Part shown: positions 1-64,000 of the stretch, piece after piece
Numbering within the stretch: the stretch's first letter is position 1
How the letters are laid out: every line of letters starts with the position of its first letter
From: an uncultured Lachnospiraceae bacterium
Lineage (GTDB): Bacteria; Bacillota; Clostridia; Lachnospirales; Lachnospiraceae
Direction: 5' to 3'
DNA: 64,000 bases
Assembly: GCA_902776305.1 (NCBI GenBank)
Contig: CACYPS010000001.1
Coordinates: forward strand, 248,001 to 312,000
The notes under the pieces: model-generated
Databases searched by the model: none
What the model saw: the letters and a program-made list of their open reading frames with translations, nothing else
What the model was told of the DNA's origin: nothing
Translations under genes and position numbers: made by a program

Positions 1-23
1 TACACCTCAAATATATTAATCAT
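1..23 (-). CDS. PFL family protein (DUF711), N-terminal fragment
   Basis: Only the first seven codons are inside the window, reading MINIFEV on the minus strand before the left edge cuts the gene. A strong ribosome site (GGAGGAGAAT) sits directly upstream. The N-terminus and the position just after a small ACT-domain gene match the widespread ACT/UPF0237 - PFL (DUF711) gene pair. PFL proteins are structurally related to glycyl radical enzymes but their role is not established. The call rests on seven residues plus context, so it is tentative; the next bases to the left would settle it. Confidence 0.6.
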
Positions 24-53
24 ATTCTCCTCCGGCTTTCAGATTTGCTGTAC

Positions 54-326
54 TCATATGCGGTGCATCATCTCAAATATATCCTCATGCTGCACATGAA
101 TACTGACACCGATCTCCTCACCGATCTGGTGGAGCTCATGCCGGATATCTTTCGTACTTTTTTCCGCGTTGGTCGTATCCGTGATCATCATCATGTTAAA
201 GAAGCCGTCGATGATCGTCTGGGAAATATCAAGTATATTGATCTTGTTATTGGCCAGATATGTGCACACCTTGGCGATGATACCTACCTTGTCCTTGCCT
301 ACAACTGTGATGATTGTTTTTTTCAT
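54..326 (-). CDS. ACT domain protein (UPF0237 family)
   Basis: A 90-residue protein made of a single ACT domain, starting MKKTIITVVGKDKVGIIAKV, the typical beta-strand and loop that binds small ligands such as amino acids. A longer frame reaching 386 exists, but the start at 326 follows a good Shine-Dalgarno-like stretch and matches family length. It lies 57 bp after the metallo-hydrolase gene and 30 bp before the PFL gene, so it is probably the fifth gene of the zf-HC2-polA-coaE operon. In many Firmicutes this family precedes a DUF711 protein, which suggests a shared but unknown regulatory task. Ligand unknown. Confidence 0.85.
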   Translation of the reverse strand: MKKTIITVVGKDKVGIIAKVCTYLANNKINILDISQTIIDGFFNMMMITDTTNAEKSTKDIRHELHQIGEEIGVSIHVQHEDIFEMMHRI

Positions 327-382
327 GTTTGTCTCCCTGTTTATGTATATCGTCATCAGGAACTTACAGGCTGCACCGAAGT

Positions 383-1180
383 TCACCAGTTTACCGCCTC
401 CGATGGCCTCTCTCTGTGTGCGATCGTAATGTTGAAATCGTCCGACTTGAACGGGTTATCCCCGAGCGTCACTTCATTGCAGACAGTCTGATAAGCGAGG
501 GCCTCATAATTATTCTCCTGCGAGAGATGCCCGAGAAATACGTGCTTTACACCGTCATGCAGAAGCTGTCCGAGCAGCTGGCCGGAAGTCTCATTGGAGA
601 GATGGCCGTGATCGCTCAGGATACGTCTCTTTAAATAATAGGGGTATCGTCCGACCTCGAGCATATGCACGTCGTGATTTGACTCAAGGAGAAGCACATC
701 CAGACCTTTCAGATGATCGATCGTATATTCCGTGTAACACCCCATATCCGTCGCAACTGCCGCCTTCTTTCCGTCATGTTCAATGCGGAAACCCACCGGT
801 TCCGCCGCATCGTGGGAAATCTCGAACGGAAGGATGGTCATATCCCCTATATCAAATTCCACATCAGACCGTATCGTCCGCAGCAGTGCCTGCGGTATCT
901 TTCCGATCGACGTATTCTGCCTTATCGCTTCGATGGTTCCTGCCGTCGCATAAATCGGAATGCCGTAACGTCTTGCAAGAACGCCCAGCCCTTTCACATG
1001 ATCCGAGTGTTCATGCGTCACCAGAATTCCGTCCACATCTTTCGTGGTCATATCTATTTCGTTGAGCCCGCGCTCAACACGTATGCCGGACACACCGACA
1101 TCCACCAGCACGGATGTATTGTCGCTTCCGACATAGATACAGTTCCCGCTGCTGCCGCTGCATATACTGCAGAACTTCAT
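383..1180 (-). CDS. MBL-fold metallo-hydrolase, WalJ/YycJ-like
   Basis: A 265-residue metallo-beta-lactamase-fold protein. The dinuclear metal motif THEHSDH is near residue 55, further ligand regions are around SHDAAEP (about residue 120) and ESNHD (about 165), and the C-terminal GHLSQENN segment is typical of the YycJ/WalJ branch. Family members are single-domain cytoplasmic hydrolases or nucleases linked in Firmicutes to cell-wall or DNA metabolism; the physiological substrate is not settled. Usually yycJ sits with the walRK two-component genes; here it is only 17 bp after coaE in a DNA-metabolism operon, which fits a nuclease role better. Full length, no defect seen. Confidence 0.85.
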   Translation of the reverse strand: MKFCSICSGSSGNCIYVGSDNTSVLVDVGVSGIRVERGLNEIDMTTKDVDGILVTHEHSDHVKGLGVLARRYGIPIYATAGTIEAIRQNTSIGKIPQALLRTIRSDVEFDIGDMTILPFEISHDAAEPVGFRIEHDGKKAAVATDMGCYTEYTIDHLKGLDVLLLESNHDVHMLEVGRYPYYLKRRILSDHGHLSNETSGQLLGQLLHDGVKHVFLGHLSQENNYEALAYQTVCNEVTLGDNPFKSDDFNITIAHRERPSEAVNW

Positions 1181-1197
1181 ATGTTAATTACACTCCT

Positions 1198-1794
1198 TCA
1201 CCTGAGAACTTCTTCGAAATGTCTGTCGATCTGCGCTTTCGTATACTCGAAATCGCCGTCATTGTCGAGGACAAATGTCGCTTTCGCGCGAAATTCCTCA
1301 TCGCTGAGCTGCTTTGCCATCGTCCCCTCGATGCGCTCTTTAGAATAACCCCGGCTATCCGTGAGCCTCCTCATCCTTGTATCAGCGCTCGCATAAATAT
1401 ACCACAGTTCATCACAGATTTCATCATAATGTTGTTCAATAAGCAGTGCAGCTTCGAGCACGAGAATCTTAACTCCATCCTCTCTGCATCGCGAAACGAT
1501 CTTTTCAGTCTCCTTTCGCACAGCGGGATGTACAAGAGCGTTCAGCTTTTCCATCATGACCGAATCGGAAAATACTCTTTCCGCGATTGCTGCGCGGTCA
1601 AGGCTGCGGTCCTCTCTGACTACGCTCCGGCCGAATATCTCTATCGTCTCATCATAACACGGCCCGTCTGTTGCGAGCATCGCGCGGCTTACATCGTCAA
1701 GCTGCACGATAACCGCACCGTATTCTTTATGAAGATAGTCCAGTACGCTGCTCTTTCCCGCACCGACGCCTCCTGTAACGCCAATTAATCTCAT
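1198..1794 (-). CDS. coaE: dephospho-CoA kinase
   Basis: A 198-residue P-loop kinase catalysing the last step of coenzyme A synthesis, ATP-dependent phosphorylation of the 3' hydroxyl of dephospho-CoA. The N-terminus MRLIGVTGGVGAGKS contains the Walker A loop; LVHPAVR and LEAALLIE are the conserved family segments for the LID/CoA region. Length matches the family (about 200). It is downstream of polA, the usual polA-(mutM)-coaE order in Firmicutes, with a 142-bp gap holding a duplicated palindrome, and 17 bp upstream of the metallo-hydrolase. Confidence 0.95.
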   Translation of the reverse strand: MRLIGVTGGVGAGKSSVLDYLHKEYGAVIVQLDDVSRAMLATDGPCYDETIEIFGRSVVREDRSLDRAAIAERVFSDSVMMEKLNALVHPAVRKETEKIVSRCREDGVKILVLEAALLIEQHYDEICDELWYIYASADTRMRRLTDSRGYSKERIEGTMAKQLSDEEFRAKATFVLDNDGDFEYTKAQIDRHFEEVLR

Positions 1795-1810
1795 TTTTCT
1801 ATATCCTGAC

Positions 1811-1920
1811 CGTACTTAATTTTTAAAGAACATCCAGCATTCTGTCGGCGATCTGCCTTAGATTTTTTCGTACATAATTTTAGAACGTCCGGCGTTCTGT
1901 TGATAATCTGCTTTTAATCT
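1811..1920. repeat. Two degenerate tandem copies of a palindromic intergenic repeat
   Basis: The polA-coaE gap holds two units about 55 bp apart, each with a short palindrome: AGAACATCCAGCATTCT at 1827-1843 and AGAACGTCCGGCGTTCT at 1882-1898. The flanks are also similar (CGTACWTAATTTT before, ATCTGCYTT after). The second palindrome closely resembles the first hairpin of the dispersed family A described elsewhere in this window. It lies inside a likely operon, so it could affect mRNA processing between polA and coaE. Confidence 0.6.
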
Positions 1921-1936
1921 TATTCTCCAGCGCTCA

Positions 1937-4792
1937 TTACTTAGCTTCGTACCAGTCCGTACCGATATGACAATCCGTCTCCAGAACGACATCCAGAGAC
2001 GCGGCCGCCTTCATCTCTTCCTCGAGAAGTGCCCGCGCTCTCTCCGCCTCATCCTTCGGTGCCTCGATCAAAAGCTCATCGTGGATCTGAAGGATCAGCT
2101 TTGACTGCAGGCCCTCTTTTCTGAGCCTGTTGAACACCCGTATCATGGCGATCTTGATAATATCCGCCGCAGTTCCCTGGATCGGGCTGTTCATGGCGAC
2201 ACGCTCGCCGAATGAGCGCTGCATAAAGTTGGAGGATTTGAGCTCCGGTACCGGTCTCCTTCTTCCGAACAGCGATTCCGCATAACCTTTTTCTCTCGCA
2301 TTTCGTACCAGCCTGTCAAGGAATGCTTTGATCTTCGGATAGGTATGGAAGTAATCATTAATATAATCCTGCGCTTCCTTCCTCGAGATGGAGAGTCCCT
2401 GAGAGAGACCGAAACTGCTGATGCCGTACACGATCCCGAAATTGACGGCCTTGGCGTTTCTTCTCATCTGATCCGTGACCTCATCGAACGGAACGTGGAA
2501 CACCTGCGACGCCGTAGTTCTGTGGATATCCTTAGCTTCGCGATATGCCTCGATCAGTTTCTCATCTCCGGACATATGGGCCAGAACGCGCAGTTCTATC
2601 TGTGAGTAATCGGCGTCGACGAAGACGCATCCCTCAGCCGGATAGAAGCATTTACGGATCCTTCTGCCCAGGTCTTCTCTCATAGGAATATTCTGCAGAT
2701 TGGGATCCGTGCTGGACAGTCTGCCGGTCGCCGTGATCGTCTGGTTGAAAGTCGTGCGGATCTTGCCATCAGATTCAATATTCGTCTGCAGACCGTCCGC
2801 GTAAGTCGATTTAAGCTTCGAGTAGGTTCTGTACTCAAGAATATTTGCCACGATCTTGTAGTCCGGAGCCAGTTTCTCCAGAACATCCGCAGCCGTCGAA
2901 TAACCGGTCTTCGTCTTCTTTCCGCCCGGGAGCTTCATTTTCTCAAAAAGAATTACGCCGAGCTGTTTCGGACTGTTAATGTTGAATTCCTCGCCCGCCT
3001 CCTCGTAGATTTCCTGTGTAAGCTCGTCAACACGTGCGCCCAGCATCTCACTGTAGCGGACAAGTTCATCCCGGCTTGTCAGGATTCCTTCGTTTTCCAT
3101 GGAGGCAAGGACTGCTGTGAGCGGCATCTCAACATCGAGATACAGCGATTTCATTCCTTCCTCATCAAGACGTTTCAGAACCGGATCGATGCTCATTAAT
3201 CCGGTCCATGCAGCAAGTCCTGCTGTCACAGCCAGATTAGTTCTTGTCTCGTCCTCATCTTCTTTCTTCTTCCTGCGGTCCGCGATCCAGGCAGCAGGTC
3301 CCTTTTTCCCGATCAGCTCCTCCCGCGCTTTGACTGTCGTCTTAAGATATCCGTTCGCGACATCATCATACTCCCAGTCGGATTTCAGAGGATCGATCAG
3401 ATACGCACCGATCACACTGTCATAGAATCCGGCTGCGTCTGTGATACGAAGGAGCTTTTCAATTTCCTTGGCGTTAACACACCCGATCCGACCGGTGCCG
3501 GATATGATTCCCGCGAGACTTCCAAGGAGAAAATCAGCGAATATCAGTTTACTTTCGGTATTCACGGATTCATCCCGAGAGCCGTCTACCGCGGCATACT
3601 TCCCGCCAGGCGCGGCAAAATCGAAAGATAGCTGGCCATCGCTTGCAACAGTGTAGGAATCGTAACTCTCGTTAATATTCGTCTCTGAATCTATTCCTGT
3701 CGTAAAATGACTGATGATATATTCGCCCACTACAGGAAAGCCGTAGCATTTTCCGGAAAATGCCAGACCGGCCGCATACAGAACCCTCTTCTCGGAGACG
3801 AAATCAATTCCGACGTCCCCGCCGTTTTCTGCATGTTTCCGGGCTTCCTCAAATATCTTCTGAGCTTCGGCTCGGTCAGTTACGACAGTGACTTCGACGC
3901 TGACGGGAACCTCGGATTTATCAGCTTCAAAAAGGCCGAGAAGACTCTTGAAATTCAGTCTTCTGAACATCTCATAAGACTTTTCGTTATAGATTTCCCC
4001 GAGAGTGAGCTCATCGAACGAGACATCCACCGGCGCATCACACCGGATCGTCGCGAGATCCTTGGACAGCACCGCAAGATCGTAATGATCACGCATTGCA
4101 CTCTGAGCTTTCTTCGGCTTGATTTCATCCACATGCTCATGGGCATTTTCTATGGAATGGAACTGCGATATGATGGCGGAGGCTGTTTTTGGACCGACGC
4201 CCGGCAGCCCCGGAATATTGTCGGAAGAATCTCCCATCAAAGCCTTCATATCGATGAACTCAAGAGGAGTTACGCCCATCGTCTCCAGCACCTGCTGTGC
4301 GTGATAGCGCTCATATGTCGTCTGACCGCCTTTTGTCTTCGGGAGAATGATCTCCGTCCTGTCCGTAGCGATCTGAAGGAGATCTCGGTCTCCGGAAACA
4401 AGCGATACGGTCATACCGCTATCCTCACCTCTTCTCGAGAGTGTTCCCAGGATATCGTCTGCTTCCCAACCGTCCATTTCGATGTAGCGGATCCCCATAG
4501 AAGAAAGAAGTTCCCTGATGAGCGGCATCTGCTCATGGAATTCAGGCGGGGCCGGGGACCGATTGCCCTTATAAGCCTCGTATTTTTCATGACGGAAGGT
4601 AGGTGTCGGCCTGTCAAATGCCACAGCCAGGTAGTCAGGCCTCTCCTCCTCGATAATTTTTCTCATGATGGCGAGAAAGCCGTAAACGGCATTCGTATGA
4701 ACGCCGTCCGGTGCAGTCATAGTCAGCGGCATTCCGTAAAATGCCCGGAACATAATGCTGTGGCCATCTATCAAAACAAGTTTTTTATCCAT
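1937..4792 (-). CDS. polA: DNA polymerase I
   Basis: A 951-residue family A DNA polymerase used in Okazaki fragment processing and repair. Residues 1-290 form the 5' nuclease domain (GHSIMFRAFYGMP, DKLPG-like helix-hairpin region IPGLPGVGPKTA). Residues about 300-560 occupy the place of the 3'-5' proofreading domain, but the DxE metal motif is replaced by DFVSE, so proofreading is probably lost, as in many Firmicutes. The polymerase domain has motif A (DADYSQIELRVLAHMSGD), motif B (RRNAKAVNFGIVYG) and motif C (IHDELLIE). It is about 70 residues longer than the Bacillus enzyme, mostly in the middle domain. First large gene of the operon, 28 bp after the zf-HC2 gene. Confidence 0.97.
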   Translation of the reverse strand: MDKKLVLIDGHSIMFRAFYGMPLTMTAPDGVHTNAVYGFLAIMRKIIEEERPDYLAVAFDRPTPTFRHEKYEAYKGNRSPAPPEFHEQMPLIRELLSSMGIRYIEMDGWEADDILGTLSRRGEDSGMTVSLVSGDRDLLQIATDRTEIILPKTKGGQTTYERYHAQQVLETMGVTPLEFIDMKALMGDSSDNIPGLPGVGPKTASAIISQFHSIENAHEHVDEIKPKKAQSAMRDHYDLAVLSKDLATIRCDAPVDVSFDELTLGEIYNEKSYEMFRRLNFKSLLGLFEADKSEVPVSVEVTVVTDRAEAQKIFEEARKHAENGGDVGIDFVSEKRVLYAAGLAFSGKCYGFPVVGEYIISHFTTGIDSETNINESYDSYTVASDGQLSFDFAAPGGKYAAVDGSRDESVNTESKLIFADFLLGSLAGIISGTGRIGCVNAKEIEKLLRITDAAGFYDSVIGAYLIDPLKSDWEYDDVANGYLKTTVKAREELIGKKGPAAWIADRRKKKEDEDETRTNLAVTAGLAAWTGLMSIDPVLKRLDEEGMKSLYLDVEMPLTAVLASMENEGILTSRDELVRYSEMLGARVDELTQEIYEEAGEEFNINSPKQLGVILFEKMKLPGGKKTKTGYSTAADVLEKLAPDYKIVANILEYRTYSKLKSTYADGLQTNIESDGKIRTTFNQTITATGRLSSTDPNLQNIPMREDLGRRIRKCFYPAEGCVFVDADYSQIELRVLAHMSGDEKLIEAYREAKDIHRTTASQVFHVPFDEVTDQMRRNAKAVNFGIVYGISSFGLSQGLSISRKEAQDYINDYFHTYPKIKAFLDRLVRNAREKGYAESLFGRRRPVPELKSSNFMQRSFGERVAMNSPIQGTAADIIKIAMIRVFNRLRKEGLQSKLILQIHDELLIEAPKDEAERARALLEEEMKAAASLDVVLETDCHIGTDWYEAK

Positions 4793-4820
4793 ATTCTCAC
4801 CTAACCTTATCTTCCGTTTC

Positions 4821-5201
4821 TTAACCGTGAAACAGGATCGAAATATGATCTGTTATTGCTTTTGCCACCGAAGGATTGAACTTAATAATTGCTGTTATGA
4901 GCAGGAGAATATCGGACAGGATCATACCTCCGAGCGTAATTCCTCTGATCATTCTGGTCTTCAGGATCCTGGTCTCGTTCCATCGAATATCATCTTTCAG
5001 CACTTTCTGCATATCGAAAGAACGGTCCGACCCCTCTTCATCCAGAAATTGAAGAGCATAATCGACAATAAAATAGGTCTCGAGCTCTTCGTGACAATTC
5101 GGGCATTTTTTAACATGTTTCAGAAAGTCAATGCACTCCTTGTCTGTCAGTGTCCCCTCTATATAGGGAGTGACCATTGCTTTAGCCTGTTCGCAGTCCA
5201 T
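4821..5201 (-). CDS. zinc-finger (zf-HC2) anti-sigma-like membrane protein
   Basis: A 126-residue protein. The N-terminus MDCEQAKAMVTPYIEGTLT followed by HVKKCPNCHEEL gives the Cys, HxxxCxxC pattern of putative zinc-finger anti-sigma factors. One hydrophobic helix follows near residues 90-110 (GMILSDILLLITAII), then a short tail ending SILFHG. The ATG at 5201 is preferred over an upstream TTG because GGAGG lies 5 bases before it. No ECF sigma gene is adjacent; it is instead the promoter-proximal gene of the polA operon. It may sequester an unlinked sigma factor or may be a non-sigma zinc protein. Confidence 0.75.
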   Translation of the reverse strand: MDCEQAKAMVTPYIEGTLTDKECIDFLKHVKKCPNCHEELETYFIVDYALQFLDEEGSDRSFDMQKVLKDDIRWNETRILKTRMIRGITLGGMILSDILLLITAIIKFNPSVAKAITDHISILFHG

Positions 5202-5237
5202 TTTGTCCTCCAATCCTCCGTTTTTTATCCGCTTTTT

Positions 5238-5266
5238 ATAATACTGTAAAAAATCCCATTACTCAA
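5238..5266 (-). promoter_or_regulatory. Sigma-A-type promoter of the zf-HC2-polA operon
   Basis: Minus-strand -35 TTGAGT (5261-5266), 17-bp spacer, -10 TATTAT (5238-5243), about 37 bp before the start codon at 5201. It is back to back with the tRNA-Leu promoter on the other strand. Confidence 0.6.
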
Positions 5267-5270
5267 GTTG

Positions 5271-5299
5271 TAGACAGATTTTGTTTTTTCTGTTATTAT
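5271..5299 (+). promoter_or_regulatory. Promoter of tRNA-Leu
   Basis: Plus-strand -35 TAGACA (5271-5276), 17-bp spacer, -10 TATTAT (5294-5299), about 17 bp before the first base of the tRNA. Confidence 0.55.
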
Positions 5300-5316
5300 A
5301 GATGAGTCGTGACTGA

Positions 5317-5399
5317 GCCGGCGTGTCGGAATGGCAGACGATGCAGACTCAAAATCTGTTGCTCGCAAGGGCGTGTGGGTTCGAGTCCCACCGCCGGCA
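5317..5399 (+). tRNA. tRNA-Leu (anticodon CAA)
   Basis: An 83-base class II tRNA. The acceptor stem GCCGGCG pairs with CGCCGGC at 5392-5398, with discriminator A at 5399. The anticodon loop CTCAAAA puts CAA at 5350-5352, reading UUG codons. The long variable arm and the T-arm GTGGG TTCGAGT CCCAC are complete. CCA is not encoded and must be added. It stands alone between polA and lysA operons. Confidence 0.95.
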
Positions 5400-5401
5400 C
5401 G

Positions 5402-5437
5402 AAAAAGGACTGAGTACCTATGTACTCAGTCCTTTTT
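5402..5437. terminator. Bidirectional terminator after tRNA-Leu and lysA
   Basis: A nearly perfect hairpin with 16-base arms (AAAAAGGACTGAGTAC / GTACTCAGTCCTTTTT) and a 4-base loop, immediately after the tRNA. The T-run on the plus strand and the complementary run on the minus strand let it end both the tRNA and the converging lysA transcript. Confidence 0.9.
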
Positions 5438-5452
5438 TCGTCTATTTCATGA

Positions 5453-6742
5453 TTATTCTTTCCAGCCTGCCTCATCGATGAGCTTGTCATAAATTGACAG
5501 ATTACTGAATGTTGCAAAGTAATCCTTGGGAGTCTCCGCTCTTCTGATCATGTCGAACGTACCGTCTTCATGCAGAAGTACTTCCGCTGAGCGAAGCTTT
5601 CCGTTATAGTTGTATCCCATAGCGAATCCGTGAGCTCCGGTATCGTGGATGTAAAGAAGATCTCCCATATCGATTTTCGGAAGCATTCTGTCTATGGCGA
5701 ACTTGTCATTATTCTCGCAAAGCGAGCCGACAATATCATACATATTGGTGAGCGGTGCATCCTCCTTGCCCATGACGGTCACATGGTGATATGCACCGTA
5801 CATAGCCGGGCGCATAAGATTGACGGCACACGCATCAACTCCGATATACTCCTTCATAATATGCTTTTCATGTATCGCACGTGTCACCAGAGCACCGTAC
5901 GGACCTGTGACATAACGTCCCATCTCGGTGAAGATCGCCACATCGCCCATGCCTGCCGGTACAAGGACAGCCTCATATGCCTTCCTTACGCCTTCGCCGA
6001 TCGCCATTATATCGTTCTTTTCCTGTCCCGGCTTGTACGGAATTCCCACGCCGCCCGAAAGGTTGATAAATGTGATATGACAGCCGGTCTCCTCCTTAAG
6101 TTCGACAGCAAGTTCGAAAAGAAGCTTGGCCAGCATCGGATAATAATCATTTGTGACAGCGTTACTTACAAGAAAACTGTGGATACCGAAGTTCTCAACT
6201 CCGTTCTCCTTCAGGATCTTGAATGCATCAAAAAGCTGAGATGTTGTCATTCCGTATTTTGCGTCTCCCGGGCTGTCCATGATGCCGTTGCTTACCTTGA
6301 AGATTCCGCCCGGATTGTAGCGGCAGCACATCGTTTTCGGGAATTTTCCGACTGCCCTTGCATAGCTCTCGATCATGGTAAAGTCATCGAGATTGATAAT
6401 GGCATTCATATCCGTAGCATAGACGTATTCTTCCGGCGGCGTATCGTTCGATGAAAACATCGTCATGTCACCGGTATTCCCGATAGCTTTCGCCATCATA
6501 AGTTCGGTGAGAGATGAGCAGTCGCATCCGCATCCTTCCTCTTTCAGGACCTGCAGAATAGCCGGGTTCGGCTCTGCCTTGACTGCAAAATACTCACGGA
6601 ATCCCGGGTTCCATGAAAATGCCTTATAGATCTCACGGATATTCTCCCTAAGTCCTTTTTCATCATAAATATGAAACGGAGTGGGGATCTGCGCTGCAAT
6701 CTCCTCAAGTTTTTCGCGTGTAACAAACGGCGTCTTTCTCAT
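5453..6742 (-). CDS. lysA: diaminopimelate decarboxylase family protein
   Basis: A 429-residue PLP enzyme of the fold III (alanine racemase-like) group, removing carbon dioxide from meso-diaminopimelate to give lysine. The PLP lysine is in EYFAVKAEPNP (about residue 49), the glycine-rich phosphate loop is LSGGVGIPYKPG, and the second-subunit active-site segments are EMGRYVTGPYG and DTGAHGFAMGYNYNG. The start at 6742 is chosen over a 27-codon longer frame because GGAGGAGAATTATT precedes it. The sequence diverges from classical LysA near the C-terminus (HDTGAHG in place of CESGD), so a related decarboxylase substrate such as carboxynorspermidine cannot be excluded. Single-gene unit. Confidence 0.8.
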   Translation of the reverse strand: MRKTPFVTREKLEEIAAQIPTPFHIYDEKGLRENIREIYKAFSWNPGFREYFAVKAEPNPAILQVLKEEGCGCDCSSLTELMMAKAIGNTGDMTMFSSNDTPPEEYVYATDMNAIINLDDFTMIESYARAVGKFPKTMCCRYNPGGIFKVSNGIMDSPGDAKYGMTTSQLFDAFKILKENGVENFGIHSFLVSNAVTNDYYPMLAKLLFELAVELKEETGCHITFINLSGGVGIPYKPGQEKNDIMAIGEGVRKAYEAVLVPAGMGDVAIFTEMGRYVTGPYGALVTRAIHEKHIMKEYIGVDACAVNLMRPAMYGAYHHVTVMGKEDAPLTNMYDIVGSLCENNDKFAIDRMLPKIDMGDLLYIHDTGAHGFAMGYNYNGKLRSAEVLLHEDGTFDMIRRAETPKDYFATFSNLSIYDKLIDEAGWKE

Positions 6743-6891
6743 AATAATTCTCCTCCACAAAAGCATACCATGTGTTAAGTTTGACGCCCGGACATTCGTA
6801 CCGGAAACGCTTTCACACAGCATTGCGTCAATTCATCTCACAATTAACGGTTATTATACCATACATTATTCTCACGATAAAGAATAAATCA

Positions 6892-6918
6892 GGTCCGGTC
6901 TTACTATGAGACCGGACC
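6892..6918 (-). terminator. Terminator of pyk
   Basis: Perfect 10-bp hairpin (GGTCCGGTCT / AGACCGGACC) with a 7-base loop, located 46 bp after the pyk stop on the minus strand, followed by a T-rich stretch rather than a pure T-run. Confidence 0.65.
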
Positions 6919-6963
6919 CGAGATTCATTCGTTATTTCTTTTTCATGTGCTGCAGACCGATAA

Positions 6964-8397
6964 TTATTCGACCGGTACGACCATCATCATGTTGGTGACA
7001 CTGCCGCTCGAATCCTGAACATCGAAGATCGGATCGCCTGCCGTAATGACGACAATATCGCCCTCTTTTACATAGCCCTTATCCTTTACGATCTGGATAG
7101 AATGGTCAATCAGGAGATACTGATTCTTTTCTTTCTTGCCCGCAAACGGAGTCACGCCCCAGTAAAGCTGCATTCTGCGCACCATAGCCCAGCTCGGTGA
7201 TACAGCATAGATGGGGATCTCCGGTCTGAAATTGGACATCAGTCTTGCTGTCTTTCCTGAAACAGTCGGAATGAGAATTGCAGAAGCACCTACATTCTTC
7301 GCTGTCCGTACTGCTGCATAGCATACCGAGCTGGAAACCGTAGCATGCTGCTCCATACTGCGGTGAGAATTGAACTGAGCCTCATTCATATATTTCTCAG
7401 TGTTCTTTGCAATCTCGGCCATCAGAGTAACGGCTTCGACCGGGTACTTGCCTACGGCTGTCTCGCCGGAGAGCATGACCGCATCGGTACCGTCGTAGAT
7501 GGCATTTGCAACGTCAGCGACCTCTGCGCGGGTCGGGCGGGGATTGCGGATCATGGAATCCAGCATCTGTGTCGCTGTAATGACCGGCTTGTAAGCTTTG
7601 TTGCACTTGCTGATGATTTCCTTCTGAATATGCGGTACAAGATGGGCAGGGACTTCCACGCCGAGGTCACCGCGGGCGACCATGATTCCGTCTGACGCCT
7701 CAATAATCTCATCGATATTGTCAACCGCTTCGGAGCACTCGATCTTGGAGAAGACCGGAATCGTGCTTCCGTGTTCTTTCAGAAGATCCTTGATCTGATA
7801 AACGCCCGCTGCGTCGCGGATAAATGAGGCAGCAATCACATCAAATCCCTGACCGATTCCCCAGACAATATCCTCGATATCCTTGTCCGTGATGGCCGGA
7901 AGCTGTGTCCTGACACCGGGCACATTGCAGCCTTTGCGCTCGGAGAGTTCACCGCCGTTAATGATCTCGCAGACAATGTCCTCGCCTGCAATGTCCTTGA
8001 CCCGAAGTTCCATGAGACCGTCATCGACGAGAATCGTATCGCCGGCTTTGACATCTTCATAGAGCTTCTTGTACGTGATGGAAACCTTCTCTGCAGTACC
8101 CTCAATGTCTTCTGTTGTGAGGATGATTTCCTTTCCTGCTTCAAGCGTTACTTTCTTGTGGTCTACCAGAAGGCCGGTACGGATTTCCGGTCCCTTTGTG
8201 TCGAGAAGCATTGCGATCGGTCTTCCTGTGCGTTCTCTTGCCTTTCTCACAGATTCCATGCGCTCAGCCTGTTCTTCGTGGGTACCGTGAGAAAAATTAA
8301 AACGTGCGACATCCATGCCTGCTTCGATCATTCTTGAGAGAAGATCGATATCATTTTCCTGCGGCCCCATCGTGCATACGATTTTCGTTTTTTTCAT
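6964..8397 (-). CDS. pyk: pyruvate kinase
   Basis: A 477-residue glycolytic enzyme transferring phosphate from phosphoenolpyruvate to ADP. Seen are the N-terminal KIVCTMGP substrate segment, the DTKGPEIRTG active-site strand, the metal and catalytic-lysine segment FSKIECSEAVDNIDEI, the signature MVARGDLGVEVP, and TQMLDSMIRNPRPTRAEVADVANAI. The length is that of the short form; the extra C-terminal PEP-utiliser-like domain seen in Bacillus and many Clostridia (about 585 residues) is absent. Monocistronic, with its own terminator. It supplies pyruvate for the lactate dehydrogenase encoded elsewhere in the window. Confidence 0.97.
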   Translation of the reverse strand: MKKTKIVCTMGPQENDIDLLSRMIEAGMDVARFNFSHGTHEEQAERMESVRKARERTGRPIAMLLDTKGPEIRTGLLVDHKKVTLEAGKEIILTTEDIEGTAEKVSITYKKLYEDVKAGDTILVDDGLMELRVKDIAGEDIVCEIINGGELSERKGCNVPGVRTQLPAITDKDIEDIVWGIGQGFDVIAASFIRDAAGVYQIKDLLKEHGSTIPVFSKIECSEAVDNIDEIIEASDGIMVARGDLGVEVPAHLVPHIQKEIISKCNKAYKPVITATQMLDSMIRNPRPTRAEVADVANAIYDGTDAVMLSGETAVGKYPVEAVTLMAEIAKNTEKYMNEAQFNSHRSMEQHATVSSSVCYAAVRTAKNVGASAILIPTVSGKTARLMSNFRPEIPIYAVSPSWAMVRRMQLYWGVTPFAGKKEKNQYLLIDHSIQIVKDKGYVKEGDIVVITAGDPIFDVQDSSGSVTNMMMVVPVE

Positions 8398-8529
8398 GGC
8401 AAATATCTCCCTTTCATGAGAATATTGTAATCCTATAAATTATTTTACGATGAAAACGCATGCATATACAATAGTCAATTATGTGATGTTTTTACACATT
8501 TTCAGTTATTTATACCTTGCTGTAAATAC

Positions 8530-8567
8530 AAAAAGACAGCCTTACCCAAAAAAATGGTAGGACTGTC
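8530..8567 (-). terminator. Terminator of the rhomboid-like gene
   Basis: Hairpin GACAGCCTTACC / GGTAGGACTGTC with one shifted pair and an A-rich loop, followed on the minus strand by TTTTTG. It is 42 bp beyond the stop at 8609. Confidence 0.75.
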
Positions 8568-8608
8568 TCAAATCAAGCCACGAGCGACATTTCGAGTGGA
8601 AGTTTAAA

Positions 8609-9655
8609 TCAGTTGTTCATGCCCGCATGGTCATTTATAATATGCACATGTGTGAATAAGTGTTCCATACAATACTCATGATTCCCCTGGCACTTCGTGC
8701 AGAACCTGAACTCAAGATCCGGATCATCAAGCTCCGTTCTCCCGCAGATCTCGCATCTGTGCCGCGGCACATTCGTCCCGGGTCTCAAAGCACTCCCTCT
8801 CCCCGAAAATCCGAACCGGCTCTCACTGCCGCTTCCGCCGGGCTGGCCATCGTTTGTCTGATCAGCGCTTCCTTCTCCGTTTCTCATACGGTGTATGTTC
8901 TCGGAGAACTGCCTTCTTCCCGCTTCCATCTGACGATTGTAATCACGTCTCCGCTTCATGTTCTGAGGCGAGTAATGCTTAAAGTCCCTCGTGCTGAAGA
9001 AGAAAATAAAGAAGTTCATCATAGAGGCGATAAACGCGATGATCGGAACCCAATAATATATATTTCCCTGCAGTACAAGCCTGAAATACTGGCCGCACTC
9101 GTAGACCATAAGAGCGAAATAAAGAACGCCGAGCCACTTTACCTTGATAGGGATTATAAAGTAAAGATACACTCTTGAATCCGGAAATGTAGCGGCAAAT
9201 CCCAGAAACATCGACATAACGACATAATATGTTGTAAAGAACTGGCCGACCATGACCGGACCGCCGGCAATGGCAGAGAATACAAAGTAGCAGATGAATG
9301 CCGCGATCAATGTGAACAGCATGCCGCCGAATATGTAGACATTGTAACGGAATGTCCCCCAGGTCCTTTCAAGCGTATTGCCTATTGAAAAGTAGAAGAA
9401 CAGCATGATGATCGTAAAGAAAATGCCGAATCCTCTCGTGGACATCGTGTATGGCGGAATAACGATCCATGTGATAAGGCGCCATATCTGTCCTCTTAAT
9501 ATATACCCCGGCTCAAGTTCCATGAACTGGGCTGCATTCGGATTAATCATCTGAAGTGCATATCCCGCTACATAGCAGAAAATCAGGACCATTGTAAGGT
9601 TCGGAATTGCCCACTTTCCGAATTTCCGCTCCATATTATTTAGAAATCTGTTCAT
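8609..9655 (-). CDS. rhomboid-like membrane protein lacking catalytic residues, with C-terminal zinc ribbon
   Basis: A 348-residue protein with about six membrane helices in residues 20-222 and a cytoplasmic tail. The loop GQIWRLITW (residues 55-63) resembles the rhomboid WR motif, and FYFSIGNTLERTWG corresponds to rhomboid helix 2. The catalytic GxSG serine of helix 4 and histidine of helix 6 are not present (TYYVVMSMFLGF and YWVPIIAFIASMMNF in their places), so this looks like a pseudoprotease. The tail is a charged, Gly/Ser-rich linker (residues 225-297) and a zinc-binding module with Cys 301, 304, 319, 322, 329 and nearby His residues. Single gene; role unknown, perhaps membrane-protein recognition or assembly. 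Confidence 0.7.
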   Translation of the reverse strand: MNRFLNNMERKFGKWAIPNLTMVLIFCYVAGYALQMINPNAAQFMELEPGYILRGQIWRLITWIVIPPYTMSTRGFGIFFTIIMLFFYFSIGNTLERTWGTFRYNVYIFGGMLFTLIAAFICYFVFSAIAGGPVMVGQFFTTYYVVMSMFLGFAATFPDSRVYLYFIIPIKVKWLGVLYFALMVYECGQYFRLVLQGNIYYWVPIIAFIASMMNFFIFFFSTRDFKHYSPQNMKRRRDYNRQMEAGRRQFSENIHRMRNGEGSADQTNDGQPGGSGSESRFGFSGRGSALRPGTNVPRHRCEICGRTELDDPDLEFRFCTKCQGNHEYCMEHLFTHVHIINDHAGMNN

Positions 9656-9939
9656 AAAATAGTCTGACCTTTCTTTTGCGAGTTATTTTTGAAGCCCGTC
9701 GGGACTTCTTTCCCCGTTCTCAATTGTGGGAGTGCGTAAGCACGGAACAGTCCGTACTCAACTTTAGGCGTCTTATTCATTATATGTAATTGTCTGAATC
9801 TGTCAAGTTTGAAAGTGAACTTTCAAACTTTGATTGGCAGGTCAGACTTCTCTGCCCCGATATTTCTTGCGGGCGCTTACAATTCCTGATACTATAATAT
9901 CTCAGTAGCAGTCGCATCGCCCTGTACTTGCGGGACATC

Positions 9940-9959
9940 AAGAACGCCGAGGCGTTCTT
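9940..9959 (-). repeat. Family A hairpin (first stem only)
   Basis: Perfect palindrome AAGAACGCC-GA-GGCGTTCTT, identical to the first stem of the dispersed family A element, in minus orientation. The downstream part diverges from the 72-bp full copies. Confidence 0.7.
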
Positions 9960-9962
9960 AAA

Positions 9963-10049
9963 GCATACGTAACGTTGCTTAAACGAGACATTGTGCAAGC
10001 GTACTTTCAATGCATAACGATGTTTAAACAGGGCATTGTACAACTGAAT
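9963..10049. repeat. Family D repeat, two degenerate units
   Basis: Two successive blocks resemble each other (AACGTTGCTTAAACGAGACA then AACGATGTTTAAACAGGGCA, each followed by TTGT) and resemble the copy at 26571-26611 downstream of rpoD, which forms a perfect CAATGCTCC / GGAGCATTG hairpin. Confidence 0.5.
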
Positions 10050-10075
10050 GTTCATTTCGGAAAGAAGGTAACTAT

Positions 10076-11119
10076 ATGGCAGGCTCTTCATTCGGTACTA
10101 TATTCAAAATCACCACCTGGGGCGAGTCCCACGGCAAGGCCATCGGTGTCGTCATCGACGGATGCCCCGCCGGACTGCCTCTGGATGAAAGCGATATCGC
10201 CCAATACACCGATCGGCGCCGTCCGAATGGAGGTTCCATGTCAACAAAGCGCGTCGAGTCCGACAGAGTTGAAATTCTGTCAGGCGTTTTCGAAGGAAAA
10301 ACGACAGGCACCCCTATCTCGCTCATAATCCGCAATGAGGACCAGCACTCAAAAGACTATTCGCAGATCGCCGATTCTTACAGGCCCGGGCACGCCGATT
10401 ACGGATTCGATGTCAAGTACGGATTTCGTGACTACCGCGGCGGCGGACGCTCATCCGCACGCGAGACAGCGGGAAGAGTCGCAGCCGGCGCCATTGCGCA
10501 GAAGCTCCTCAAACAAATGGGAATAGAATGCAATGCATATCTGAAAGCCGTCGGAAATGTTTCCGCTTCGGATCCGCAGGCTGTGGAAGCTCTCGTGAAC
10601 CATTGCCGTGAAAATCAGGATTCGATCGGCAGTACTGTGGAATGCACAGTGAAAGGTTTGCCTGCCGGTATCGGAGATCCGGTATTTGAAAAACTGGATG
10701 CAAATCTCGCAAAAGCCATGTTCTCCATCGGTGCCGTGAAAGGCCTCGACATTGGCGACGGCCATCTTGCCGCGACGGAGCTCGGGAGCGCGAACAACGA
10801 CGCTTTCCGCATGGAAAACGGAAAAGTGATAACGGCTACCAACCATGCAGGTGGTATTCTCGGCGGTATTTCAAACGGATCTGACATAAAACTCACCGTT
10901 TACTTCAAACCGACTCCATCTATTGCAACCAAGCAGAACACAGTCAATCGATTCCACGAGGAAATCGAAATGCAGATAAAAGGACGCCATGATCCGGTAA
11001 TCGGTGCCAGAGCAGCCGTAGTAGTAGAGTGTATGACTGCGCTCGTTCTGATCGATGCTCTCCTTCTCAACATGACGTCCCGGGTAGACAGGATTCTGGA
11101 TTTTTATTCTTCATCGTGA
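10076..11119 (+). CDS. aroC: chorismate synthase
   Basis: A 347-residue FMN-dependent lyase converting 5-enolpyruvylshikimate-3-phosphate to chorismate, the branch point to aromatic amino acids and folate. The signature segments are clear: TTWGESHGKAIGVVIDGCPAG-type N-terminus, RPGHADY near residue 103, DYRGGGRSSARETAGRVAAG, and GGISNGSDI. The ribosome site AAGAAGG precedes the ATG. The last codons (FYSSS and stop) lie in a copy of the dispersed family B repeat, so the present C-terminus may have been set by repeat insertion, although the catalytic domain is intact. It converges on mntP with only 6 bp between stops. No other shikimate gene is near. Confidence 0.97.
   Translation: MAGSSFGTIFKITTWGESHGKAIGVVIDGCPAGLPLDESDIAQYTDRRRPNGGSMSTKRVESDRVEILSGVFEGKTTGTPISLIIRNEDQHSKDYSQIADSYRPGHADYGFDVKYGFRDYRGGGRSSARETAGRVAAGAIAQKLLKQMGIECNAYLKAVGNVSASDPQAVEALVNHCRENQDSIGSTVECTVKGLPAGIGDPVFEKLDANLAKAMFSIGAVKGLDIGDGHLAATELGSANNDAFRMENGKVITATNHAGGILGGISNGSDIKLTVYFKPTPSIATKQNTVNRFHEEIEMQIKGRHDPVIGARAAVVVECMTALVLIDALLLNMTSRVDRILDFYSSS
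11100..11119 (+). repeat. Family B repeat core overlapping the aroC stop
   Basis: ATTTTTATTCTTCATCGTGA is shared, with one base change, by 14368-14386 and 30921-30939. The following GTACAATC is also found at 14445-14454. The repeat encodes the last residues and stop of aroC. Confidence 0.7.
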
Positions 11120-11125
11120 GTACAA

Positions 11126-11767
11126 TCATGAAAAGAAAATATTCGATATCCATATCTCGAGCCCTATTCCGATCAGGATGGTACCGCCGAGGATAGAAGC
11201 CCGCCAGGCGAGGAACGATCCGGCCTTTCTCCCGATCAGAATGCCGCCTATGCAGATGAAAAATGTGACGACTGCAATGATTGCAGCCGCGACAAAGGCT
11301 TCGAAAGCACCATACTCTGCGATGGCAAATCCGACAGAAAGTGCATCGATCGAAGTTGCGACGGCCTGCAGGATAAGTGTATGAGTGAACAACGTGGTCA
11401 CGCCATGCATATTCTCATCCGCCTTCGGACATGAAGGCTCCGAATTTGTTGCATTGCGCATCGACCAATAATCCGATATTCCCTCCAAAAGCATCTTGCC
11501 GCCGATATATGCAAGAAGAATCAGGGCAATCCAGGGAATAAGTTTCTGAAACGACTTGAAATAATTCACGATCGTGTGAACGCAGATCCAGCCGATCTCC
11601 GGCATAAGGAACTGGAACAGTGCAAATGCGCCGGCAATCCGGACCATCTCCCTGCGCTTCATGTGTGGATCGCGCATGGCATTTGCCATGGAAACGGAAA
11701 ATGCGTCCATCGCAAGCCCCACGCCAAGAAGCATACTGTTAATGATGAATATAATAACTCCCGACAA
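11126..11767 (-). CDS. mntP: putative manganese efflux pump MntP
   Basis: A 213-residue inner-membrane protein of the MntP (former DUF204) family, six helices in two three-helix repeats. The repeat motif GVGLAMDAFSVSMA near residue 16 carries the conserved Asp, matched in the second half by ATSIDALSVGFAIA. A central hydrophilic loop (residues about 95-120) separates the halves. It exports manganese and protects from manganese overload. The start is a TTG at 11767 with GGAGG five bases upstream. No yybP-ykoY-type manganese riboswitch was recognised in the short leader; it follows the lactonase terminator directly. Confidence 0.9.
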   Translation of the reverse strand: MSGVIIFIINSMLLGVGLAMDAFSVSMANAMRDPHMKRREMVRIAGAFALFQFLMPEIGWICVHTIVNYFKSFQKLIPWIALILLAYIGGKMLLEGISDYWSMRNATNSEPSCPKADENMHGVTTLFTHTLILQAVATSIDALSVGFAIAEYGAFEAFVAAAIIAVVTFFICIGGILIGRKAGSFLAWRASILGGTILIGIGLEIWISNIFFS

Positions 11768-11784
11768 TTAAACCTCCATAGTCG

Positions 11785-11816
11785 TAAAAAACAGCCGGAT
11801 CGGATGACCCGGCTGT
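11785..11816 (-). terminator. Terminator of the lactonase gene
   Basis: Hairpin ACAGCCGG / CCGGCTGT followed on the minus strand by a run of six T. It lies between the lactonase stop and the mntP start, so mntP needs its own promoter or read-through. Confidence 0.85.
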
Positions 11817-11852
11817 ATTCTTCCTTATTCAGTTTTCCGAACGACTGCGTTC

Positions 11853-12995
11853 TCAGTTGACCGGTACGTACGATCTGACTCTCTTCTGTACCTCTGCCTC
11901 AGCTTCCTTCTCGGTAATATTGCGGAAAGATTCCGGTGCCTGCTCGATCTTATGGAAAAGCATGCAGTTCGGAGTATCGATCTGCTGCGGTTTGCCCTTC
12001 ATCATGAGGACATTCTTGTCGTAATCGATCTTGAATGTGGTGATGGTACCGCCCTGATTATTGCACACAGCAATGTGCTGCTGATCCGGGAACAGCGCGA
12101 TATCCTTCGGATATTCGCCGGATGTCGGAAGTGCGAACTGTCTGTCAAGCATACCTGTCTCCGGATCGATCTTGTACATTGCTACAGAGTCATCACCCGC
12201 TGTTGCGCAGACAACATACTTACCGTCATAGGAAAGCCTCATTGCGGAGGCGGCATCGTACGGATCTTTTGCATTGGAGAGTGTGGAAACTTCCTGCTTA
12301 AGTTCAAAGCGCGGGAATCCGAATTCATTCAGATGATAATCATAAACTCGGATCACGTTGGTGATCTGGCAGAGAATGTAGCAGAAACGTCCGTCTTTGC
12401 TGAAGTGAATGCTCTTCGGACCTGCCTGATTGCCCATCCTGAGGATATCAACTTCCTTGAGCTTGTTGATATGATGGTCGATGTTATAAATGATGACCTG
12501 ATCCAACGCCTCATCAACTGCACACAGGAAACGGTTATCCGGGGTGATTCTCACGCATGTTACATGCGGACGGAAACTGCGCTCGACCAAAGCGCCCTGT
12601 CCACGATGATACTTGCCATCCATAACAGAGCCGAGACGGCCGTCCTGATGTGTGTGAATTACTGTTACCTTGCCATCATGATATCCGGCTACGAAAAGGT
12701 ACTTGCCTGTGAGATCTGTGGAAAGGTGGCAGCCTCTCATACCGTCGATATCGATCTGGTTGATAGATGTAAGGTCTCCGTCCGGAGCGATCTTATAAAC
12801 TTCAACGCCTTCATCTGCTATTGAATAGAGATATTCGCCGTTTCTGGATTCTTTGATGTAGGAAGAGTTGTTTACCGGAACAACCTTGCGGAGATAAAGC
12901 AGACCTTCCTCAACGTCAACGTCGTAGATATGAATACCCTTGCTTGAGCCATTCGTATAGGTGCCGACATATGCGACATAATTCTCTGCAGCCAT
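11853..12995 (-). CDS. lactonase family beta-propeller protein
   Basis: A 380-residue seven-bladed beta-propeller of the lactonase family (6-phosphogluconolactonase YkgB/YbhE type). The start YVAYVGTYTNGSSKGIHIYD is the family's first blade, and blade-like strands recur (VTCVRITPDNRFLCAVDE, GPKSIHFSKDGRFCYILCQ, YPKDIALFPDQQHIAVCNNQ). Some members hydrolyse 6-phosphogluconolactone, but no other pentose-phosphate gene is near, so the substrate is open. No signal peptide; probably cytoplasmic. Monocistronic, ended by the hairpin at 11785-11816; a TATAAT box on the minus strand at 13155-13160 may be its -10. Confidence 0.85.
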   Translation of the reverse strand: MAAENYVAYVGTYTNGSSKGIHIYDVDVEEGLLYLRKVVPVNNSSYIKESRNGEYLYSIADEGVEVYKIAPDGDLTSINQIDIDGMRGCHLSTDLTGKYLFVAGYHDGKVTVIHTHQDGRLGSVMDGKYHRGQGALVERSFRPHVTCVRITPDNRFLCAVDEALDQVIIYNIDHHINKLKEVDILRMGNQAGPKSIHFSKDGRFCYILCQITNVIRVYDYHLNEFGFPRFELKQEVSTLSNAKDPYDAASAMRLSYDGKYVVCATAGDDSVAMYKIDPETGMLDRQFALPTSGEYPKDIALFPDQQHIAVCNNQGGTITTFKIDYDKNVLMMKGKPQQIDTPNCMLFHKIEQAPESFRNITEKEAEAEVQKRVRSYVPVN

Positions 12996-13249
12996 AGTTT
13001 TCTCCTTGTATTAGACTATAAATATCAGTTCGGCCAAACCATCTCAACAAAATACGCTGATTTAAGATCCCCCTCATCATCTGATTTGTTGATATCTGCC
13101 GGTTTCTTTCAGTAGGTCTGTATGGTTTTGGCCGAAAAGCTACATTTCCTAATAATTATAGTACAAACAAAGAGCATTTTCCACATTTTTTGTAAACAAA
13201 AAGCTCATATTTTATGCATTTTTACACGAGTTTAATACGTTTAGGCGAA

Positions 13250-14179
13250 TCAGAGAGCTCCGCCCATATTCTCCAGCGTATCGATCACTACAACACAATT
13301 CGGTTCGACTTTCTCCATCACGGTCTTCATGATATTCTCCGGCAATGCAACGCAGCCGCCTGTATACGGTTTTGTCGGGCCGAAGCAGTGAAGGAAGATC
13401 GCGGAGCCTCTTCCGGCTGTACCATCCTCATTGAAGCTGATATTAAGGCAGTACTGATACTGATATTCGTAGTCAACAATGTGTTCACTGTTTTCCATAT
13501 CAAGATCCGGATACTCTGCAAAGCTTACCATCTCATTGTAGTGCATTCCCTCTCTTGCGTCGCCTGACCAGTATGTGTCGTCTGTTACCTGTGTATAAGG
13601 AATTGCACATCCCGGGTCCGCTGCAATACCGAACGCTTTGTTGAAATGATACACACCGATCGGCGTCTGACCGCAGCCTTCCGCGTGATCAGCATCCAGA
13701 CAGAGACCGTTCTTGCCGACAAATGCCGGTGTTGAGAGAATCTGTTTCCAATTGCCCTGTTCGTCTCTCTGATGCATGGAAACCGTTGCCGTTGTCTTAT
13801 CCATTCCGAGGCCGGCCACAACGAAGAGCTGTTTTGTAGACTCATCCTTTGCCGCATCAAGATTTGTGACCCATTCCGGGGAATCCGTCTCATGCTGTAT
13901 GGATGCGTGGATCGAAACATCTACCTGGTCAGCAAGACCCTGGGCTTGCTCTTCAACAGCCGCTGCTGTATCTGTGGCAGACTCATCCGTCGTGACAGCT
14001 GCGCTTTCTTCTTTTTGAGATTCATCAGATGCATCTGTAACAACGCTTTCTACAGTACTTGTTGCAGCGGCTGCATCCTGTGTCTCTGTCTTTGCGGAAG
14101 ATGCAGTACCGGAACATCCGGCGAACAGAAGCGCTGAAGCGGTCATGATAGCAATGATTGAAGCAACTCTTTTCATCAT
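13250..14179 (-). CDS. L,D-transpeptidase (YkuD-like) domain lipoprotein
   Basis: A 309-residue exported lipoprotein. Residues 1-21 are a signal peptide ending in the lipobox LFAGC, with Cys22 as the lipidated residue. Residues 23-85 are an Ala/Ser/Thr/Glu-rich tether. The catalytic domain (about 115-305) has the YkuD pattern with His264 (IFLHCFGP) and the nucleophile Cys276 in TGGCVALPE. Such enzymes form 3-3 cross-links in peptidoglycan or attach proteins to it; related proteins act on other substrates. Ribosome site AAGGAGAAC precedes two possible ATG codons (14179, 14176). Single gene. Confidence 0.8.
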   Translation of the reverse strand: MMKRVASIIAIMTASALLFAGCSGTASSAKTETQDAAAATSTVESVVTDASDESQKEESAAVTTDESATDTAAAVEEQAQGLADQVDVSIHASIQHETDSPEWVTNLDAAKDESTKQLFVVAGLGMDKTTATVSMHQRDEQGNWKQILSTPAFVGKNGLCLDADHAEGCGQTPIGVYHFNKAFGIAADPGCAIPYTQVTDDTYWSGDAREGMHYNEMVSFAEYPDLDMENSEHIVDYEYQYQYCLNISFNEDGTAGRGSAIFLHCFGPTKPYTGGCVALPENIMKTVMEKVEPNCVVVIDTLENMGGAL

Positions 14180-14367
14180 TAGTTCTCCTTTCCATGAAAA
14201 ATACTTTGTTCATCTTTTCCCATATTCAGTTTTTTATTCAGTATTTTAGCCTCCGACATCATGGAATGCCCTAACGACCGGCATCCCCAAAACTTTCGGA
14301 TGCATATGCTTATAGCATAGATATGCTCTGTCTTTTTATACGATGGGAGATCTACCGAGGGCCAATC

Positions 14368-14472
14368 ATTTTTATTCTTCATCGCGCAGTATTCGTGACT
14401 TCAGTCGTGAGATACGCGCGCAAAGTGAAATCTGGCTTCATCGTGAGTACAATCTCGCGATGAAGAATAAAA
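14368..14472. repeat. Family B element with 17-bp inverted ends
   Basis: Arms TTTTATTCTTCATCGCG (14370-14386) and CGCGATGAAGAATAAAA (14456-14472) are perfect inverted repeats 103 bp from end to end. A third copy of the arm (GGCTTCATCGTGAGTACAATC, near 14433) can pair with the right arm instead, so two alternative folds exist. The core recurs at 11100, 30921, 57764 and 61801. Confidence 0.8.
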
Positions 14473-14482
14473 GCATCCGGCG

Positions 14483-14554
14483 GATCGCAGACATGCGCAG
14501 TGGAAGGCGCTTGCGCGCCGCGCATGTCGCGGCAAGAACGCCGAGGCGTTCTTG
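14483..14554 (-). repeat. Family A structured repeat, full copy
   Basis: 72 bp, minus orientation. Stem 1 is CAAGAACGCC-TC-GGCGTTCTTG; stem 2 is GACATGCGC / GCGCATGTC enclosing an inner GGCGC-GCAA-GCGCC hairpin; the end is CTGCGATC. It is the same length and order as the copy at 17170-17241. Confidence 0.8.
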
Positions 14555-14601
14555 AAGTATAGCTCATCATTCATCAAGGTATTGTACGAACAGTCCGCTC
14601 C

Positions 14602-15864
14602 TCATCTATCAAGATAATGTACGAACAGTCCGCTCCTCAGCTTCGGTTCGAACCATGTGGATTTCGGCGGCATAATGGCACCGGCATCGGCAATGTCCAT
14701 AAGATCCTCAAGAGTTGTGGGATACATTGCAAATGCAACGGCTGCTCCCTCGTCTACCAGTCTCACGAGTTCTTTGAGTCCCCGGATCCCGCCAATAAAG
14801 GAGATCCTGCTGTCCGTTCTCGGATCACCGATTCCGAGTACAGGCGAAAGCAGATTTTCCTGAAGGATTGAAACGTCAAGCCTGGAAACCGGATCCGATG
14901 CATCGAATGTACCTTCCTTCGCTGTGAGAATATACCATCTGCCTGCGAGATACATTCCGAAATCGTGCTTTCTAAGCGGTCTGCCGGCTTCCGGATCTTC
15001 GGCGCTTTTTCCGAGTGCTGTGACGTAGAACTTCTCGCAGACTTTCTTTAAGAACAATTCCTGTGTCAATCCGTTGAGATCTTTTACCACTCTGTTATAG
15101 TCGAATATGTGAAGCTCTTCACTCGGAAACAGAACGGCAAGAAAATAGTTGAACTCCTCGCTGCCGTCGAAATCCGGATGTTCCTGCCTCCTCTTCATAC
15201 CGACGCGCACAGCCGACGCGGATCTGTGATGACCGTCCGCTATATAGAAAGCAGGCATGGAATGAAATGACTCTTCCAGTTTATTTATGGTGTCCGTATC
15301 GTCCACTTTCCATACCGTGTGTGTTATCCCGTCCTCTGAGACAAAATCATAAAGAGGTGTATGATCTTTCATCCATTCAGCATTAAACTTCTGAATATCC
15401 CCGTTGTCACGGAATGTCAGAAAAATCGGACCGGTGTTGGCATTACAGACATCGACATGACGCACACGGTCTTCCTCCTTGTCCGCACGGGTAAGCTCAT
15501 GCTTTTTTATGATGTTATTCATGTAGTCATCAATGGATGCACATCCCACAATACCGGTCTGCGACCGTCCATCCATGATCTGTCGGTAAATATAATACAT
15601 CGGTCTGTCTTCTTCGACATTGACGCCGTCCGCGAGCATCTTCTGCAGGTTAGCAGCTGCCCTGGCGTAGACGCTGGCATCATAGTGGTCTACCGAAGGA
15701 TCGAGATCGACTTCCGCTCTGTCGACATGTAAAAATGAATACGGATTATCCCTGACCAGTTCTCTTGCCTCGTTGCTGCTCATAACATCGTATGGCAAGG
15801 CAGCAACCCGGTCGGCATATACGGGATTCGGTCGAACTGCTTTGAATGGTCTGAAAATAGCCAT
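14602..15864 (-). CDS. DUF1015 family protein
   Basis: A 420-residue member of the DUF1015 family, recognised by the N-terminus AIFRPFKAVRPNP, the AALPYDVMS segment and the histidine-rich motif YIADGHHRSASA near residue 215. The function is not established; members occur next to serC and serA in many Firmicutes and have been proposed to be linked to serine metabolism. The start at 15864 is preferred because AAAGGAGGCTACC precedes it. It lies 114 bp downstream of serC on the same strand and is probably co-transcribed with it. Confidence 0.9.
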   Translation of the reverse strand: MAIFRPFKAVRPNPVYADRVAALPYDVMSSNEARELVRDNPYSFLHVDRAEVDLDPSVDHYDASVYARAAANLQKMLADGVNVEEDRPMYYIYRQIMDGRSQTGIVGCASIDDYMNNIIKKHELTRADKEEDRVRHVDVCNANTGPIFLTFRDNGDIQKFNAEWMKDHTPLYDFVSEDGITHTVWKVDDTDTINKLEESFHSMPAFYIADGHHRSASAVRVGMKRRQEHPDFDGSEEFNYFLAVLFPSEELHIFDYNRVVKDLNGLTQELFLKKVCEKFYVTALGKSAEDPEAGRPLRKHDFGMYLAGRWYILTAKEGTFDASDPVSRLDVSILQENLLSPVLGIGDPRTDSRISFIGGIRGLKELVRLVDEGAAVAFAMYPTTLEDLMDIADAGAIMPPKSTWFEPKLRSGLFVHYLDR

Positions 15865-15978
15865 GGTAGCCTCCTTTAGACTAATCTGAAGTCCAGCCTT
15901 ATTCAGGCGTGAAACTCCCATTATGTTATAAGACCGGAGCAGGATTTCCCGCTCCGGTGCTGTGTTCTTTAAAATGTA

Positions 15979-17067
15979 TCAGGAATGCGCCTCCGCGAAC
16001 TCTTTCATATACTCAACGAGAGCGATCACGCCTTCCTTCGGCATAGCGTTGTAAATCGAAGCGCGCATACCTCCGACCAGTCTGTGTCCTTTCAGATTAG
16101 AGAATCCGCGGGCAGCCTGTCCTGCCACAAATTCCTTATCGAGAGCCTCGTCGCCTGTACGGAACGTAACGTTCATAATAGAACGGTCTTCCTTGCAGGC
16201 TGCAGCCTTGTAAAAGCTCTGGGAATCCAGATAATCATAGAGAATCGCCGCTTTCTCCTCGTTGCGTTCCTTCATGGCGGTAAGACCGCCCTGTTCCATA
16301 ATGTAATCTGTAACCAGCTTTACAAAATAAATCGGGAAGCACGGCGGAGTATTCAGCATTGACTCCTTATCTGCCATAAGTTTGTAATCCCAGATCCTCG
16401 GCGTGATATCCATCGCGTTGCCGATCAGATCCTCGCGAACAATAACGATTGCCAGACCTGCGGGAGCCAGATTCTTCTGAACGCCGGCATAAATCATGCC
16501 GAATTTTGTCACGTCTACCGGCTCGGACAGAATACTTGAGGACATATCAGCCACAAGCGGAACATCTCCTGTCTCGGGAATATACTGGAATTTCGTACCG
16601 AAAATCGTATTGTTCCAGCAGACATGTACATAATCTGCATCCGGGCTGAGTTTCAGTTCTTCCTGAGTCGGAATACGCGTGAAATTCTCATCCTTAGTGG
16701 AAGCTGCTTCCCTCGCATCGAGATATTTCTTCGCCTCCTTCAGCGCGGTCCCGGAGAAATTTCCGGAAACGATGTAATCTGCGACTTTGTTCCTGTTTCC
16801 GAGATTCATCGGAAGAGATGCGAAGACGCCGCTTGCGCCGCCCTGCAGAAACAGCACTTTATAGTTATCCGGAATATTCATAACTTTGCGCATGTTTGCC
16901 TCCGCGGCTTTGATGATGTCATCAAAGACCTTAGAGCGGTGGCTCATCTCAAGGACTGACATGCCGGAGCCTTCACAGTTGAGAAGCTCTTTCTGTGCTT
17001 TGAGTAATACTTCCTCCGGAAGGATGGACGGGCCAGCCGAAAAGTTATAAATTCTACCTTCAATCAT
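15979..17067 (-). CDS. serC: phosphoserine aminotransferase
   Basis: A 362-residue class V PLP aminotransferase making 3-phosphoserine from 3-phosphohydroxypyruvate and glutamate. The N-terminus YNFSAGPSILPEEVL, the PLP-binding SADMSSSILSEP-like segment (DMSSSILSEPVDV) and the Schiff-base lysine in AGVQKNLAPAG (about residue 195) identify it. Full family length. First gene of a serC-DUF1015 unit; the usual partner serA is not in this window (the 2-hydroxyacid dehydrogenase at 50083 is a lactate-type enzyme). Confidence 0.97.
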   Translation of the reverse strand: MIEGRIYNFSAGPSILPEEVLLKAQKELLNCEGSGMSVLEMSHRSKVFDDIIKAAEANMRKVMNIPDNYKVLFLQGGASGVFASLPMNLGNRNKVADYIVSGNFSGTALKEAKKYLDAREAASTKDENFTRIPTQEELKLSPDADYVHVCWNNTIFGTKFQYIPETGDVPLVADMSSSILSEPVDVTKFGMIYAGVQKNLAPAGLAIVIVREDLIGNAMDITPRIWDYKLMADKESMLNTPPCFPIYFVKLVTDYIMEQGGLTAMKERNEEKAAILYDYLDSQSFYKAAACKEDRSIMNVTFRTGDEALDKEFVAGQAARGFSNLKGHRLVGGMRASIYNAMPKEGVIALVEYMKEFAEAHS

Positions 17068-17169
17068 TTTAAGCCTCCTTGCTTAACCTCAAACAATTTT
17101 TCAAGGAGTTATTATATGTCAAGGCTCTTTATTTGTCACTAATGAATTATCGCTATGGATAGAAAAATT

Positions 17170-17241
17170 CAAGAACGCCTCGGCGTTCCTGACGCGACAT
17201 GCGCTATGCCAAGGTGCCTTCCGCTGCTCATGTCTGCGATC
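17170..17241 (+). repeat. Family A structured repeat, full copy
   Basis: 72 bp, plus orientation, in the glf-serC gap. Stem 1 CAAGAACGCC-TC-GGCGTTCCTG, stem 2 GACATG / CATGTC, end CTGCGATC. Stem 1 has one mismatch compared with the copy at 14483-14554. Confidence 0.8.
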
Positions 17242-17254
17242 TTATAGTTTTGTA

Positions 17255-18358
17255 TTATTCTCCGAATTCTTTCTTAGAAGCGGCAAGAGCGGCGGCAATG
17301 ACCTTGTCCATATCATAGTACTTATACGTTCCAAGTCTTCCGCCGAAGATCACCTTCTCTTCCTTCTCCGCAAGCGCTCTGTACTTTTCATACAGTGCAT
17401 TATTCTTCTCGTCATTGATCGGATAGTACGGCTCGACACCCGGTCTCCATTCGCTCGGGTACTCCTTCGAAATGATCGTCGTAGGCTGTGTTCCGAACGC
17501 AAAATGCTTATGCTCGATAATTCGTGTATACGGCACAACGCTCTCCGTATAGTTGACGACCGCATTTCCCTGATAATTGTCAGTATTGTAATGCTCGTCC
17601 TCGAACCGCACGCTCCTGTATTCGAGATTACCGAAACAGAAATCATAGTACTCGTCAATCATGCCTGTATAGACTGTCTTCTCAGCTATATCAGGATTGA
17701 CGGCGTTGAAATCACGGTAATCGGTTCTCAGAACGACCTCCGTGTCACCGAGTAACTTCTCGACCAGTACATTGTATCCTTCTTTCGGGATACCCTGGTG
17801 CGGGTCACGGAAGTAATTGTTGTCATAGACGAAACGGAGCGGCAGACGCTTGATGATGAAAGCCGGAAGCTCTGTGCACGGTCTGCCCCACTGCTTCTCC
17901 GTATATCCCTTGATCAGCTTCTCATAGACATCACGGCCTACCAGCTTCAGCGCCTGCTCTTCGAGATTCTTCGGCTCGTCTATATCCAGATCCCGGATCT
18001 GGCGCGCAATGATTGCCTTGGCCTCAGCCGGTGTGCGGATATCCCACATTCTGGAAAACGTGTTCATGTTGAACGGAAGATTATAAAGCTCATCTTTATA
18101 GACAGCGACCGGACTGTTGATGAAATTATTGAAAGAGACGAACTGATTAACGAACTCCCACACTTCCTCATCTGAGGTATGGAAGATGTGTGCTCCGTAG
18201 CGGTGTATCAGTATACCTTCCTCCTCGGCACAATAAATGTTGCCCGCAATGTGGTCTCTCTTGTCAATAACGATACATGTCTTGCCATGTTTACGAGCTT
18301 CGTAAACAAAAGTTGCCCCGAAAAGTCCTGCTCCTACTACAAGATAATCATATTTCAT
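17255..18358 (-). CDS. glf: UDP-galactopyranose mutase
   Basis: A 367-residue FAD enzyme interconverting UDP-galactopyranose and UDP-galactofuranose for cell-surface glycans. The N-terminal dinucleotide loop VVGAGLFGATF, the YGAHIFHTS segment with the conserved His, the substrate-binding GYTEKQWG and the C-terminal GGRLGTYKYYDMD are all present, and length is typical. It sits 149 bp after ppk1 on the same strand, with no glycosyltransferase cluster nearby, so the galactofuranose acceptor is not evident. Confidence 0.96.
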   Translation of the reverse strand: MKYDYLVVGAGLFGATFVYEARKHGKTCIVIDKRDHIAGNIYCAEEEGILIHRYGAHIFHTSDEEVWEFVNQFVSFNNFINSPVAVYKDELYNLPFNMNTFSRMWDIRTPAEAKAIIARQIRDLDIDEPKNLEEQALKLVGRDVYEKLIKGYTEKQWGRPCTELPAFIIKRLPLRFVYDNNYFRDPHQGIPKEGYNVLVEKLLGDTEVVLRTDYRDFNAVNPDIAEKTVYTGMIDEYYDFCFGNLEYRSVRFEDEHYNTDNYQGNAVVNYTESVVPYTRIIEHKHFAFGTQPTTIISKEYPSEWRPGVEPYYPINDEKNNALYEKYRALAEKEEKVIFGGRLGTYKYYDMDKVIAAALAASKKEFGE

Positions 18359-18507
18359 GAGTCGTGTGCTCCTTTAAATAGTTGATTGCTGAATTTCCCA
18401 TATTGCATTTGAATCGTTGAAACCGTGACGCGACAATACATGGGAAGTTATGTCAGTTATATGCATGGTGATTCGAACAGATCATTTTCTGTATAATGAT
18501 CCGCCCG

Positions 18508-20817
18508 TCACTCTTCGGTTGTTTCCTCCTCATCAAAGATAATAGGAGGTTCGGCCGGAATAAACCTTTTGGATTCGATCGGGCTCTCCGTGACCGGGAC
18601 CTTCGCCCATGCTTCCTCGCAGAATAAATCCTGAGAGTTGACCAGCTTCTTGCCCCTCTTATCCTGCTTTACATATGTGCCGTCCGTCTGAAGAAGATGA
18701 GCCTTCACATTATCCTCGAACTCAAGATCGAGCACATGCTGTACTTCCTTCTTTATATCCTCATCCAGTACCGGATATACGATCTCGACGCGCTTGTCCA
18801 GGTTTCTCGGCATCCAATCCGCAGAACCCATGAAGACCTCATCCTGATCATCATTGCAGAACCAGAAGATTCTGGAATGCTCCAGGAAATTGCCTACGAT
18901 CGAGCGGACGTGAATGGTCTCCGAAATTCCGGGGATGCCCGTCTTCAGGCAGCAGATCCCTCGAATCAGAAGATCGATTTCTACGCCCGCATGGGAAGCC
19001 TGATACAGTGCCTCTATGATATCCGGGTCGCACAGGGAATTCATCTTGGCGCGGATAAATGCCTTTTTACCTGCCTCGGCATTCTTTCTCTCACGCTCGA
19101 TCATATAAAGGAAACTGTTCTTCATCCAGATCGGAGCGACCAGCAGGCGGAACCATTTCTCAGGCTCCGAATAACCGGAGAGCATGTTGAAAACGGCCGT
19201 CGCATCCGCTCCTATCTGCGCATCGCATGTAAAGATGCCGCAGTCTGTGTACAGCTTTGCAGTGGAATCATTGTAGTTACCGGTTCCGAGATGTACATAT
19301 CTGCGAATACCATCCTCCTCACGGCGGATCACCATCGTGATCTTGCTGTGAACTTTAAGTCCGAGCAGACCGTAAATAACATGGCAGCCGGCTTTCTCAA
19401 GCATTTTCGCCCAAACAATGTTATGTTCCTCGTCAAAACGGGCCTTCAGCTCTACGAGGACCGTGACCTGCTTGCCGCTCTCTGCGGCACGTGCCAGAGC
19501 CGCAACGATCGGAGAATCTCCGCTCACACGGTACAGGGTCTGTTTGATGGCCAGTACATCCGGATCCGAGGCAGCTTTCTGAACGAAACGTACGACCGGA
19601 TCGAAACTCATATATGGGTGATGTACAAAGACGTCTTTTCTTCTGATCACTTCAAATACATCGTCCGTGTCGGCAAATTCCCTGACCGGTGCCGGTGTAT
19701 ATCCCTTCGTCTTATATGCATCGAATCCAGGAAGTCCGTAAACTTTCATCAGGAATGTCAGATCGATCGGTCCGGGAATATAGAATATGTCCTCCTGCGA
19801 TACATTGAATTCCTTAACAAGGATTTTCAGAAGCCTTTTATCGACGCCCTCAGCGATCTCAAGTCGAATAACTTCACCCCACTGGCGCTTCTTAAGCTGT
19901 TTCTGGATTTCTTTCAGAAGATCCTCAGCCTCGTCCTCATCCACATCCAGTTCCGCGTTCCTCATGATGCGATACGGATAAGCGCAGAGCACTCTGTAAT
20001 GCTGGAAAAGCTTACCGATATATTTGCGGATGACTTCTTCGAGCAGAATGATGACTTTGTGCCCGTCTTCCGCATCGGGAAGGTTGATCAGTCTCGGAAG
20101 TACAGCCGGCACCTGCACGGTCGCGAATTCGAACGACTCTTTCTTCTTCTTGGATTCCTTCTGGGCAATCAGAGCACCGATATTGAGAGTCTTGTTGCGG
20201 ACAAGCGGGAAAGGACGGGAAGAGTCCATCGCCATCGGTGTGAGGATCGGATAAATACTCGTCTCAAAGTATTCATCGAGATATGCGCATTGCGCTTCTG
20301 TAAGTTCCTCATAGTCGGCAATGATCTCCAGTCCGGCTTTCTCAAAGGACGGGATAAGAGAACGGTTCAGCGTATTGTACTGATCTCTCACAAATGCATG
20401 CATTCTCTCGGAAATTGCACTGAGCTGTTCGGCCGCTGTCATCCCCGCAATGTCTTTTTTGGTGTATCCGGCATGGACCTGATCCTTCAGGGAGGCCACG
20501 CGGACCATATTGAATTCATCCAGATTCGATGCAGTGATACTGAGGAACTTTGCTCTCTCGAACAGAGGAACCAGCTGCCTGTCTCTTGCTTCAGAGAGAC
20601 ATCTCTCGTCGAACGCTATCCACGACAGCTCGCGGTTCCTGTAGTATTCCGGATTTCTGAAATTGATCTGCGGCTCATTCGGCACGGAGACCTGTACCGT
20701 TTTATCTATGGCGGTTTCCTTCTTTCCCACCGGCTTTGCTTCCGCCAAAATCTTCTTCTCAGCCTTTACATCGCTTTTCTTATTACTCTCTTTACCTTGA
20801 TCGCTTTTCGGTGCCAT
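18508..20817 (-). CDS. ppk1: polyphosphate kinase 1
   Basis: A 769-residue enzyme that reversibly polymerises the gamma phosphate of ATP into polyphosphate. After an unusual Lys-rich N-terminal extension of about 50 residues, the PPK1 core begins at YYRNRELSWIAFDERCL. The catalytic histidines are in GLKVHSKITMV and YVHLGTGNYNDSTAKLYTD, and VGNFLEHSRIFWF holds the C-terminal one. The C-terminus has a short acidic tail. It follows the ppx-like gene by 28 bp, giving an operon that both makes and degrades polyphosphate. The extension could be a localisation or regulatory tail. Confidence 0.97.
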   Translation of the reverse strand: MAPKSDQGKESNKKSDVKAEKKILAEAKPVGKKETAIDKTVQVSVPNEPQINFRNPEYYRNRELSWIAFDERCLSEARDRQLVPLFERAKFLSITASNLDEFNMVRVASLKDQVHAGYTKKDIAGMTAAEQLSAISERMHAFVRDQYNTLNRSLIPSFEKAGLEIIADYEELTEAQCAYLDEYFETSIYPILTPMAMDSSRPFPLVRNKTLNIGALIAQKESKKKKESFEFATVQVPAVLPRLINLPDAEDGHKVIILLEEVIRKYIGKLFQHYRVLCAYPYRIMRNAELDVDEDEAEDLLKEIQKQLKKRQWGEVIRLEIAEGVDKRLLKILVKEFNVSQEDIFYIPGPIDLTFLMKVYGLPGFDAYKTKGYTPAPVREFADTDDVFEVIRRKDVFVHHPYMSFDPVVRFVQKAASDPDVLAIKQTLYRVSGDSPIVAALARAAESGKQVTVLVELKARFDEEHNIVWAKMLEKAGCHVIYGLLGLKVHSKITMVIRREEDGIRRYVHLGTGNYNDSTAKLYTDCGIFTCDAQIGADATAVFNMLSGYSEPEKWFRLLVAPIWMKNSFLYMIERERKNAEAGKKAFIRAKMNSLCDPDIIEALYQASHAGVEIDLLIRGICCLKTGIPGISETIHVRSIVGNFLEHSRIFWFCNDDQDEVFMGSADWMPRNLDKRVEIVYPVLDEDIKKEVQHVLDLEFEDNVKAHLLQTDGTYVKQDKRGKKLVNSQDLFCEEAWAKVPVTESPIESKRFIPAEPPIIFDEEETTEE

Positions 20818-20845
20818 ATCATTCCCTCTTTATTCTCTAAATTTG

Positions 20846-22378
20846 TCACTTAACTCTGCGTACCTTCAGTTCCGGCTTAATGTCGAACATATCCTCAAAG
20901 AATTCTATGCTCATCTGGAAGAGTCCCTTTTCAAGGGTGAAATCCTCCTTCACCTGTACATCGATAATCAGGCGGTCTTCCTTCTTACTTGTACGAATTT
21001 CCGAGATTTTCTGCAGATAGCTCTGGTCAAGACTGTTCGCGATGCGAAGGATAGCCGTGAGCTGCGCCACACGGAGAAAATCAAATTCGGTGAGGCCGTC
21101 ATTGTTCTCGCCATAGAATTCGAACGGCAAAGTGTTGTACTTGACGGTATTGGCAATAATCCTTCTCTCGTTATCGGAGAGACCTATGATTTCCGTTGAG
21201 ATAATAATGTTGTATGAGCACTCGGCAACATTTACAAGGCTTATGTACTTGCCGCAGTCGTTGAGCTGGCAGGCTACCTTAAGGAGCAGGCGGTCGCGCG
21301 GTCCGAGGACCGAATCTTTTCGCACAGCCTTGAATATAGCGTCCGCAATTTCCATGATCTTCTCGGTATGCGCCTTATTGCCTGCATATCTCTTTGCGAT
21401 ATTCTTCGCAGCCATGAGTATATCCTTGTCAAAATCATGCTGCGTGCGTATGATTTTCGCTTTCAGTGCATAATCATATGCGATACCGTCCGTGATCTGA
21501 ATACCCGGAAGCCAGATGCTGTCAACGCCGAATACCTCGATCAGGCGGCGGTAAAGTACGGCCATCGGAATGACGGCATTTGCGACCTCAGTACCGACTC
21601 CGAGGAAAGAAGCCGCATCACGCGGGGACATGCGAATAATCTGCTCGTACCATTTGAAATACTCATCGGCACTTTCGATCTTGTTCATATCCATGCGGTT
21701 CTGGAAAACAAGATTTGTATAATAATCACCGACCAGAATGATCGTATCGATATTGCGGTCCTTGAGATACATTCTCTTGAAGTTCCAGATATCCTTGCGG
21801 ATGAACTGATCGATAATGCGCTCAGGATGTGTTGTCTGGTTCTGGATCAGGGAAAGGCGGCTCGATATGCGCAGAAGCCCGAGATGCAGGTTCTGTGCAG
21901 TGACAAGTGTGTTCTTATCGAACAGTGAGATCTGAATACTTCCTCCGCTGACATCGATGATCGCAGTACCCTTCTCGATGATTCTTTCAAATTCCTCGCC
22001 TCTCGAAGCGATGGACTTATATCCGAGGAATCGCTGTTCGCTGTTTGAAAGAATTTCAACAACGATACCGGTCTTGTTGCGTATGTGTTCCCTGACAAGC
22101 AGGTAATTCCTCGCCTCACGCACAGCTGTTTTTGCGCACGCGCGGTAAGCTGTGACACCGTATTCCTTCATGATATTGCTGTAATCAAGAAGAATATTCG
22201 TCAGCTCATCGAGAATTTCGGGGGATACCATCTTCCTCGTATAAGTATCTTTACCGAGTTCAAGTCTCTTCCTGACCGAATTCAGGGATTTGAGCCCGTT
22301 TTTCTTAGTGATTTCAAAAATCTCCATCGTCACATTGTATGAGCCGATATCGATTGCTGCAAATGTTGTCACTGCCAT
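20846..22378 (-). CDS. ppx: Ppx/GppA-type phosphatase with HD domain
   Basis: A 510-residue protein of the exopolyphosphatase/guanosine pentaphosphatase group. The actin-like ATPase fold is seen in FAAIDIGSYNVTMEIFEI (phosphate loop 1) and IDVSGGSIQISLF (phosphate loop 2). The C-terminal third (about 320-500) is HD-like, with DRLLLKVACQLNDCGKYISLVNVAEC as the metal region. Expected activity is hydrolysis of polyphosphate and perhaps pppGpp; which one dominates cannot be told from sequence. First gene of the ppx-ppk unit; its leader contains a terminator-like hairpin (22421-22452). Confidence 0.9.
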   Translation of the reverse strand: MAVTTFAAIDIGSYNVTMEIFEITKKNGLKSLNSVRKRLELGKDTYTRKMVSPEILDELTNILLDYSNIMKEYGVTAYRACAKTAVREARNYLLVREHIRNKTGIVVEILSNSEQRFLGYKSIASRGEEFERIIEKGTAIIDVSGGSIQISLFDKNTLVTAQNLHLGLLRISSRLSLIQNQTTHPERIIDQFIRKDIWNFKRMYLKDRNIDTIILVGDYYTNLVFQNRMDMNKIESADEYFKWYEQIIRMSPRDAASFLGVGTEVANAVIPMAVLYRRLIEVFGVDSIWLPGIQITDGIAYDYALKAKIIRTQHDFDKDILMAAKNIAKRYAGNKAHTEKIMEIADAIFKAVRKDSVLGPRDRLLLKVACQLNDCGKYISLVNVAECSYNIIISTEIIGLSDNERRIIANTVKYNTLPFEFYGENNDGLTEFDFLRVAQLTAILRIANSLDQSYLQKISEIRTSKKEDRLIIDVQVKEDFTLEKGLFQMSIEFFEDMFDIKPELKVRRVK

Positions 22379-22420
22379 TTTACTGTTCCTTGCCTTTCCT
22401 GCTTGTTAGGAGCAAACCAT

Positions 22421-22452
22421 AAAAAGAAGCACACTTTTCCTTAGCAGTGTGC
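22421..22452 (-). terminator. Terminator-like hairpin in the ppx leader
   Basis: On the minus strand GCACAC...GTGTGC closes a 12-base loop and is followed by TTCTTTTTATGG. It lies 43 bp before the ppx start, so it either ends an upstream transcript or attenuates ppx-ppk. Confidence 0.5.
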
Positions 22453-22590
22453 ACGGGAGTGTTAATGTGTTCGACCGGAACGGTCCGAAATGAACGATTT
22501 CATATTGTAATCATTATATGTTTTTTCATGGCCAAAAACAATGGAAAAAAGAACAAAGAGCCTCTCCTATATGTGCTGAGAAAAGAAAAA

Positions 22591-22682
22591 GGCTTTCGCA
22601 TCAGGAAGTGACAACACACAATATATAGCGGACATCTGCAAACAGTATCTGCAATATTGTGGCTTCACTTGATGCGAAAGCC
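22591..22682 (-). terminator. Large 92-base branched hairpin, terminator of rnpB
   Basis: Outer stem GGCTTTCGCATC / GATGCGAAAGCC, then AAGTGA / TCACTT, then CACAATAT / ATATTGTG, with a 29-base inner loop that holds ATCTGC twice. On the minus strand it is followed by TTTTTCTTTTC. It is much longer than a standard terminator and could also be a small stable RNA. Confidence 0.65.
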
Positions 22683-22701
22683 TCTTTATGATTCATCATA
22701 T

Positions 22702-23036
22702 ATCGGCAGAACGATAAGCCGGGTTATGTCGTGTACGATCATCTATCTAGACCGCCCGTTACCGAACGGTTCAAGCGACCGGCCCAAGGCACGACGGGCC
22801 GCCGTATAGCCTATGTTTGGTCTTGCTCCGGATGGGGCTTGCATATGCCCTGCCTGTTACCAGCCAGGCGGTAGTCTCTTACACTGCCTTTTCACCCTTA
22901 CCGCTTGCGCGGCGGTTGTTTTCTGTTGCGCTTTCCCGGGGATTACTCCCGCCGGACGTTATCCGGCATCCCTGCCCTGTGGAGCCCGGACTTTCCTCAC
23001 CTGACATGTGTCAGCCGCGATCGTATGTCCTGCCGA
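22702..23036 (-). ncRNA. rnpB: RNase P RNA
   Basis: About 335 bases, minus strand. The universally conserved 5' core GAGGAAAGTCCGGGCTCC lies at about 22980-22997 and the conserved 3' core around AACCCGGCTTATCG at 22711-22724. The ends pair as P1 (TCGGCAG near 23030-23036 with CTGCCGA near 22703-22709). It is the catalytic subunit that matures tRNA 5' ends and the tmRNA. The organisation looks like the common ancestral (type A) form. A TATAAT box lies just upstream. The long frames across it are not genes. Confidence 0.95.
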
Positions 23037-23039
23037 CGC

Positions 23040-23045
23040 ATTATA
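23040..23045 (-). promoter_or_regulatory. -10 box of rnpB
   Basis: TATAAT on the minus strand, 6-7 bases before the predicted first base of P1. No good -35 match is found at 17 bp. Confidence 0.6.
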
Positions 23046-23173
23046 ATAGCACAGAAATTTCCCGATTGTAAAGCTAAATCATTGAAATACTCAGCACCCC
23101 ATTCGCAGGCGCTTTGTGCCTTGCTCATGTTGGCGGTCAGAGGCGCTTCGCGCCTTGACTGAATAGTTACAAA

Positions 23174-24829
23174 TCACAGATGGAAACAGCCTCCTCCTAT
23201 GAATTCTCTGAGGATTGAATTCTTCGGGACATCATCCGGAGGAATCGGTATGAAATAATCCAGGAATTTCAGGAGTCTGTGAGCCTCGTAGTACTGCGGA
23301 TCATCCTGTGCGACCTGGAATAGCAGCGGCTGCGCATAAAGTTTAAGGAGAGCAAGTTCATAGGGCATCGCCGAGTTGAATATCTCGTCTGCTGTCTCCT
23401 GGAACGGGAAAATATATGATTCCTCTCCCCTCCTCACGGAATCCCACATCGACAGCGTATTGGAGGCGGTGTAGCCGCGGGTCCTGTGATCTCTCACAAT
23501 TCTCCTCAGAAGCCTTCCGTCTGTCGTGGGAATACGGTTGTGCTCATCAATGTTAACCTGCGTGAGAGCACTCACATAAATTTTGAACTTGCTTTCATCG
23601 GGCAGAGCGCGGCTTAAATCATCATTCAGGCAATGAATCCCTTCAATCACAAGAATCTCCTCCTTGCCAAGAGAGAGTTTTTCACCGTTATAGACCCTGT
23701 TGCCTGTAATGAAGTCATACGTGGGAAGTTCTATCTCCTGCTCATTCAGGAGTCTCGTCATATCTGTGTTGAAAGCCTCAACGTCAACAGCCCTCAGAGA
23801 TTCATAATCCTTCTGTCCGTACTCGTCGTAAGGAACCAGCGCTCTCGGAATAAAGTAGTTATCCACTCCGATGCAGTGGGGTATAAATCCAAGAGCGGAC
23901 AATTGCGTGCAGAGTCTCTGTGAGAATGTTGTCTTTCCGGACGACGACGGTCCTGCGATCATAACGAACTTTACGCCGTCGCGATGCCTTATCTTCGCGG
24001 CAATCTGCGCGATCCTTCCTTCCTGCAGAGCTTCGGAGATCAGGACCACCTGCCTGGAATTCCCGTTTATAACGTGCTCATTCAGATCGCCTACACAATC
24101 TATGCGCTGTTTCTCAGCCCACTTTTCACCCATAAGCTGAGTGACAAAGATTTTCTCGTCTTCGATGAACTCATGAACGGTATCCGGATGCGATGCGGAA
24201 GGGATCATCATGACAACTCCGCCCTGATACCTGTGCAGCGTGAAGTTCCCGAGCAATGACGTATCATACGTCATGTAACCGTAATTATAATCTTCATAGC
24301 CGTCAAGATCATAGATGTTCACAGATGAGTGCAGTCTGGTCCGGAAGAGTTTCTCCTTGTCGTGCATGTTCATGGCTGCGAATTTTTCAACGGCTTTATT
24401 TGTCGGCACAGACGTCTTGGTGATTCTGCATTTTCTTGCAATCATATCTCGCATAATGCATTCCACCTTTTCGACAAATGCGTCGTCCGCCTCACATCCC
24501 TCCACAGTATAGAATAATCCCGAGCGGATGGAAAAATGCAGAATCGCACGGACCGGCTTATCTTCCGTTCCCGCCCTGGAGCATGCGGCGACAAACAGCA
24601 TATTCATACTTCTGATGATCGTCTGATTGCCGATTTTATCGCCGGTCGTCAGGAACTCTACCTCAGCATCCGCGTTAAGCGTCCTGAAGAGCTCAGTCAG
24701 TTTTCCGTCGACCTTTCCCAGGACGATCGGATATCTGTAATCAGTCTGAAAGTCCTCCGCGACTTTAAGCAAAACGGTCCCCGTGTCATATTCCTCGTGT
24801 GTGTTTCCCACAGTGATGGTAATCTTCAT
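23174..24829 (-). CDS. nucleoside (uridine) kinase with TGS and ThrRS-like N-terminal domains
   Basis: A 551-residue fusion typical of Clostridia. Residues 1-60 look like a TGS domain, residues about 60-270 resemble the second additional (SAD) domain region of threonyl-tRNA synthetase, and residues about 285-500 form a P-loop kinase related to uridine kinase/phosphoribulokinase. The Walker A loop is AGPSSSGKTTFSQRL; DNYFIPR and EGIHCLND are the acceptor-side motifs. The likely reaction is ATP-dependent phosphorylation of uridine or cytidine. The tRNA-synthetase-like part has no known role here. Downstream of nif3 by 75 bp; probably the last gene of the rpoD locus. Confidence 0.88.
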   Translation of the reverse strand: MKITITVGNTHEEYDTGTVLLKVAEDFQTDYRYPIVLGKVDGKLTELFRTLNADAEVEFLTTGDKIGNQTIIRSMNMLFVAACSRAGTEDKPVRAILHFSIRSGLFYTVEGCEADDAFVEKVECIMRDMIARKCRITKTSVPTNKAVEKFAAMNMHDKEKLFRTRLHSSVNIYDLDGYEDYNYGYMTYDTSLLGNFTLHRYQGGVVMMIPSASHPDTVHEFIEDEKIFVTQLMGEKWAEKQRIDCVGDLNEHVINGNSRQVVLISEALQEGRIAQIAAKIRHRDGVKFVMIAGPSSSGKTTFSQRLCTQLSALGFIPHCIGVDNYFIPRALVPYDEYGQKDYESLRAVDVEAFNTDMTRLLNEQEIELPTYDFITGNRVYNGEKLSLGKEEILVIEGIHCLNDDLSRALPDESKFKIYVSALTQVNIDEHNRIPTTDGRLLRRIVRDHRTRGYTASNTLSMWDSVRRGEESYIFPFQETADEIFNSAMPYELALLKLYAQPLLFQVAQDDPQYYEAHRLLKFLDYFIPIPPDDVPKNSILREFIGGGCFHL

Positions 24830-24904
24830 AGCACCTCCTTTTGGCGAATTCCTGTGATCCGCCTGACATTTTCATAAGGAAATGTTCCTTTACACGGCTA
24901 TTTT

Positions 24905-25690
24905 TCAAAGTACAGAATAAGGCTGCTTTATCTCCATGGTAAGTACTGTAAGAGACGGAAATTTTTCCCGGACATAGTCAGCCATATAAGAGATGTATGT
25001 AAACTCGGTCCCATAATGCCCGGCGTCGATCATACACAGCCCCTGAGATTCGGCGTCAATCGCGGTATGATAATCCAGATCGCCTGTGATCAGTACGTCC
25101 GCACATTTCCTCAGCGCATCGAATACGGCACTTTTCCCTGCACCTGAACTTACCCCGACCCTGCTTATGCGTCTGTCGGTGTTGCCATAGACCCGGACAG
25201 CATCTAACTTCATGACATCCTTAACGTGTTCAGCCAGCTCTGCCAGCGTCATCTCCCTGCCTAACGTGCCGATTCTACCAAGACCGTATTCTTTTCCGTC
25301 ATCATAGGATCCCATTACTTCGAGTACTTCAGGATCACGAAGCGCAAGGTCCTCTGCATTCAGGTCAGCCATACCGGCAATGTCAAAATTCGTATGCATC
25401 GCGTAATAATTGATGTCGTGCCTTATCAGTTTTCTGACACGCCTCGCAATAAAATTCTGTTCCGTCACGGTCCCGAGCGGTCTGAAAAGCAGGGGGTGAT
25501 GCGTCAATATAAGATCCGCTCCGCTCAGTACCGCCTGTTCCACAGTTTGATCCGTAACATCAAGGCTGATCAGAACTTTATGGATCTCTGCCTCCTCATC
25601 GCCGACAAGAAGGCCAACATTGTCCCAGTCCATAGCAAGATATTTCGGAAAATCCTTCTCAATCACATTCATAATATCTTTGAGCTTCAC
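24905..25690 (-). CDS. Nif3-like dinuclear metal centre protein
   Basis: A 261-residue NIF3/DUF34 protein, forming hexameric rings with a di-metal site in homologues. Metal ligands are in the segments LILTHHPLLFRP and AMHTNFD, and in DAGHYGTEF near the C-terminus. It is the short form without the PII-like insertion. Family activity is uncertain; GTP cyclohydrolase-like and nucleotide-pool roles have been proposed. The start is GTG with GGAGG upstream, and it overlaps trmK by 32 bp, which argues for translational coupling. Confidence 0.92.
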   Translation of the reverse strand: MKLKDIMNVIEKDFPKYLAMDWDNVGLLVGDEEAEIHKVLISLDVTDQTVEQAVLSGADLILTHHPLLFRPLGTVTEQNFIARRVRKLIRHDINYYAMHTNFDIAGMADLNAEDLALRDPEVLEVMGSYDDGKEYGLGRIGTLGREMTLAELAEHVKDVMKLDAVRVYGNTDRRISRVGVSSGAGKSAVFDALRKCADVLITGDLDYHTAIDAESQGLCMIDAGHYGTEFTYISYMADYVREKFPSLTVLTMEIKQPYSVL

Positions 25691-26402
25691 GCAGCACCTC
25701 CATTTTCATTATGACCTCTTTGTACCGATCGTCATCCTGACTACGTCCGGCATTTTCGAGATTTTTCAGTATCGCTAAAAATGTCTTTTCCTGTTTTTTC
25801 AGATACTCCCAAAGGACCGGATGCCTTTTTTCAAGAAGAACAGACCCGTATAACAGTTCGGCTGTATATCCGGCACTTTCCTTCGGATGTTCCCTTCCGG
25901 GGTGAAGGTCCGAATTTCCTGCAGACCGAATGACTGTGTAATACTTGCCCTCATCGATCAGCATTTCCTCGTCATCGATAGCGTGTCCCATCTCAGTCAG
26001 TTTCTGCCTCACAAGATCCAAATCGGACTGCGGCGAGAGCACCATCTCGTCGAAGGCCGCTGCCTTCTCCCCCGCCCTCTCAAGGATACCGCAGATCAGG
26101 AGGCCGCCCATGCCCGTGATGATCAGAGCCTTCTTTTTTCCCGCCGGAAGCATGCTGTGCACATCGCAGGGCACGCCGTCCGCAAGGCACACGTCTATTT
26201 TTCCGTGCAGACCCGCAAGGTCTATATTTTTCTGCGCAGCCGCAAGCGGCCCCGGACGAACATCCGAGGCCACCGCATAAGGGCATTTTCCGTTTTCTAC
26301 CAGAGTGATAGACGTGTAGGCATGGTCGCACCCGACATCGCATACTGAGTATCCCGGGCTTACCATATCCACGATCGCCTGAATTCTTTTAGATATATGC
26401 AT
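25659..26402 (-). CDS. trmK: tRNA (adenine(22)-N(1))-methyltransferase
   Basis: A 247-residue SAM-dependent methyltransferase that modifies adenine 22 of tRNA. The SAM-binding strand is VCDVGCDHAYTSI near residue 20, followed by ASDVRPGPL and GMGGLLICGIL with the catalytic-region aromatic and Asp contacts, and LSPQSDLDLVRQKL. A coiled C-terminal helical part is present. The order rpoD-trmK-nif3 is conserved in Firmicutes. Length is typical. Confidence 0.93.
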   Translation of the reverse strand: MHISKRIQAIVDMVSPGYSVCDVGCDHAYTSITLVENGKCPYAVASDVRPGPLAAAQKNIDLAGLHGKIDVCLADGVPCDVHSMLPAGKKKALIITGMGGLLICGILERAGEKAAAFDEMVLSPQSDLDLVRQKLTEMGHAIDDEEMLIDEGKYYTVIRSAGNSDLHPGREHPKESAGYTAELLYGSVLLEKRHPVLWEYLKKQEKTFLAILKNLENAGRSQDDDRYKEVIMKMEVLREAQRYYECD

Positions 26403-26488
26403 CTATATCCTCTCTGTTGTTCCAAAGTCAGTTCATCGCGGGCGATATATGCGAATACATCGTCCGCGAAAATCAAATACATATTCAT

Positions 26489-26559
26489 CAAGAACGCCTC
26501 GTCGTTCTATCCGCGCCGCGCATGGTGCGAAACACTTTCCTTAAAGCGTGGCTGCGGTC
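26489..26559 (+). repeat. Family A structured repeat
   Basis: About 71 bp in the rpoD-trmK gap. Stem 1 is weakened (AAGAACGCC / TCGTTCT), while stem 2 is rebuilt as CCGCGCCGCGC / GCGTGGCTGCGG with one bulge, enclosing a GGTG / CACT inner stem. It ends CTGCGGTC. Confidence 0.7.
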
Positions 26560-26570
26560 CGCCGTGCCTA

Positions 26571-26611
26571 AGCATGCGTAACAATGCTCCAGTGGAGCAT
26601 TGTGTAGCTGA
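26571..26611. repeat. Family D hairpin after rpoD
   Basis: ACAATGCTCC-AGT-GGAGCATTGT is a perfect hairpin 13 bp from the rpoD stop, preceded by GCATGCGTA. Similar, decayed units lie at 9963-10049. No T-run follows, so it is not a classic terminator. Confidence 0.6.
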
Positions 26612-26616
26612 GGCTT

Positions 26617-27762
26617 TTAATCAAGATAATCCTTCAGCTTGCGGCTTCTGGACGGGTGGCGAAGCTTTCTGAGAGCCTTCGCCTCGATCTGACGGATACG
26701 CTCGCGGGTAACATTGAACTCCTTGCCGACTTCTTCGAGCGTGCGCGCTCTTCCGTCATCAAGGCCGAAACGCAGGCGCAGTACCTTCTGTTCACGCTCT
26801 GTAAGTGTTCCGAGGACCTCCACGAGCTGTTCCTTGAGAAGTGTAAATGCAGCGGCATCAGCAGGGACCGGCACATTGTCATCCTGAATAAAGTCGCCGA
26901 GATGGCTGTCTTCCTCCTCACCGATCGGAGTTTCAAGAGATACAGGCTCCTGAGAAATCTTGAGGATCTCACGTACTCTCTCAACGGACATATTCATCTC
27001 ATCGGCAATTTCTTCCGGCGTAGGTTCACGGCCAAGTTCCTGAAGCAGCTGGCGGGAAACACGGATCAGTTTGTTGATCGTCTCAACCATATGGACAGGA
27101 ATACGGATCGTTCTTGCCTGATCAGCGATTGCACGCGTGATAGCCTGACGGATCCACCATGTAGCGTACGTCGAGAACTTGAATCCCTTGCGGTAATCAT
27201 ACTTTTCTACCGCCTTTATGAGACCCAGATTTCCCTCCTGGATGAGATCCAGGAAAAGCATACCTCTGCCGACATATCGCTTAGCAATAGAAACAACGAG
27301 TCGCAGATTGGCTTCAGCAAGTCTCTGCTGCGCTTTTTTTCCGATCTCTCCGCCCATTTCCATCTGTTTGGAAAGTTCGATCTCCTCCTCCGCAGTCAGA
27401 AGCGGAACTTTGCCGATTTCTTTAAGATACATACGGACAGGATCTTCGATGGACACGCCTTCGGGGATAGAAAGGTCGATCTTCTCAACATCGATCTCGG
27501 CTTCTTCCTCCTCCTCGATGCTGACTTCATCGTCATCAGACATCATGAGGACTTCGTCATCATGCGTGTTTTCTTCCATTCTCAATACATCAACGCCATT
27601 CGCTTCGAGAAATTCCAGCGTCTTCTCGGCATCTTCGGCAGTGAAGGTCATTCCCTTGAAGGTATCGCCAATGTCCCTGTAATTTAGAACATTCTTCTTC
27701 TCCTTTGCCTTAACAAGAAGCTCTGTCAGTCTCTCAGCGAACTTTACTTCGTTTTCTGTCAT
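26617..27762 (-). CDS. rpoD: RNA polymerase primary sigma factor
   Basis: A 381-residue group 1 sigma factor (SigA) that directs RNA polymerase to housekeeping promoters. Region 1.1 is short with an acidic stretch (residues about 70-95). Region 1.2-2 starts at [39 protein letters not shown] and the -10-reading helix [18 protein letters not shown] follow. Region 4 has [18 protein letters not shown] for the -35. It is part of the classic dnaG-rpoD macromolecular synthesis unit, 36 bp after dnaG. Confidence 0.98.
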
Positions 27763-27798
27763 CTGCTATCTCCTCTTCTATCAGTGCTTCACACTCTT

Positions 27799-29604
27799 CT
27801 ATGCATTCTCCTCCGGGTATTGCAGCCTGAATACCTTGCCGCCTCCCCGGAACTCCTCAAGTTTTTTCTTTCTCGCAATCAACTCCCTGAGAACAGCCAC
27901 ATCTTTTCCGTCCCATCCTTTGATTCTTCTGTCGTTGCTTGCATTCATGATTCGGACGACCGTGTCCGTGAATGCAACGTCCTGTTCATCGGAACTTCTG
28001 GTCTCCACAGTCGTGTGGAAGATCTCAGCGACCATGCGCTGCTCTTCCGCCTCCTGAAAATGGCTGATCAGGGATGCCTCATTGGTCCCTCCTTCCTCAA
28101 GTTGTTCATACAGTCCCTCCGCGATCGTTCTGCAGAGCGGATCCGAAAAATCGGCGGGACCGATATAATCCGCGGTAAGCTCGTAAGCCTCCGGGTGATT
28201 CGCTAAATATGTCAGCATAAGCTTCTCGGATGTCACGATGCCGTCCTCTTTTTTTTCCGGTTTTCTTCGGATCGGCATCACTTCGTCATCGGCTCGCTGT
28301 CTCCTCTCAGGGATATTCCCGGAGAGGGCTAATCGGTTCATGGTCTTTCTCAACGTTTCGGGGCTGACATGATACTCCCTTGCAACTGCCTCGATGTAGT
28401 TTTCTCTCTCCACCTCATCGGAAATACGAAGAAGCCTTCCCGCAGCGTCATACAGGAACTTCGTTTTCTCCTGAGGATCGTCCATTCTGTACTGCTTTGC
28501 TGTCTCCGCAATCTCAAACATGATCGCATCGGCCGCATCGGAAAGTCTCTTCTCCATCTCATCTGCACCGAGCGCTTTGATGAATTCGTCAGGGTCCTTA
28601 TACGGCTCCTGATTGACCACTCTCACGGTAAGGCCTTCATCCTTGAGGATGGGAATCGCCCTGATTGCGGCATTTTTTCCGGCCGAATCCGAGTCGTAGA
28701 GAAGTAGTATTGTATCGGTATATCGCTTAAGGAGACTCGCCTGCTGACTTGTCAGGGCAGTACCGAGAGATGCCACGGTATTGTCAAATCCTGCCTGATG
28801 CATCGTAATGACATCCATGTAGCCTTCGCAAAGAATGATATATTTCCTGCGTGTCGCTCTCGCTATGTTGAGGCCGAACAGATGCTTCCTCTTATTGAAC
28901 AGATCCGTATCCGGAGAATTCAGGTACTTGGGCTTTCCGTCTCCCATGACTCTGCCTCCGAAACCTATGACCTTTCCCCTGACATCCTGTATCGGGAACA
29001 TGACGCGGTTCCAGAACTTTTCGGATGCGCCCCGCTTTTCGTCAAATACGAAAAGCCCTGATTCCTGCAGCATCTCATCCGAGAAATCTTTGCTTTTCAG
29101 GAACCTGTACAGGCCGCCGCTCCTGCCAGTAAATCCCAGACCGAATTTCCTGATTGTCTCATCTGACAGGCCGCGCTCCTTCAGATATTTCAGTCCGATC
29201 TTACCTTCCTCCTGCCGCAGGATATAGAAATAATACGTGGCAGCCTTTTTGTGGATATCAAGGAGCACGGACTTTCTGTCAGCCTTCTCCTGTGCTTCCT
29301 TCGAATACTCCATCTGCGGAAGCGTGACGCCCGCCCGGTCGGCGAGATACTGAAGCGCTTCGACAAAATTCATGTTGTTATATTCCATCATGAAGGTGAT
29401 GACATTTCCGCCGGCATGGCACCCGAAGCAATAATACATCTGCTTGGATCTGCTCACAGAGAAGGAAGCTGTCTTCTCATTGTGAAAGGGACACAGACCT
29501 ACATAATTGCTGCCGGCCCGCTTGAGGTGCACATAACCGCCGATCACATCAACGATATCGTTGCGGGACCGGACCTCCTCGATCAGTTCGTCAGAATATC
29601 GCAT
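27799..29604 (-). CDS. dnaG: DNA primase
   Basis: A 601-residue primase making RNA primers at the replication fork. The N-terminal CHC2 zinc-binding domain is seen in CPFHNEKTASFSV and MYYCFGCHAGGNV. The TOPRIM core includes YIILCEGYMDVITMHQAGF with the catalytic Glu, and LLYDSDSAGKNAA with the paired Asp. The C-terminal part (from about 440) is the helicase-binding domain. It starts at ATG and is separated from dgt by a 180-bp hairpin-rich gap. Confidence 0.98.
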   Translation of the reverse strand: MRYSDELIEEVRSRNDIVDVIGGYVHLKRAGSNYVGLCPFHNEKTASFSVSRSKQMYYCFGCHAGGNVITFMMEYNNMNFVEALQYLADRAGVTLPQMEYSKEAQEKADRKSVLLDIHKKAATYYFYILRQEEGKIGLKYLKERGLSDETIRKFGLGFTGRSGGLYRFLKSKDFSDEMLQESGLFVFDEKRGASEKFWNRVMFPIQDVRGKVIGFGGRVMGDGKPKYLNSPDTDLFNKRKHLFGLNIARATRRKYIILCEGYMDVITMHQAGFDNTVASLGTALTSQQASLLKRYTDTILLLYDSDSAGKNAAIRAIPILKDEGLTVRVVNQEPYKDPDEFIKALGADEMEKRLSDAADAIMFEIAETAKQYRMDDPQEKTKFLYDAAGRLLRISDEVERENYIEAVAREYHVSPETLRKTMNRLALSGNIPERRQRADDEVMPIRRKPEKKEDGIVTSEKLMLTYLANHPEAYELTADYIGPADFSDPLCRTIAEGLYEQLEEGGTNEASLISHFQEAEEQRMVAEIFHTTVETRSSDEQDVAFTDTVVRIMNASNDRRIKGWDGKDVAVLRELIARKKKLEEFRGGGKVFRLQYPEENA

Positions 29605-29638
29605 GTACTGTGCGCCCCCCCTACTTCACTCATTACTT

Positions 29639-29660
29639 CAAATCTCGCCCGCGAGATTTG
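29639..29660. repeat. Perfect 10-bp inverted repeat before dnaG
   Basis: CAAATCTCGC-CC-GCGAGATTTG lies 35 bp upstream of the dnaG start. Further small hairpins follow (CCGCC / GGCGG, TGCGCGC / GCGCGCA near 29737), making the dgt-dnaG gap strongly structured. It may be a transcription-modulating element. Confidence 0.6.
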
Positions 29661-29663
29661 TTT

Positions 29664-29700
29664 GTTGCTCACCGCCTGTAGCGGCGGTAGCGAATCTCAG
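29664..29700 (+). repeat. Family E repeat
   Basis: GTTGCTCACCGCCTGTAGCG and the following GCGGTAGCGAATCTCAG match, with few changes, the reverse strand of 61681-61736. The central CCGCC / GGCGG hairpin is shared. The arrangement recalls ends of IS200/IS605-type elements, but no transposase is present. Confidence 0.5.
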
Positions 29701-29786
29701 ATCCCCCATCCCCTCAATCATGAATGGATCGCAGCAGGACTCTGCGCGCCGATGCGCGCAAGCGTCAGCTTGCATCTTCGTAGTAT

Positions 29787-30803
29787 TTAAAGTTTGCTCC
29801 ACGAATTCGGAATGAACAGTTCCCTGAACTTTGTCATAGAATACTGGTCAGTCATGCCGGAGATATAATCGCAGACAACACGCTCCAACGGTTCACCCCT
29901 CTCATCGATCAGCTTTCGATAATCTTCCGGCAAATCGGCCGTGTGAGTAACGTAATAACGATACAGTTCGCTGAGCATAATCTGTGCTTTCTTCTCTTCG
30001 CTTTTGGCGACGGCATTGGTATACAGATTCCTGTAGAGGAAAGACCGGAGTTCCTGCATCGCATCCGCGATCTCGGGAGACATACACACTTCGTCCCTGC
30101 CCGTCGAAGTCCTCACGATATCGTGGACAAATGTATTCAGCCTCTCCCGGGTCGACTCCCCCAGCAAACTGCGAAGGCGGTTCGGTATGTCTTCTTCGCA
30201 GAGAATTCCGGCTCTCTCGGCATCATCCATATCGTGATGAATATAAGAAATCTTATCACACAGTCTGACAGTCTGACCTTCCAGCGTGGCGGGACTGTCA
30301 GCTGTCCCGTGGTTCAGAATTCCGTCACGCACTTCCCATGTGAGATTGAGTCCCCGTCCGTCTTTTTCAAGGATATCAACGATTCGAAGGCTCTGCTCGC
30401 TGTGTTTGAATCCCAGAGGACAGACTGCATTTAATGCTCTCTCGCCGGCATGTCCGAAGGGCGTGTGCCCGAGGTCATGTCCGAGTGCAATCGCCTCAGT
30501 CAGATCTTCGTTGAGTCTCAGGCACCTTGCGACCGTCCTTGCAGTCTGTGATACTTCGAGAGTATGCATCATGCGGGTCCTGTAATGATCGCCTTGCGGA
30601 GCAAGGAAGACCTGTGTCTTATCTTTCAGACGTCTGAAAGACTTGCAGTGAACGATCCTGTCCCTGTCGCGCATGTAGGCTGTTCGGATGTCGCACTCCG
30701 ATTCCTCAGCTCTTCTGCCCCGGGTATGCGCGGCTGTCTGTGCATAGGGGCTCAGGATCTGTTCTTCACGCTTTTCAAGTTCTTCGCGAATAAGTCCTGC
30801 CAT
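29787..30803 (-). CDS. dgt: deoxyguanosinetriphosphate triphosphohydrolase-like protein
   Basis: A 338-residue HD-domain dNTP triphosphohydrolase. The metal ligands are in RTRMMHTLEVSQ (His), ALGHDLGHTPFGHAGE (HD pair and downstream His) and SYIHHDMDDA. Homologues cleave dNTPs to nucleosides and triphosphate and help balance the dNTP pool, which fits the position before dnaG and rpoD. An upstream TTG would add eight residues, but the ATG at 30803 has a GTGGAG site at proper distance. The order dgt-dnaG-rpoD is conserved in Clostridia. Confidence 0.92.
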   Translation of the reverse strand: MAGLIREELEKREEQILSPYAQTAAHTRGRRAEESECDIRTAYMRDRDRIVHCKSFRRLKDKTQVFLAPQGDHYRTRMMHTLEVSQTARTVARCLRLNEDLTEAIALGHDLGHTPFGHAGERALNAVCPLGFKHSEQSLRIVDILEKDGRGLNLTWEVRDGILNHGTADSPATLEGQTVRLCDKISYIHHDMDDAERAGILCEEDIPNRLRSLLGESTRERLNTFVHDIVRTSTGRDEVCMSPEIADAMQELRSFLYRNLYTNAVAKSEEKKAQIMLSELYRYYVTHTADLPEDYRKLIDERGEPLERVVCDYISGMTDQYSMTKFRELFIPNSWSKL

Positions 30804-30920
30804 ATTTAATCTCCACGAGTCCTGCAATAGTTAATCTCCATGCGATTAAGTCTGTATCGATTAAGTCTGTATTAAGAGTTTTCCGCAAAAAGGAAAGATT
30901 TCCTTTTTTTTGAGCATTTT

Positions 30921-30939
30921 ATTTTTATTCTTCATCGCG
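30921..30939 (+). repeat. Family B repeat core
   Basis: ATTTTTATTCTTCATCGCG, identical to 14368-14386; the CGGTGAAG 16 bp further can pair back to CTTCATCG. Confidence 0.7.
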
Positions 30940-30998
30940 AGATTATAGTCACGGTGAAGACGAGTATCACTTTGCGCGCATATCTATACGACAAATAG

Positions 30999-31027
30999 GG
31001 CTGCCGCACGGATTTCGTGCGACAGCC
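30999..31027 (-). terminator. Hairpin after gdhA
   Basis: GGCTGCCGCACG-GATTT-CGTGCGACAGCC, one C/A mismatch, 110 bp after the gdhA stop. The T-run on the minus strand is weak (CTATTTG), so the terminator call is moderate. Confidence 0.55.
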
Positions 31028-31136
31028 TGCTTCAATTTAAGTTCTGCTGTTGCTGCCAGAATACGCGCTTCCCGTATTTCGGGTCATGCGCTTAATGTGC
31101 AGCTCATTTTAACAATTAACAGATTTCCGAATACGA

Positions 31137-32507
<1,371 letters not shown>

Positions 32508-32549
32508 TTAAACATCTTATCCTGTCCGGAACAAGTATCCGTTCAAGAT

Positions 32550-32607
32550 AAAAAATGCTGACCGCGGCGGAACGCAGACAGAATAATCAGTCTGCTTCTG
32601 CCCGCCT
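32550..32607 (-). terminator. Terminator-like hairpin within the gdhA leader
   Basis: Minus strand: GGCGG-GCAGAA-GCAGAC...GTCTGC-GTT-CCGCC followed by GCGGTCAGCATTTTTTATC. Because the strong promoter at 32636-32664 lies upstream and the gdhA start downstream, it would interrupt gdhA transcription unless relieved, the layout of an attenuator. Confidence 0.6.
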
Positions 32608-32635
32608 TTGGACAGCACACTGTTTAACATCGCTA

Positions 32636-32664
32636 ATTCTATTACAACAAATAAATTATGTCAA
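32636..32664 (-). promoter_or_regulatory. Strong sigma-A promoter of gdhA
   Basis: Minus-strand consensus -35 TTGACA (32659-32664), 17-bp spacer, -10 TAGAAT (32636-32641). Predicted leader of about 150 bases. Confidence 0.8.
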
Positions 32665-32765
32665 GAAAATATTTTAGCACTTTACTGCGGTGTTGTTACC
32701 AGTACGGCGAAGAAAGCATATTTACGTTCTGCTTTTTAAACCGAACCATTCTTTTCAGCACAATT

Positions 32766-32810
32766 TTGACTCCTTTTCAGATTGACTATATAAATAAATT
32801 TATGTATAAT
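32766..32810 (+). promoter_or_regulatory. Two overlapping promoters of the toxin-antitoxin pair
   Basis: P1: TTGACT 32766-32771, 17-bp spacer, TATAAA 32789-32794. P2: TTGACT 32782-32787, 17-bp spacer, TATAAT 32805-32810. The spacer of P2 contains the perfect dyad ATAAATTTAT (32794-32803), a plausible site for the antitoxin to repress its own operon. Confidence 0.65.
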
Positions 32811-32838
32811 TTTGTTATATTTCAAGGAGGTGAACATT

Positions 32839-33102
32839 ATGCCTACCATCAGATCCAGTGCGGACCTCCGCAACAGCTATAACGAGATATCTTCCTTCTG
32901 TCACCAGTATGGCGAACCCGTTTTCATCACAAAAAACGGTAAAGGAGACCTTGCTGTCCTCAGCATCGAAGCCTATGAGCAGCTTCTCGGACGTTTTGAG
33001 CTATACGGTCTCCTGCAGGAAGGTCTGGATGATATCAAGACCGGGAACACCCGTCCTTTTGAAGAGGCGTTGTCTGAAATCAGAGCGAGGCGGAAAAGAT
33101 GA
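32839..33102 (+). CDS. antitoxin of the Phd/YefM family
   Basis: An 87-residue DNA-binding antitoxin. The N-terminus TIRSSADLRNSYNEISSFC and the core EPVFITKNGKGDLAVLSIEAYEQL are the Phd/YefM fold, followed by a C-terminal tail rich in charged residues (ALSEIRARRKR) that would wrap the toxin. The ATG at 32839 is chosen because AAGGAGG lies eight bases upstream. It overlaps the toxin gene by 4 bp (ATGA), the usual arrangement for tight coupling. Confidence 0.9.
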   Translation: MPTIRSSADLRNSYNEISSFCHQYGEPVFITKNGKGDLAVLSIEAYEQLLGRFELYGLLQEGLDDIKTGNTRPFEEALSEIRARRKR

Positions 33103-33431
33103 CCTATGACATTCACATTACCCGTGCCGCTGAAAGGGATTTAAGCAGCGCCGCCGATTACATCGAATTCGTGCTGCTTAACCCGCAGGCTGCGGATGAC
33201 CTTCTGGATGATGCCGAAAAGAAGATCGGCGAGCTTTCTGCTTTCCCGGAGAAGTTTGCCCTTGTCGATGATCCCGTACTGAAAGCCTGGGGCATCCGCT
33301 TCACGTTAGTTAAGAACTACATCGCTTTCTACATCATCTCCGAAGATAACCACATCATATACATTGTGCGGTTCCTTTATGGGAAGCGCGACTGGATCAC
33401 CATCCTGAAACAGGGCTTCTCCCTCCAATGA
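33099..33431 (+). CDS. RelE/ParE family toxin
   Basis: A 110-residue toxin with the RelE/ParE fold: YDIHITRAAERDLSSAADYI at the start, a central LSAFPEKFALVDDP loop, GIRFTLVKNYIAFYII strand and the C-terminal VRFLYGKRDWITIL. Family members either cut mRNA on the ribosome or poison gyrase; the C-terminal residues do not decide which. Second gene of the pair, with overlapping start. Downstream lies a family A repeat. Confidence 0.88.
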   Translation: MTYDIHITRAAERDLSSAADYIEFVLLNPQAADDLLDDAEKKIGELSAFPEKFALVDDPVLKAWGIRFTLVKNYIAFYIISEDNHIIYIVRFLYGKRDWITILKQGFSLQ

Positions 33432-33479
33432 TCCTGTCTGCACAGCCGGTTCAACGCCGGTATTTTTATGTCATAGAAT

Positions 33480-33540
33480 CAAGAACGCCTCGGCGTTCTT
33501 GCCGCGCCGCGCATGGTGCGAAGCACCTTCCTTATGGTTC
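33480..33540 (+). repeat. Family A structured repeat, 3' end degenerate
   Basis: Perfect stem 1 CAAGAACGCC-TC-GGCGTTCTTG, then CCGCGCCGCGCATGGTGCGA and AGCACCTTCC as in the copy at 26489, but the closing half of stem 2 is lost. Confidence 0.75.
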
Positions 33541-33675
33541 TCATCCCCGATAATAGTACACGGTATACTGGCCGGCATAAAGGATGAAAAAGCAGGCTGA
33601 GGAACCAGCCGGCTGACTCATGTTTGAAAACACGAGAATGCGCCGCCTACTTTTCAACGGTATCTATTTAGCACT

Positions 33676-34110
33676 TCACTGCGGTAAAGACATAATTTCA
33701 TTATACAGCTTCATCATCTCGCCATCCGGGTTCGTTTTACAGGCCTCCCGATCGATTACAATGAGCGGAATGCCGGCAGCCTCGACCATGGTAATCATGT
33801 CCTTCTCGTCTGCGCCCTCGACATAAGTAATCACGATAGCGCGTGCACTGTTTGCCACCATAATCCTGACCTGACCATTCTGAAGTTCAGCGTCCTCACC
33901 CGCATTTTCAAGGTCGACGCGGAACTTTCCCGTTTCATTCAGACGTTCCTCGAGTTTCTTGGCCACTGGATACTCCGGCCAATCTTCATTTGCACAGAGC
34001 GCTATCCCGACGAGCTCCGTATCTTCGGTGGGCGATCCGGATGAGCCGCAGCCCGCAAGCAGGATCCCCGCCAGTATAAATGGAATTATAAATCTGATTC
34101 TCATATTCAT
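33676..34110 (-). CDS. short lipoprotein resembling the N-lobe of a sugar-binding protein
   Basis: A 144-residue lipoprotein. The signal peptide ends in the lipobox ILLAGC (Cys about residue 21). The remainder, including VGIALCANEDWPEYPVAKKL, ARAIVITYVEGADEKDMITM and AAGIPLIVIDREA, matches the first lobe of periplasmic-binding proteins of the ribose/galactose type (peripla_BP_4). The second lobe is absent: typical proteins have about 330 residues, and this ends at a clean stop after NEIMSLPQ. No ABC transporter is adjacent. It overlaps the aminotransferase stop by 4 bp, so it is translated as part of that operon. Either a decayed binding protein or a half-size ligand sensor. Confidence 0.7.
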   Translation of the reverse strand: MNMRIRFIIPFILAGILLAGCGSSGSPTEDTELVGIALCANEDWPEYPVAKKLEERLNETGKFRVDLENAGEDAELQNGQVRIMVANSARAIVITYVEGADEKDMITMVEAAGIPLIVIDREACKTNPDGEMMKLYNEIMSLPQ

Positions 34111-35324
34111 ATCTGCCTGTAATCGGAAAGGAAATCTTCAAGTTTGTCCATCGCCTCGTTCAGTACGGATTCTCTCGGGAGGTAAACGATTCGGAAGTGA
34201 TCCGGATGTGGCCAGTTAAAGCCGGTTCCCTGTACAAGAAGGACTCTCTCTTTCTTCAGCAAGTCATAAGCAAATTGCATGTCGTCATGTATGTTAAACC
34301 GCTCTACATCGATTTTCGGGAAGCAGTAGAAAGCTGCTTTGGGCTTAACAACGGAGAGACCCGGAATTGCATTTATACGATCGTAAATAAGGTTTCTCTG
34401 TTTCGTCACGCGTCCGTCGGCATTGACATATCCCTTTACCGACTGATATCCGCCCAATGCGGTCTGTACGATCGACTGTGCCGGTACATTTGAGCACAGG
34501 CGCATGGACGAGAGCATTTTTATTCCTTCGATATAGTCTTTCGCGATCTCCTTGTTGCCGGAGAGAACCATCCAGCCGATGCGGAATCCGGCTATCATAT
34601 GGGACTTTGAAAGCCCGGAGAATGTTACACAGAACAGGTCAGGTGCCAACGATGCAATGGATGTATGTTCATAGCCGTCCATGAGCAGTCTGTCATAGAT
34701 TTCATCCGCAAAGATGATGAGCTGATGCTCCCGCGCGATCTTCACGATTCCTTCCAGAATGTCTTTGGGATAGACAGCGCCGGTCGGATTGTTCGGATTG
34801 ATAACTACGATTGCCTTGGTCCTGTCAGTGACTTTGGATTCCATATCTGCGAGATCCGGGTACCACTCGCTCTGTTCGTCGCAGAGGTAGTGAACGGCCT
34901 TACCGCCTGCGAGCGTTGCGCATGCGGTCCACAACGGGTAGTCGGGAGCCGGGATGAGGATTTCGTCGCCGTCATCGAGGAGTGCCGACATGCAGAGGTT
35001 GATAAGTTCTGATGCACCGTTTCCGGTGTATATATCATCCATGGAAAGGTTCGGGATGTCCCTTGTCTGTGCATACTGCATGATGGCTTTTCTTGCAGCC
35101 CAGATGCCCTTGGAGTTCGAATAGCCTTCAGATTCCCTTAGGTTGGCGGCCATGTCGTAGATGACTTCTTCCGGTGCGCGGAATCCGAACGGGGCAGGAT
35201 TGCCTATGTTGAGCTTTAGGACTTCTATGCCTCGGGCTATCATGCGGTCGGCTTCTTCGACTACGGGACCACGGACGTCGTAAAGTACGTTGTCAAGCTT
35301 TGATGATTTCTTGAACTCTTTCAT
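34107..35324 (-). CDS. class I/II aminotransferase (AlaT-like)
   Basis: A 405-residue PLP enzyme of the AlaA/AlaT group, probably transferring amino groups between alanine, glutamate and their keto acids. The N-terminus KLDNVLYDVRGPVVEEAD, NIGNPAPFGFRAP, the INPNNPTGAVYP motif, FADEIYDRLL and the PLP lysine in SGLSKSHMIAGFRIGW are clear. C-terminal Arg for the carboxylate is in HFRIVYLP. Length matches family. First gene of a two-gene unit with the short lipoprotein. Confidence 0.92.
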   Translation of the reverse strand: MKEFKKSSKLDNVLYDVRGPVVEEADRMIARGIEVLKLNIGNPAPFGFRAPEEVIYDMAANLRESEGYSNSKGIWAARKAIMQYAQTRDIPNLSMDDIYTGNGASELINLCMSALLDDGDEILIPAPDYPLWTACATLAGGKAVHYLCDEQSEWYPDLADMESKVTDRTKAIVVINPNNPTGAVYPKDILEGIVKIAREHQLIIFADEIYDRLLMDGYEHTSIASLAPDLFCVTFSGLSKSHMIAGFRIGWMVLSGNKEIAKDYIEGIKMLSSMRLCSNVPAQSIVQTALGGYQSVKGYVNADGRVTKQRNLIYDRINAIPGLSVVKPKAAFYCFPKIDVERFNIHDDMQFAYDLLKKERVLLVQGTGFNWPHPDHFRIVYLPRESVLNEAMDKLEDFLSDYRQI

Positions 35325-35400
35325 GCTGAACCTCCTACGTTAAAGCGTTAACGTTCTAAGTATAGCACAAAAGGGGAGAATATGAAGATTTTATTTTTTA

Positions 35401-35482
35401 TGGGAAATTGCTTTTGATATGCGACTGATACGGCATACATTGATTATTGGGAAATTGCTTTTGATATGCGACTGATACGGCA
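35401..35482. repeat. 35-bp direct repeat, period 47
   Basis: TGGGAAATTGCTTTTGATAT followed by GCGACTGATACGGCA occurs at 35401-35435 and 35448-35482 without change, separated by 12 bp, about 80 bp upstream of the aminotransferase start. Confidence 0.9.
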
Positions 35483-35493
35483 CATGTACATAA

Positions 35494-35646
35494 TATTCAT
35501 CGGGAAACTCTCGTCCTTCCCTGCGAAACGAAGAATGCATATGCACTTTCCGCTCCCGCGTGTCGCTTTCGCATACACTTGGTCACGCAAAGCGCAGCAT
35601 TCTATCGTTTCTCGGTCGGACTTCGAATGTTTCCCGATTGAATATT
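35494..35646. repeat. 153-bp near-palindromic element
   Basis: The outer arms AATATTCATCGGGAAAC (35494-35510) and GTTTCCCGATTGAATATT (35629-35646) pair with one bulged base. Inside, CGAAACGAAGAATGC pairs with GCATTCTATCGTTTC, and CGCTTTCGC with GCAAAGCG. The whole stretch can fold as one long branched stem; it may be a non-coding RNA or a miniature mobile element. Confidence 0.7.
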
Positions 35647-35771
35647 ATACACGTGCCTTAGTGTAGCTTCGAAGCAGACGGGAAAGCAATTTTGGTGGGG
35701 AGGTATCGGAGCTAAGCGCAAATCTTGCTTTACTCACGATATTCAGCCATACTCTATTGCACCGACAAGTT

Positions 35772-36252
35772 GAATTTACCGAAGTATTCGAGCTTTTGCC
35801 TTTTACTTCCGTAATTCGATCAAGCTTTCTTGCTCCGATCAACTGAATTTACCGAAGTAATCAAGTTTTTGCCTTTTACTTCCGTAATGCGATCAAACTT
35901 TCTTGCTCCGATCAGCTGAATTTACCGAAGTAATCGAGTTTTTGCCTTTTACTTCCGTAATGCGATCAAACTTTCTTGCTCCGATCAGCTGAATTTACCG
36001 AAGTAATCGAACTTTTGCCTTTTACTTCCGTAATGCGATCAAACCATCTTGCTTCAATCAGCTGAATTTACCGAAGTAATCGAGCTTTTGCCTTTTACTT
36101 CCGTAATGCGATCAAACCATCTTACTCCGATCAGCTGAATTTACCGAAGTAATCAAGCTTTTGCCTTTTACTTCCGTAATCCCGGCAACCCTGACTGCTC
36201 CGGCCGTTGCAATTTACCGAAGTATTCGAGTTTTTGCCTTTTACTTCGGCAA
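35772..36252. repeat. Seven-unit 73-bp tandem array with internal dyad
   Basis: Units begin at 35772, 35845, 35918, 35991, 36064, 36137 and 36210, exactly 73 bp apart. Each has a 42-bp core with the arms TTACCGAAGTAA and TTACTTCCGTAA around a T-rich centre ending GCC. The 31-bp intervals are nearly identical in units 1-5 but entirely different between units 6 and 7, with length kept. It lies directly after the MEMO-AMMECR1 gene stop. Confidence 0.95.
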
Positions 36253-36312
36253 CCGGCCAAACGCAGAAACACCGCGTCTAATGTATACAAATGTCAAAAT
36301 AATGGTCACACC

Positions 36313-37701
36313 TCACCCGTGGCGCGTCACCCTGAACCGATAGAGCGTCACGTCATCGTCATCCTCCAGGATGCCCGCCTTCTGCTTCGCTATGGAAATC
36401 TGCTCCTCCACAGTGTCGACCCCGTCAAGGTCAGGGAGCAGCAAGCCTCGCCGACGACCCTTTTCCACGATCACACCGTACAGCTTGACGTCGAGCTCGC
36501 TCTCGTCCGCAATTTTCTCCGCCGGCTCAAGGATATCCACGCCAATCTCCAGCATATCGAGCTCCGAAGGCCTTATAGGAGCAAAGCGCGGATCGCGGGT
36601 AGAAGCACTCACCGCATTCTGCATGATTTCTCTGGCGATATTGGATGCCGTAGGGGCGGTGGTACCGATGCAGCCCCTAAGACGTCCGTTCTCATGGATC
36701 GAGACAAAAGCCCCGGCCCTCTCCGTCATCATCTCTTTCGGCAGATCTGTCGGAAGGCTCGGCAGAACCCCGTTCCGGACATAACTCTCAACAGTCAGAC
36801 GAGCCAGACTGACATAGGCATCCTCACCTGCTCGTCTCACATTCAGCTGTGCCAGGGCATTCTCCTCATATTTCTCAAGGAAGTTCCTTTCTCCGTCATA
36901 ACCGCCCGGTTCAAATGTCACAATCCCATAACCGACACCAAACGGTCCCTCGTAGGATAACTGCCTTGCATTTACCCGGGTCCGGTCAAACGCGCCCGAC
37001 ATGATAACAAACGATCTGTGTCCGCACTCCGCTGCCCGGTCACAGAAGTCTTCACCGAATGTAAGCATCTCATCGAACGCCGCTCGTGAAAGACACGACA
37101 TGATTCTCTGATCATATTGAGGTCCTTCAGGGGCATATCCGTAAGGACCCTCGGCAAGCAGCTTGTGTGACAGGTCACCGCTCGCTATAATGACGCATCT
37201 GCGTCCGAGGGCCTCCGCCACCTGTTTCAGATACATCCCCAGTCTGTAGTGCATAGGCAAAGGAAGACCGGAGAGCCCTATCCGAACGGTTTTATAACCT
37301 GAGTAGTACTTGTTAATGAAATACAGAGGTATCATCGTCGCGTGATCGAGCTGTGATTCACGCTCACCGAGAGTTCCCGCAGGGAAGTCATTGTGTTCCG
37401 CGAGCTGCTCTATTGCATCGACGAATTCCGTGTCATACTCCGCGGTCAGCTTCACTTTTCCGGCACGGAAACGGGAAAAGGATCCCGTGGCCTTTCTGCC
37501 GGCGGAAATATGAAAATAATCCGCATAAAGGATTGTATGCGGACTGGTAATCAAAATCGTTTCCGGCTTCAGTTCCGCAATTTTCCGCCCCACTTCATGA
37601 TATGCATCGATTGTGTTCTGAATCGTCCTCTCCTGTCCGCGTCCGACTTCAGGTATGATCAGAGGAGGATGAGGTACTGCAAATGCTCCGACAATTCCCA
37701 T
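36313..37701 (-). CDS. MEMO-AMMECR1 fusion protein (AmmeMemoRadiSam system)
   Basis: A 462-residue fusion. Residues 1-270 are the MEMO/LigB-like fold (class III extradiol dioxygenase relatives): GAFAVPHPPLIIPEVGRG, LITSPHTILYADYF, ESQLDHATMIPLYF and IASGDLSHKL carry the metal-site histidines. Residues about 295-460 are AMMECR1: GAFVSIHENGRLRGCIGTT, STRDPRFAPIRPSEL and the C-terminal RGLLLPDLDGVDTVEEQ. Members of this trio normally sit next to a radical SAM protein; none is present in this window. The biochemical role of the system is not established. The ribosome site is weak. Confidence 0.93.
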   Translation of the reverse strand: MGIVGAFAVPHPPLIIPEVGRGQERTIQNTIDAYHEVGRKIAELKPETILITSPHTILYADYFHISAGRKATGSFSRFRAGKVKLTAEYDTEFVDAIEQLAEHNDFPAGTLGERESQLDHATMIPLYFINKYYSGYKTVRIGLSGLPLPMHYRLGMYLKQVAEALGRRCVIIASGDLSHKLLAEGPYGYAPEGPQYDQRIMSCLSRAAFDEMLTFGEDFCDRAAECGHRSFVIMSGAFDRTRVNARQLSYEGPFGVGYGIVTFEPGGYDGERNFLEKYEENALAQLNVRRAGEDAYVSLARLTVESYVRNGVLPSLPTDLPKEMMTERAGAFVSIHENGRLRGCIGTTAPTASNIAREIMQNAVSASTRDPRFAPIRPSELDMLEIGVDILEPAEKIADESELDVKLYGVIVEKGRRRGLLLPDLDGVDTVEEQISIAKQKAGILEDDDDVTLYRFRVTRHG

Positions 37702-37935
37702 ATTTCACGTAACGCCCGGTTATTCAAATGTCCAGGCCTTCCTTTCTCCCGGTACGACCGGGTATTTTTCTGCACGCTGAACCGGCTATGCGGCTCATTT
37801 TTTATAATTATATCACAAAACGAACTTGTAAATCACTCTGCGCGTTGTTAAGATAAAAGCATGCAAAAGACTTCCGCAAACATCACATGGACAGTCTAAT
37901 CATAAAAGCATCAAAAAGATTGGAAGGTAATTGAA

Positions 37936-38466
37936 ATGTCAGATTCAGAATTTCGCATTCGTGCTAAAAGAGGACATCATTCCAGGCTTCGCTTCTGGTT
38001 CGACCCGATGAATCAGAAAATTCTGGACGGAGATGCAGATCTCATCTATCCCGACGAGCTCTCCTGCGATAATATATGCACGCATGAGCTCTTTCTGCCT
38101 TTTATTGAAAAGTATTTTCCGGGAAAATTCCTGTTCCGCAGCGAATTGAATCTCATGCCGATGGAAAATGTCAAGGAAATGGTCGCAGAAGTACGCGCCT
38201 GTATAGAGCTGATTGACCAGGGTGATATGGATAATCCTCGCCTGAATATCGTCCGGGACGGCTTTGATATGGATCTTCTTGTTCCGAGTGAAGAGTATGA
38301 TGAAAAGTGGTTCGATGCTTCTCCTGCCGAGAAAAAAGAGGGCGTGAAAGAACATCGCGGTGTCATTACCGCTTTCTATACAAAAATCTGCGATTATCTC
38401 GATGAGATGATTGAAAAATACGAGCCGCAGGGATTCGAATATATCGCTATCTCAGCTCCGTCATAA
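37936..38466 (+). CDS. hypothetical protein
   Basis: A 176-residue acidic, cytoplasmic protein I do not recognise. It starts SEFRIRAKRGHHSRLRFWFD, has a repeated Asp/Glu-rich middle and an amphipathic C-terminal helix (ITAFYTKICDYLDEMIEKYE). No signal peptide, membrane segment or known catalytic motif. A good ribosome site (GGAAGG) precedes the ATG. It is alone on the plus strand and converges on the phosphoesterase gene, with a large hairpin between them. The frame is long and well supported by codon usage and ribosome site. Confidence 0.75.
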   Translation: MSDSEFRIRAKRGHHSRLRFWFDPMNQKILDGDADLIYPDELSCDNICTHELFLPFIEKYFPGKFLFRSELNLMPMENVKEMVAEVRACIELIDQGDMDNPRLNIVRDGFDMDLLVPSEEYDEKWFDASPAEKKEGVKEHRGVITAFYTKICDYLDEMIEKYEPQGFEYIAISAPS

Positions 38467-38520
38467 CATGCCTCATTTTTGTTTTCACGTATAGAACTTT
38501 AGGCTGCTTAAGGCTTGAAT

Positions 38521-38611
38521 AAAAATGTCGCACAGAGAACCGCATTACCGCTTATGGTTTGTATAAATACATAACCATGCGTTGTTATGCATGTCTCTGT
38601 GCGACATTTTT
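38521..38611. terminator. Large bidirectional branched terminator
   Basis: Arms AAAAATGTCGCACAGAGA (38521-38538) and TCTCTGTGCGACATTTTT (38594-38611) are perfect, giving T-runs on both strands. An inner stem (ATGGTTTGTAT / ATACATAACCAT) fills the loop. It separates converging genes and overlaps the last bases of the phosphoesterase gene. It resembles 53620-53717. Confidence 0.8.
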
Positions 38612-39402
38612 CATCCATGACAGTAGAACTCCGCCATATCATCCAGCCTCAGACAGCCCAACATGGCAAATCTCGGTTCTCTGACCGCACATCCGCAGTC
38701 AATATCTATGAGATGTCCCTTCCCTCCGTGCCATATTCTGCCTCGCCCGTCGGGAGCCGGGTCCCTGAACAGCGTTGTCGGCGTATGGCCGAAGATCATA
38801 GTCGTATTCTTAGGATACTTCACATAGAGTTCGGAGTAATCTATGGAATCGAATTCTGCGCTCATACGCGTGTTTCGCGGATAAATCCGGTCCCAGACAA
38901 TGTGCTGCTTTAATTCGCCGCTCGCGTCTTTAAAGAGGACAGGCTTATCGATATATGTATCCGCATGTGTAGCATGGCACAGATAAAAATGCCTGTCTCC
39001 CACCTGAACGTCAGGAATAATGAGATACCCGTTGCCGATATATTCGAGTATCGCTCTGCGCACAGCCCTTGGCTGCATAATGAAAGCATTCCATGTAGGA
39101 ATACCTCCGTTGTAAATCCATAGCATGAACTCCTGTGTGTTCAGAAGCTTATCGGGGTCTTTCGTGCCGACCATAAGCATGCGTTTAATAGCAGACAAAA
39201 ACAGCATCTCATGATTTCCGACAAGAAAGATGATATTCGGCTTATCCATGATATAGAGATAAGTCTGTATACCATCCGGTCCGCGATCTGCCACATCCCC
39301 GAGAATATACAGCGTATCAGCGTCAGAAAAAGAAATCTTCTCCAACATTCTGATAAAGAGATCATGCCGGCCGTGAAAATCTGACATGACATAAGTGCTC
39401 AA
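38611..39402 (-). CDS. metallophosphoesterase (serine/threonine-phosphatase-like)
   Basis: A 263-residue calcineurin-fold phosphoesterase. The metal motifs are DFHGRHD (residues about 8-14), GDVADRGPD (GDxxDRG) and VGNHEM (GNHE), as in bacterial PPP-type phosphatases and Ap4A hydrolases; the later HATH and FGHTPTT histidines are present. Substrate could be phosphoproteins or diadenosine polyphosphates. The start is TTG with AAGGAG upstream, and it overlaps the TGA stop of the preceding secreted-protein gene, so the two are coupled. Confidence 0.88.
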   Translation of the reverse strand: MSTYVMSDFHGRHDLFIRMLEKISFSDADTLYILGDVADRGPDGIQTYLYIMDKPNIIFLVGNHEMLFLSAIKRMLMVGTKDPDKLLNTQEFMLWIYNGGIPTWNAFIMQPRAVRRAILEYIGNGYLIIPDVQVGDRHFYLCHATHADTYIDKPVLFKDASGELKQHIVWDRIYPRNTRMSAEFDSIDYSELYVKYPKNTTMIFGHTPTTLFRDPAPDGRGRIWHGGKGHLIDIDCGCAVREPRFAMLGCLRLDDMAEFYCHG

Positions 39403-40403
39403 CTTAAATCTCCTTCCCCCGTTGGTTGCGGGATCAGTCCCTCTCCGGAACCATCTTCCTCTTCAGAACTATCCTCGACCATGTTGTCCCGCTCACTTGC
39501 AAGCAGTCCGTCTTCCGGTATCTCGCTGTTCAAAGGCATGCCCTCACTGTTTGTGTCCCAGGTGTCAATATAGCCTTTCTTTGTCTCTTTCGTATATTTT
39601 ATTGTTCCGCCTCCGGTTATTTTGAAAGATGCGATAATACAACCCGAATAATTTACCTTTGTCAGGTACATGTATTTTGTCTCGAATTCCGGTCTCGTCA
39701 GATCATTTGAATTGTGGATCTCGTACATGAACAAATTGTAGGATAATTTACCGAGAGTGCAGTCCCCGACATAGGTCTCATAGTTGCTCGTCTTAAGCCA
39801 TTCGTTGTCGTTGCCGGTACTTGTATAACGAAGCTCGGTAATCAGACCGGTCGCATAGGGATACTCATTATCCTCATTTGAAACATATGTCTCATAATTC
39901 TGTTTCTCGTAAAATCTGAGAGATATGGTATCCTTCGTCGCGGCATCATTATTCGTACTCTCATCCGACTTGACATCGATATATCTGCATTCCGCAACAA
40001 CATTTCCGACCCAGCATCCGGGAATCCAAAGTGTAAAATACTTAGTCCTCAGCTTTCTTGTTGTAATATCCGTAACTGTGGAATTATCAGGAATCGTCTG
40101 GTATCCATTTTCATCAATAACAGTATCCGCGTTCGGCGAAAAATCCTGCTTTTTAACTTCCTGCGCCGGTACTGCGATAATTTCCGGTGTCGGTATGCTC
40201 ACTATATATTGGCGGAACAGCCATGGGTTCTGTTCAACGAGTTCGGCTTTGGTGCCGTCCCCTCTGGTGTAGACCTTGCGTTCCTTTTTTTCTTCAGTGG
40301 TCTTGATTCCGCTGAAGTTACTCGCCATATAGCTGTACCCTAAACCTACGGACGCAAAAATAATCGCCATCGCCGTCAGAAGAAGGGGAATTAGTCGTTT
40401 CAT
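39399..40403 (-). CDS. secreted protein of unknown function
   Basis: A 334-residue exported protein. Residues 1-28 form a signal anchor (LIPLLLTAMAIIFASVGLGY), without a lipobox Cys. The body has mixed beta-like segments (KYFTLWIPGCWVGNVVAECRYIDV, TISLRFYEKQNYETYV, KLSYNLFMYEIHN, GCIIASFKITGGG) and ends in a very acidic tail. No catalytic motif is recognised. The pattern WIPGCWVG...ISLRFYEK recalls extracellular proteins of unknown function seen in Lachnospiraceae. It overlaps the phosphoesterase gene by 4 bp. Confidence 0.7.
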   Translation of the reverse strand: MKRLIPLLLTAMAIIFASVGLGYSYMASNFSGIKTTEEKKERKVYTRGDGTKAELVEQNPWLFRQYIVSIPTPEIIAVPAQEVKKQDFSPNADTVIDENGYQTIPDNSTVTDITTRKLRTKYFTLWIPGCWVGNVVAECRYIDVKSDESTNNDAATKDTISLRFYEKQNYETYVSNEDNEYPYATGLITELRYTSTGNDNEWLKTSNYETYVGDCTLGKLSYNLFMYEIHNSNDLTRPEFETKYMYLTKVNYSGCIIASFKITGGGTIKYTKETKKGYIDTWDTNSEGMPLNSEIPEDGLLASERDNMVEDSSEEEDGSGEGLIPQPTGEGDLS

Positions 40404-40490
40404 GCAAGCTTTCTCCTTTAAGCTTTCAATATTCTATACGCAAAACTGAATAACACCCCTTATAATATCATATTCAGACGATTCTGTCAC

Positions 40491-40922
40491 TCATACGTTA
40501 TGTACCGGCTTATAAGCATTCTGACTGCCGCTATTCTTATAAGCATTCTGGCTGCCGCTATTTAAATCTGTATACTTTTTTCGAAATTCCGTAGGAGTTA
40601 TGCCGCTCCATTCTCTGAATCTCCGGCAAAAATAAGCCAGATCCTGGTACCCGCTCTCAAGACTTATATCCCGAACTGACCTCGTAGTATCGACAAGAAG
40701 CCGGGCGGCATATTTCATCCTGCACCCTCTGACGGTCTGGTTCAAGCTGTAACGATAGACCTCCGAATACAAAGTTCTCAGATAATTCTTTGATAATCCG
40801 ACATGATCAGCAACATCATCCCATGTCAGTTCCTCCAGGAAGTGATTTATAATATACGTGTGCGCCTCGTACACTTCCCTCCTCACATGCGTCGAATTAC
40901 AGAACCTGTGATTTCTATCCAT
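40491..40922 (-). CDS. AraC-type DNA-binding domain protein
   Basis: A 143-residue protein consisting mainly of the two helix-turn-helix AraC module (residues about 20-118): LTWDDVADHVGLSKNYLRTLY and VRDISLESGYQDLAYFCRRFREWSGITPTEFRKKY. There is no ligand-binding or receiver domain. The C-terminus carries two copies of NSGSQNAYK, from a 27-bp DNA duplication. It overlaps the next AraC-type gene by 8 bp (ATGGATAG), with no good ribosome site of its own, so it depends on coupling. Probably a DNA-binding partner of the neighbouring regulator. Confidence 0.85.
   Translation of the reverse strand: MDRNHRFCNSTHVRREVYEAHTYIINHFLEELTWDDVADHVGLSKNYLRTLYSEVYRYSLNQTVRGCRMKYAARLLVDTTRSVRDISLESGYQDLAYFCRRFREWSGITPTEFRKKYTDLNSGSQNAYKNSGSQNAYKPVHNV
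40509..40562. repeat. 27-bp tandem duplication inside the AraC gene
   Basis: Two 27-bp units (40509-40535, 40536-40562) differ at one base and encode the repeated peptide NSGSQNAYK. Confidence 0.9.
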
Positions 40923-41490
40923 TTCTACTGTTTCGCCCTATCGATTTTCTGTTTTCTCGATACTCCGAAGGTGTTTCATGATAGTGGTCACGGAACACAC
41001 GGCAGAAATAGGAGGGCTGTTTATAACCCACTTCCGTAGAAATATCACTGATTGACATATCATCTGTCAGCAGCAGAAAAACAGCTCTTTCAAGCCTCAC
41101 TTTTTCAATGTAGGCGCGCACAGTCATTTTTTCCTCTTTTTTGAATAAAGTACATAGATAATTAGGGGTAAGATGAATGATTGCTGCAAGCTTTGAATTG
41201 TTGATCGATTCATTATAATGATCCCGAATATATTGCTTGATATACCCGAGATCCTGCTTGGCATTCCCTTTCGTCGGTGAAAATGGCAGTTTTCCGCCGC
41301 CATCTCCCTCGGCAATGGATGAACTCACGTCTGCAACAATTACATCCGCTCCCTCACTGCGAATCGTTTCTGCCGCCTCAGACATGCTGGAACATCTGCA
41401 GATCACGGTCTCTTCCTGTCCGTTTTTTATCATGTTCTGCAGACGATTAAACCTTATGCTGCCTTCGGCGACAATCAGTATCTTTTGCAT
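40915..41490 (-). CDS. AraC-type regulator with truncated receiver-like domain
   Basis: A 191-residue protein. Residues 1-60 (QKILIVAEGSIRFNRLQNMI, EGADVIVADVS) look like the first half of a response-regulator receiver: strand 1, helix 1, strand 3 with its Asp. Strands 4-5 and helices 4-5 are missing, and the acidic pair of strand 1 is reduced. The AraC module follows (about 95-190): NSKLAAIIHLTPNYLCTLF and ISDISTEVGYKQPSYFCRVFRDHYHETPSEYRE. The start MQKIL is preferred over a longer frame; GGAGG lies about ten bases upstream. Probably not phosphorylated normally. It overlaps the short AraC gene downstream. Confidence 0.82.
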   Translation of the reverse strand: MQKILIVAEGSIRFNRLQNMIKNGQEETVICRCSSMSEAAETIRSEGADVIVADVSSSIAEGDGGGKLPFSPTKGNAKQDLGYIKQYIRDHYNESINNSKLAAIIHLTPNYLCTLFKKEEKMTVRAYIEKVRLERAVFLLLTDDMSISDISTEVGYKQPSYFCRVFRDHYHETPSEYRENRKSIGRNSRNG

Positions 41491-41727
41491 ACCTTCGTCA
41501 CCTCCTGATAATAATAAACCCGAAAATGACAACGATTTCAAGTTAAACGCCCAATTTTGGTGTTTTATTAATACTATTTGTTAAGTTTTTTATATTAAAT
41601 ATGAAATAAACCGGTATTTCAGTAAAACGGCAGCACGTTATCCAAGGCATATGTGCAGCCGAAAATCAGCATGCTGAACACGCTTATCGATCCTATATGA
41701 CAAACAGCATCATGATCATCTAACCGC

Positions 41728-42042
41728 TTACATAAAGCCCAGAATCAGTTCAGCAATTAAAACAGTCGCCGATGCACCGCAGGCCACCACAATCAGGCTC
41801 TGTCTCCTGAAAGCCAGAATCAGAGCGGCCGCAAAGCCAATACATGCAGATGAAACATAATCCGTCGAGGTAATGATCGCGGGAAATGTCATGGCAGCCA
41901 GAGTCGCAAACGGTACATAATAAAGGAAAGACCGTATGAATTTGCTTTTGATTTCTTTTCTGATCAGTGTAAGAGGAAGCGCCCTGATCGCATATGTGAC
42001 AGCAGCCATCACAAGAATATATAAATATACCGAATGAGTCAT
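41728..42042 (-). CDS. azlD: AzlD family branched-chain amino acid exporter subunit
   Basis: A 104-residue membrane protein with about four helices, matching AzlD: YLYILVMAAVTYAIRALPLTL at the start, YVPFATLAAMTFPAII in the middle. AzlC and AzlD together form a branched-chain amino acid exporter. It follows azlC after 158 bp, which contain a decayed duplicate of the azlC tail. Length matches family. Confidence 0.9.
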   Translation of the reverse strand: MTHSVYLYILVMAAVTYAIRALPLTLIRKEIKSKFIRSFLYYVPFATLAAMTFPAIITSTDYVSSACIGFAAALILAFRRQSLIVVACGASATVLIAELILGFM

Positions 42043-42103
42043 AATCTTAAACCTCGTTTACAACGCAGAACTTCAAATTTTAATGTCTGCGAACGTAAAT
42101 ATT

Positions 42104-42147
42104 CACGGAGCAATCTGTTTAGTTTCAATCGGCTGTATTTACAGCTC
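42104..42147 (-). repeat. Decayed duplicate of the azlC 3' end
   Basis: About 44 bp similar to the final codons of azlC at about 42186-42230 (GGAGCAATCTGTTTAGTTTC against GGAACAATCTGCTTAATTCT). It has no frame of its own. Confidence 0.5.
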
Positions 42148-42200
42148 AAAAAATCAGCTTAGACCTCGAAGGCCGATATTTAATCCGCGGAACAATCTGC

Positions 42201-42899
42201 TTAATTCTCGACCGGCCATATATATGCAGCAGCACCTGCTACGAGCACTGTCACGATAATGATTCTCATGCCTCCTGACAGGGCACGGAGCACGGGAGCA
42301 TATGTAAAGATCGTAGCAGCCACCATACCTGCAACCACCGTAATCAGCACCGGTCGCGACTCCCTGGCCGGGGGTATGATAATGGCAATGAACATGCCGT
42401 ACAGAGCAATGCCGAGCGCACTGATCAGCCGCTGTGGCAGGATCGCACCCGCGGAAGCTCCGAGCACAGTGCCCGAAACCCACCCGAAAACGGAAACGAG
42501 CGTCGCTCCGTAAGAAAAGTACGGACTGAGCGCACCCTTTCTCATTACGCTGATGCCGAAGATTTCATCGGTCACGCCGTAGGCTATACCGAGCCTGTGA
42601 AACGTCGGAGTCTCCGGCGTGAGCTTCTGTGAAAGAGCAGCTGACATGAGAAGATACCGAAGATTTACGATGGCCTGCAGAATAGCCATCTCGATATAGG
42701 AACCGGCTGATGCAATTACAGCCAGTCCGGCAAACTGTCCCGCTGATGTCACATTCAGAAGAGACAGGAGCCCAGCCTGAAAAGGCGACAGATTAATATC
42801 TGCCGCCTGAATACCAAATGCGAAGGATACAGCAAAGTATCCGAGACATATAGGAATGCCGTTTTTCATTCCCTGTAAAAAATTCTGTTTATTCGTCAT
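42201..42899 (-). CDS. azlC: AzlC family branched-chain amino acid exporter subunit
   Basis: A 232-residue membrane protein with the AzlC signature region GIPICLGYFAVSFAFGIQAA, then SPFQAGLLSLLNVTSAGQFAG and YGVTDEIFGISV. It is the larger subunit of the AzlCD exporter of leucine, isoleucine and valine (azaleucine resistance). The ATG at 42899 is taken; a TTG at 42926 would add nine residues and overlap the upstream stop. Neither has a strong ribosome site, so coupling to the upstream ligase gene is likely. Confidence 0.9.
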   Translation of the reverse strand: MTNKQNFLQGMKNGIPICLGYFAVSFAFGIQAADINLSPFQAGLLSLLNVTSAGQFAGLAVIASAGSYIEMAILQAIVNLRYLLMSAALSQKLTPETPTFHRLGIAYGVTDEIFGISVMRKGALSPYFSYGATLVSVFGWVSGTVLGASAGAILPQRLISALGIALYGMFIAIIIPPARESRPVLITVVAGMVAATIFTYAPVLRALSGGMRIIIVTVLVAGAAAYIWPVEN

Positions 42900-42922
42900 A
42901 CCGGTTATGTCCAAACTATATG

Positions 42923-44569
42923 TCAAAAATCAATCTGATTCTCTGCAGCGACCAGACCCGTAACCGCATATTCTTCACGCAGACGCGGTTTCTCGATCTT
43001 GCCCGTCGCGTTGCGCGGCACATGAGCAAAGATGATCTCACGCGGTCTCTTGTACTTCGGAAGTTTCATGCAGTATTCCTCAATGTCGTCCCGCGTGCAT
43101 GTATATCCTTCTTTGATCTCGATGATAGCCGCAGTCTTTTCGCCGAGACGCTTATCCGGGAATCCGATGACCGCAACATCCTTGACCGGCTCATACGTAT
43201 GCAGGAAGTCTTCGATCTGTACAGGATAAATATTTTCACCGCCGGAAATAATGACATCTTTCTTGCGGTCTACCAGATAGTAGAAGCCGTCCTTGTCGCG
43301 CTTTGCCATATCGCCTGTATAGAGCCATCCTTCGTCATCCAAAACTTCAGCCGTAGCAATCGGATCATTAAAGTAGCAGGTCATGACACCCGGACCATAA
43401 ACGGCGAGTTCTCCGACCTTCTCGCTCTCTTCGATGACATTTCTGTCTTCATCAACGATTTTCGCCTGCCAGCCGTATCCGGGAACACCGATCGCGCCGA
43501 CTTTGTCAATATTTTCAACACCAAGGTGTACGCAGCCCGGTCCGATCGATTCGGAAAGACCGTAATTAGTGTCATACTGGTGATTCGGGAAATAGCTCTT
43601 CCACTGTCTGATCAGGCTTTTCGGAACCGGCTGTGCACCGATGTGCATAAGTCTCCAACGTTTCAGATTATAATTCTCGAGCTTGAGATCCCCGCGATCC
43701 AGCGCGTCAAGAATATCCTGTGCCCACGGAACCAGAAGCCATACTATACTGCATCTTTCGGCTGAAACCGCGGAAAGAACATCCTTCGGCTTTGTACCTT
43801 TCAGAAGGACAGCCTTGCTGCCGGATATAAGACTTCCGAACCAGTGCATCTTGGCGCCTGTATGGTACAGCGGAGGTATGCACAGGAATACATCATCTCT
43901 GGTCTGTCCATGATGCTTCTGCTCAACTTTAGCAGAGTGCATAAGAGACTCATGGTTGTGAAGAATAGCTTTCGGGAAACCGGTTGTTCCGGATGAGAAA
44001 TAGATTGCTGCGTTGTCCTCATCCGTGACCAGGATCTTCGGGTCCTTGGATGAGCAGTTGCTTGTAAGCTTCGTATAGTCTTCCGCGAAAGACGGACAGG
44101 AATCGCCATAGAAGAACAGAAGTCTGTTCTTGGAAATCCGATCCGCTATCTCCTCAACACGGCCGATAAATTCCTGTCCGAAAATAAGGACGTCGCACTC
44201 CGCCAGTTTTACACAGTACTCGATCTCATCGGCAGAATAACGGAAGTTGAGAGGAACTGCGAGAGCGCCTGTTTTGAGGACGCCAAAGTAGATGGGAAGC
44301 CATTCCAGGCAGTTCATCAGAAGAATACCTACCTTGTCGTCTTTCTTAATCCCTCTCTCGATGAGGAGGTTCGCGAAACGATTCGCTTTTTCATTAAAAA
44401 CACGCCATGTGATTTCTCTACGGTAGGGACCGACATTCTTGGTCTCAACGAGATCGTATTCTCGCCAGGTCATTCTTCTATCGTCATCTTTAGCAGGATT
44501 AAGCTCTACGAGAGCGATATCTTCCGGATATAATTTGCAGTTCTGCTCTAACAAGTTTGTAATGGGCAT
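42923..44569 (-). CDS. acyl-CoA synthetase (AMP-forming)
   Basis: A 548-residue class I adenylate-forming enzyme. The phosphate loop is IYFSSGTTGFPKAI (about residue 200), then YGLSES, the hinge GWLYTGDMAKRDKDGFYYLVDRKKD, and the catalytic lysine in ATGKIEKP. It activates a carboxylic acid through an acyl-AMP and loads CoA. Near the N-terminus two similar stretches (RMTWREYD and EITWRVFNEKANRFAN) suggest a small local duplication or insertion. It is directly followed by azlC, so a substrate from branched-chain amino acid metabolism, such as a branched short-chain acid, is plausible but not proven. Confidence 0.88.
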   Translation of the reverse strand: MPITNLLEQNCKLYPEDIALVELNPAKDDDRRMTWREYDLVETKNVGPYRREITWRVFNEKANRFANLLIERGIKKDDKVGILLMNCLEWLPIYFGVLKTGALAVPLNFRYSADEIEYCVKLAECDVLIFGQEFIGRVEEIADRISKNRLLFFYGDSCPSFAEDYTKLTSNCSSKDPKILVTDEDNAAIYFSSGTTGFPKAILHNHESLMHSAKVEQKHHGQTRDDVFLCIPPLYHTGAKMHWFGSLISGSKAVLLKGTKPKDVLSAVSAERCSIVWLLVPWAQDILDALDRGDLKLENYNLKRWRLMHIGAQPVPKSLIRQWKSYFPNHQYDTNYGLSESIGPGCVHLGVENIDKVGAIGVPGYGWQAKIVDEDRNVIEESEKVGELAVYGPGVMTCYFNDPIATAEVLDDEGWLYTGDMAKRDKDGFYYLVDRKKDVIISGGENIYPVQIEDFLHTYEPVKDVAVIGFPDKRLGEKTAAIIEIKEGYTCTRDDIEEYCMKLPKYKRPREIIFAHVPRNATGKIEKPRLREEYAVTGLVAAENQIDF

Positions 44570-44676
44570 GTCGTATACTTCCTTATTAATTTATTGTTTT
44601 AACGCGTTTGGGCGCTAAAGTGAGTATATTCTTTTACGACTATAATGTCAACCTCGACTTTTCCTCAGTAAGATAT

Positions 44677-44698
44677 CAGGAACGCTGAAACGTTCTTA
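44677..44698. repeat. Degenerate family A hairpin
   Basis: AGGAACG-CTGAAA-CGTTCTT resembles stem 1 of family A, located between the ligase promoter and the LTA synthase stop. Confidence 0.4.
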
Positions 44699-44727
44699 CT
44701 TTGCATGTTGAGAAGAACCTTCACGTA

Positions 44728-46806
44728 TCACGGAAGCCCATAAAACTCTTCATTACGGTCCTTCCCTTGCGTCAACTCGTCGTATATAAGACACTTATAC
44801 TCTTCTACCTTCTGATCGATTTTCTCATCGGAATCCGGACCGCTGTGCTTATAGATCACACCGTCCTTTCCCAGATACCCGTATGCGTTCATCGCCGGAA
44901 CGCTCTTACGCATATCATTGAGATAGTTGTTATAAGGCGCCGGACTGAGTCCTGTCAATGTCAGCATATAGCTTGACAGATAATTGGACGAGAGGATCAT
45001 ATCTTCCTGCTCCGGTATGTCATAGTTAGCCCAGATCATGAACTTTGACAGATATTGCATCTGCTGTTCGTTAAATGTCAGATCCTCCATCTTTTTGCCG
45101 AAGCAATACTCGAGAAAATCGTCATCCATTGCCGGCTGGTGATCACCGAAGAAAACGATCAGAGTCTTCTCGTCACTCATTGAAAAATAGTCGATCAGGT
45201 AGCTTAACGCCTCATCGGAAAGACTGATCAGAGTCTCATATTGCTCGATTTCATGTTTAAAACCGCCGTCATAACCCTGCACATGCACCGCCGAGTTAAA
45301 GTAATTGTAATCATATCCGCCGTGGTTCTGCATCGTAACATTGAACAGGAAAAGCTTCTCTCCCTTCTTCTTGTTCTCTACCTGGCGAATGATCTCACGG
45401 TAGTCAGCAAGGTCGCTTATGAACATGCGGATATATTTCGGGTCACTGAACTCATCCATAGAGATGAAAGTATCAAATCCCATACGGGGATATACGAAAT
45501 GCCGATTCCACCCATTGGCCTTGTACGGGTGCATCGCGATCGTGCTGTACCCCTGTGCCTCCAGCGTTCGGGCGAGCGAGAACTGATCAGTCTTGATATT
45601 TGAATTGTAAACAACGGTTGACGGTGAGAGGGCACACGAATTGCCTGTGAGGAACTCATATTCTGTATTGGCCGTAAGACCGCCCAGCACGGACACCATG
45701 AGATGGCCGGTCTGCGTATTTTCCTTCATACTGTTAACGTACGGCATCGGATCTACATCCGTCTTTAGTTTCGGATAAACGGACAGATCCGCAAAACTCT
45801 CATTCATTACAACGATGATATTTTCCGGAATCTCTCCGTCATATTCATCGTCTGCGTGGCGGGAGATCGTTTTCTCCTGAACATCAGCGATCAGCTCATC
45901 GGAATAGAGCTCCGGCTTTTCGGGAAATGAGGCTTTGGCAAATGCGAAGAAGCCCGCCTCCATACCAAAAAGCTTGTACGTGTACTGCGGATGCCAGTCC
46001 CGGAGCCATATTCCGGTGCCGGCCAACATATCTGTATGGAAAATGACCAGATAAAAAAGCATTGCAAGGGCAAATGCTCCGCCTCTCGCAGCGATTTTCC
46101 CGCGAACTTTGCCGAACATATGAAAATTCGAGATATACAGCCAGAACAAGCACAGGCAGACGATCACGACGATTCCGACGGCGAACTGCCAGAACATATA
46201 GAGCGAGTATCCCCCCGCCACACTGAACGCTGTCCGGATCGACATAAAGTCAACGAACTGAAGGGCCGTCGACCGGAACTTCAGAACAAAAAAGTTCGCG
46301 GCTCCCCAAACGAGAAAAACAGCATTTCCGATGATCATTCCTACAGTCAGCGAATTAGTCAGAAACACTAAAATCAGGTACAGTACGAGCGTAATTCCGA
46401 TTCCGAGAAGAATATGAATCGGTTTCAGGAACTTTATCCAAGGATTGTTGATAAGTTCTATGATTCCGTAACTGACACACGCATTGAAAACGATAAAGAC
46501 CGCTGCGCCGATCACGAGGACACTGCGCGGCATTTTCACATTCTTACCGGTATCCGCTTTGCCTGTCACTGTTTTGCGATATGCAATCACAACTCCTGCG
46601 AGATAAGTGACAAGAATCAGGACCAACATACAATTGTAAAAAACAGGTCTGTACGGTTCAATCTGCATCGCATATTGATCCGTAGCCTGAGATTCCCCGA
46701 AAAACAGAATCCGGTTCCAAATCAAAAATATGACAAGGCCTGTACACGTAAGCAGGCTGACGGCGAATCGCCATATGAAGCTGAATTTCAGCAAGTCTTT
46801 CTTCAT
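44728..46806 (-). CDS. LTA synthase family protein (membrane sulfatase fold)
   Basis: A 692-residue membrane enzyme. About five helices occupy residues 10-300, followed by an extracellular sulfatase-fold domain from about 320. The metal site includes ENIIVVMNESFADL (Glu), the nucleophile Thr region SVLGGLTANTEYEFLTG, and FFGDHQPAMDDDF (Asp-His); MQNHGGYDYN carries another His. Family members polymerise glycerol phosphate from phosphatidylglycerol or transfer phosphoglycerol to glycans. Which activity applies cannot be told. Located 4 bp after aminopeptidase P, hence in the same transcript. Confidence 0.9.
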   Translation of the reverse strand: MKKDLLKFSFIWRFAVSLLTCTGLVIFLIWNRILFFGESQATDQYAMQIEPYRPVFYNCMLVLILVTYLAGVVIAYRKTVTGKADTGKNVKMPRSVLVIGAAVFIVFNACVSYGIIELINNPWIKFLKPIHILLGIGITLVLYLILVFLTNSLTVGMIIGNAVFLVWGAANFFVLKFRSTALQFVDFMSIRTAFSVAGGYSLYMFWQFAVGIVVIVCLCLFWLYISNFHMFGKVRGKIAARGGAFALAMLFYLVIFHTDMLAGTGIWLRDWHPQYTYKLFGMEAGFFAFAKASFPEKPELYSDELIADVQEKTISRHADDEYDGEIPENIIVVMNESFADLSVYPKLKTDVDPMPYVNSMKENTQTGHLMVSVLGGLTANTEYEFLTGNSCALSPSTVVYNSNIKTDQFSLARTLEAQGYSTIAMHPYKANGWNRHFVYPRMGFDTFISMDEFSDPKYIRMFISDLADYREIIRQVENKKKGEKLFLFNVTMQNHGGYDYNYFNSAVHVQGYDGGFKHEIEQYETLISLSDEALSYLIDYFSMSDEKTLIVFFGDHQPAMDDDFLEYCFGKKMEDLTFNEQQMQYLSKFMIWANYDIPEQEDMILSSNYLSSYMLTLTGLSPAPYNNYLNDMRKSVPAMNAYGYLGKDGVIYKHSGPDSDEKIDQKVEEYKCLIYDELTQGKDRNEEFYGLP

Positions 46807-46809
46807 CGA

Positions 46810-48612
46810 TTATCCTCTTTTTACCTCTCGCGTCGCTTCCCGCAGCCATTTCAGCTCTTCGCCTTCGAGATAGGGCGCTATTTTTTCCCATACCAGGGCG
46901 TGATATGCATTCAGCCTCTCGATATCTTTCGGCTGCATATACGAAAAATCGATTGCATCGAGATCGATTGGTGCATATGTAAGCGGCTCAAATCTCAGGA
47001 ACCGTCCAAATGAATTTGTCTCATCCTCCACTGTCAGCACGATGGACTCTGTACGGATCCCGTATTTTCCTTCAATATATACTCCCGGTTCATCCGAGAC
47101 TATCATACCGGGCTCGAATACCGCTTCCTTCTGACCGGGCAGAAATCTCCATCTGATATTGTGCGGACCTTCATGCACATTCAGAATATACCCTATTCCG
47201 TGTCCCGTTCCGTGATTGTAGTCGATTCCATACTCCCAGAGCGGAGCCCTGGCATATGCATCGAGGAACCGGCCGGTCACGCCGTGCCGGAATTTTGCGT
47301 TCATCAAGTTCAGATTCGAAACGGCCACAAGTGTAAAATCCCGCTTCTCATCCGCCGTCAGTTCCCCGGCTTTCATCGTACGGGTGACATCGGTCGTTCC
47401 GCCGAGATACTGTCCACCGGAATCGACAAGAAGAAAACCTCTCTGTTCAACGACCGAATAATTCTCAGCGGTAGCACTGTAGTGAGCCATGGCGGCATTT
47501 GCCCCGTATGCGGATATTGTGGGGAAAGAGAGATCCAGAAAGCCCGGTATCTTTGAGCGCAGTCCGTCGAGATATTCGGCAGCCGAAAGCTCCGTGATTT
47601 CTGTCTTTCCGATATTGGACTTGAACCAGTAGATAAATCTGCACAGGCAGACAGAATCCAGAAGATACGCTTTTTTCAAATGCATGATCTCCACAGGGTT
47701 CTTCACCGCTTTCATGATTTCTGTCGGATTCACCTTCTCGACTGTAGCCGTCCTCTTTCGCAGAATATCCGCGATCGAGAAGGATACCGCACCGGGTTCG
47801 AACATGCAGGAGCCTGAAAATGTATATGTGCGAAGAAACTCCGTCACACTGCCGTACGGTCTCACGCAGATTCCGTTCTTTGCGACCCACGCATCGAATT
47901 CCTTCGTCCTCTCCTCTTCCTGAATAAAAAGATCCACGGTATCAAGCCCGATAAATGCGTAAGTGAGGGCAACCGGATTGCAGGTTATATCCCCTCCGCG
48001 AATATTAAACAGCCAGCAGATATCGTCAATCTTGCAGAGCATAAGCCCCTCAGCCTTATTTCTGCGGATGACTTCCCGGACACGCTCAAGTTTTCCCTGG
48101 AAGGATTCACCGGTCAGGGAATCTTCAAGCAGCATTACCTTGTGCTTTGAAAGTTCAGGGCGATCGGTCCATATACCGTCCGCAGGGTCGAGATCCGTCA
48201 CAAGAACCGCGCCCTTTTTCTCTGCAATCTTTCTGTAGACTGCCCCGGTCAGCGCATTGATCGTGAGTCCGTCAAATGCAAGCGTCTTTCCCTCACAGAG
48301 CACCTCTTCCAGATAATCCACGACCCGCGGTACACCGGGCTCGTCTGATTTCATGAGCTCAATGCCGGTTCCGTTAAGCTCACGTGCTGCCGATATAAAA
48401 TAGCGGCCGTCTGTCCAGAGGCGTGCATTGTCCTGTCCTACCACCAGCTTAACGTTGTCGCTCGTGCAGCCGGAAAAATACTCTGAGACTTTAAAGAAAT
48501 CTCCGACATACTCGGAAGCGTGATAATCCGAAGATCCGATGAGAAAATAATCGATATTCTCGCGACGCATTTTCTCTCTGAGTTTTTCAAGTCTTACTTT
48601 TATACTGTCCAT
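46810..48612 (-). CDS. Xaa-Pro aminopeptidase (aminopeptidase P family)
   Basis: A 600-residue cytosolic metallopeptidase with two creatinase-like N-terminal domains and a C-terminal pita-bread catalytic domain (about 310-540). Metal ligands are in LVDSGGQYLGGTTDVTRT (two Asp), NHGTGHGIGYILNVHEGP (His) and SDEPGVYIEGKYGIRTES plus the later VEDE region (Glu). It removes N-terminal residues before proline. The longer frame is trimmed to the ATG at 48612, which has GGAGTTGAA upstream. The three-domain length matches eukaryotic-type APP and common Clostridia homologues. Confidence 0.92.
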   Translation of the reverse strand: MDSIKVRLEKLREKMRRENIDYFLIGSSDYHASEYVGDFFKVSEYFSGCTSDNVKLVVGQDNARLWTDGRYFISAARELNGTGIELMKSDEPGVPRVVDYLEEVLCEGKTLAFDGLTINALTGAVYRKIAEKKGAVLVTDLDPADGIWTDRPELSKHKVMLLEDSLTGESFQGKLERVREVIRRNKAEGLMLCKIDDICWLFNIRGGDITCNPVALTYAFIGLDTVDLFIQEEERTKEFDAWVAKNGICVRPYGSVTEFLRTYTFSGSCMFEPGAVSFSIADILRKRTATVEKVNPTEIMKAVKNPVEIMHLKKAYLLDSVCLCRFIYWFKSNIGKTEITELSAAEYLDGLRSKIPGFLDLSFPTISAYGANAAMAHYSATAENYSVVEQRGFLLVDSGGQYLGGTTDVTRTMKAGELTADEKRDFTLVAVSNLNLMNAKFRHGVTGRFLDAYARAPLWEYGIDYNHGTGHGIGYILNVHEGPHNIRWRFLPGQKEAVFEPGMIVSDEPGVYIEGKYGIRTESIVLTVEDETNSFGRFLRFEPLTYAPIDLDAIDFSYMQPKDIERLNAYHALVWEKIAPYLEGEELKWLREATREVKRG

Positions 48613-48680
48613 TTCAACTCCGTTTTTCAAAATATTCAAGCGGGGGATTGCTCCCCCGCGCCGTATCAATCATTTGGGTT

Positions 48681-49745
48681 TTATTCTTCTGTTCCAAATG
48701 TGTGTTTCAGGAACATATCCGCAAGCTGCGGCCAGATCGTCACTTCCGGTACCGGCTGATCGTCCCTTGTAAGAACACCTGTACCGAAATGGCTGTTCAT
48801 TACAAGATCTTTCTTCGTTTCATTTGATACTTTGATTTTTCCGTCAAGTGCCATACGGGTAAATCTGTTTACCTGCTCGTATGTAAAACTTCCGTTCTGA
48901 CGGTAATCTGCCCACGCCTTGTTGGCCAGTGAGAGCCCGTGGCGTCCATTTGAAAAAATGTGGATCGACCGGGGTACCCCGTTTCTTCTGAGTGCGTTCA
49001 TATAGAGCAACGAATTCTCGACAGGCACAGACTGGTCTTCCATCGTATGCCAGATAAATGTCGGCGGCACGTCCGGCGTGACATGTTTATCCAGTGAAGC
49101 ATAGTTAAGCTGTTCCTCTCTCGTTGTACAGCCCGGAATCACATTATCGGCAAGCCACTTTTCTGCACCGGGAATCTGTACTTCAGGAACAAAATCATCA
49201 TCAACACTTGAAAAACCGAGAAGTGCACGGATCGTACCGGGGTGGCTCAGTTCGCCGCTCGTGATGACGGGATAGCACAGGATTGCAGCATCGGGACGCG
49301 GACTTGCAGCGGCAAGTCTCGGATCGATCTCGATGGTATCCTGATGGTGGACACAGAGGCTGGCTGCCAGATGCCCGCCTGCGGAGAAGCCAAGTACCGT
49401 GATCCTGTTGGGATCGATATAATAAGACGGTGCAATCGTTCGGATGAGACGCATCGCTCTTGACGCATCTTCGAGAGCCTGCATGCGTAGCGGCACTGCG
49501 TCAAGCAGGTCAACGGTATATGTAAGGACAAAACAGTTATATCCTCTGTCGTAGAAATCTAACGCTACGAGTTCACCCTCGCGCGCCGAGACGAATTCAT
49601 ATCCACCGCCGGGAATGATCAGCAAAGCCGGTCTCACTGTCTCATCCTCATCGTGCAGATAACTCATAAGGTTCGGAACGAACCCAAAAGCTGCCGGATA
49701 ATTGTATTCCCCCGTGTTCCATATATCGATTCTGTCCTGTATCAT
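48681..49745 (-). CDS. alpha/beta hydrolase (acetylesterase-like)
   Basis: A 354-residue serine hydrolase. The oxyanion HGG-like motif is PALLIIPGGGYEFVS, the nucleophile elbow is VLGFSAGGHLAASL (Ser about residue 125), the acid is in TMEDQSVPVENS and the catalytic His in NGRHGLSLANKAW. It resembles bacterial acetyl- or feruloyl-esterases and xylan esterases, without a signal peptide, so it probably acts on imported oligosaccharides or metabolites. The ATG at 49745 has AGGTGG at better distance than the ATG at 49751. Single gene, 69 bp before aminopeptidase P. Confidence 0.85.
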   Translation of the reverse strand: MIQDRIDIWNTGEYNYPAAFGFVPNLMSYLHDEDETVRPALLIIPGGGYEFVSAREGELVALDFYDRGYNCFVLTYTVDLLDAVPLRMQALEDASRAMRLIRTIAPSYYIDPNRITVLGFSAGGHLAASLCVHHQDTIEIDPRLAAASPRPDAAILCYPVITSGELSHPGTIRALLGFSSVDDDFVPEVQIPGAEKWLADNVIPGCTTREEQLNYASLDKHVTPDVPPTFIWHTMEDQSVPVENSLLYMNALRRNGVPRSIHIFSNGRHGLSLANKAWADYRQNGSFTYEQVNRFTRMALDGKIKVSNETKKDLVMNSHFGTGVLTRDDQPVPEVTIWPQLADMFLKHTFGTEE

Positions 49746-49783
49746 GATCATCCACCTTTCAGACGTTGTGTACTTTCAAAAAG

Positions 49784-49847
49784 CAGGCTGTGTGATTCGT
49801 GCGGCACAAATCCGCCCGGATTTTTGCGTTCTCCCTGAAACAGCCTG
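49784..49847. terminator. 64-bp branched hairpin
   Basis: Outer arms CAGGCTGT (49784-49791) and ACAGCCTG (49840-49847) enclose an inner AAATCCG-CC-CGGATTT stem. On the minus strand a run of T follows (CTTTTTGAAAG). Located directly upstream of the esterase start, so its role as terminator or leader element is open. Confidence 0.5.
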
Positions 49848-49920
49848 ATTTACCATCTAATAGATTAACATTAAGAAAAGATACTTGCAAGAACGCATTG
49901 CAGATAGAATTCATTTTTAT

Positions 49921-50006
49921 CTGAAGCGAAAAGTTTATTTCCACCCTGAAGGGCTGAAGTGAAAAGTTTATTTTCACTCTAAAGGGACAGAAGTGGATTT
50001 TAGTCT
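49921..50006 (+). repeat. Family C repeat, tandem copies
   Basis: Two 33-bp units (49921-49953 and 49954-49986) of the form CTGAAGYGAAAAGTTTATTT then YCACYCT; the second continues with AGAAGTGGATTTTAGTCTTT. The second unit and its extension match the reverse strand of 57946-58001. Confidence 0.75.
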
Positions 50007-50017
50007 TTCATTTTCAT

Positions 50018-50046
50018 AAAAAGGCCGCTGCCTTACGGCAGCGGCC
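50018..50046 (-). terminator. Terminator of the HPr-LDH gene
   Basis: Perfect GGCCGCTGCC-TTAC-GGCAGCGGCC hairpin followed on the minus strand by TTTTTATG, 36 bp after the stop. Confidence 0.95.
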
Positions 50047-50082
50047 AGTTAATTTGATATTGAATTTTGACTTTTGTCAGAC

Positions 50083-51384
50083 TTATGCTTTGCACTCGCC
50101 GAATCCGAGCGGATTGCCTTCGTTGAAGTTACGTGCATTCTCAAGTGTTACAGCAGCGATAGCCTGAAGAGCCTCACGTGTGAAGAATGCCTGATGAGAT
50201 GTCAGAACAAGGTTCGGGAACATCAGCAGTCTTGCTGTGATGGAGTGCTGCAGATAATCATCGGAATGATCTGTGTAAACGTTGGCATCCTCGCCCTCGT
50301 AAACGTCAAGAGCTACAGCGTGGAACTTGCCTGTCTTCAGAGCATCGATCAGAGCTTCTGTGTCGATCAGGCCGCCGCGAGCGGTGTTGACCAGCATTGC
50401 TGTGTCTTTCATCTTAGCGATAGCTGCTGCATCGATCAGATGATATGTTCCGCCTTCACCCATGATAAGCGGAGCATGCAGAGAAATAAGGTCTGCCTTT
50501 GCAAGGAGCTCATCCTTCGTTACATAAGTAAGAAGGCCTTCGTCCACAAGACCCTGATTCGGGAAAGCATCCCAAGCGATAACTGTCATGCCGAATCCCT
50601 TGCAGATTCTTGCCATGCACTGTCCGATCTTACCTGTGCCCATGATACCGGCAACTTTGTTGTGAAGGTCCATGCCGAGAAGTCCGCTGAGTGCGAAGTT
50701 GTTGTCCTTGACCTTCGGAACAGCCTTGTGAAGTCTTCTGTTAGCGCATGTGATGATGGAGATTGCATGCTCGGCAACTGCGTACGGTGAATAAGCCGGA
50801 ACACGGATAACGGTAATGCCGCATTCTTTAGCTGCCTGAAGATCAACATTGTTGAAGCCTGCGCAACGGAGAAGGATAAGTTTAACGCCGCACTCTTTGA
50901 GTGTCTCGACAACTTCTCTCGGAGCCTCATCATTAACGAAGATGCAGACTGCGTCGTAGCCCTTTGCAAGACCGGCTGTTTCAGGTGTAAGACGTGTGCT
51001 GAAATACTTGATATCGCAGTTGTATGTGCCTTCGCCCTTATCTTTTGCAAGCTCGCTGAAGAACAGACGATCATAATCCTTTGTGCCGAAGAAAGCAATC
51101 TTAAGAATTTCAACTTTCTTCTTTTTGCTGAATTCGTCGGCAAGAACAGCCTTGATTGCCTCGATAGCACCTTCTTCATCGCCGCCTTCTGCAGAAATCT
51201 CGAGCTGTGCGCCCTGCTTTGCATTTAATGCGAGGATCTGAAGAACATTATTGCCGTTCGCTTTTTTATCGCCGCACTTAATTGTGATGGCAGAAGCGAG
51301 ATTAACGCATGCCTGAGCAAGGTTTGCCGCCGGACGAGCATGGATACCAAGATCGTTTGCTACTTCATAAATAAATGATTTCAA
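50083..51384 (-). CDS. HPr phosphocarrier domain fused to D-lactate dehydrogenase
   Basis: A 433-residue two-domain protein. Residues 1-85 are an HPr fold: YEVANDLGIHARPAANLAQA puts the phospho-accepting His exactly at position 15, while position 46, the regulatory Ser of Gram-positive HPr, is Asn (KKANGNNVLQIL). A Lys-rich linker (residues 86-93) leads to a complete D-2-hydroxyacid dehydrogenase of the D-LDH type: LKIAFFGTKDYDRLFF start, NAD loop GIMGTGKIGQCMAR, catalytic Arg in LLRCAGFNNVDL or NTARGG, Glu in DVYEGED and His in TSHQAFF. It reduces pyruvate to D-lactate and regenerates NAD. Start is TTG with GGAG 7 bases upstream. Own promoter and terminator. The fusion suggests PTS-dependent control of lactate formation. 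Confidence 0.92.
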   Translation of the reverse strand: MKSFIYEVANDLGIHARPAANLAQACVNLASAITIKCGDKKANGNNVLQILALNAKQGAQLEISAEGGDEEGAIEAIKAVLADEFSKKKKVEILKIAFFGTKDYDRLFFSELAKDKGEGTYNCDIKYFSTRLTPETAGLAKGYDAVCIFVNDEAPREVVETLKECGVKLILLRCAGFNNVDLQAAKECGITVIRVPAYSPYAVAEHAISIITCANRRLHKAVPKVKDNNFALSGLLGMDLHNKVAGIMGTGKIGQCMARICKGFGMTVIAWDAFPNQGLVDEGLLTYVTKDELLAKADLISLHAPLIMGEGGTYHLIDAAAIAKMKDTAMLVNTARGGLIDTEALIDALKTGKFHAVALDVYEGEDANVYTDHSDDYLQHSITARLLMFPNLVLTSHQAFFTREALQAIAAVTLENARNFNEGNPLGFGECKA

Positions 51385-51524
51385 AGTATTTCTCCATTCT
51401 GGAGCGTTTTCCGGAGGATGCTCTTCACGATCCGCTACCTCCTCTGACCCTCATTGACGCCCCGGCAAGAGAGTCCGTGCAGCGAAAGACAGTCGTGAAA
51501 ATTTGTGCCTTTCGCGTTTAAATG

Positions 51525-51540
51525 TTACCATATCTGGTAA
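51525..51540. promoter_or_regulatory. Candidate operator of the HPr-LDH gene
   Basis: Perfect dyad TTACCA-TATC-TGGTAA, about 140 bp upstream of the start codon and directly downstream of a -10-like TAAAAT on the minus strand, where a bound repressor would block transcription. It does not match the Rex consensus (TTGTGAA...TTCACAA). Confidence 0.5.
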
Positions 51541-51841
51541 TAATTTTAGCATAAATAAACAGCGAATGGTAGAGTTTTTGAAGAACTCTTCGTCGTTTTT
51601 ATCATACTTTTACGATTAACACGCATAAAAATCATTCTTTTTCACTATGCCGCATAACCTTTTTGCACAAGTAAAGTTTAAGTCATACCGTCTATTATCA
51701 AATGAGGCAGTTCCTGTTTCCGACACAATATTCCGACATCCGGAAAGCTTGACGATGAGGTCTGTCACCAAGGGATACAGTCCCGTTTGCCAACACCTCA
51801 TTGGTTCTCAAAAAATACAAGCCGGTCGTTTCCGATTTCAA

Positions 51842-51871
51842 TGAGATATGTTAAAGTTATTGTATATCTCA
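51842..51871 (+). promoter_or_regulatory. Inverted repeat before the pyrophosphatase start
   Basis: TGAGATAT (51842-51849) and ATATCTCA (51864-51871) flank 14 bases, ending 19 bp before the ATG and just upstream of AAAGGAAAAAG. Possible operator or mRNA hairpin. Confidence 0.4.
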
Positions 51872-51890
51872 GTAAAGGAAAAAGAGCATT

Positions 51891-53531
51891 ATGAATAAAG
51901 AACCAGTTTATGTCACCGGTCACCAGCACCCGGATACCGACTCCATTGCATCTGCTATCGCCTATGCTTTCTTCAAGAGAGCCATGGGTGTACGCGCTGT
52001 CCCCTGCAGACTCGGTCCGGTAAATGCCGAGTCCGCATATCTCCTGAAACGCTTCGGCTTCGATGAGCCAATGCTGCTCACAGACGCCAGAGTAAAGCTC
52101 AGCGAGATCACGCTCGACCCCCTCACTTATATCAACGAGGACGCTACGATTTTTGAATGTCTTCATCGCATGAACGACGAGAAACACACGTATTGCGGAG
52201 TCGTAGACAATGACCTGCATCTTGTCGGGCTTATCACCAAAAGCGACATAGCGGCAGTCGGTCTCGGCGATACGGCTTACAATATAGATATGCTTAAGAA
52301 AATCCGGTTGGATGATGTTGCCAAGACCCTGGACGGGACTATTGTTTACAGAGAAGAATCCATGCATCTTAACGGCAAGGTCAGCATGATCGCCATGGCG
52401 GACAGGGATCGTGTCAGCCGATATGATTTAAAAGACAGGATCATCATCGTCGGTGATGACTCCGAGACACAGAAGACGGTCATTGAAAAGGGAGCCGGAC
52501 TTGTGATCATTGTCTGGGCTGACAGTGTCTCAGATGAGGTCATTGAGACAGCCAAAATGAATCACTGCCCTATCCTGATCAGCGGTCACGGAGCGATGAA
52601 TACCTCCCGCTACATTTTCTTTTCGACCTCTGTTAAGGAAATTATGCAGAATGAAGTCATCACATTTAATACAAACGAGCTGGCAGAAGATGTAGGTGCC
52701 AAAATGCTGCGAAGCCGCTATCACATATATCCGATTATTGATATGGACAGAAAGCTCCACGGATACGCCGCCCGCTATCATATCATGACGGCCAAAAATA
52801 AGCAGATCATTATGGTCGATCACAACGAGTTTTCACAGTCTGTGAGGGCAATTGAGGAAGCGCGCATCCTGGAAGTCATAGATCATCACAGGATCAACGA
52901 CTTCTCATCCATGCAGCCGGTCTCCTTCCGAAATGAGATAGTCGGTTCGACAGCAACAATCGTCGCGACAATCTTCCGCGAAAACCAGATTCCGATTCCG
53001 CAGAATCTCGCAGGACTCCTTCTTGGCGCGCTCCTGTCCGACACGATGAATTTTCACTCACCGACAACGACCGATAAAGACAGGCAGACCGCAAACATTC
53101 TTGCGGCGATGGCGGATCTCGATATAGATGATTTTGCACGTGATATGTTCGCTGTAACTGCGGATACGACAGGCAAATCTTATGCGGAGATGCTGAATCA
53201 GGATATGAAGGTCTACAATATCCGTGAGTGCAATCTCTCAATATCCCAGGTCATTGTAACTTCGACGGAACAGGTTCGCAAAGAGAGCGCACAGATTCAG
53301 CCGGCAATCGAGACATTCTGCCGCAAAAAACGTCTTGATCTGGCTGTGCTGGTATTCTCGAGCATTCTGGATAACGGATCCGTTGTATTTTACGGCGGCA
53401 ACCGTTCTGAGTGGGCACGGGAGGCCTTCCCGGACAGGGATGGCGAGGAGCACAGCTTCCAGGATGGTCTGCTCTCCAGAAAACAGCAGATCCTTCCGAA
53501 GATCACAAACATCATCAATATGTACTCATAA
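51891..53531 (+). CDS. manganese-dependent inorganic pyrophosphatase with CBS and DRTGG domains
   Basis: A 546-residue family II pyrophosphatase. The DHH core starts with VTGHQHPDTDSIASAIAYA (metal His and Asp pairs), continues at VDHNEFSQS and EVIDHHRINDF, and the C-terminal DHHA2 part includes SRKQQILPKI. Between residues about 70 and 290 a pair of CBS motifs (LTYINEDATIFECLHRM, EIMQNEVITFNTNELAEDVG) flanks a DRTGG domain, as in the nucleotide-regulated CBS-PPases of Clostridia, which are inhibited by AMP/ADP and stimulated by ATP or diadenosine polyphosphates. It drives biosynthesis by removing PPi. Plus strand, single gene. Confidence 0.93.
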   Translation: MNKEPVYVTGHQHPDTDSIASAIAYAFFKRAMGVRAVPCRLGPVNAESAYLLKRFGFDEPMLLTDARVKLSEITLDPLTYINEDATIFECLHRMNDEKHTYCGVVDNDLHLVGLITKSDIAAVGLGDTAYNIDMLKKIRLDDVAKTLDGTIVYREESMHLNGKVSMIAMADRDRVSRYDLKDRIIIVGDDSETQKTVIEKGAGLVIIVWADSVSDEVIETAKMNHCPILISGHGAMNTSRYIFFSTSVKEIMQNEVITFNTNELAEDVGAKMLRSRYHIYPIIDMDRKLHGYAARYHIMTAKNKQIIMVDHNEFSQSVRAIEEARILEVIDHHRINDFSSMQPVSFRNEIVGSTATIVATIFRENQIPIPQNLAGLLLGALLSDTMNFHSPTTTDKDRQTANILAAMADLDIDDFARDMFAVTADTTGKSYAEMLNQDMKVYNIRECNLSISQVIVTSTEQVRKESAQIQPAIETFCRKKRLDLAVLVFSSILDNGSVVFYGGNRSEWAREAFPDRDGEEHSFQDGLLSRKQQILPKITNIINMYS

Positions 53532-53619
53532 CATGCACATATCATTAGGATTCTGTGTCAGCAACAAGCTTGATTCCGGGTGTGCATTTTACCGGTTAAG
53601 CAATGAAAGTTCTTTAAAA

Positions 53620-53717
53620 GGGGATGTCGCACTAAGACAAAATACCATACATATAGCAGATGTTATTTGAAAATGTCGGCTATATGCAGTGGTAATATCG
53701 TCTTATGCGACATCCCC
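53620..53717 (-). terminator. Large branched terminator between converging genes
   Basis: Outer arms GGGGATGTCGCA / TGCGACATCCCC, then AGAC / GTCT, then TACCA..ATATAGC / GCTATAT..TGGTA. On the minus strand TTTTAAAG follows, serving the SNF2 gene. The ATGTCGCA core is shared with the hairpin at 38521-38611. Confidence 0.7.
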
Positions 53718-53723
53718 ATTGTG

Positions 53724-56700
53724 TTACGACAGGAGTTCAAGCAGCTCCTCTCTGCTGATTGCCGCGGAGGCAACGCCCTCGGCCTGCAAAATGTCATCCG
53801 CAAGCTTTCTCTTGGCGTTCTGCATCTCCACGATCTTCTCCTCTATGGTACCTTTAACGATAAGCTTATACACGTTTACGACCTTAGTCTGTCCTATTCT
53901 GTGAGCACGATCCGTTGCCTGATCCTGCACAGCAGTATTCCACCACGGATCATAATGTATGACGACATCAGCCCCTGTCAGATTCAATCCCGTCCCGCCT
54001 GCCTTGAGAGAGATCAGGAAGATCGGCACATCGCCTTCATTGAACGATTTTACAAGTTTAAGTCGTTTCTCCTTCGGCGTCGCACCGGTTATCTTGTAAT
54101 ACTCGATTCCCCTTTCTTTAAGATCCTCCTCAATCTTCTCGAGCATGGTCGTGAACTGCGAGAACAGCAGAGCCCTGTGTCCCCCGTCAATCAGAGAATC
54201 TATAAGTTCCAGACAGAGCTCCCGCTTGGCGGACGATCCACTGTAATCTTCGAACATTAATGACGGATCACAGCAGATCTGTCTTATATGCATAAGCTCG
54301 GCAAGAATTTCAATTTTACCCTTTCTGAAGTCAGCTTCATCGGCAGACTGCAGCTTTTTCCTCATCCGCACGACCTGACCGTCATATAGCTTCTGCTGTT
54401 TGCTCTCCATATGTGCATAACGCACCTCTTCAAGCTTATCCGGAAGATCCTTCAGGACATCCGTTTTCTTCCTGCGAAGAATAAACGGCGTGACCATCTT
54501 GCGAAGCTGTTCCATTGCCTCTTCACTCTCGGATTTCATTATGGGCGCTTCAAAACCGGATCGGAACTCTTCATAAGTATACAGTAACCCCGGCATCAGA
54601 TAATCAAATATGCTCCACAGTTCTCCCAGCCGGTTTTCGATGGGCGTTCCGGTGAGGGCGTATCTTGTCTCAGCCTCAACAAGTTTCAGAGACTTTGCCG
54701 CAGCCGTGTTCCGGTTCTTGATATACTGCGCTTCATCCGCCACCACAAAACGGAACTTCTTCCCTTCATATTCCGAAATATCTCTCTTCAGAAGATCATA
54801 GGAAGTCACAAGGACATCAGAATCCTTCCAGTTTCCGATCAGGGCACTCCGTTCTTTCTGCGTCCCGGTGATCGTACTGACAGTAAGGGATTCCGCAAAT
54901 GTGCGAATCTCCTCCTTCCAGTTATAAACCAGAGAAGCAGGTGTGACGATTAACGATGTGAAGTGTTCATCCGGATTCTCATTTTTGACTGCCAGAAGTA
55001 CACTGATTACCTGGAGAGTCTTACCGAGACCCATATCGTCAGCCAGAACGCCCCCGAAATGATGCGAATCCAGTGTGCGGAGCCAGCGATAGCCGACTGT
55101 CTGATACTTTCGGAGTGTATTCCTGAGTGTTGACGGTACCGCATAATCCGCATCTTCTATCGTCTTGAATTCCTTGATAAGCGACTTGAAACGGCTGTCT
55201 CTTGTCGCGTAAATATCCTGAGACGACTCAAGCATCTTATCAAGGTAAAGCGCCCTGTAAGCAGGAATGTGCATTTTCCCCGACACAAAATCTTTCGGAG
55301 AAAGATGCAGTCCCTCCATCATTTCCGCCAGCTGCATGACGGATTCATTTTCATCAATTTTAAAGAAATCGCCGTTCTTCAGTGTAATATATCTTTTCTT
55401 CTTGCGGTAACTGAAAAGAATATCGAGGAGTTCATCCGGACTCAGATCCGAGGAGCTGACAGAAAGATCGAGCAGATTGCTTTCCACAGAAAGACCTATA
55501 TCAAACTTGGATCTCTTCCGTATCTTAAGAGCCTTGAAGCGCTCCGTCATACGCACTTCGCTCTTTTGCATAATAGCGGGAATACCGCGATCCAGAAGGT
55601 CGAATACGAGATCCGAATCCTTTTTGGCAAACAGGATCTTATACACCGGGTCATAGCTAGTGAAGTATTGCATGAGAAGGTCGAGCATTCCCTCCTCATC
55701 CACAATATTCCTGTAAGACTCGACAGGTTTTCTTTCTATTAAATCTGTCAGCGAGCTGCAATTGCTGTTGTAATACACATCACTTCGTCCGATTATATTT
55801 CCCGCGTCCACATCAAAATACGTGACATAATCCGGCTCCGGAGGAAGAATCGTTTCAATCTCAGCTTCTGTCTCGGGAGTGCACTCAATATTTACGATTT
55901 CTTTTAGTGACGGGAGGATTTTGTGATAAAAGTCAGCCAGATGATTTCGTCCGATCATAATGCGTATGTATCCGCCATGTTCCGCTTCAAGAACAGATTT
56001 TAAAGCAGTCGTCCTCTCCTCCGGGATACAGTTAAGCTCTTTTTCCGTGACAAAGTATTTCCGCCTCAGACCGGTAATCATCTCAGGCACATCGCCCGTT
56101 ATAAGAATACCCTCCAGCTCTCCCTTCGTATTGCGGCTTGAGCTGATCTTCAGAGTGACTGAAATATCCTTCTTCTTAAATTCTATAAACGACTTTTTCT
56201 TAGCGGCCACAGTCTTATCTGTAAACTCAAAAGTGCCGCCTTCACCCACATCGAAGAAACTGTCAAGAACCTGCCCCGACAGATCGACTTTATCCTTGCT
56301 CGCCGCGATTTCATTGGAATAATAATTCCCGTACCGAAGACGGTTCGTATACTTCCTGATCTGAACTTCTTCATCCTGAAGGAATCGCTCAATGAAATTC
56401 ATCCATTTGACAGATTCCGGCAGTATGTATTCCTTTCCCAAAGTCAGTGTCGTTTTTGTACCGAATGTCATTTGGCTGCCCGTCTGCATAGCCTTGGTAA
56501 ATTCCGGAAGGTTTTTTATCTTGTACAGTTTTCCGGCGCCGACCCTGAAGTTTGCATAAAGACCATCCTCATCTCTGGTCAGATAAGGAACGATCGTGAG
56601 ACTCGGAGTAACATCCTGATTGACCGTCTCTCCGGTAAGCCCCATCAGAAAGTACATACCTGAGAGATTCGTAGAATCTCCCGGATTATGCCGTTTCAGA

Positions 56701-57725
56701 TAATCCTGCAGAAGATATATCGCAGCAATCTGATGTTCGCAGGCATACTGGTCCGAACCGTAATATCTTGCGTAACTGCAATTCCATCCGGAACAGGTAG
56801 ATGAGATAATCCGGTCACGATTGAACGTTAAGCGGACTTCCCAGGACGGATAACGGGACGGAGTCTGTTCGCTCAGCGAAGCGTGGCCTACGAGTTCCTC
56901 AGAGCTTGTGCCTTCCCGATAACCTAAACTCACACGGAGATCCGGATTGTCTGTCTTTTTCAGATATGCCTTTGCTTTTTTACGCGAAGACTGAGTTGTC
57001 TTCATATCATCCAGAAATTTATCGCCATTAAAATAATGATAATCAGAAGGGACAAATGCATAGGAAGACTCCTCGGAAGTTCTCACCGCCAGCTCATTTT
57101 TCTGGAGAGCGGCGAGATCCTCAAACTCGTCTGCTACCGGTCTGCTCCCGAAGGTACTACCACTTTTCTGTGACGGAACCTGCTCTTTTGCTGATGATCT
57201 TACGCCCGTCTGCTCAGATTTCTCTTTCCCTTTCTCGGATGATTTTACGCCTGTCTGCCCGGCTTTCCCTTTCTCGGATGATTTTACGCCCGTCTGCCCG
57301 GCTTTCTCTTTCTCTGATGATTTTATGCCCGTCTGCCCGGCTTTCTCTTTCTCTGATGATTTTACGCCAGTCTGCCTGTCCTGATCTTTTTCCTTTTCTG
57401 TCAGGCTGTCATCTTCCGGCATATCATCCCCGACATAAATCACTTCATGTCCAAGACATTTTTCGAGATAAAACAGCGCTGCCGCCATATGCTTACAGTA
57501 TTCTCCCTGCATTGCATACGGGCATGTACAGGAAATATATTCAATATCCCCGTCAAAGTCGAGGTCAAACTCAACTCTGTAGTTTTTGCTGCCGCGCACG
57601 GTTACACTATACCCATAATCCTCAGTAGCAAGCTTTTTCGCTTTACCGAGAGAGAAATACGATCTTCCTCTGCTCAGGATTGTAGGTGTGAAAAGACCTG
57701 ACCAGTTTCCTCGAACTCTTGCCAT
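53724..57725 (-). CDS. SNF2-family helicase with SWIM zinc fingers
   Basis: A 1333-residue protein. A SWIM zinc finger lies at residues 66-79 (ISCTCPYAMQGEYCKHM, CxCx8CxH); a second, looser one is near residues 310-330 (TCSGWNCSYARYY, ACEHQIAAI). Residues 119-180 are five imperfect 13-residue Lys/Ser/Glu repeats. A long SNF2-associated region precedes the motor (from about 870): LADDMGLGKTLQVISVLLAV, VADEAQYIKN (DEAQ), LTGTPIENRLGELWSIFDYL, then LKAGGTGLNLTGADVVIHYDPWWN and DRAHRIGQTKVV. It is a double-strand translocase, probably remodelling DNA-protein complexes. Genomic partner unknown; no nuclease or methylase adjacent, so a defence role is not indicated. Confidence 0.93.
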   Translation of the reverse strand: MARVRGNWSGLFTPTILSRGRSYFSLGKAKKLATEDYGYSVTVRGSKNYRVEFDLDFDGDIEYISCTCPYAMQGEYCKHMAAALFYLEKCLGHEVIYVGDDMPEDDSLTEKEKDQDRQTGVKSSEKEKAGQTGIKSSEKEKAGQTGVKSSEKGKAGQTGVKSSEKGKEKSEQTGVRSSAKEQVPSQKSGSTFGSRPVADEFEDLAALQKNELAVRTSEESSYAFVPSDYHYFNGDKFLDDMKTTQSSRKKAKAYLKKTDNPDLRVSLGYREGTSSEELVGHASLSEQTPSRYPSWEVRLTFNRDRIISSTCSGWNCSYARYYGSDQYACEHQIAAIYLLQDYLKRHNPGDSTNLSGMYFLMGLTGETVNQDVTPSLTIVPYLTRDEDGLYANFRVGAGKLYKIKNLPEFTKAMQTGSQMTFGTKTTLTLGKEYILPESVKWMNFIERFLQDEEVQIRKYTNRLRYGNYYSNEIAASKDKVDLSGQVLDSFFDVGEGGTFEFTDKTVAAKKKSFIEFKKKDISVTLKISSSRNTKGELEGILITGDVPEMITGLRRKYFVTEKELNCIPEERTTALKSVLEAEHGGYIRIMIGRNHLADFYHKILPSLKEIVNIECTPETEAEIETILPPEPDYVTYFDVDAGNIIGRSDVYYNSNCSSLTDLIERKPVESYRNIVDEEGMLDLLMQYFTSYDPVYKILFAKKDSDLVFDLLDRGIPAIMQKSEVRMTERFKALKIRKRSKFDIGLSVESNLLDLSVSSSDLSPDELLDILFSYRKKKRYITLKNGDFFKIDENESVMQLAEMMEGLHLSPKDFVSGKMHIPAYRALYLDKMLESSQDIYATRDSRFKSLIKEFKTIEDADYAVPSTLRNTLRKYQTVGYRWLRTLDSHHFGGVLADDMGLGKTLQVISVLLAVKNENPDEHFTSLIVTPASLVYNWKEEIRTFAESLTVSTITGTQKERSALIGNWKDSDVLVTSYDLLKRDISEYEGKKFRFVVADEAQYIKNRNTAAAKSLKLVEAETRYALTGTPIENRLGELWSIFDYLMPGLLYTYEEFRSGFEAPIMKSESEEAMEQLRKMVTPFILRRKKTDVLKDLPDKLEEVRYAHMESKQQKLYDGQVVRMRKKLQSADEADFRKGKIEILAELMHIRQICCDPSLMFEDYSGSSAKRELCLELIDSLIDGGHRALLFSQFTTMLEKIEEDLKERGIEYYKITGATPKEKRLKLVKSFNEGDVPIFLISLKAGGTGLNLTGADVVIHYDPWWNTAVQDQATDRAHRIGQTKVVNVYKLIVKGTIEEKIVEMQNAKRKLADDILQAEGVASAAISREELLELLS
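57186..57371 (-). repeat. 39-bp coding tandem repeats in the SNF2 gene
   Basis: Five units of about 39 bp, encoding QTGVKSSEKEKAG variants, form a charged linker between the first SWIM finger and the rest of the helicase. Such in-frame repeats expand and contract easily. Confidence 0.85.
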
Positions 57726-57763
57726 TTTTTATCTCCGATAATTTCAAATTTTTTTTTCGTCAT

Positions 57764-57790
57764 CTCTTCATCGCACAATACTCGTTATTT
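57764..57790 (+). repeat. Family B repeat, partial
   Basis: CTCTTCATCGCACAATACTC then GTTATTT matches the 14376-14402 part of the family B element with a few changes. Confidence 0.55.
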
Positions 57791-57945
57791 GAGTCTACGA
57801 TATGCGACTCAGCCGTAAACAGCTGAAAATCAAGCACTCCCATCTTATTCTATAAGTACGCCTTACGTCAAGTTTCCTCGCTGTCTTTGCGGAGCAGAGT
57901 TCGCTTTTACACTGAAAAACAACAATAGCCACGTTAGATATCAAA

Positions 57946-58001
57946 AAGACTAAAATCCACTTCATCGTCTTCAGAGTGGAAATAAACTTTTCACTTCAGC
58001 A
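57946..58001 (-). repeat. Family C repeat, single copy
   Basis: Read on the minus strand it gives GCTGAAGTGAAAAGTTTATT then TCCACTCTGAAG, and GAAGTGGATTTTAGTCTTT, matching 49953-50006 over about 55 bp. Confidence 0.7.
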
Positions 58002-58035
58002 TATCAAAAACACAGAAATTTAACTGTTAGTTCAC

Positions 58036-58064
58036 TTGACGCTGCCTGATAATTGTAGTTTAAT
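58036..58064 (+). promoter_or_regulatory. Promoter of ssrA
   Basis: -35 TTGACG (58036-58041), 17-bp spacer, -10 TTTAAT (58059-58064). It implies a 5' leader of about 40 bases, including a CTGTC-GCTT-GACAG hairpin, removed by RNase P. Confidence 0.55.
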
Positions 58065-58110
58065 AAATGAGACGGAAAACTGTCGCTTGACAGGAACTCC
58101 ATATTACCGG

Positions 58111-58455
58111 GGCTAGTACTGGTTTCGACGGGGGTTTTGAAGTCAGGGAAGCCATCCGAGGCCCGGACCTCGTTAAAACCGGATCTTAAAATTAAACGCT
58201 GACAATACAGAGTTAGCAGTAGCAGCGTAAGCTGTTACTTGTCGGCCCGCCCGCACCCGCACGGACGATCACCGGCATTATGATCGCGGGAAACGATGCC
58301 GGCTAAGCTTTGCACCGGCAGGCGTATTATGAAGCTACCAAGAGCGGAAGGACGCTGTTCTCCGACCGTTTGCGGGAATTAAATAAGAACAGCTGTGATG
58401 GGAGATGCCTTGAGGGATAGGCTTTCGGACGCGGGTTCGATTCCCGCCTGGTCCA
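58111..58455 (+). ncRNA. ssrA: transfer-messenger RNA
   Basis: About 345 bases. The 5' end GGGCTAG pairs fully with CTGGTCC near the 3' end (with two G-U pairs), followed by discriminator A58455; CCA is not encoded. The conserved GGTTTCGACGGGGG follows the 5' stem and the T-arm GCGGG-TTCGATT-CCCGC precedes the 3' stem. The tag frame runs from GCT at 58198 to TAA at 58228-58230 and encodes ADNTELAVAA, with the AVAA ending recognised by proteases. It rescues stalled ribosomes with SmpB. It converges on smpB rather than being co-oriented with it. Confidence 0.95.
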
Positions 58456-58465
58456 GCAGTAGGTG

Positions 58466-58495
58466 CCGGGGAGAAATGATTTCTCCCCGGTTTTC
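58466..58495 (+). terminator. Terminator of ssrA
   Basis: CCGGGGAGAAAT / ATTTCTCCCCGG hairpin with a one-base loop followed by TTTTCTT, starting 11 bases after the tmRNA. Confidence 0.92.
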
Positions 58496-58518
58496 TTATG
58501 TTATAAAAAGTATGAAAA

Positions 58519-58555
58519 GACCACCGGCTCAGTGAACATATCACAGCCGGTGGTC
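58519..58555 (-). terminator. Terminator of smpB
   Basis: GACCACCGGCT / AGCCGGTGGTC hairpin, followed on the minus strand by TTTTCATAC. It lies between the two converging genes. Confidence 0.85.
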
Positions 58556-58603
58556 CTGTCTTTTTATATATCTTCTGTATCTCTTTCAAAGTTTTCGAAT
58601 GTA

Positions 58604-59068
58604 TCAGAACGAATGCTTATAATCCCGCTCCGCTTCTCTCTGCATATCTTTTTTGGCAATATCCGCTCTCTTGTCATAGAGCTTCTTGCCTCGTGCAAGT
58701 CCGACCTCTACCTTAACAAGGCTTCCTTTCAGGTAGACCTGAAGCGGCATAAGCGTAAAGCCCTTTTCACGAATCTTCTGCCCGAGTTTTCGTGTCTCAG
58801 CTTTATGCAACAGAAGTTTTCTGGTACGGAGAGGATCCTTATTGAATATATTACCCTTCTCATAGGGAGAAATGTGCATCCCCACAATATAGACCTCACC
58901 GTCCTTGATCTCGACATAGGCCTCTTTGATAGAGCATTTTCCCATGCGGATCGACTTTACTTCTGTACCGGCAAGAGATATTCCCGCCTCATATTTCTCA
59001 AGTATAAAATAATCGTGGTAAGCTTTTTTATTATTTGCAACCAGCTTGATGCTGTTCTTCTCTCCCAT
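58604..59068 (-). CDS. smpB: SsrA-binding protein
   Basis: A 154-residue oligonucleotide-binding-fold protein that delivers tmRNA to stalled ribosomes. Conserved parts include [42 protein letters not shown], the [11 protein letters not shown] segment and the basic C-terminal tail [20 protein letters not shown] that reads the empty mRNA channel. Length is typical. Located downstream of rnr, as in many Firmicutes, after a gap with duplicated 77-bp elements. Confidence 0.97.
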
Positions 59069-59114
59069 TGCAAGTACCTCTTATCATGTGTCTTTTCCGG
59101 CTAAAACCCGGATA

Positions 59115-59191
59115 TATCTTATCAGCCCCTGACGGGGCTACGCAGGCTTCACTGCGTGAATCCTGCTGAACCTGCTTCGCAGGTTCTGATA
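59115..59191. repeat. Family F cloverleaf-like repeat, copy 1
   Basis: 77 bp identical to the second copy. It contains three consecutive hairpins: AGCCCC-TGAC-GGGGCT, ACGCAG-GCTTCA-CTGCGT and GAACCTG-CTTCG-CAGGTTC. Confidence 0.9.
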
Positions 59192-59248
59192 TAAATAATG
59201 CGAAACGCTTCACGGCTCAGACTCGCGACCGCTTCGCTTGTCGCTCGT

Positions 59249-59330
59249 TATCTTATCAGCCCCTGACGGGGCTACGCAGGCTTCACTGCGTGAATCCTGC
59301 TGAACCTGCTTCGCAGGTTCTGATAAGATA
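59249..59330. repeat. Family F cloverleaf-like repeat, copy 2
   Basis: Second copy, 134 bp after the first, plus a complete outer stem TATCTTATCAG (59249-59259) / CTGATAAGATA (59320-59330) that closes the three hairpins into a four-way structure. Confidence 0.9.
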
Positions 59331-59384
59331 CATTATACCCGCTGGCACCGGTAATTCCAATCGCTTTTTTGATAAGCCCTCACA

Positions 59385-61589
59385 TCACCGCCATAAATCT
59401 TCGAAGTCTTCCTTATAATTCTGATGTTTACCGTAAGTCCACCGCTCCAGTGTAAAGTCCACTGTATGCATCCTCAGATCTGCATCCTTCACATATACGG
59501 TGACCGTATCACCCAGCCTGTACATCTTCCCGGAAAGCCTTCCGACCATGGCCTGCTTAGTCTCATCAAAAGAATAATAATCATCCGTCATATCGGCAGC
59601 GCGCACAAGTCCTTCGATGGTATTAGGCAGTTCTACATACATTCCCCATGAGGTGACGGACGAAATCTTTCCTTCAAATTCCTGCCCGATCCTCTCATAC
59701 ATGTACTCCGCCTTTTTGAGCTTTTCGGTCTCCCGCTCGCATTCTGTCGCGCGGCGTTCCGTGACAGAGCTCTGTCTGGCAACCTCTTCAAGGATATCAT
59801 TGTAGTGCTGTATCCGCTCCGGCGTCATTCTTCCCCGTATGCAGTCATGAATTATGCGGTGGATCTGCAGATCCGGATACCTGCGGATCGGTGACGTGAA
59901 ATGGCAATAATACTTCGCGGCAAGACCGAAATGCCCGTCACAGGTCGGCTCATATCTCGCCTGCTGCATGGCACGAAGAATCACATAGGAAACCATGGTC
60001 TCGACCGGCGTTCCCTGTACGGATTCCACAGCCTGCTGTATTTCTTTAGGCGTTATATTTTGCTTCTTCTTATCGATCCGGACACCCTGGCTTCGGACAA
60101 ATTTCAATACACTCTCGATCTTCTCCGGATCCGGTTCGCTGTGAATTCTGTAGACAAATGGTATTTCCCGTTTGCAGAACTCTTCCGCAACGGTCTCATT
60201 TGCCGCCAGCATGAAATCTTCGATGAGACGGGTAGCATCATTTGCCTTCTCAAGTAGGACATCCGTCGGAATACCTTTTTCATCCAGAAGAATTTTGGCT
60301 TCCGGAAAATCAAAATCGATCGCGCCGCGCATCCTTCTGCGGGCTCTGATTTTGAGAGAGAGATCGAGCATATCACAGAACATGGGGATAAAATCCTTGT
60401 ACTTTGTCAGAAGTTCCTCATCGCTCATGGTCGTATCGCGGTTGGAATCTCCGACATGTATTCCCTTTTTCTGTTCGGACGATGCGGTGAGATTCGGGTC
60501 CATGGCCTCATTTTCAGCATCTAAATCACCTTTATGCTCGGCAGGCTGCTCCGTCGACTTTCCCATGAGTTCCAGTATTCTCTGAACATCCGGATAACTC
60601 ATGCGCTCGTCGACACGAATCACACTCTCGACGATTCGGTGTTTCAAAACGGCACCTTCCGGGCTCATATCCATAATAACAGATAGACATAATCTATCCT
60701 GCCCTGCGTTCAGGGAGCATATTCCGTTGGACAACCTCTCTGGCAGCATTGGGATCACGCGGTCCGCGAGGTAAACGGATGTCCCTCTTTTCAGAGCTTC
60801 CCGGTCCAGAGCAGAATTTTCCTGAACATAGTTGGACACATCTGCGATGTGGACGCCTAAAGTATAGCCGGTCTCTGTCCTGACCAAGGAGACTGCATCG
60901 TCCAGATCTTTCGCATACGGACCGTCTATCGTAACCATTTTCCAGTCTCTCAGGTCTTCCCTGCCCTCGATGTCAGCCGGAATAATATGGTCCGGTACGC
61001 GATTTGCCTGGCTTATGACTTTCTCCGGAAACTCCATCGGAATATCCATGGATCTGGCAATAGTGAGGATGTCAGCTCCCGGTTCGCCTTCATGTCCGAT
61101 GATCTCCGTGATCCGACCAGATGGATTCTCATAACGACTGCCGAACTTTAATATTTTCACAACAACTTTGTCCCTGTCTGAAGCTCCGTTCAGTTGTTGC
61201 TTCGGCACAATAATAATCTTGTCATAATGTACATCCTCCGGGAATACCCATCCGATATTCTTCTTCAGAACAAGCGTGCCGATTATCTCGGTCTTTCCGC
61301 GCTCAATGACGTGGGTTATCGCACCCTCGATGCGGCTGAACTTATCGGAATAGACGAGACGTGCCTCGACCCGATCTTTGTGGAGTGCATCGCCGACGGC
61401 ACTTGCGGGTATAAAAATGTCCTTACCGGTGATGTCCTCAAGCTGTCCTTCATCCGGCGTCACAAAGCCGAAACCCTTGGCGTTGCCCGTGAAAATGCCG
61501 GTGAAAAGACGCTCATGCGGGCGTTTCGGTCTTTTGTGCTTATTTATTTTTATGTTTTTAATCGGTTTCTTAGAATGCTGTCTTTTCAT
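59385..61589 (-). CDS. rnr: ribonuclease R
   Basis: A 734-residue exoribonuclease of the RNB family, degrading structured RNA 3' to 5' and acting with tmRNA-SmpB in quality control. A basic N-terminus (KRQHSKKPIKNIKINKHKRP) precedes cold-shock-like domains (FTGNAKGFGFVTPD). The RNB catalytic part holds TIDGPYAKDLDDAVSL and ADVSNYVQENSALD; the S1 domain is GKISSVTSWGMYVELPNTIEGLV. An insertion of about 45 mostly acidic/polar residues (near 355-400) sits inside the RNB domain before FIPMFCDML, longer than usual. Start trimmed to 61589, which has GAGGAAAT upstream. Confidence 0.95.
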   Translation of the reverse strand: MKRQHSKKPIKNIKINKHKRPKRPHERLFTGIFTGNAKGFGFVTPDEGQLEDITGKDIFIPASAVGDALHKDRVEARLVYSDKFSRIEGAITHVIERGKTEIIGTLVLKKNIGWVFPEDVHYDKIIIVPKQQLNGASDRDKVVVKILKFGSRYENPSGRITEIIGHEGEPGADILTIARSMDIPMEFPEKVISQANRVPDHIIPADIEGREDLRDWKMVTIDGPYAKDLDDAVSLVRTETGYTLGVHIADVSNYVQENSALDREALKRGTSVYLADRVIPMLPERLSNGICSLNAGQDRLCLSVIMDMSPEGAVLKHRIVESVIRVDERMSYPDVQRILELMGKSTEQPAEHKGDLDAENEAMDPNLTASSEQKKGIHVGDSNRDTTMSDEELLTKYKDFIPMFCDMLDLSLKIRARRRMRGAIDFDFPEAKILLDEKGIPTDVLLEKANDATRLIEDFMLAANETVAEEFCKREIPFVYRIHSEPDPEKIESVLKFVRSQGVRIDKKKQNITPKEIQQAVESVQGTPVETMVSYVILRAMQQARYEPTCDGHFGLAAKYYCHFTSPIRRYPDLQIHRIIHDCIRGRMTPERIQHYNDILEEVARQSSVTERRATECERETEKLKKAEYMYERIGQEFEGKISSVTSWGMYVELPNTIEGLVRAADMTDDYYSFDETKQAMVGRLSGKMYRLGDTVTVYVKDADLRMHTVDFTLERWTYGKHQNYKEDFEDLWR

Positions 61590-61608
61590 ATTTCCTCTAT
61601 TCGTTATT

Positions 61609-61678
61609 AAAGAACACCTCGGTGTTCTTGCGGTGACGTACAAGGTGTAAGCACCTTCCTCAGCGCACGTCTGCAATC
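61609..61678 (+). repeat. Family A structured repeat with compensatory changes
   Basis: About 70 bp. Stem 1 is AAGAACACC-TC-GGTGTTCTT: the G-C pair of other copies is changed to A-T on both sides. Stem 2 is GACGT / ACGTC instead of GACATG / CATGTC, again changed on both sides. Inner GGTG-TAAG-CACC, end CTGCAATC. Confidence 0.85.
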
Positions 61679-61680
61679 AA

Positions 61681-61736
61681 CAGAAGGCTTATATCTCAGT
61701 GTGAGATGCTCCCCGCCTCTATAGGCGGTGGGCAAC
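61681..61736 (-). repeat. Family E repeat
   Basis: Minus-strand GTTGCCCACCGCCTATAGAG then GCGGGGAGCATCTCA and a TCTCA-CAC-TGAGA hairpin. It matches 29664-29700 over its first half. Confidence 0.55.
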
Positions 61737-61800
61737 AATATAATCTCAGCGGTGGGTGTCAACCCCCCACTGATATATACGCTCCGCGCACTTATCATAC

Positions 61801-61833
61801 ATTCACATCACGAGTATTGCGCGAAGAAAAAAG
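61801..61833 (-). repeat. Family B repeat, partial
   Basis: Minus-strand CTTCGCGCAATACTCGTGAT matches the 14376-14400 part of family B, with the ATC of CTTCATCGCG missing. Confidence 0.55.
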
Positions 61834-61856
61834 ACCTCTGCTTCCAAGCAGAGGCC
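61826..61856 (-). terminator. Terminator of secG
   Basis: CCTCTGCTT-CC-AAGCAGAGG hairpin, followed on the minus strand by TCTTTTTTC, 30 bp after the secG stop. rnr therefore needs its own promoter or read-through. Confidence 0.9.
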
Positions 61857-61885
61857 TTACATGATTACAATACTTCTCACAACTT

Positions 61886-62128
61886 TCAACCAAGGAACTT
61901 CATAGAAAGTACGATGGAAAGAACAAAGAAGATAACAGCCATAACTTTGGTTGCTTTCTCGAGACCGCCTTCCATCGAGCGTCCCCTGTTCTGTCCCCAA
62001 TATGTCTCAGCCGCACCGGCAATAGCGCCGAGACCGGCGTCCTTACCTTCCTGCATAAGAACAATGACAGTGAGACCTATACAATCAATAACATAAATGA
62101 TTGTGAGAACAATCTTTAAGATATCCAT
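61886..62128 (-). CDS. secG: preprotein translocase subunit SecG
   Basis: An 80-residue membrane protein with two helices (VLTIIYVIDCIGLTVIVLMQ and VMAVIFFVLSIVLSMKF) and the conserved loop GKDAGLGAIAGAAETYWGQN between them. It assists SecYEA in protein export. The secG-rnr-smpB order is conserved in Firmicutes. Complete; ends KFLG. Confidence 0.95.
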   Translation of the reverse strand: MDILKIVLTIIYVIDCIGLTVIVLMQEGKDAGLGAIAGAAETYWGQNRGRSMEGGLEKATKVMAVIFFVLSIVLSMKFLG

Positions 62129-62446
62129 ACTTCACCTCTTCAAAACAAGCTAAATGAAATAATATCATAAAGGTTTTCAAAGCGCAATACATAATATTAT
62201 AAATATTCCTGCTTCTTTAGCACTGAATCTTCTGCTTCATTCCGGTATACGTATCCGATTCGTGATTCTTTCGTTCATTTTCCCCAAAAGCATCCCTCTT
62301 TTCAGGTATTTTTCTGGTTAAGTTTCTTTACTTTGCAGGAACAGTGAAGTAAAATAGTAGTAGTATCAGGCGCAATCTATGGTTATAACAGGCTCCGCCA
62401 AAACCCAACTGCGGAAAAAGCCTGCATTATAAGAAAAGGAGAAACT
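62129..62446. other. 318-bp divergent gap between secG and gpmI
   Basis: Contains the gpmI promoter and an 85-base leader with a weak GGCT...AGCC stem (around 62391-62423). The secG promoter should lie in the left part. No gene seen. Confidence 0.6.
62327..62355 (+). promoter_or_regulatory. Promoter of gpmI
   Basis: -35 TTTACT (62327-62332), 17-bp spacer, -10 TAAAAT (62350-62355), about 90 bp before the start codon. Confidence 0.6.
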
Positions 62447-63994
62447 ATGAGCGACAAAAGACCAACAGTATTAATGATCCTCGATGGTTACGGACTCAGC
62501 GACACAGTTGAGCATAATGCCGTAGCGATGGCAAATACGCCGGTTATGGACGAGCTGGAAGCTACCTGCCCGTTCCAGAAAGGCTATGCAGCAGGTATGG
62601 CAGTAGGTCTTCCGGACGGCCAGATGGGCAACTCCGAAGTAGGCCACATGAATATGGGCGCAGGCCGCATTATCTATCAGGAACTCACCCGTATTTCCAA
62701 GGCAATCGATGATGGCGATTTCTTCAAGAACGAGGAGCTTATTGCAGCCGTTCAGAACGCTCTGGACAACGACTCCTCTCTTCATTTAATGGGACTTCTC
62801 TCTGACGGTGGTGTACACAGCCACAATACTCACCTCTACGGACTCCTTAAGCTTGCTAAGAACATGGGTCTCAAGAAAGTATATGTTCACTGCTTCATGG
62901 ACGGCCGCGACACACCGCCCGAATCAGGCAAGGGCTTTATCGAAGCTCTCGAAGCTAACATGGCTATGATCGGTGCCGGCGCAATCGCTACAGTTGCTGG
63001 CCGCTACTATGCAATGGACCGCGATAACAACTGGGATCGTGTAAAACTCGCTTACGATGCCATGACCAAGGGTGAAGGCGTCCAGGTCAAGAGTGCGGTT
63101 GAAGGCATGGCTGCTTCTTACGCAGACGGCAAGCCGGATGAATTCGTTCTTCCGTTCGTAGTACAGAAAGACGGCGCTCCGACAGCTACGATCAAAGACG
63201 GCGATTCCGTTATCTTCTTCAACTTCCGTCCGGACCGTGCCCGTGAAATGACACGTGCTTTCTGCATCGATGATTTCACAGGCTTCGACAGAGGCCCGAG
63301 AATCGTTACCAAGTTCGTCGTATTCACGGACTATGATGCAACAATCCCGAACAAGGATGTTGCGTTCAAGAAACAGGTCATCACAAACTCCTTCGGCGAA
63401 TATCTCTCCAAGCTCGGCATGAAGCAGCTCCGCACAGCTGAGACAGAGAAATATGCACACGTAACATTCTTCTTCAACGGCGGCGTTGAGGAACCGTTCC
63501 CGGGCGAAGACAGAGTTCTTATTCCGTCCCCGAAGGTCGCTACATATGACCTTAAGCCGGAAATGAGTGCGTTCGAAGTATGCGATGCTCTCTGCGGTGC
63601 TATCAGAAGCGGCAAGTATGACTCTATCGTAGTCAACTTCGCAAACGGCGACATGGTCGGACATACCGGCATCGAAGCTGCTGCAATCAAAGCTGTTGAA
63701 GCTGTTGACAAGGTAGTCGGCAGAGTCGTTGAGGCGATCAAGGAAGTCAACGGACAGCTGTTCATCTGCGCTGACCACGGCAACTGCGACAAGATGGTCG
63801 ACGAAAAGACCGGCAAGCCGTTCACAGCTCATACAACGAACCCGGTTCCGTTCATCCTTGTAAATGCTGATCCGAAGTGGGATCTGGCAGAAGGCGGACG
63901 TCTCTGCGACATCATCCCGACTCTGCTCGGTCTTATGGGACTTGAGCAGCCTGCAGAGATGACAGGTAGATGCCTGCTTGTCGAGAAGAAATAA
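62447..63994 (+). CDS. gpmI: 2,3-bisphosphoglycerate-independent phosphoglycerate mutase
   Basis: A 515-residue manganese-dependent alkaline-phosphatase-superfamily enzyme interconverting 3- and 2-phosphoglycerate in glycolysis. Metal sites are in MILDGYGLSDTVEHNAV and ICADHGNCDKM; the phosphorylated Ser is in GQMGNSEVGHMNMGAGR; HCFMDGRDTPPESG and FRPDRAREMTRAF bind substrate. The codon choice is strongly biased, as expected for a highly expressed gene. AAAAGGAG precedes the ATG. The stop is 6 bp from the right edge. Confidence 0.98.
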   Translation: MSDKRPTVLMILDGYGLSDTVEHNAVAMANTPVMDELEATCPFQKGYAAGMAVGLPDGQMGNSEVGHMNMGAGRIIYQELTRISKAIDDGDFFKNEELIAAVQNALDNDSSLHLMGLLSDGGVHSHNTHLYGLLKLAKNMGLKKVYVHCFMDGRDTPPESGKGFIEALEANMAMIGAGAIATVAGRYYAMDRDNNWDRVKLAYDAMTKGEGVQVKSAVEGMAASYADGKPDEFVLPFVVQKDGAPTATIKDGDSVIFFNFRPDRAREMTRAFCIDDFTGFDRGPRIVTKFVVFTDYDATIPNKDVAFKKQVITNSFGEYLSKLGMKQLRTAETEKYAHVTFFFNGGVEEPFPGEDRVLIPSPKVATYDLKPEMSAFEVCDALCGAIRSGKYDSIVVNFANGDMVGHTGIEAAAIKAVEAVDKVVGRVVEAIKEVNGQLFICADHGNCDKMVDEKTGKPFTAHTTNPVPFILVNADPKWDLAEGGRLCDIIPTLLGLMGLEQPAEMTGRCLLVEKK

Positions 63995-64000
63995 TCTCTT

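Follow-up and report, generated by a model that had tools for sequence, protein, structure and literature searches.

In a window of 64,000 nucleotides (by which we mean the whole stretch of DNA analysed) from an uncultured Lachnospiraceae bacterium, one gene encodes the phosphocarrier protein HPr and a D-lactate dehydrogenase (D-LDH) in a single polypeptide. We confirm that this HPr-D-LDH fusion is real, and from sequence comparisons it seems that many gut and rumen bacteria carry it and that it arose once. With a probability of about 0.5, its HPr half is a cis-acting input of the PTS, with enzyme I phosphorylating His15 and the state of His15 tuning the reduction of pyruvate by the attached dehydrogenase.

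The positions of the gene and of its parts are listed in Table 1. Sequences resembling the likely ribosome-binding site were seen by eye near the same position in relatives of the fusion, and an ATG, GTG or TTG start together with a purine-rich upstream sequence was recognized, again by eye, at the same place in related loci. The plus-strand frame over the same interval (50083-51384) has three internal stops and is not open. The gene is probably monocistronic because a terminator-like hairpin lies 36 nt past its stop codon; the consensus scan that located this hairpin counted 7 such sites in the region compared to 1.9 in shuffles. A palindrome, TTACCA-TATC-TGGTAA (51525-51540), lies in the gap that separates the fusion gene from the divergent gene at 51891 and is a possible operator. 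Common redox or catabolite operators were also considered: of 81 upstream regions, 3 and 4 contain two Rex-like motifs, respectively (against an expectation of 3.2 and 1.2 in simple shuffles), and 4 and 12 contain two cre-like motifs (expectation 1.4 and 6.4). Three of these four counts are somewhat higher than expected, yet the sites are so few and scattered that we draw nothing from them.

Table 1. Features of the HPr-D-LDH fusion gene and its surroundings, with positions counted from the first letter of the window
Feature	Position	Strand	Description	Basis
HPr-D-LDH fusion gene	50083..51384	minus	433 aa, TTG start, single ORF	
Stop codon of the fusion gene	50083-50085	minus		
GGAG	51392..51395	minus	likely ribosome-binding site, 7 nt upstream of TTG	sequence
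Intrinsic terminator-like hairpin	50023..50046	minus	10 pairs then TTTTT	consensus scan
HPr domain (PTS-HPr, PF00381)	51130..51384	minus	residues 1-85	Pfam, match to a solved HPr, model
His15 codon	51340..51342	minus	enzyme I phosphorylation site in HPr	invariant, 84/84
Arg17 codon	51334..51336	minus		84/84
Asn46 codon	51247..51249	minus	Ser position of HPr kinase substrates	N in 81/84
Variable linker	51109..51129	minus	residues 86-92	entropy, identity, dN/dS
D-lactate dehydrogenase module, LdhA type (by sequence)	50086..51108	minus	residues 93-433	Pfam, D-LDH matches
NAD-binding GxGxxG loop	50623..50640	minus	GTGKIG, residues 249-254	alignment
Arg336, presumably catalytic	50377..50379	minus		84/84; aligns with Arg of solved D-LDHs
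Asp360	50305..50307	minus	DVYE	84/84; identical in solved D-LDHs
Glu365, presumably catalytic	50290..50292	minus		84/84; identical in solved D-LDHs
His397, presumably catalytic	50194..50196	minus		84/84; identical in solved D-LDHs

An HPr spanning residues 1-85 and a complete D-LDH had been proposed by a sequence-only reading of the window, and both domains are indeed complete. PTS-HPr matches residues 4-82 (E 1.6e-22; 79.8 bits against a cut-off of 23), TIGR01003 PTS_HPr_family of NCBIfam scores 70.3 bits against a cut-off of 47.9, and residues 1-86 match a solved HPr structure (phmmer, E 4e-14). In the dehydrogenase part, 2-Hacid_dh matches residues 122-425 (E 6e-30) and 2-Hacid_dh_C residues 210-399 (E 2.3e-46), and phmmer aligns it with the D-LDHs of Fusobacterium nucleatum, Escherichia coli and Pseudomonas aeruginosa at E 4.4e-90 or better; Foldseek, used with an AlphaFold model, gave identities of 46-47% to the F. 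nucleatum, 45-46% to the P. aeruginosa and 43-44% to the E. coli enzyme. Carrying the 2-Hacid_dh domains, the NAD loop and the Arg, Asp, Glu and His residues, whose catalytic roles we take from work on D-LDHs, this half is by its sequence a D-LDH of the E. coli LdhA type, predicted to form lactate. VanH D-lactate dehydrogenase, the top-scoring NCBIfam model, was dismissed at 212.6 bits (cut-off 540), as was a multiphosphoryl transfer protein (MTP), since the partner of HPr is a dehydrogenase and no IIA, IIB or EI match was found in the fusion. The AlphaFold model has a mean pLDDT of 82 and a pTM of 0.70. Its HPr half (pLDDT blocks of 87-94) shows the beta-alpha-beta-beta-alpha-beta-alpha order of HPr, the linker has a pLDDT of about 69, and the LDH half falls to 54 in places; with these pTM and linker values the model does not indicate that the two halves are docked in any particular orientation.

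We scanned 84,980 species genomes with a pattern and obtained 206 relatives of the fusion, the best 80 of which were analysed. All 80 loci match from residue 1 (residue 6 in L016) to residues 430-433 within a single open frame and with identities of 71-100%, and this continuity among the best 80 of 206 excludes a frameshift or a joining of two separate genes, which the sequence-only reading had itself named as the finding that could overturn its proposal. Six of the 80 are strain records not marked as MAG: Sharpea azabuensis DSM 18934, S. porci, Eggerthia catenaformis, Bilifractor porci, Floccifex porci and Erysipelotrichaceae NK3D112. In alignment A1, hand-picked from the 80, all three Pfam domains are matched by 45 of 45 members.

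Conservation was assessed in an alignment of 94 fusion rows, 84 of them distinct, outside of which stand L005 (identical to L087), L101 (cut by a contig end) and L160/L161. His15, Ala16 and Arg17, the last of which we take to be the phosphotransfer partner of His15, are retained in all 84 distinct fusions, and Pro18 in 83. The NAD loop (G249, T250, G251, I253, G254) and R336, D360, E365 and H397 are likewise invariant (84/84). In the window, His15, Arg17 and Asn46 stand at the positions given by the sequence-only reading. The two halves have evolved at different rates: among 44 representatives with less than 90% identity, HPr averages 0.52 in pairwise identity, the linker 0.21 and LDH 0.78, and their median dN/dS values are 0.15 for HPr (339 pairs), 0.5 for the linker (217 pairs) and 0.097 for LDH (371 pairs). 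The linker, measured on residues 85-92, has the highest entropy of the entire fusion; the lysine-rich linker described before thus holds for the window, where residues 87-90 read KKKK, but across the family the linker is the least conserved part and is not rich in lysine throughout. Retention of His15 and Arg17 in 84 of 84 fusions, although HPr identity averages only 52% compared to 78% for LDH, supports a PTS input, and the acceptor site for enzyme I is apparently intact.

The surface around this site is conserved as well. On the partner face, taken here as the positions of the enzyme I/EII binding face of HPr, the mean entropy in fusions is 0.90 bits, compared to 2.14 bits at other surface positions (0 of 20,000 permutations as extreme). 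The ratio of face to other entropy is 0.40 in fusions, 0.64 in free HPrs with His15 and 0.52 in those without it. As the face is thus conserved in free HPrs too, even where His15 is missing, its conservation alone is no proof of phosphotransfer, and position 15 itself is the stronger evidence. Among free full-length HPr-like proteins of 15 genomes (13 with a fusion) His15 has been lost in 10 of 44, compared to 0 of 84 fusions, in counts that ignore kinship and leave aside ten weaker PF00381 matches starting at profile position 18-20. These ten proteins have D, E, I or Y at position 15, all of them keep Ser46, and eight are from fusion genomes.

Free HPr receives phosphate from enzyme I at His15, and in Gram-positives it is additionally controlled by HPr kinase at Ser46. 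Position 46 of the distinct fusions is Asn in 81, Arg in two, Asp in one and Ser in none of 84, a pattern consistent with an escape from HPr kinase. The escape postulated by the sequence-only reading would thus fit the fusion, but in the window's genus it is not special to it, because 13 of the 16 free HPrs with His15 and Arg17 that were examined have Lys46, including L003 and L004 of the window's own genome; the other three have Ser46 (L127 and L148 of G030, L154 of G013). Over all 28 free His15/Arg17 HPrs, position 46 is S in 11, K in 16 and Q in one. The clearest contrast is found in Sharpea, Eggerthia, Floccifex and NK3D112, whose genomes encode both a His15/Ser46 HPr and the Asn46 fusion; in S. 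azabuensis, S. porci, E. catenaformis, F. porci and NK3D112 this usual His15/Ser46 protein is the best-scoring free HPr. Crh of Bacillus subtilis is an HPr-like protein that has kept Ser46 and lost His15. The HPr paralogues of the window's genus (L001, L113, L131, L140-L142 and others) show a division of labour, with mostly His15/Lys46 proteins beside Crh-like ones that have Asp or Glu at position 15 and Ser46; L001 is of the Crh-like kind, with Ser46 and without His15. The fusion itself is not a Crh-like HPr, as it shows the reverse pattern of His15 kept and no Ser46.

The PTS partners are encoded in most hosts of the fusion. We found enzyme I in 22 of 25 fusion genomes searched and HPr kinase in all 25. 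Within the genus, 12 of 15 fusion genomes have enzyme I (PF05524), or 13 of 16 if G033 is counted, and HPr kinase is present in 15 of 15 (16 of 16 with G033); outside the genus, each of the two was found in 10 of 10 fusion-bearing isolates or bins. The fusion genomes in which PF05524 was not found (G004, G028, G034) are fragmented MAGs of 75-91% completeness. Enzyme I is as common in genomes of the genus without the fusion (18 of 21), which indicates compatibility rather than association.

Of 15 fusion genomes searched for L-LDH (PF00056), four have a match over the cut-off (G035, S. porci, S. azabuensis, F. porci), G030 has a single weaker one that stays below it, and the remaining 10 have none. 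In S. azabuensis DSM 18934 the fusion scores 714 bits and the next 2-hydroxyacid dehydrogenase 107 bits, while B. porci, F. porci and G035 each encode a second, distant dehydrogenase relative (32-33% identity, 145-195 bits) that could be active on pyruvate too. In many of its hosts, therefore, the fusion is probably the LDH that reduces most of the pyruvate. S. azabuensis is described in PMC7174568 as making predominantly lactate, and Kamke et al. (PMC5069950) report high expression of its D-LDH in low-methane sheep; the word HPr is absent from the main text of the latter paper. Judging from DSM 18934, which is a different strain, the D-LDH gene of that study would be the HPr fusion. The fusion is present in Sharpea, a lactate producer linked to low methane yield in sheep.

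The distribution of the fusion is patchy, as an even sample of the phylum contained it in 2 of 397 other genomes, both of one genus. Among 61 genomes near the window (37 of them of the window's genus, own included) 15 have it, all within the genus; one of the 15 copies (G028) is interrupted by a contig start, and from G033 only a 61-residue end piece with 97% identity is available. In a tree of the LDH half, a quick tree of 108 rows with long-branch warnings and with near copies from the genus excluded, a single branch (SH-aLRT 99) separates all 86 fused rows from the rest. The tree of the HPr half, built from 30 hand-picked fusions of the 84 and 44 free HPrs on 86 columns only, likewise has the fusions on one side of one branch (support 99/94). 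Fusions labelled Lachnospiraceae, Oscillospiraceae, Erysipelotrichaceae and Coprobacillaceae interleave in the LDH-half tree, with many of these family labels coming from metagenome bins, and the neighbouring genes differ by eye among six fusion loci inspected. With one clade per half, interleaved families and differing neighbours, the simplest reading would be one fusion event followed by transfer between families as a single gene. Two labels are odd among these rumen Bacillota and look mislabelled, Erysipelothrix rhusiopathiae (L048) and an uncultured eubacterium placed in Pseudomonadota (L079).

Candidates for a precursor or a vehicle of the fusion were rejected. An HPr gene adjoining a free D-LDH gene occurs at none of eight loci (2.8-4 kb). 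The window's genome also encodes a serA-like 2-hydroxyacid dehydrogenase followed by a free HPr with His15 and Lys46 (L158:1686-2864 and 3021-3278, G000:C21); as a source of the fusion this pair was dismissed, its order being reversed and no serA being found at the loci of L116, L125 and L123, which are related HPrs. Plasmid carriage was dismissed as well: 62 PLSDB records match at E 1e-60, and none covers 80% of the query. The fusion and a free LdhA-type D-LDH (defined by us as more than 290 bits) occur in 16 (G033 by its fragment) and 11 of the 61 genomes with an overlap of 0 (p 0.024), and in 16 and 4 of 37 within the genus (p 0.091); these p values ignore kinship, and mutual exclusion is therefore only suggestive.

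How might the HPr half act? We propose that it docks on enzyme I and receives the phosphate of PEP on His15, that this phosphate would be passed on, or lost when the PTS is drained by sugar uptake, and that the phosphorylation state of the tethered domain could tune pyruvate reduction in cis. With no Ser46, such an input would be kept apart from HPr kinase/CcpA signalling. The unphosphorylated form, prevailing during rapid sugar uptake at a low PEP/pyruvate ratio, would most likely favour lactate, with His15~P as a restraint. This sign of control is the least certain part of the mechanism and is proposed by analogy with Vibrio vulnificus, in which pyruvate kinase A (PykA) is stimulated through binding of HPr in its unphosphorylated form when glucose is present (PMC5987630). 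Phosphorylation by enzyme I, the coupling to activity and its sign are what we infer from these comparisons, and PTS flux may in this way control lactate formation. That the activity should be tunable is suggested by the D-LDH class, which is allosteric according to Furukawa et al. (PMC4230899). They report that FBP activates the D-LDHs of F. nucleatum and P. aeruginosa ("markedly" in the abstract), with FBP S0.5 values of 4.2 and 12 mM and an about 1.4-fold lower pyruvate S0.5, and that the E. coli enzyme responds to it slightly at most (PMC4230899). Related D-LDHs being FBP-activated already, a PTS input would fill no empty place, but an attached PTS sensor could be a sharper feed-forward input than FBP.

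There are several other conceivable roles for the HPr half. It might be a docking handle that places the D-LDH on enzyme I or EIIA/EIIB near the membrane, with phosphorylation as a by-product of docking and LDH activity unchanged. The conserved enzyme I/EII binding face and His15 next to an unconserved linker would fit such a tether, and in PTS fermenters a large share of pyruvate comes from enzyme I, which converts PEP to pyruvate. We nevertheless consider a tether or channel unlikely, as pyruvate presumably diffuses too fast for channelling to bring much and docking alone might tolerate the loss of His15, yet this residue is present in 84 of 84 fusions. It is improbable that HPr is a structural relic which aids folding, solubility or oligomer assembly without any PTS role; the faster evolution of the HPr half would agree with this, but a relic would hardly have retained His15 and Arg17 in 84 of 84 fusions when position 15 has changed in 10 of 44 free homologues. 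It is about equally improbable that the fused domain is an ordinary phosphocarrier, an extra HPr for sugar uptake or regulators whose fusion only couples its amount to that of LDH. In favour of this role, the phosphotransfer residues are kept, and HPr fused to PTS domains (FPr, MTPs) serves in sugar transporters (PMC2405797). Against it, a free His15 HPr is encoded in all 13 fusion genomes whose HPrs were examined, so that transport as such does not depend on the fused copy. Cells also normally contain far more HPr than they do of an enzyme, which likewise speaks against this role. In addition, the fusions have their own residues, C26 and A55 in 84 of 84 and N46 in 81 of 84, which are mostly missing from free HPrs (5, 5 and 0 of 45 rows, respectively). 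Finally, an artefact in which ptsH was joined to ldhA through a sequencing frameshift or misassembly is rejected as extremely improbable, because the protein is continuous in all 80 loci (best 80 of 206; six from strain records not marked as MAG), each half gives a single fusion clade, and eight free D-LDH loci inspected have no HPr gene.

If the HPr half does sense the state of the PTS, sugar uptake and NADH disposal would be coupled within one polypeptide, which would be a direct answer to the lactate switch and a new kind of PTS-regulated enzyme. The wider proposal, that gut and rumen lactate producers have wired PTS state into D-LDH by His15~P gating and that this arrangement has spread between families as a single gene, is more tentative and falls somewhat short of even odds; if true, His15~P gating would take the place that feed-forward control by fructose-bisphosphate has in classical lactic acid bacteria.

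Other HPr fusions were sought with PF00381 (E 1e-12) in frames of at least 300 aa in an even sample of 119 genomes of the phylum (own included), and ten further frames with a match were found, of which six were examined (all except those of G079, G135, G091 and G115). In two genomes of one genus (L182:1216-2481, minus strand; L183:281-1537, plus strand) a PfkB-family sugar kinase carries a C-terminal HPr-like domain without His15 (GLLGRSAA) and with Ser46 kept (DAKSILGV), as in Crh; this is the mirror image of the LDH fusion, and the sugar kinase may be controlled by HPr kinase. Two sigma-54-type activators (L185:481-2250 and L186:79-1842, both minus strand) start with an HPr that has the active-site His, followed by PAS, AAA+ and HTH domains. 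L184:1496-3022 (minus strand) combines a weak Sel1-repeat match with a C-terminal HPr-like domain lacking His15 (GICERSAA), and an adjoining long frame on the same strand (L184:2-1483) is similar by eye. L181:999-1898 (minus strand) has a PTS IIB match and then an HPr match in one frame, which may be a fusion or two genes with no stop between them. On more than one occasion, then, an HPr module seems to have joined a protein outside the PTS, and a regulatory role of the LDH fusion gains credibility from this.

In the openly licensed literature, covered mostly through titles and the openings of abstracts, we found no earlier description of an HPr-dehydrogenase fusion, in agreement with the statement of the sequence-only reading that no such system had been described; within this literature, and as far as our searches show, an HPr fusion with a fermentation enzyme as partner is undescribed. 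The fusion shares with multiphosphoryl transfer proteins (FPr/FruB, DhaM-type, EI-HPr-IIA) the placement of HPr within a larger protein, but in those proteins HPr is joined to PTS domains, in most cases IIA, or to EI, whereas in the fusion it is joined to an NAD-dependent enzyme of metabolism. HPr fusions usually with IIA and also with EI are described in a survey of PTS phosphotransfer proteins, from whose main text the word "dehydrogenase" is absent (PMC2405797). Control of an enzyme at the PEP/pyruvate node by the state of HPr, as we propose it, has its counterpart in HPr and PykA of V. vulnificus; there, however, free unphosphorylated HPr binds in trans, and enzyme and phylum are different (PMC5987630). 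With the tetrameric allosteric D-LDHs of F. nucleatum, P. aeruginosa and E. coli (5z21, 5z20, 5z1z) the fusion has the fold, the catalytic residues and 43-47% identity in common; unlike the fusion, these enzymes are without an HPr domain, and their effectors are pyruvate, oxamate and Mg2+, for the first two enzymes also millimolar FBP (PMC4230899). Crh of B. subtilis is, like the fused domain, a specialised HPr paralogue in which one of the two phosphorylation sites has been kept, and the choice of site is the opposite one, with Ser46 kept and His15 lost in Crh and His15 kept without Ser46 in the fusion.
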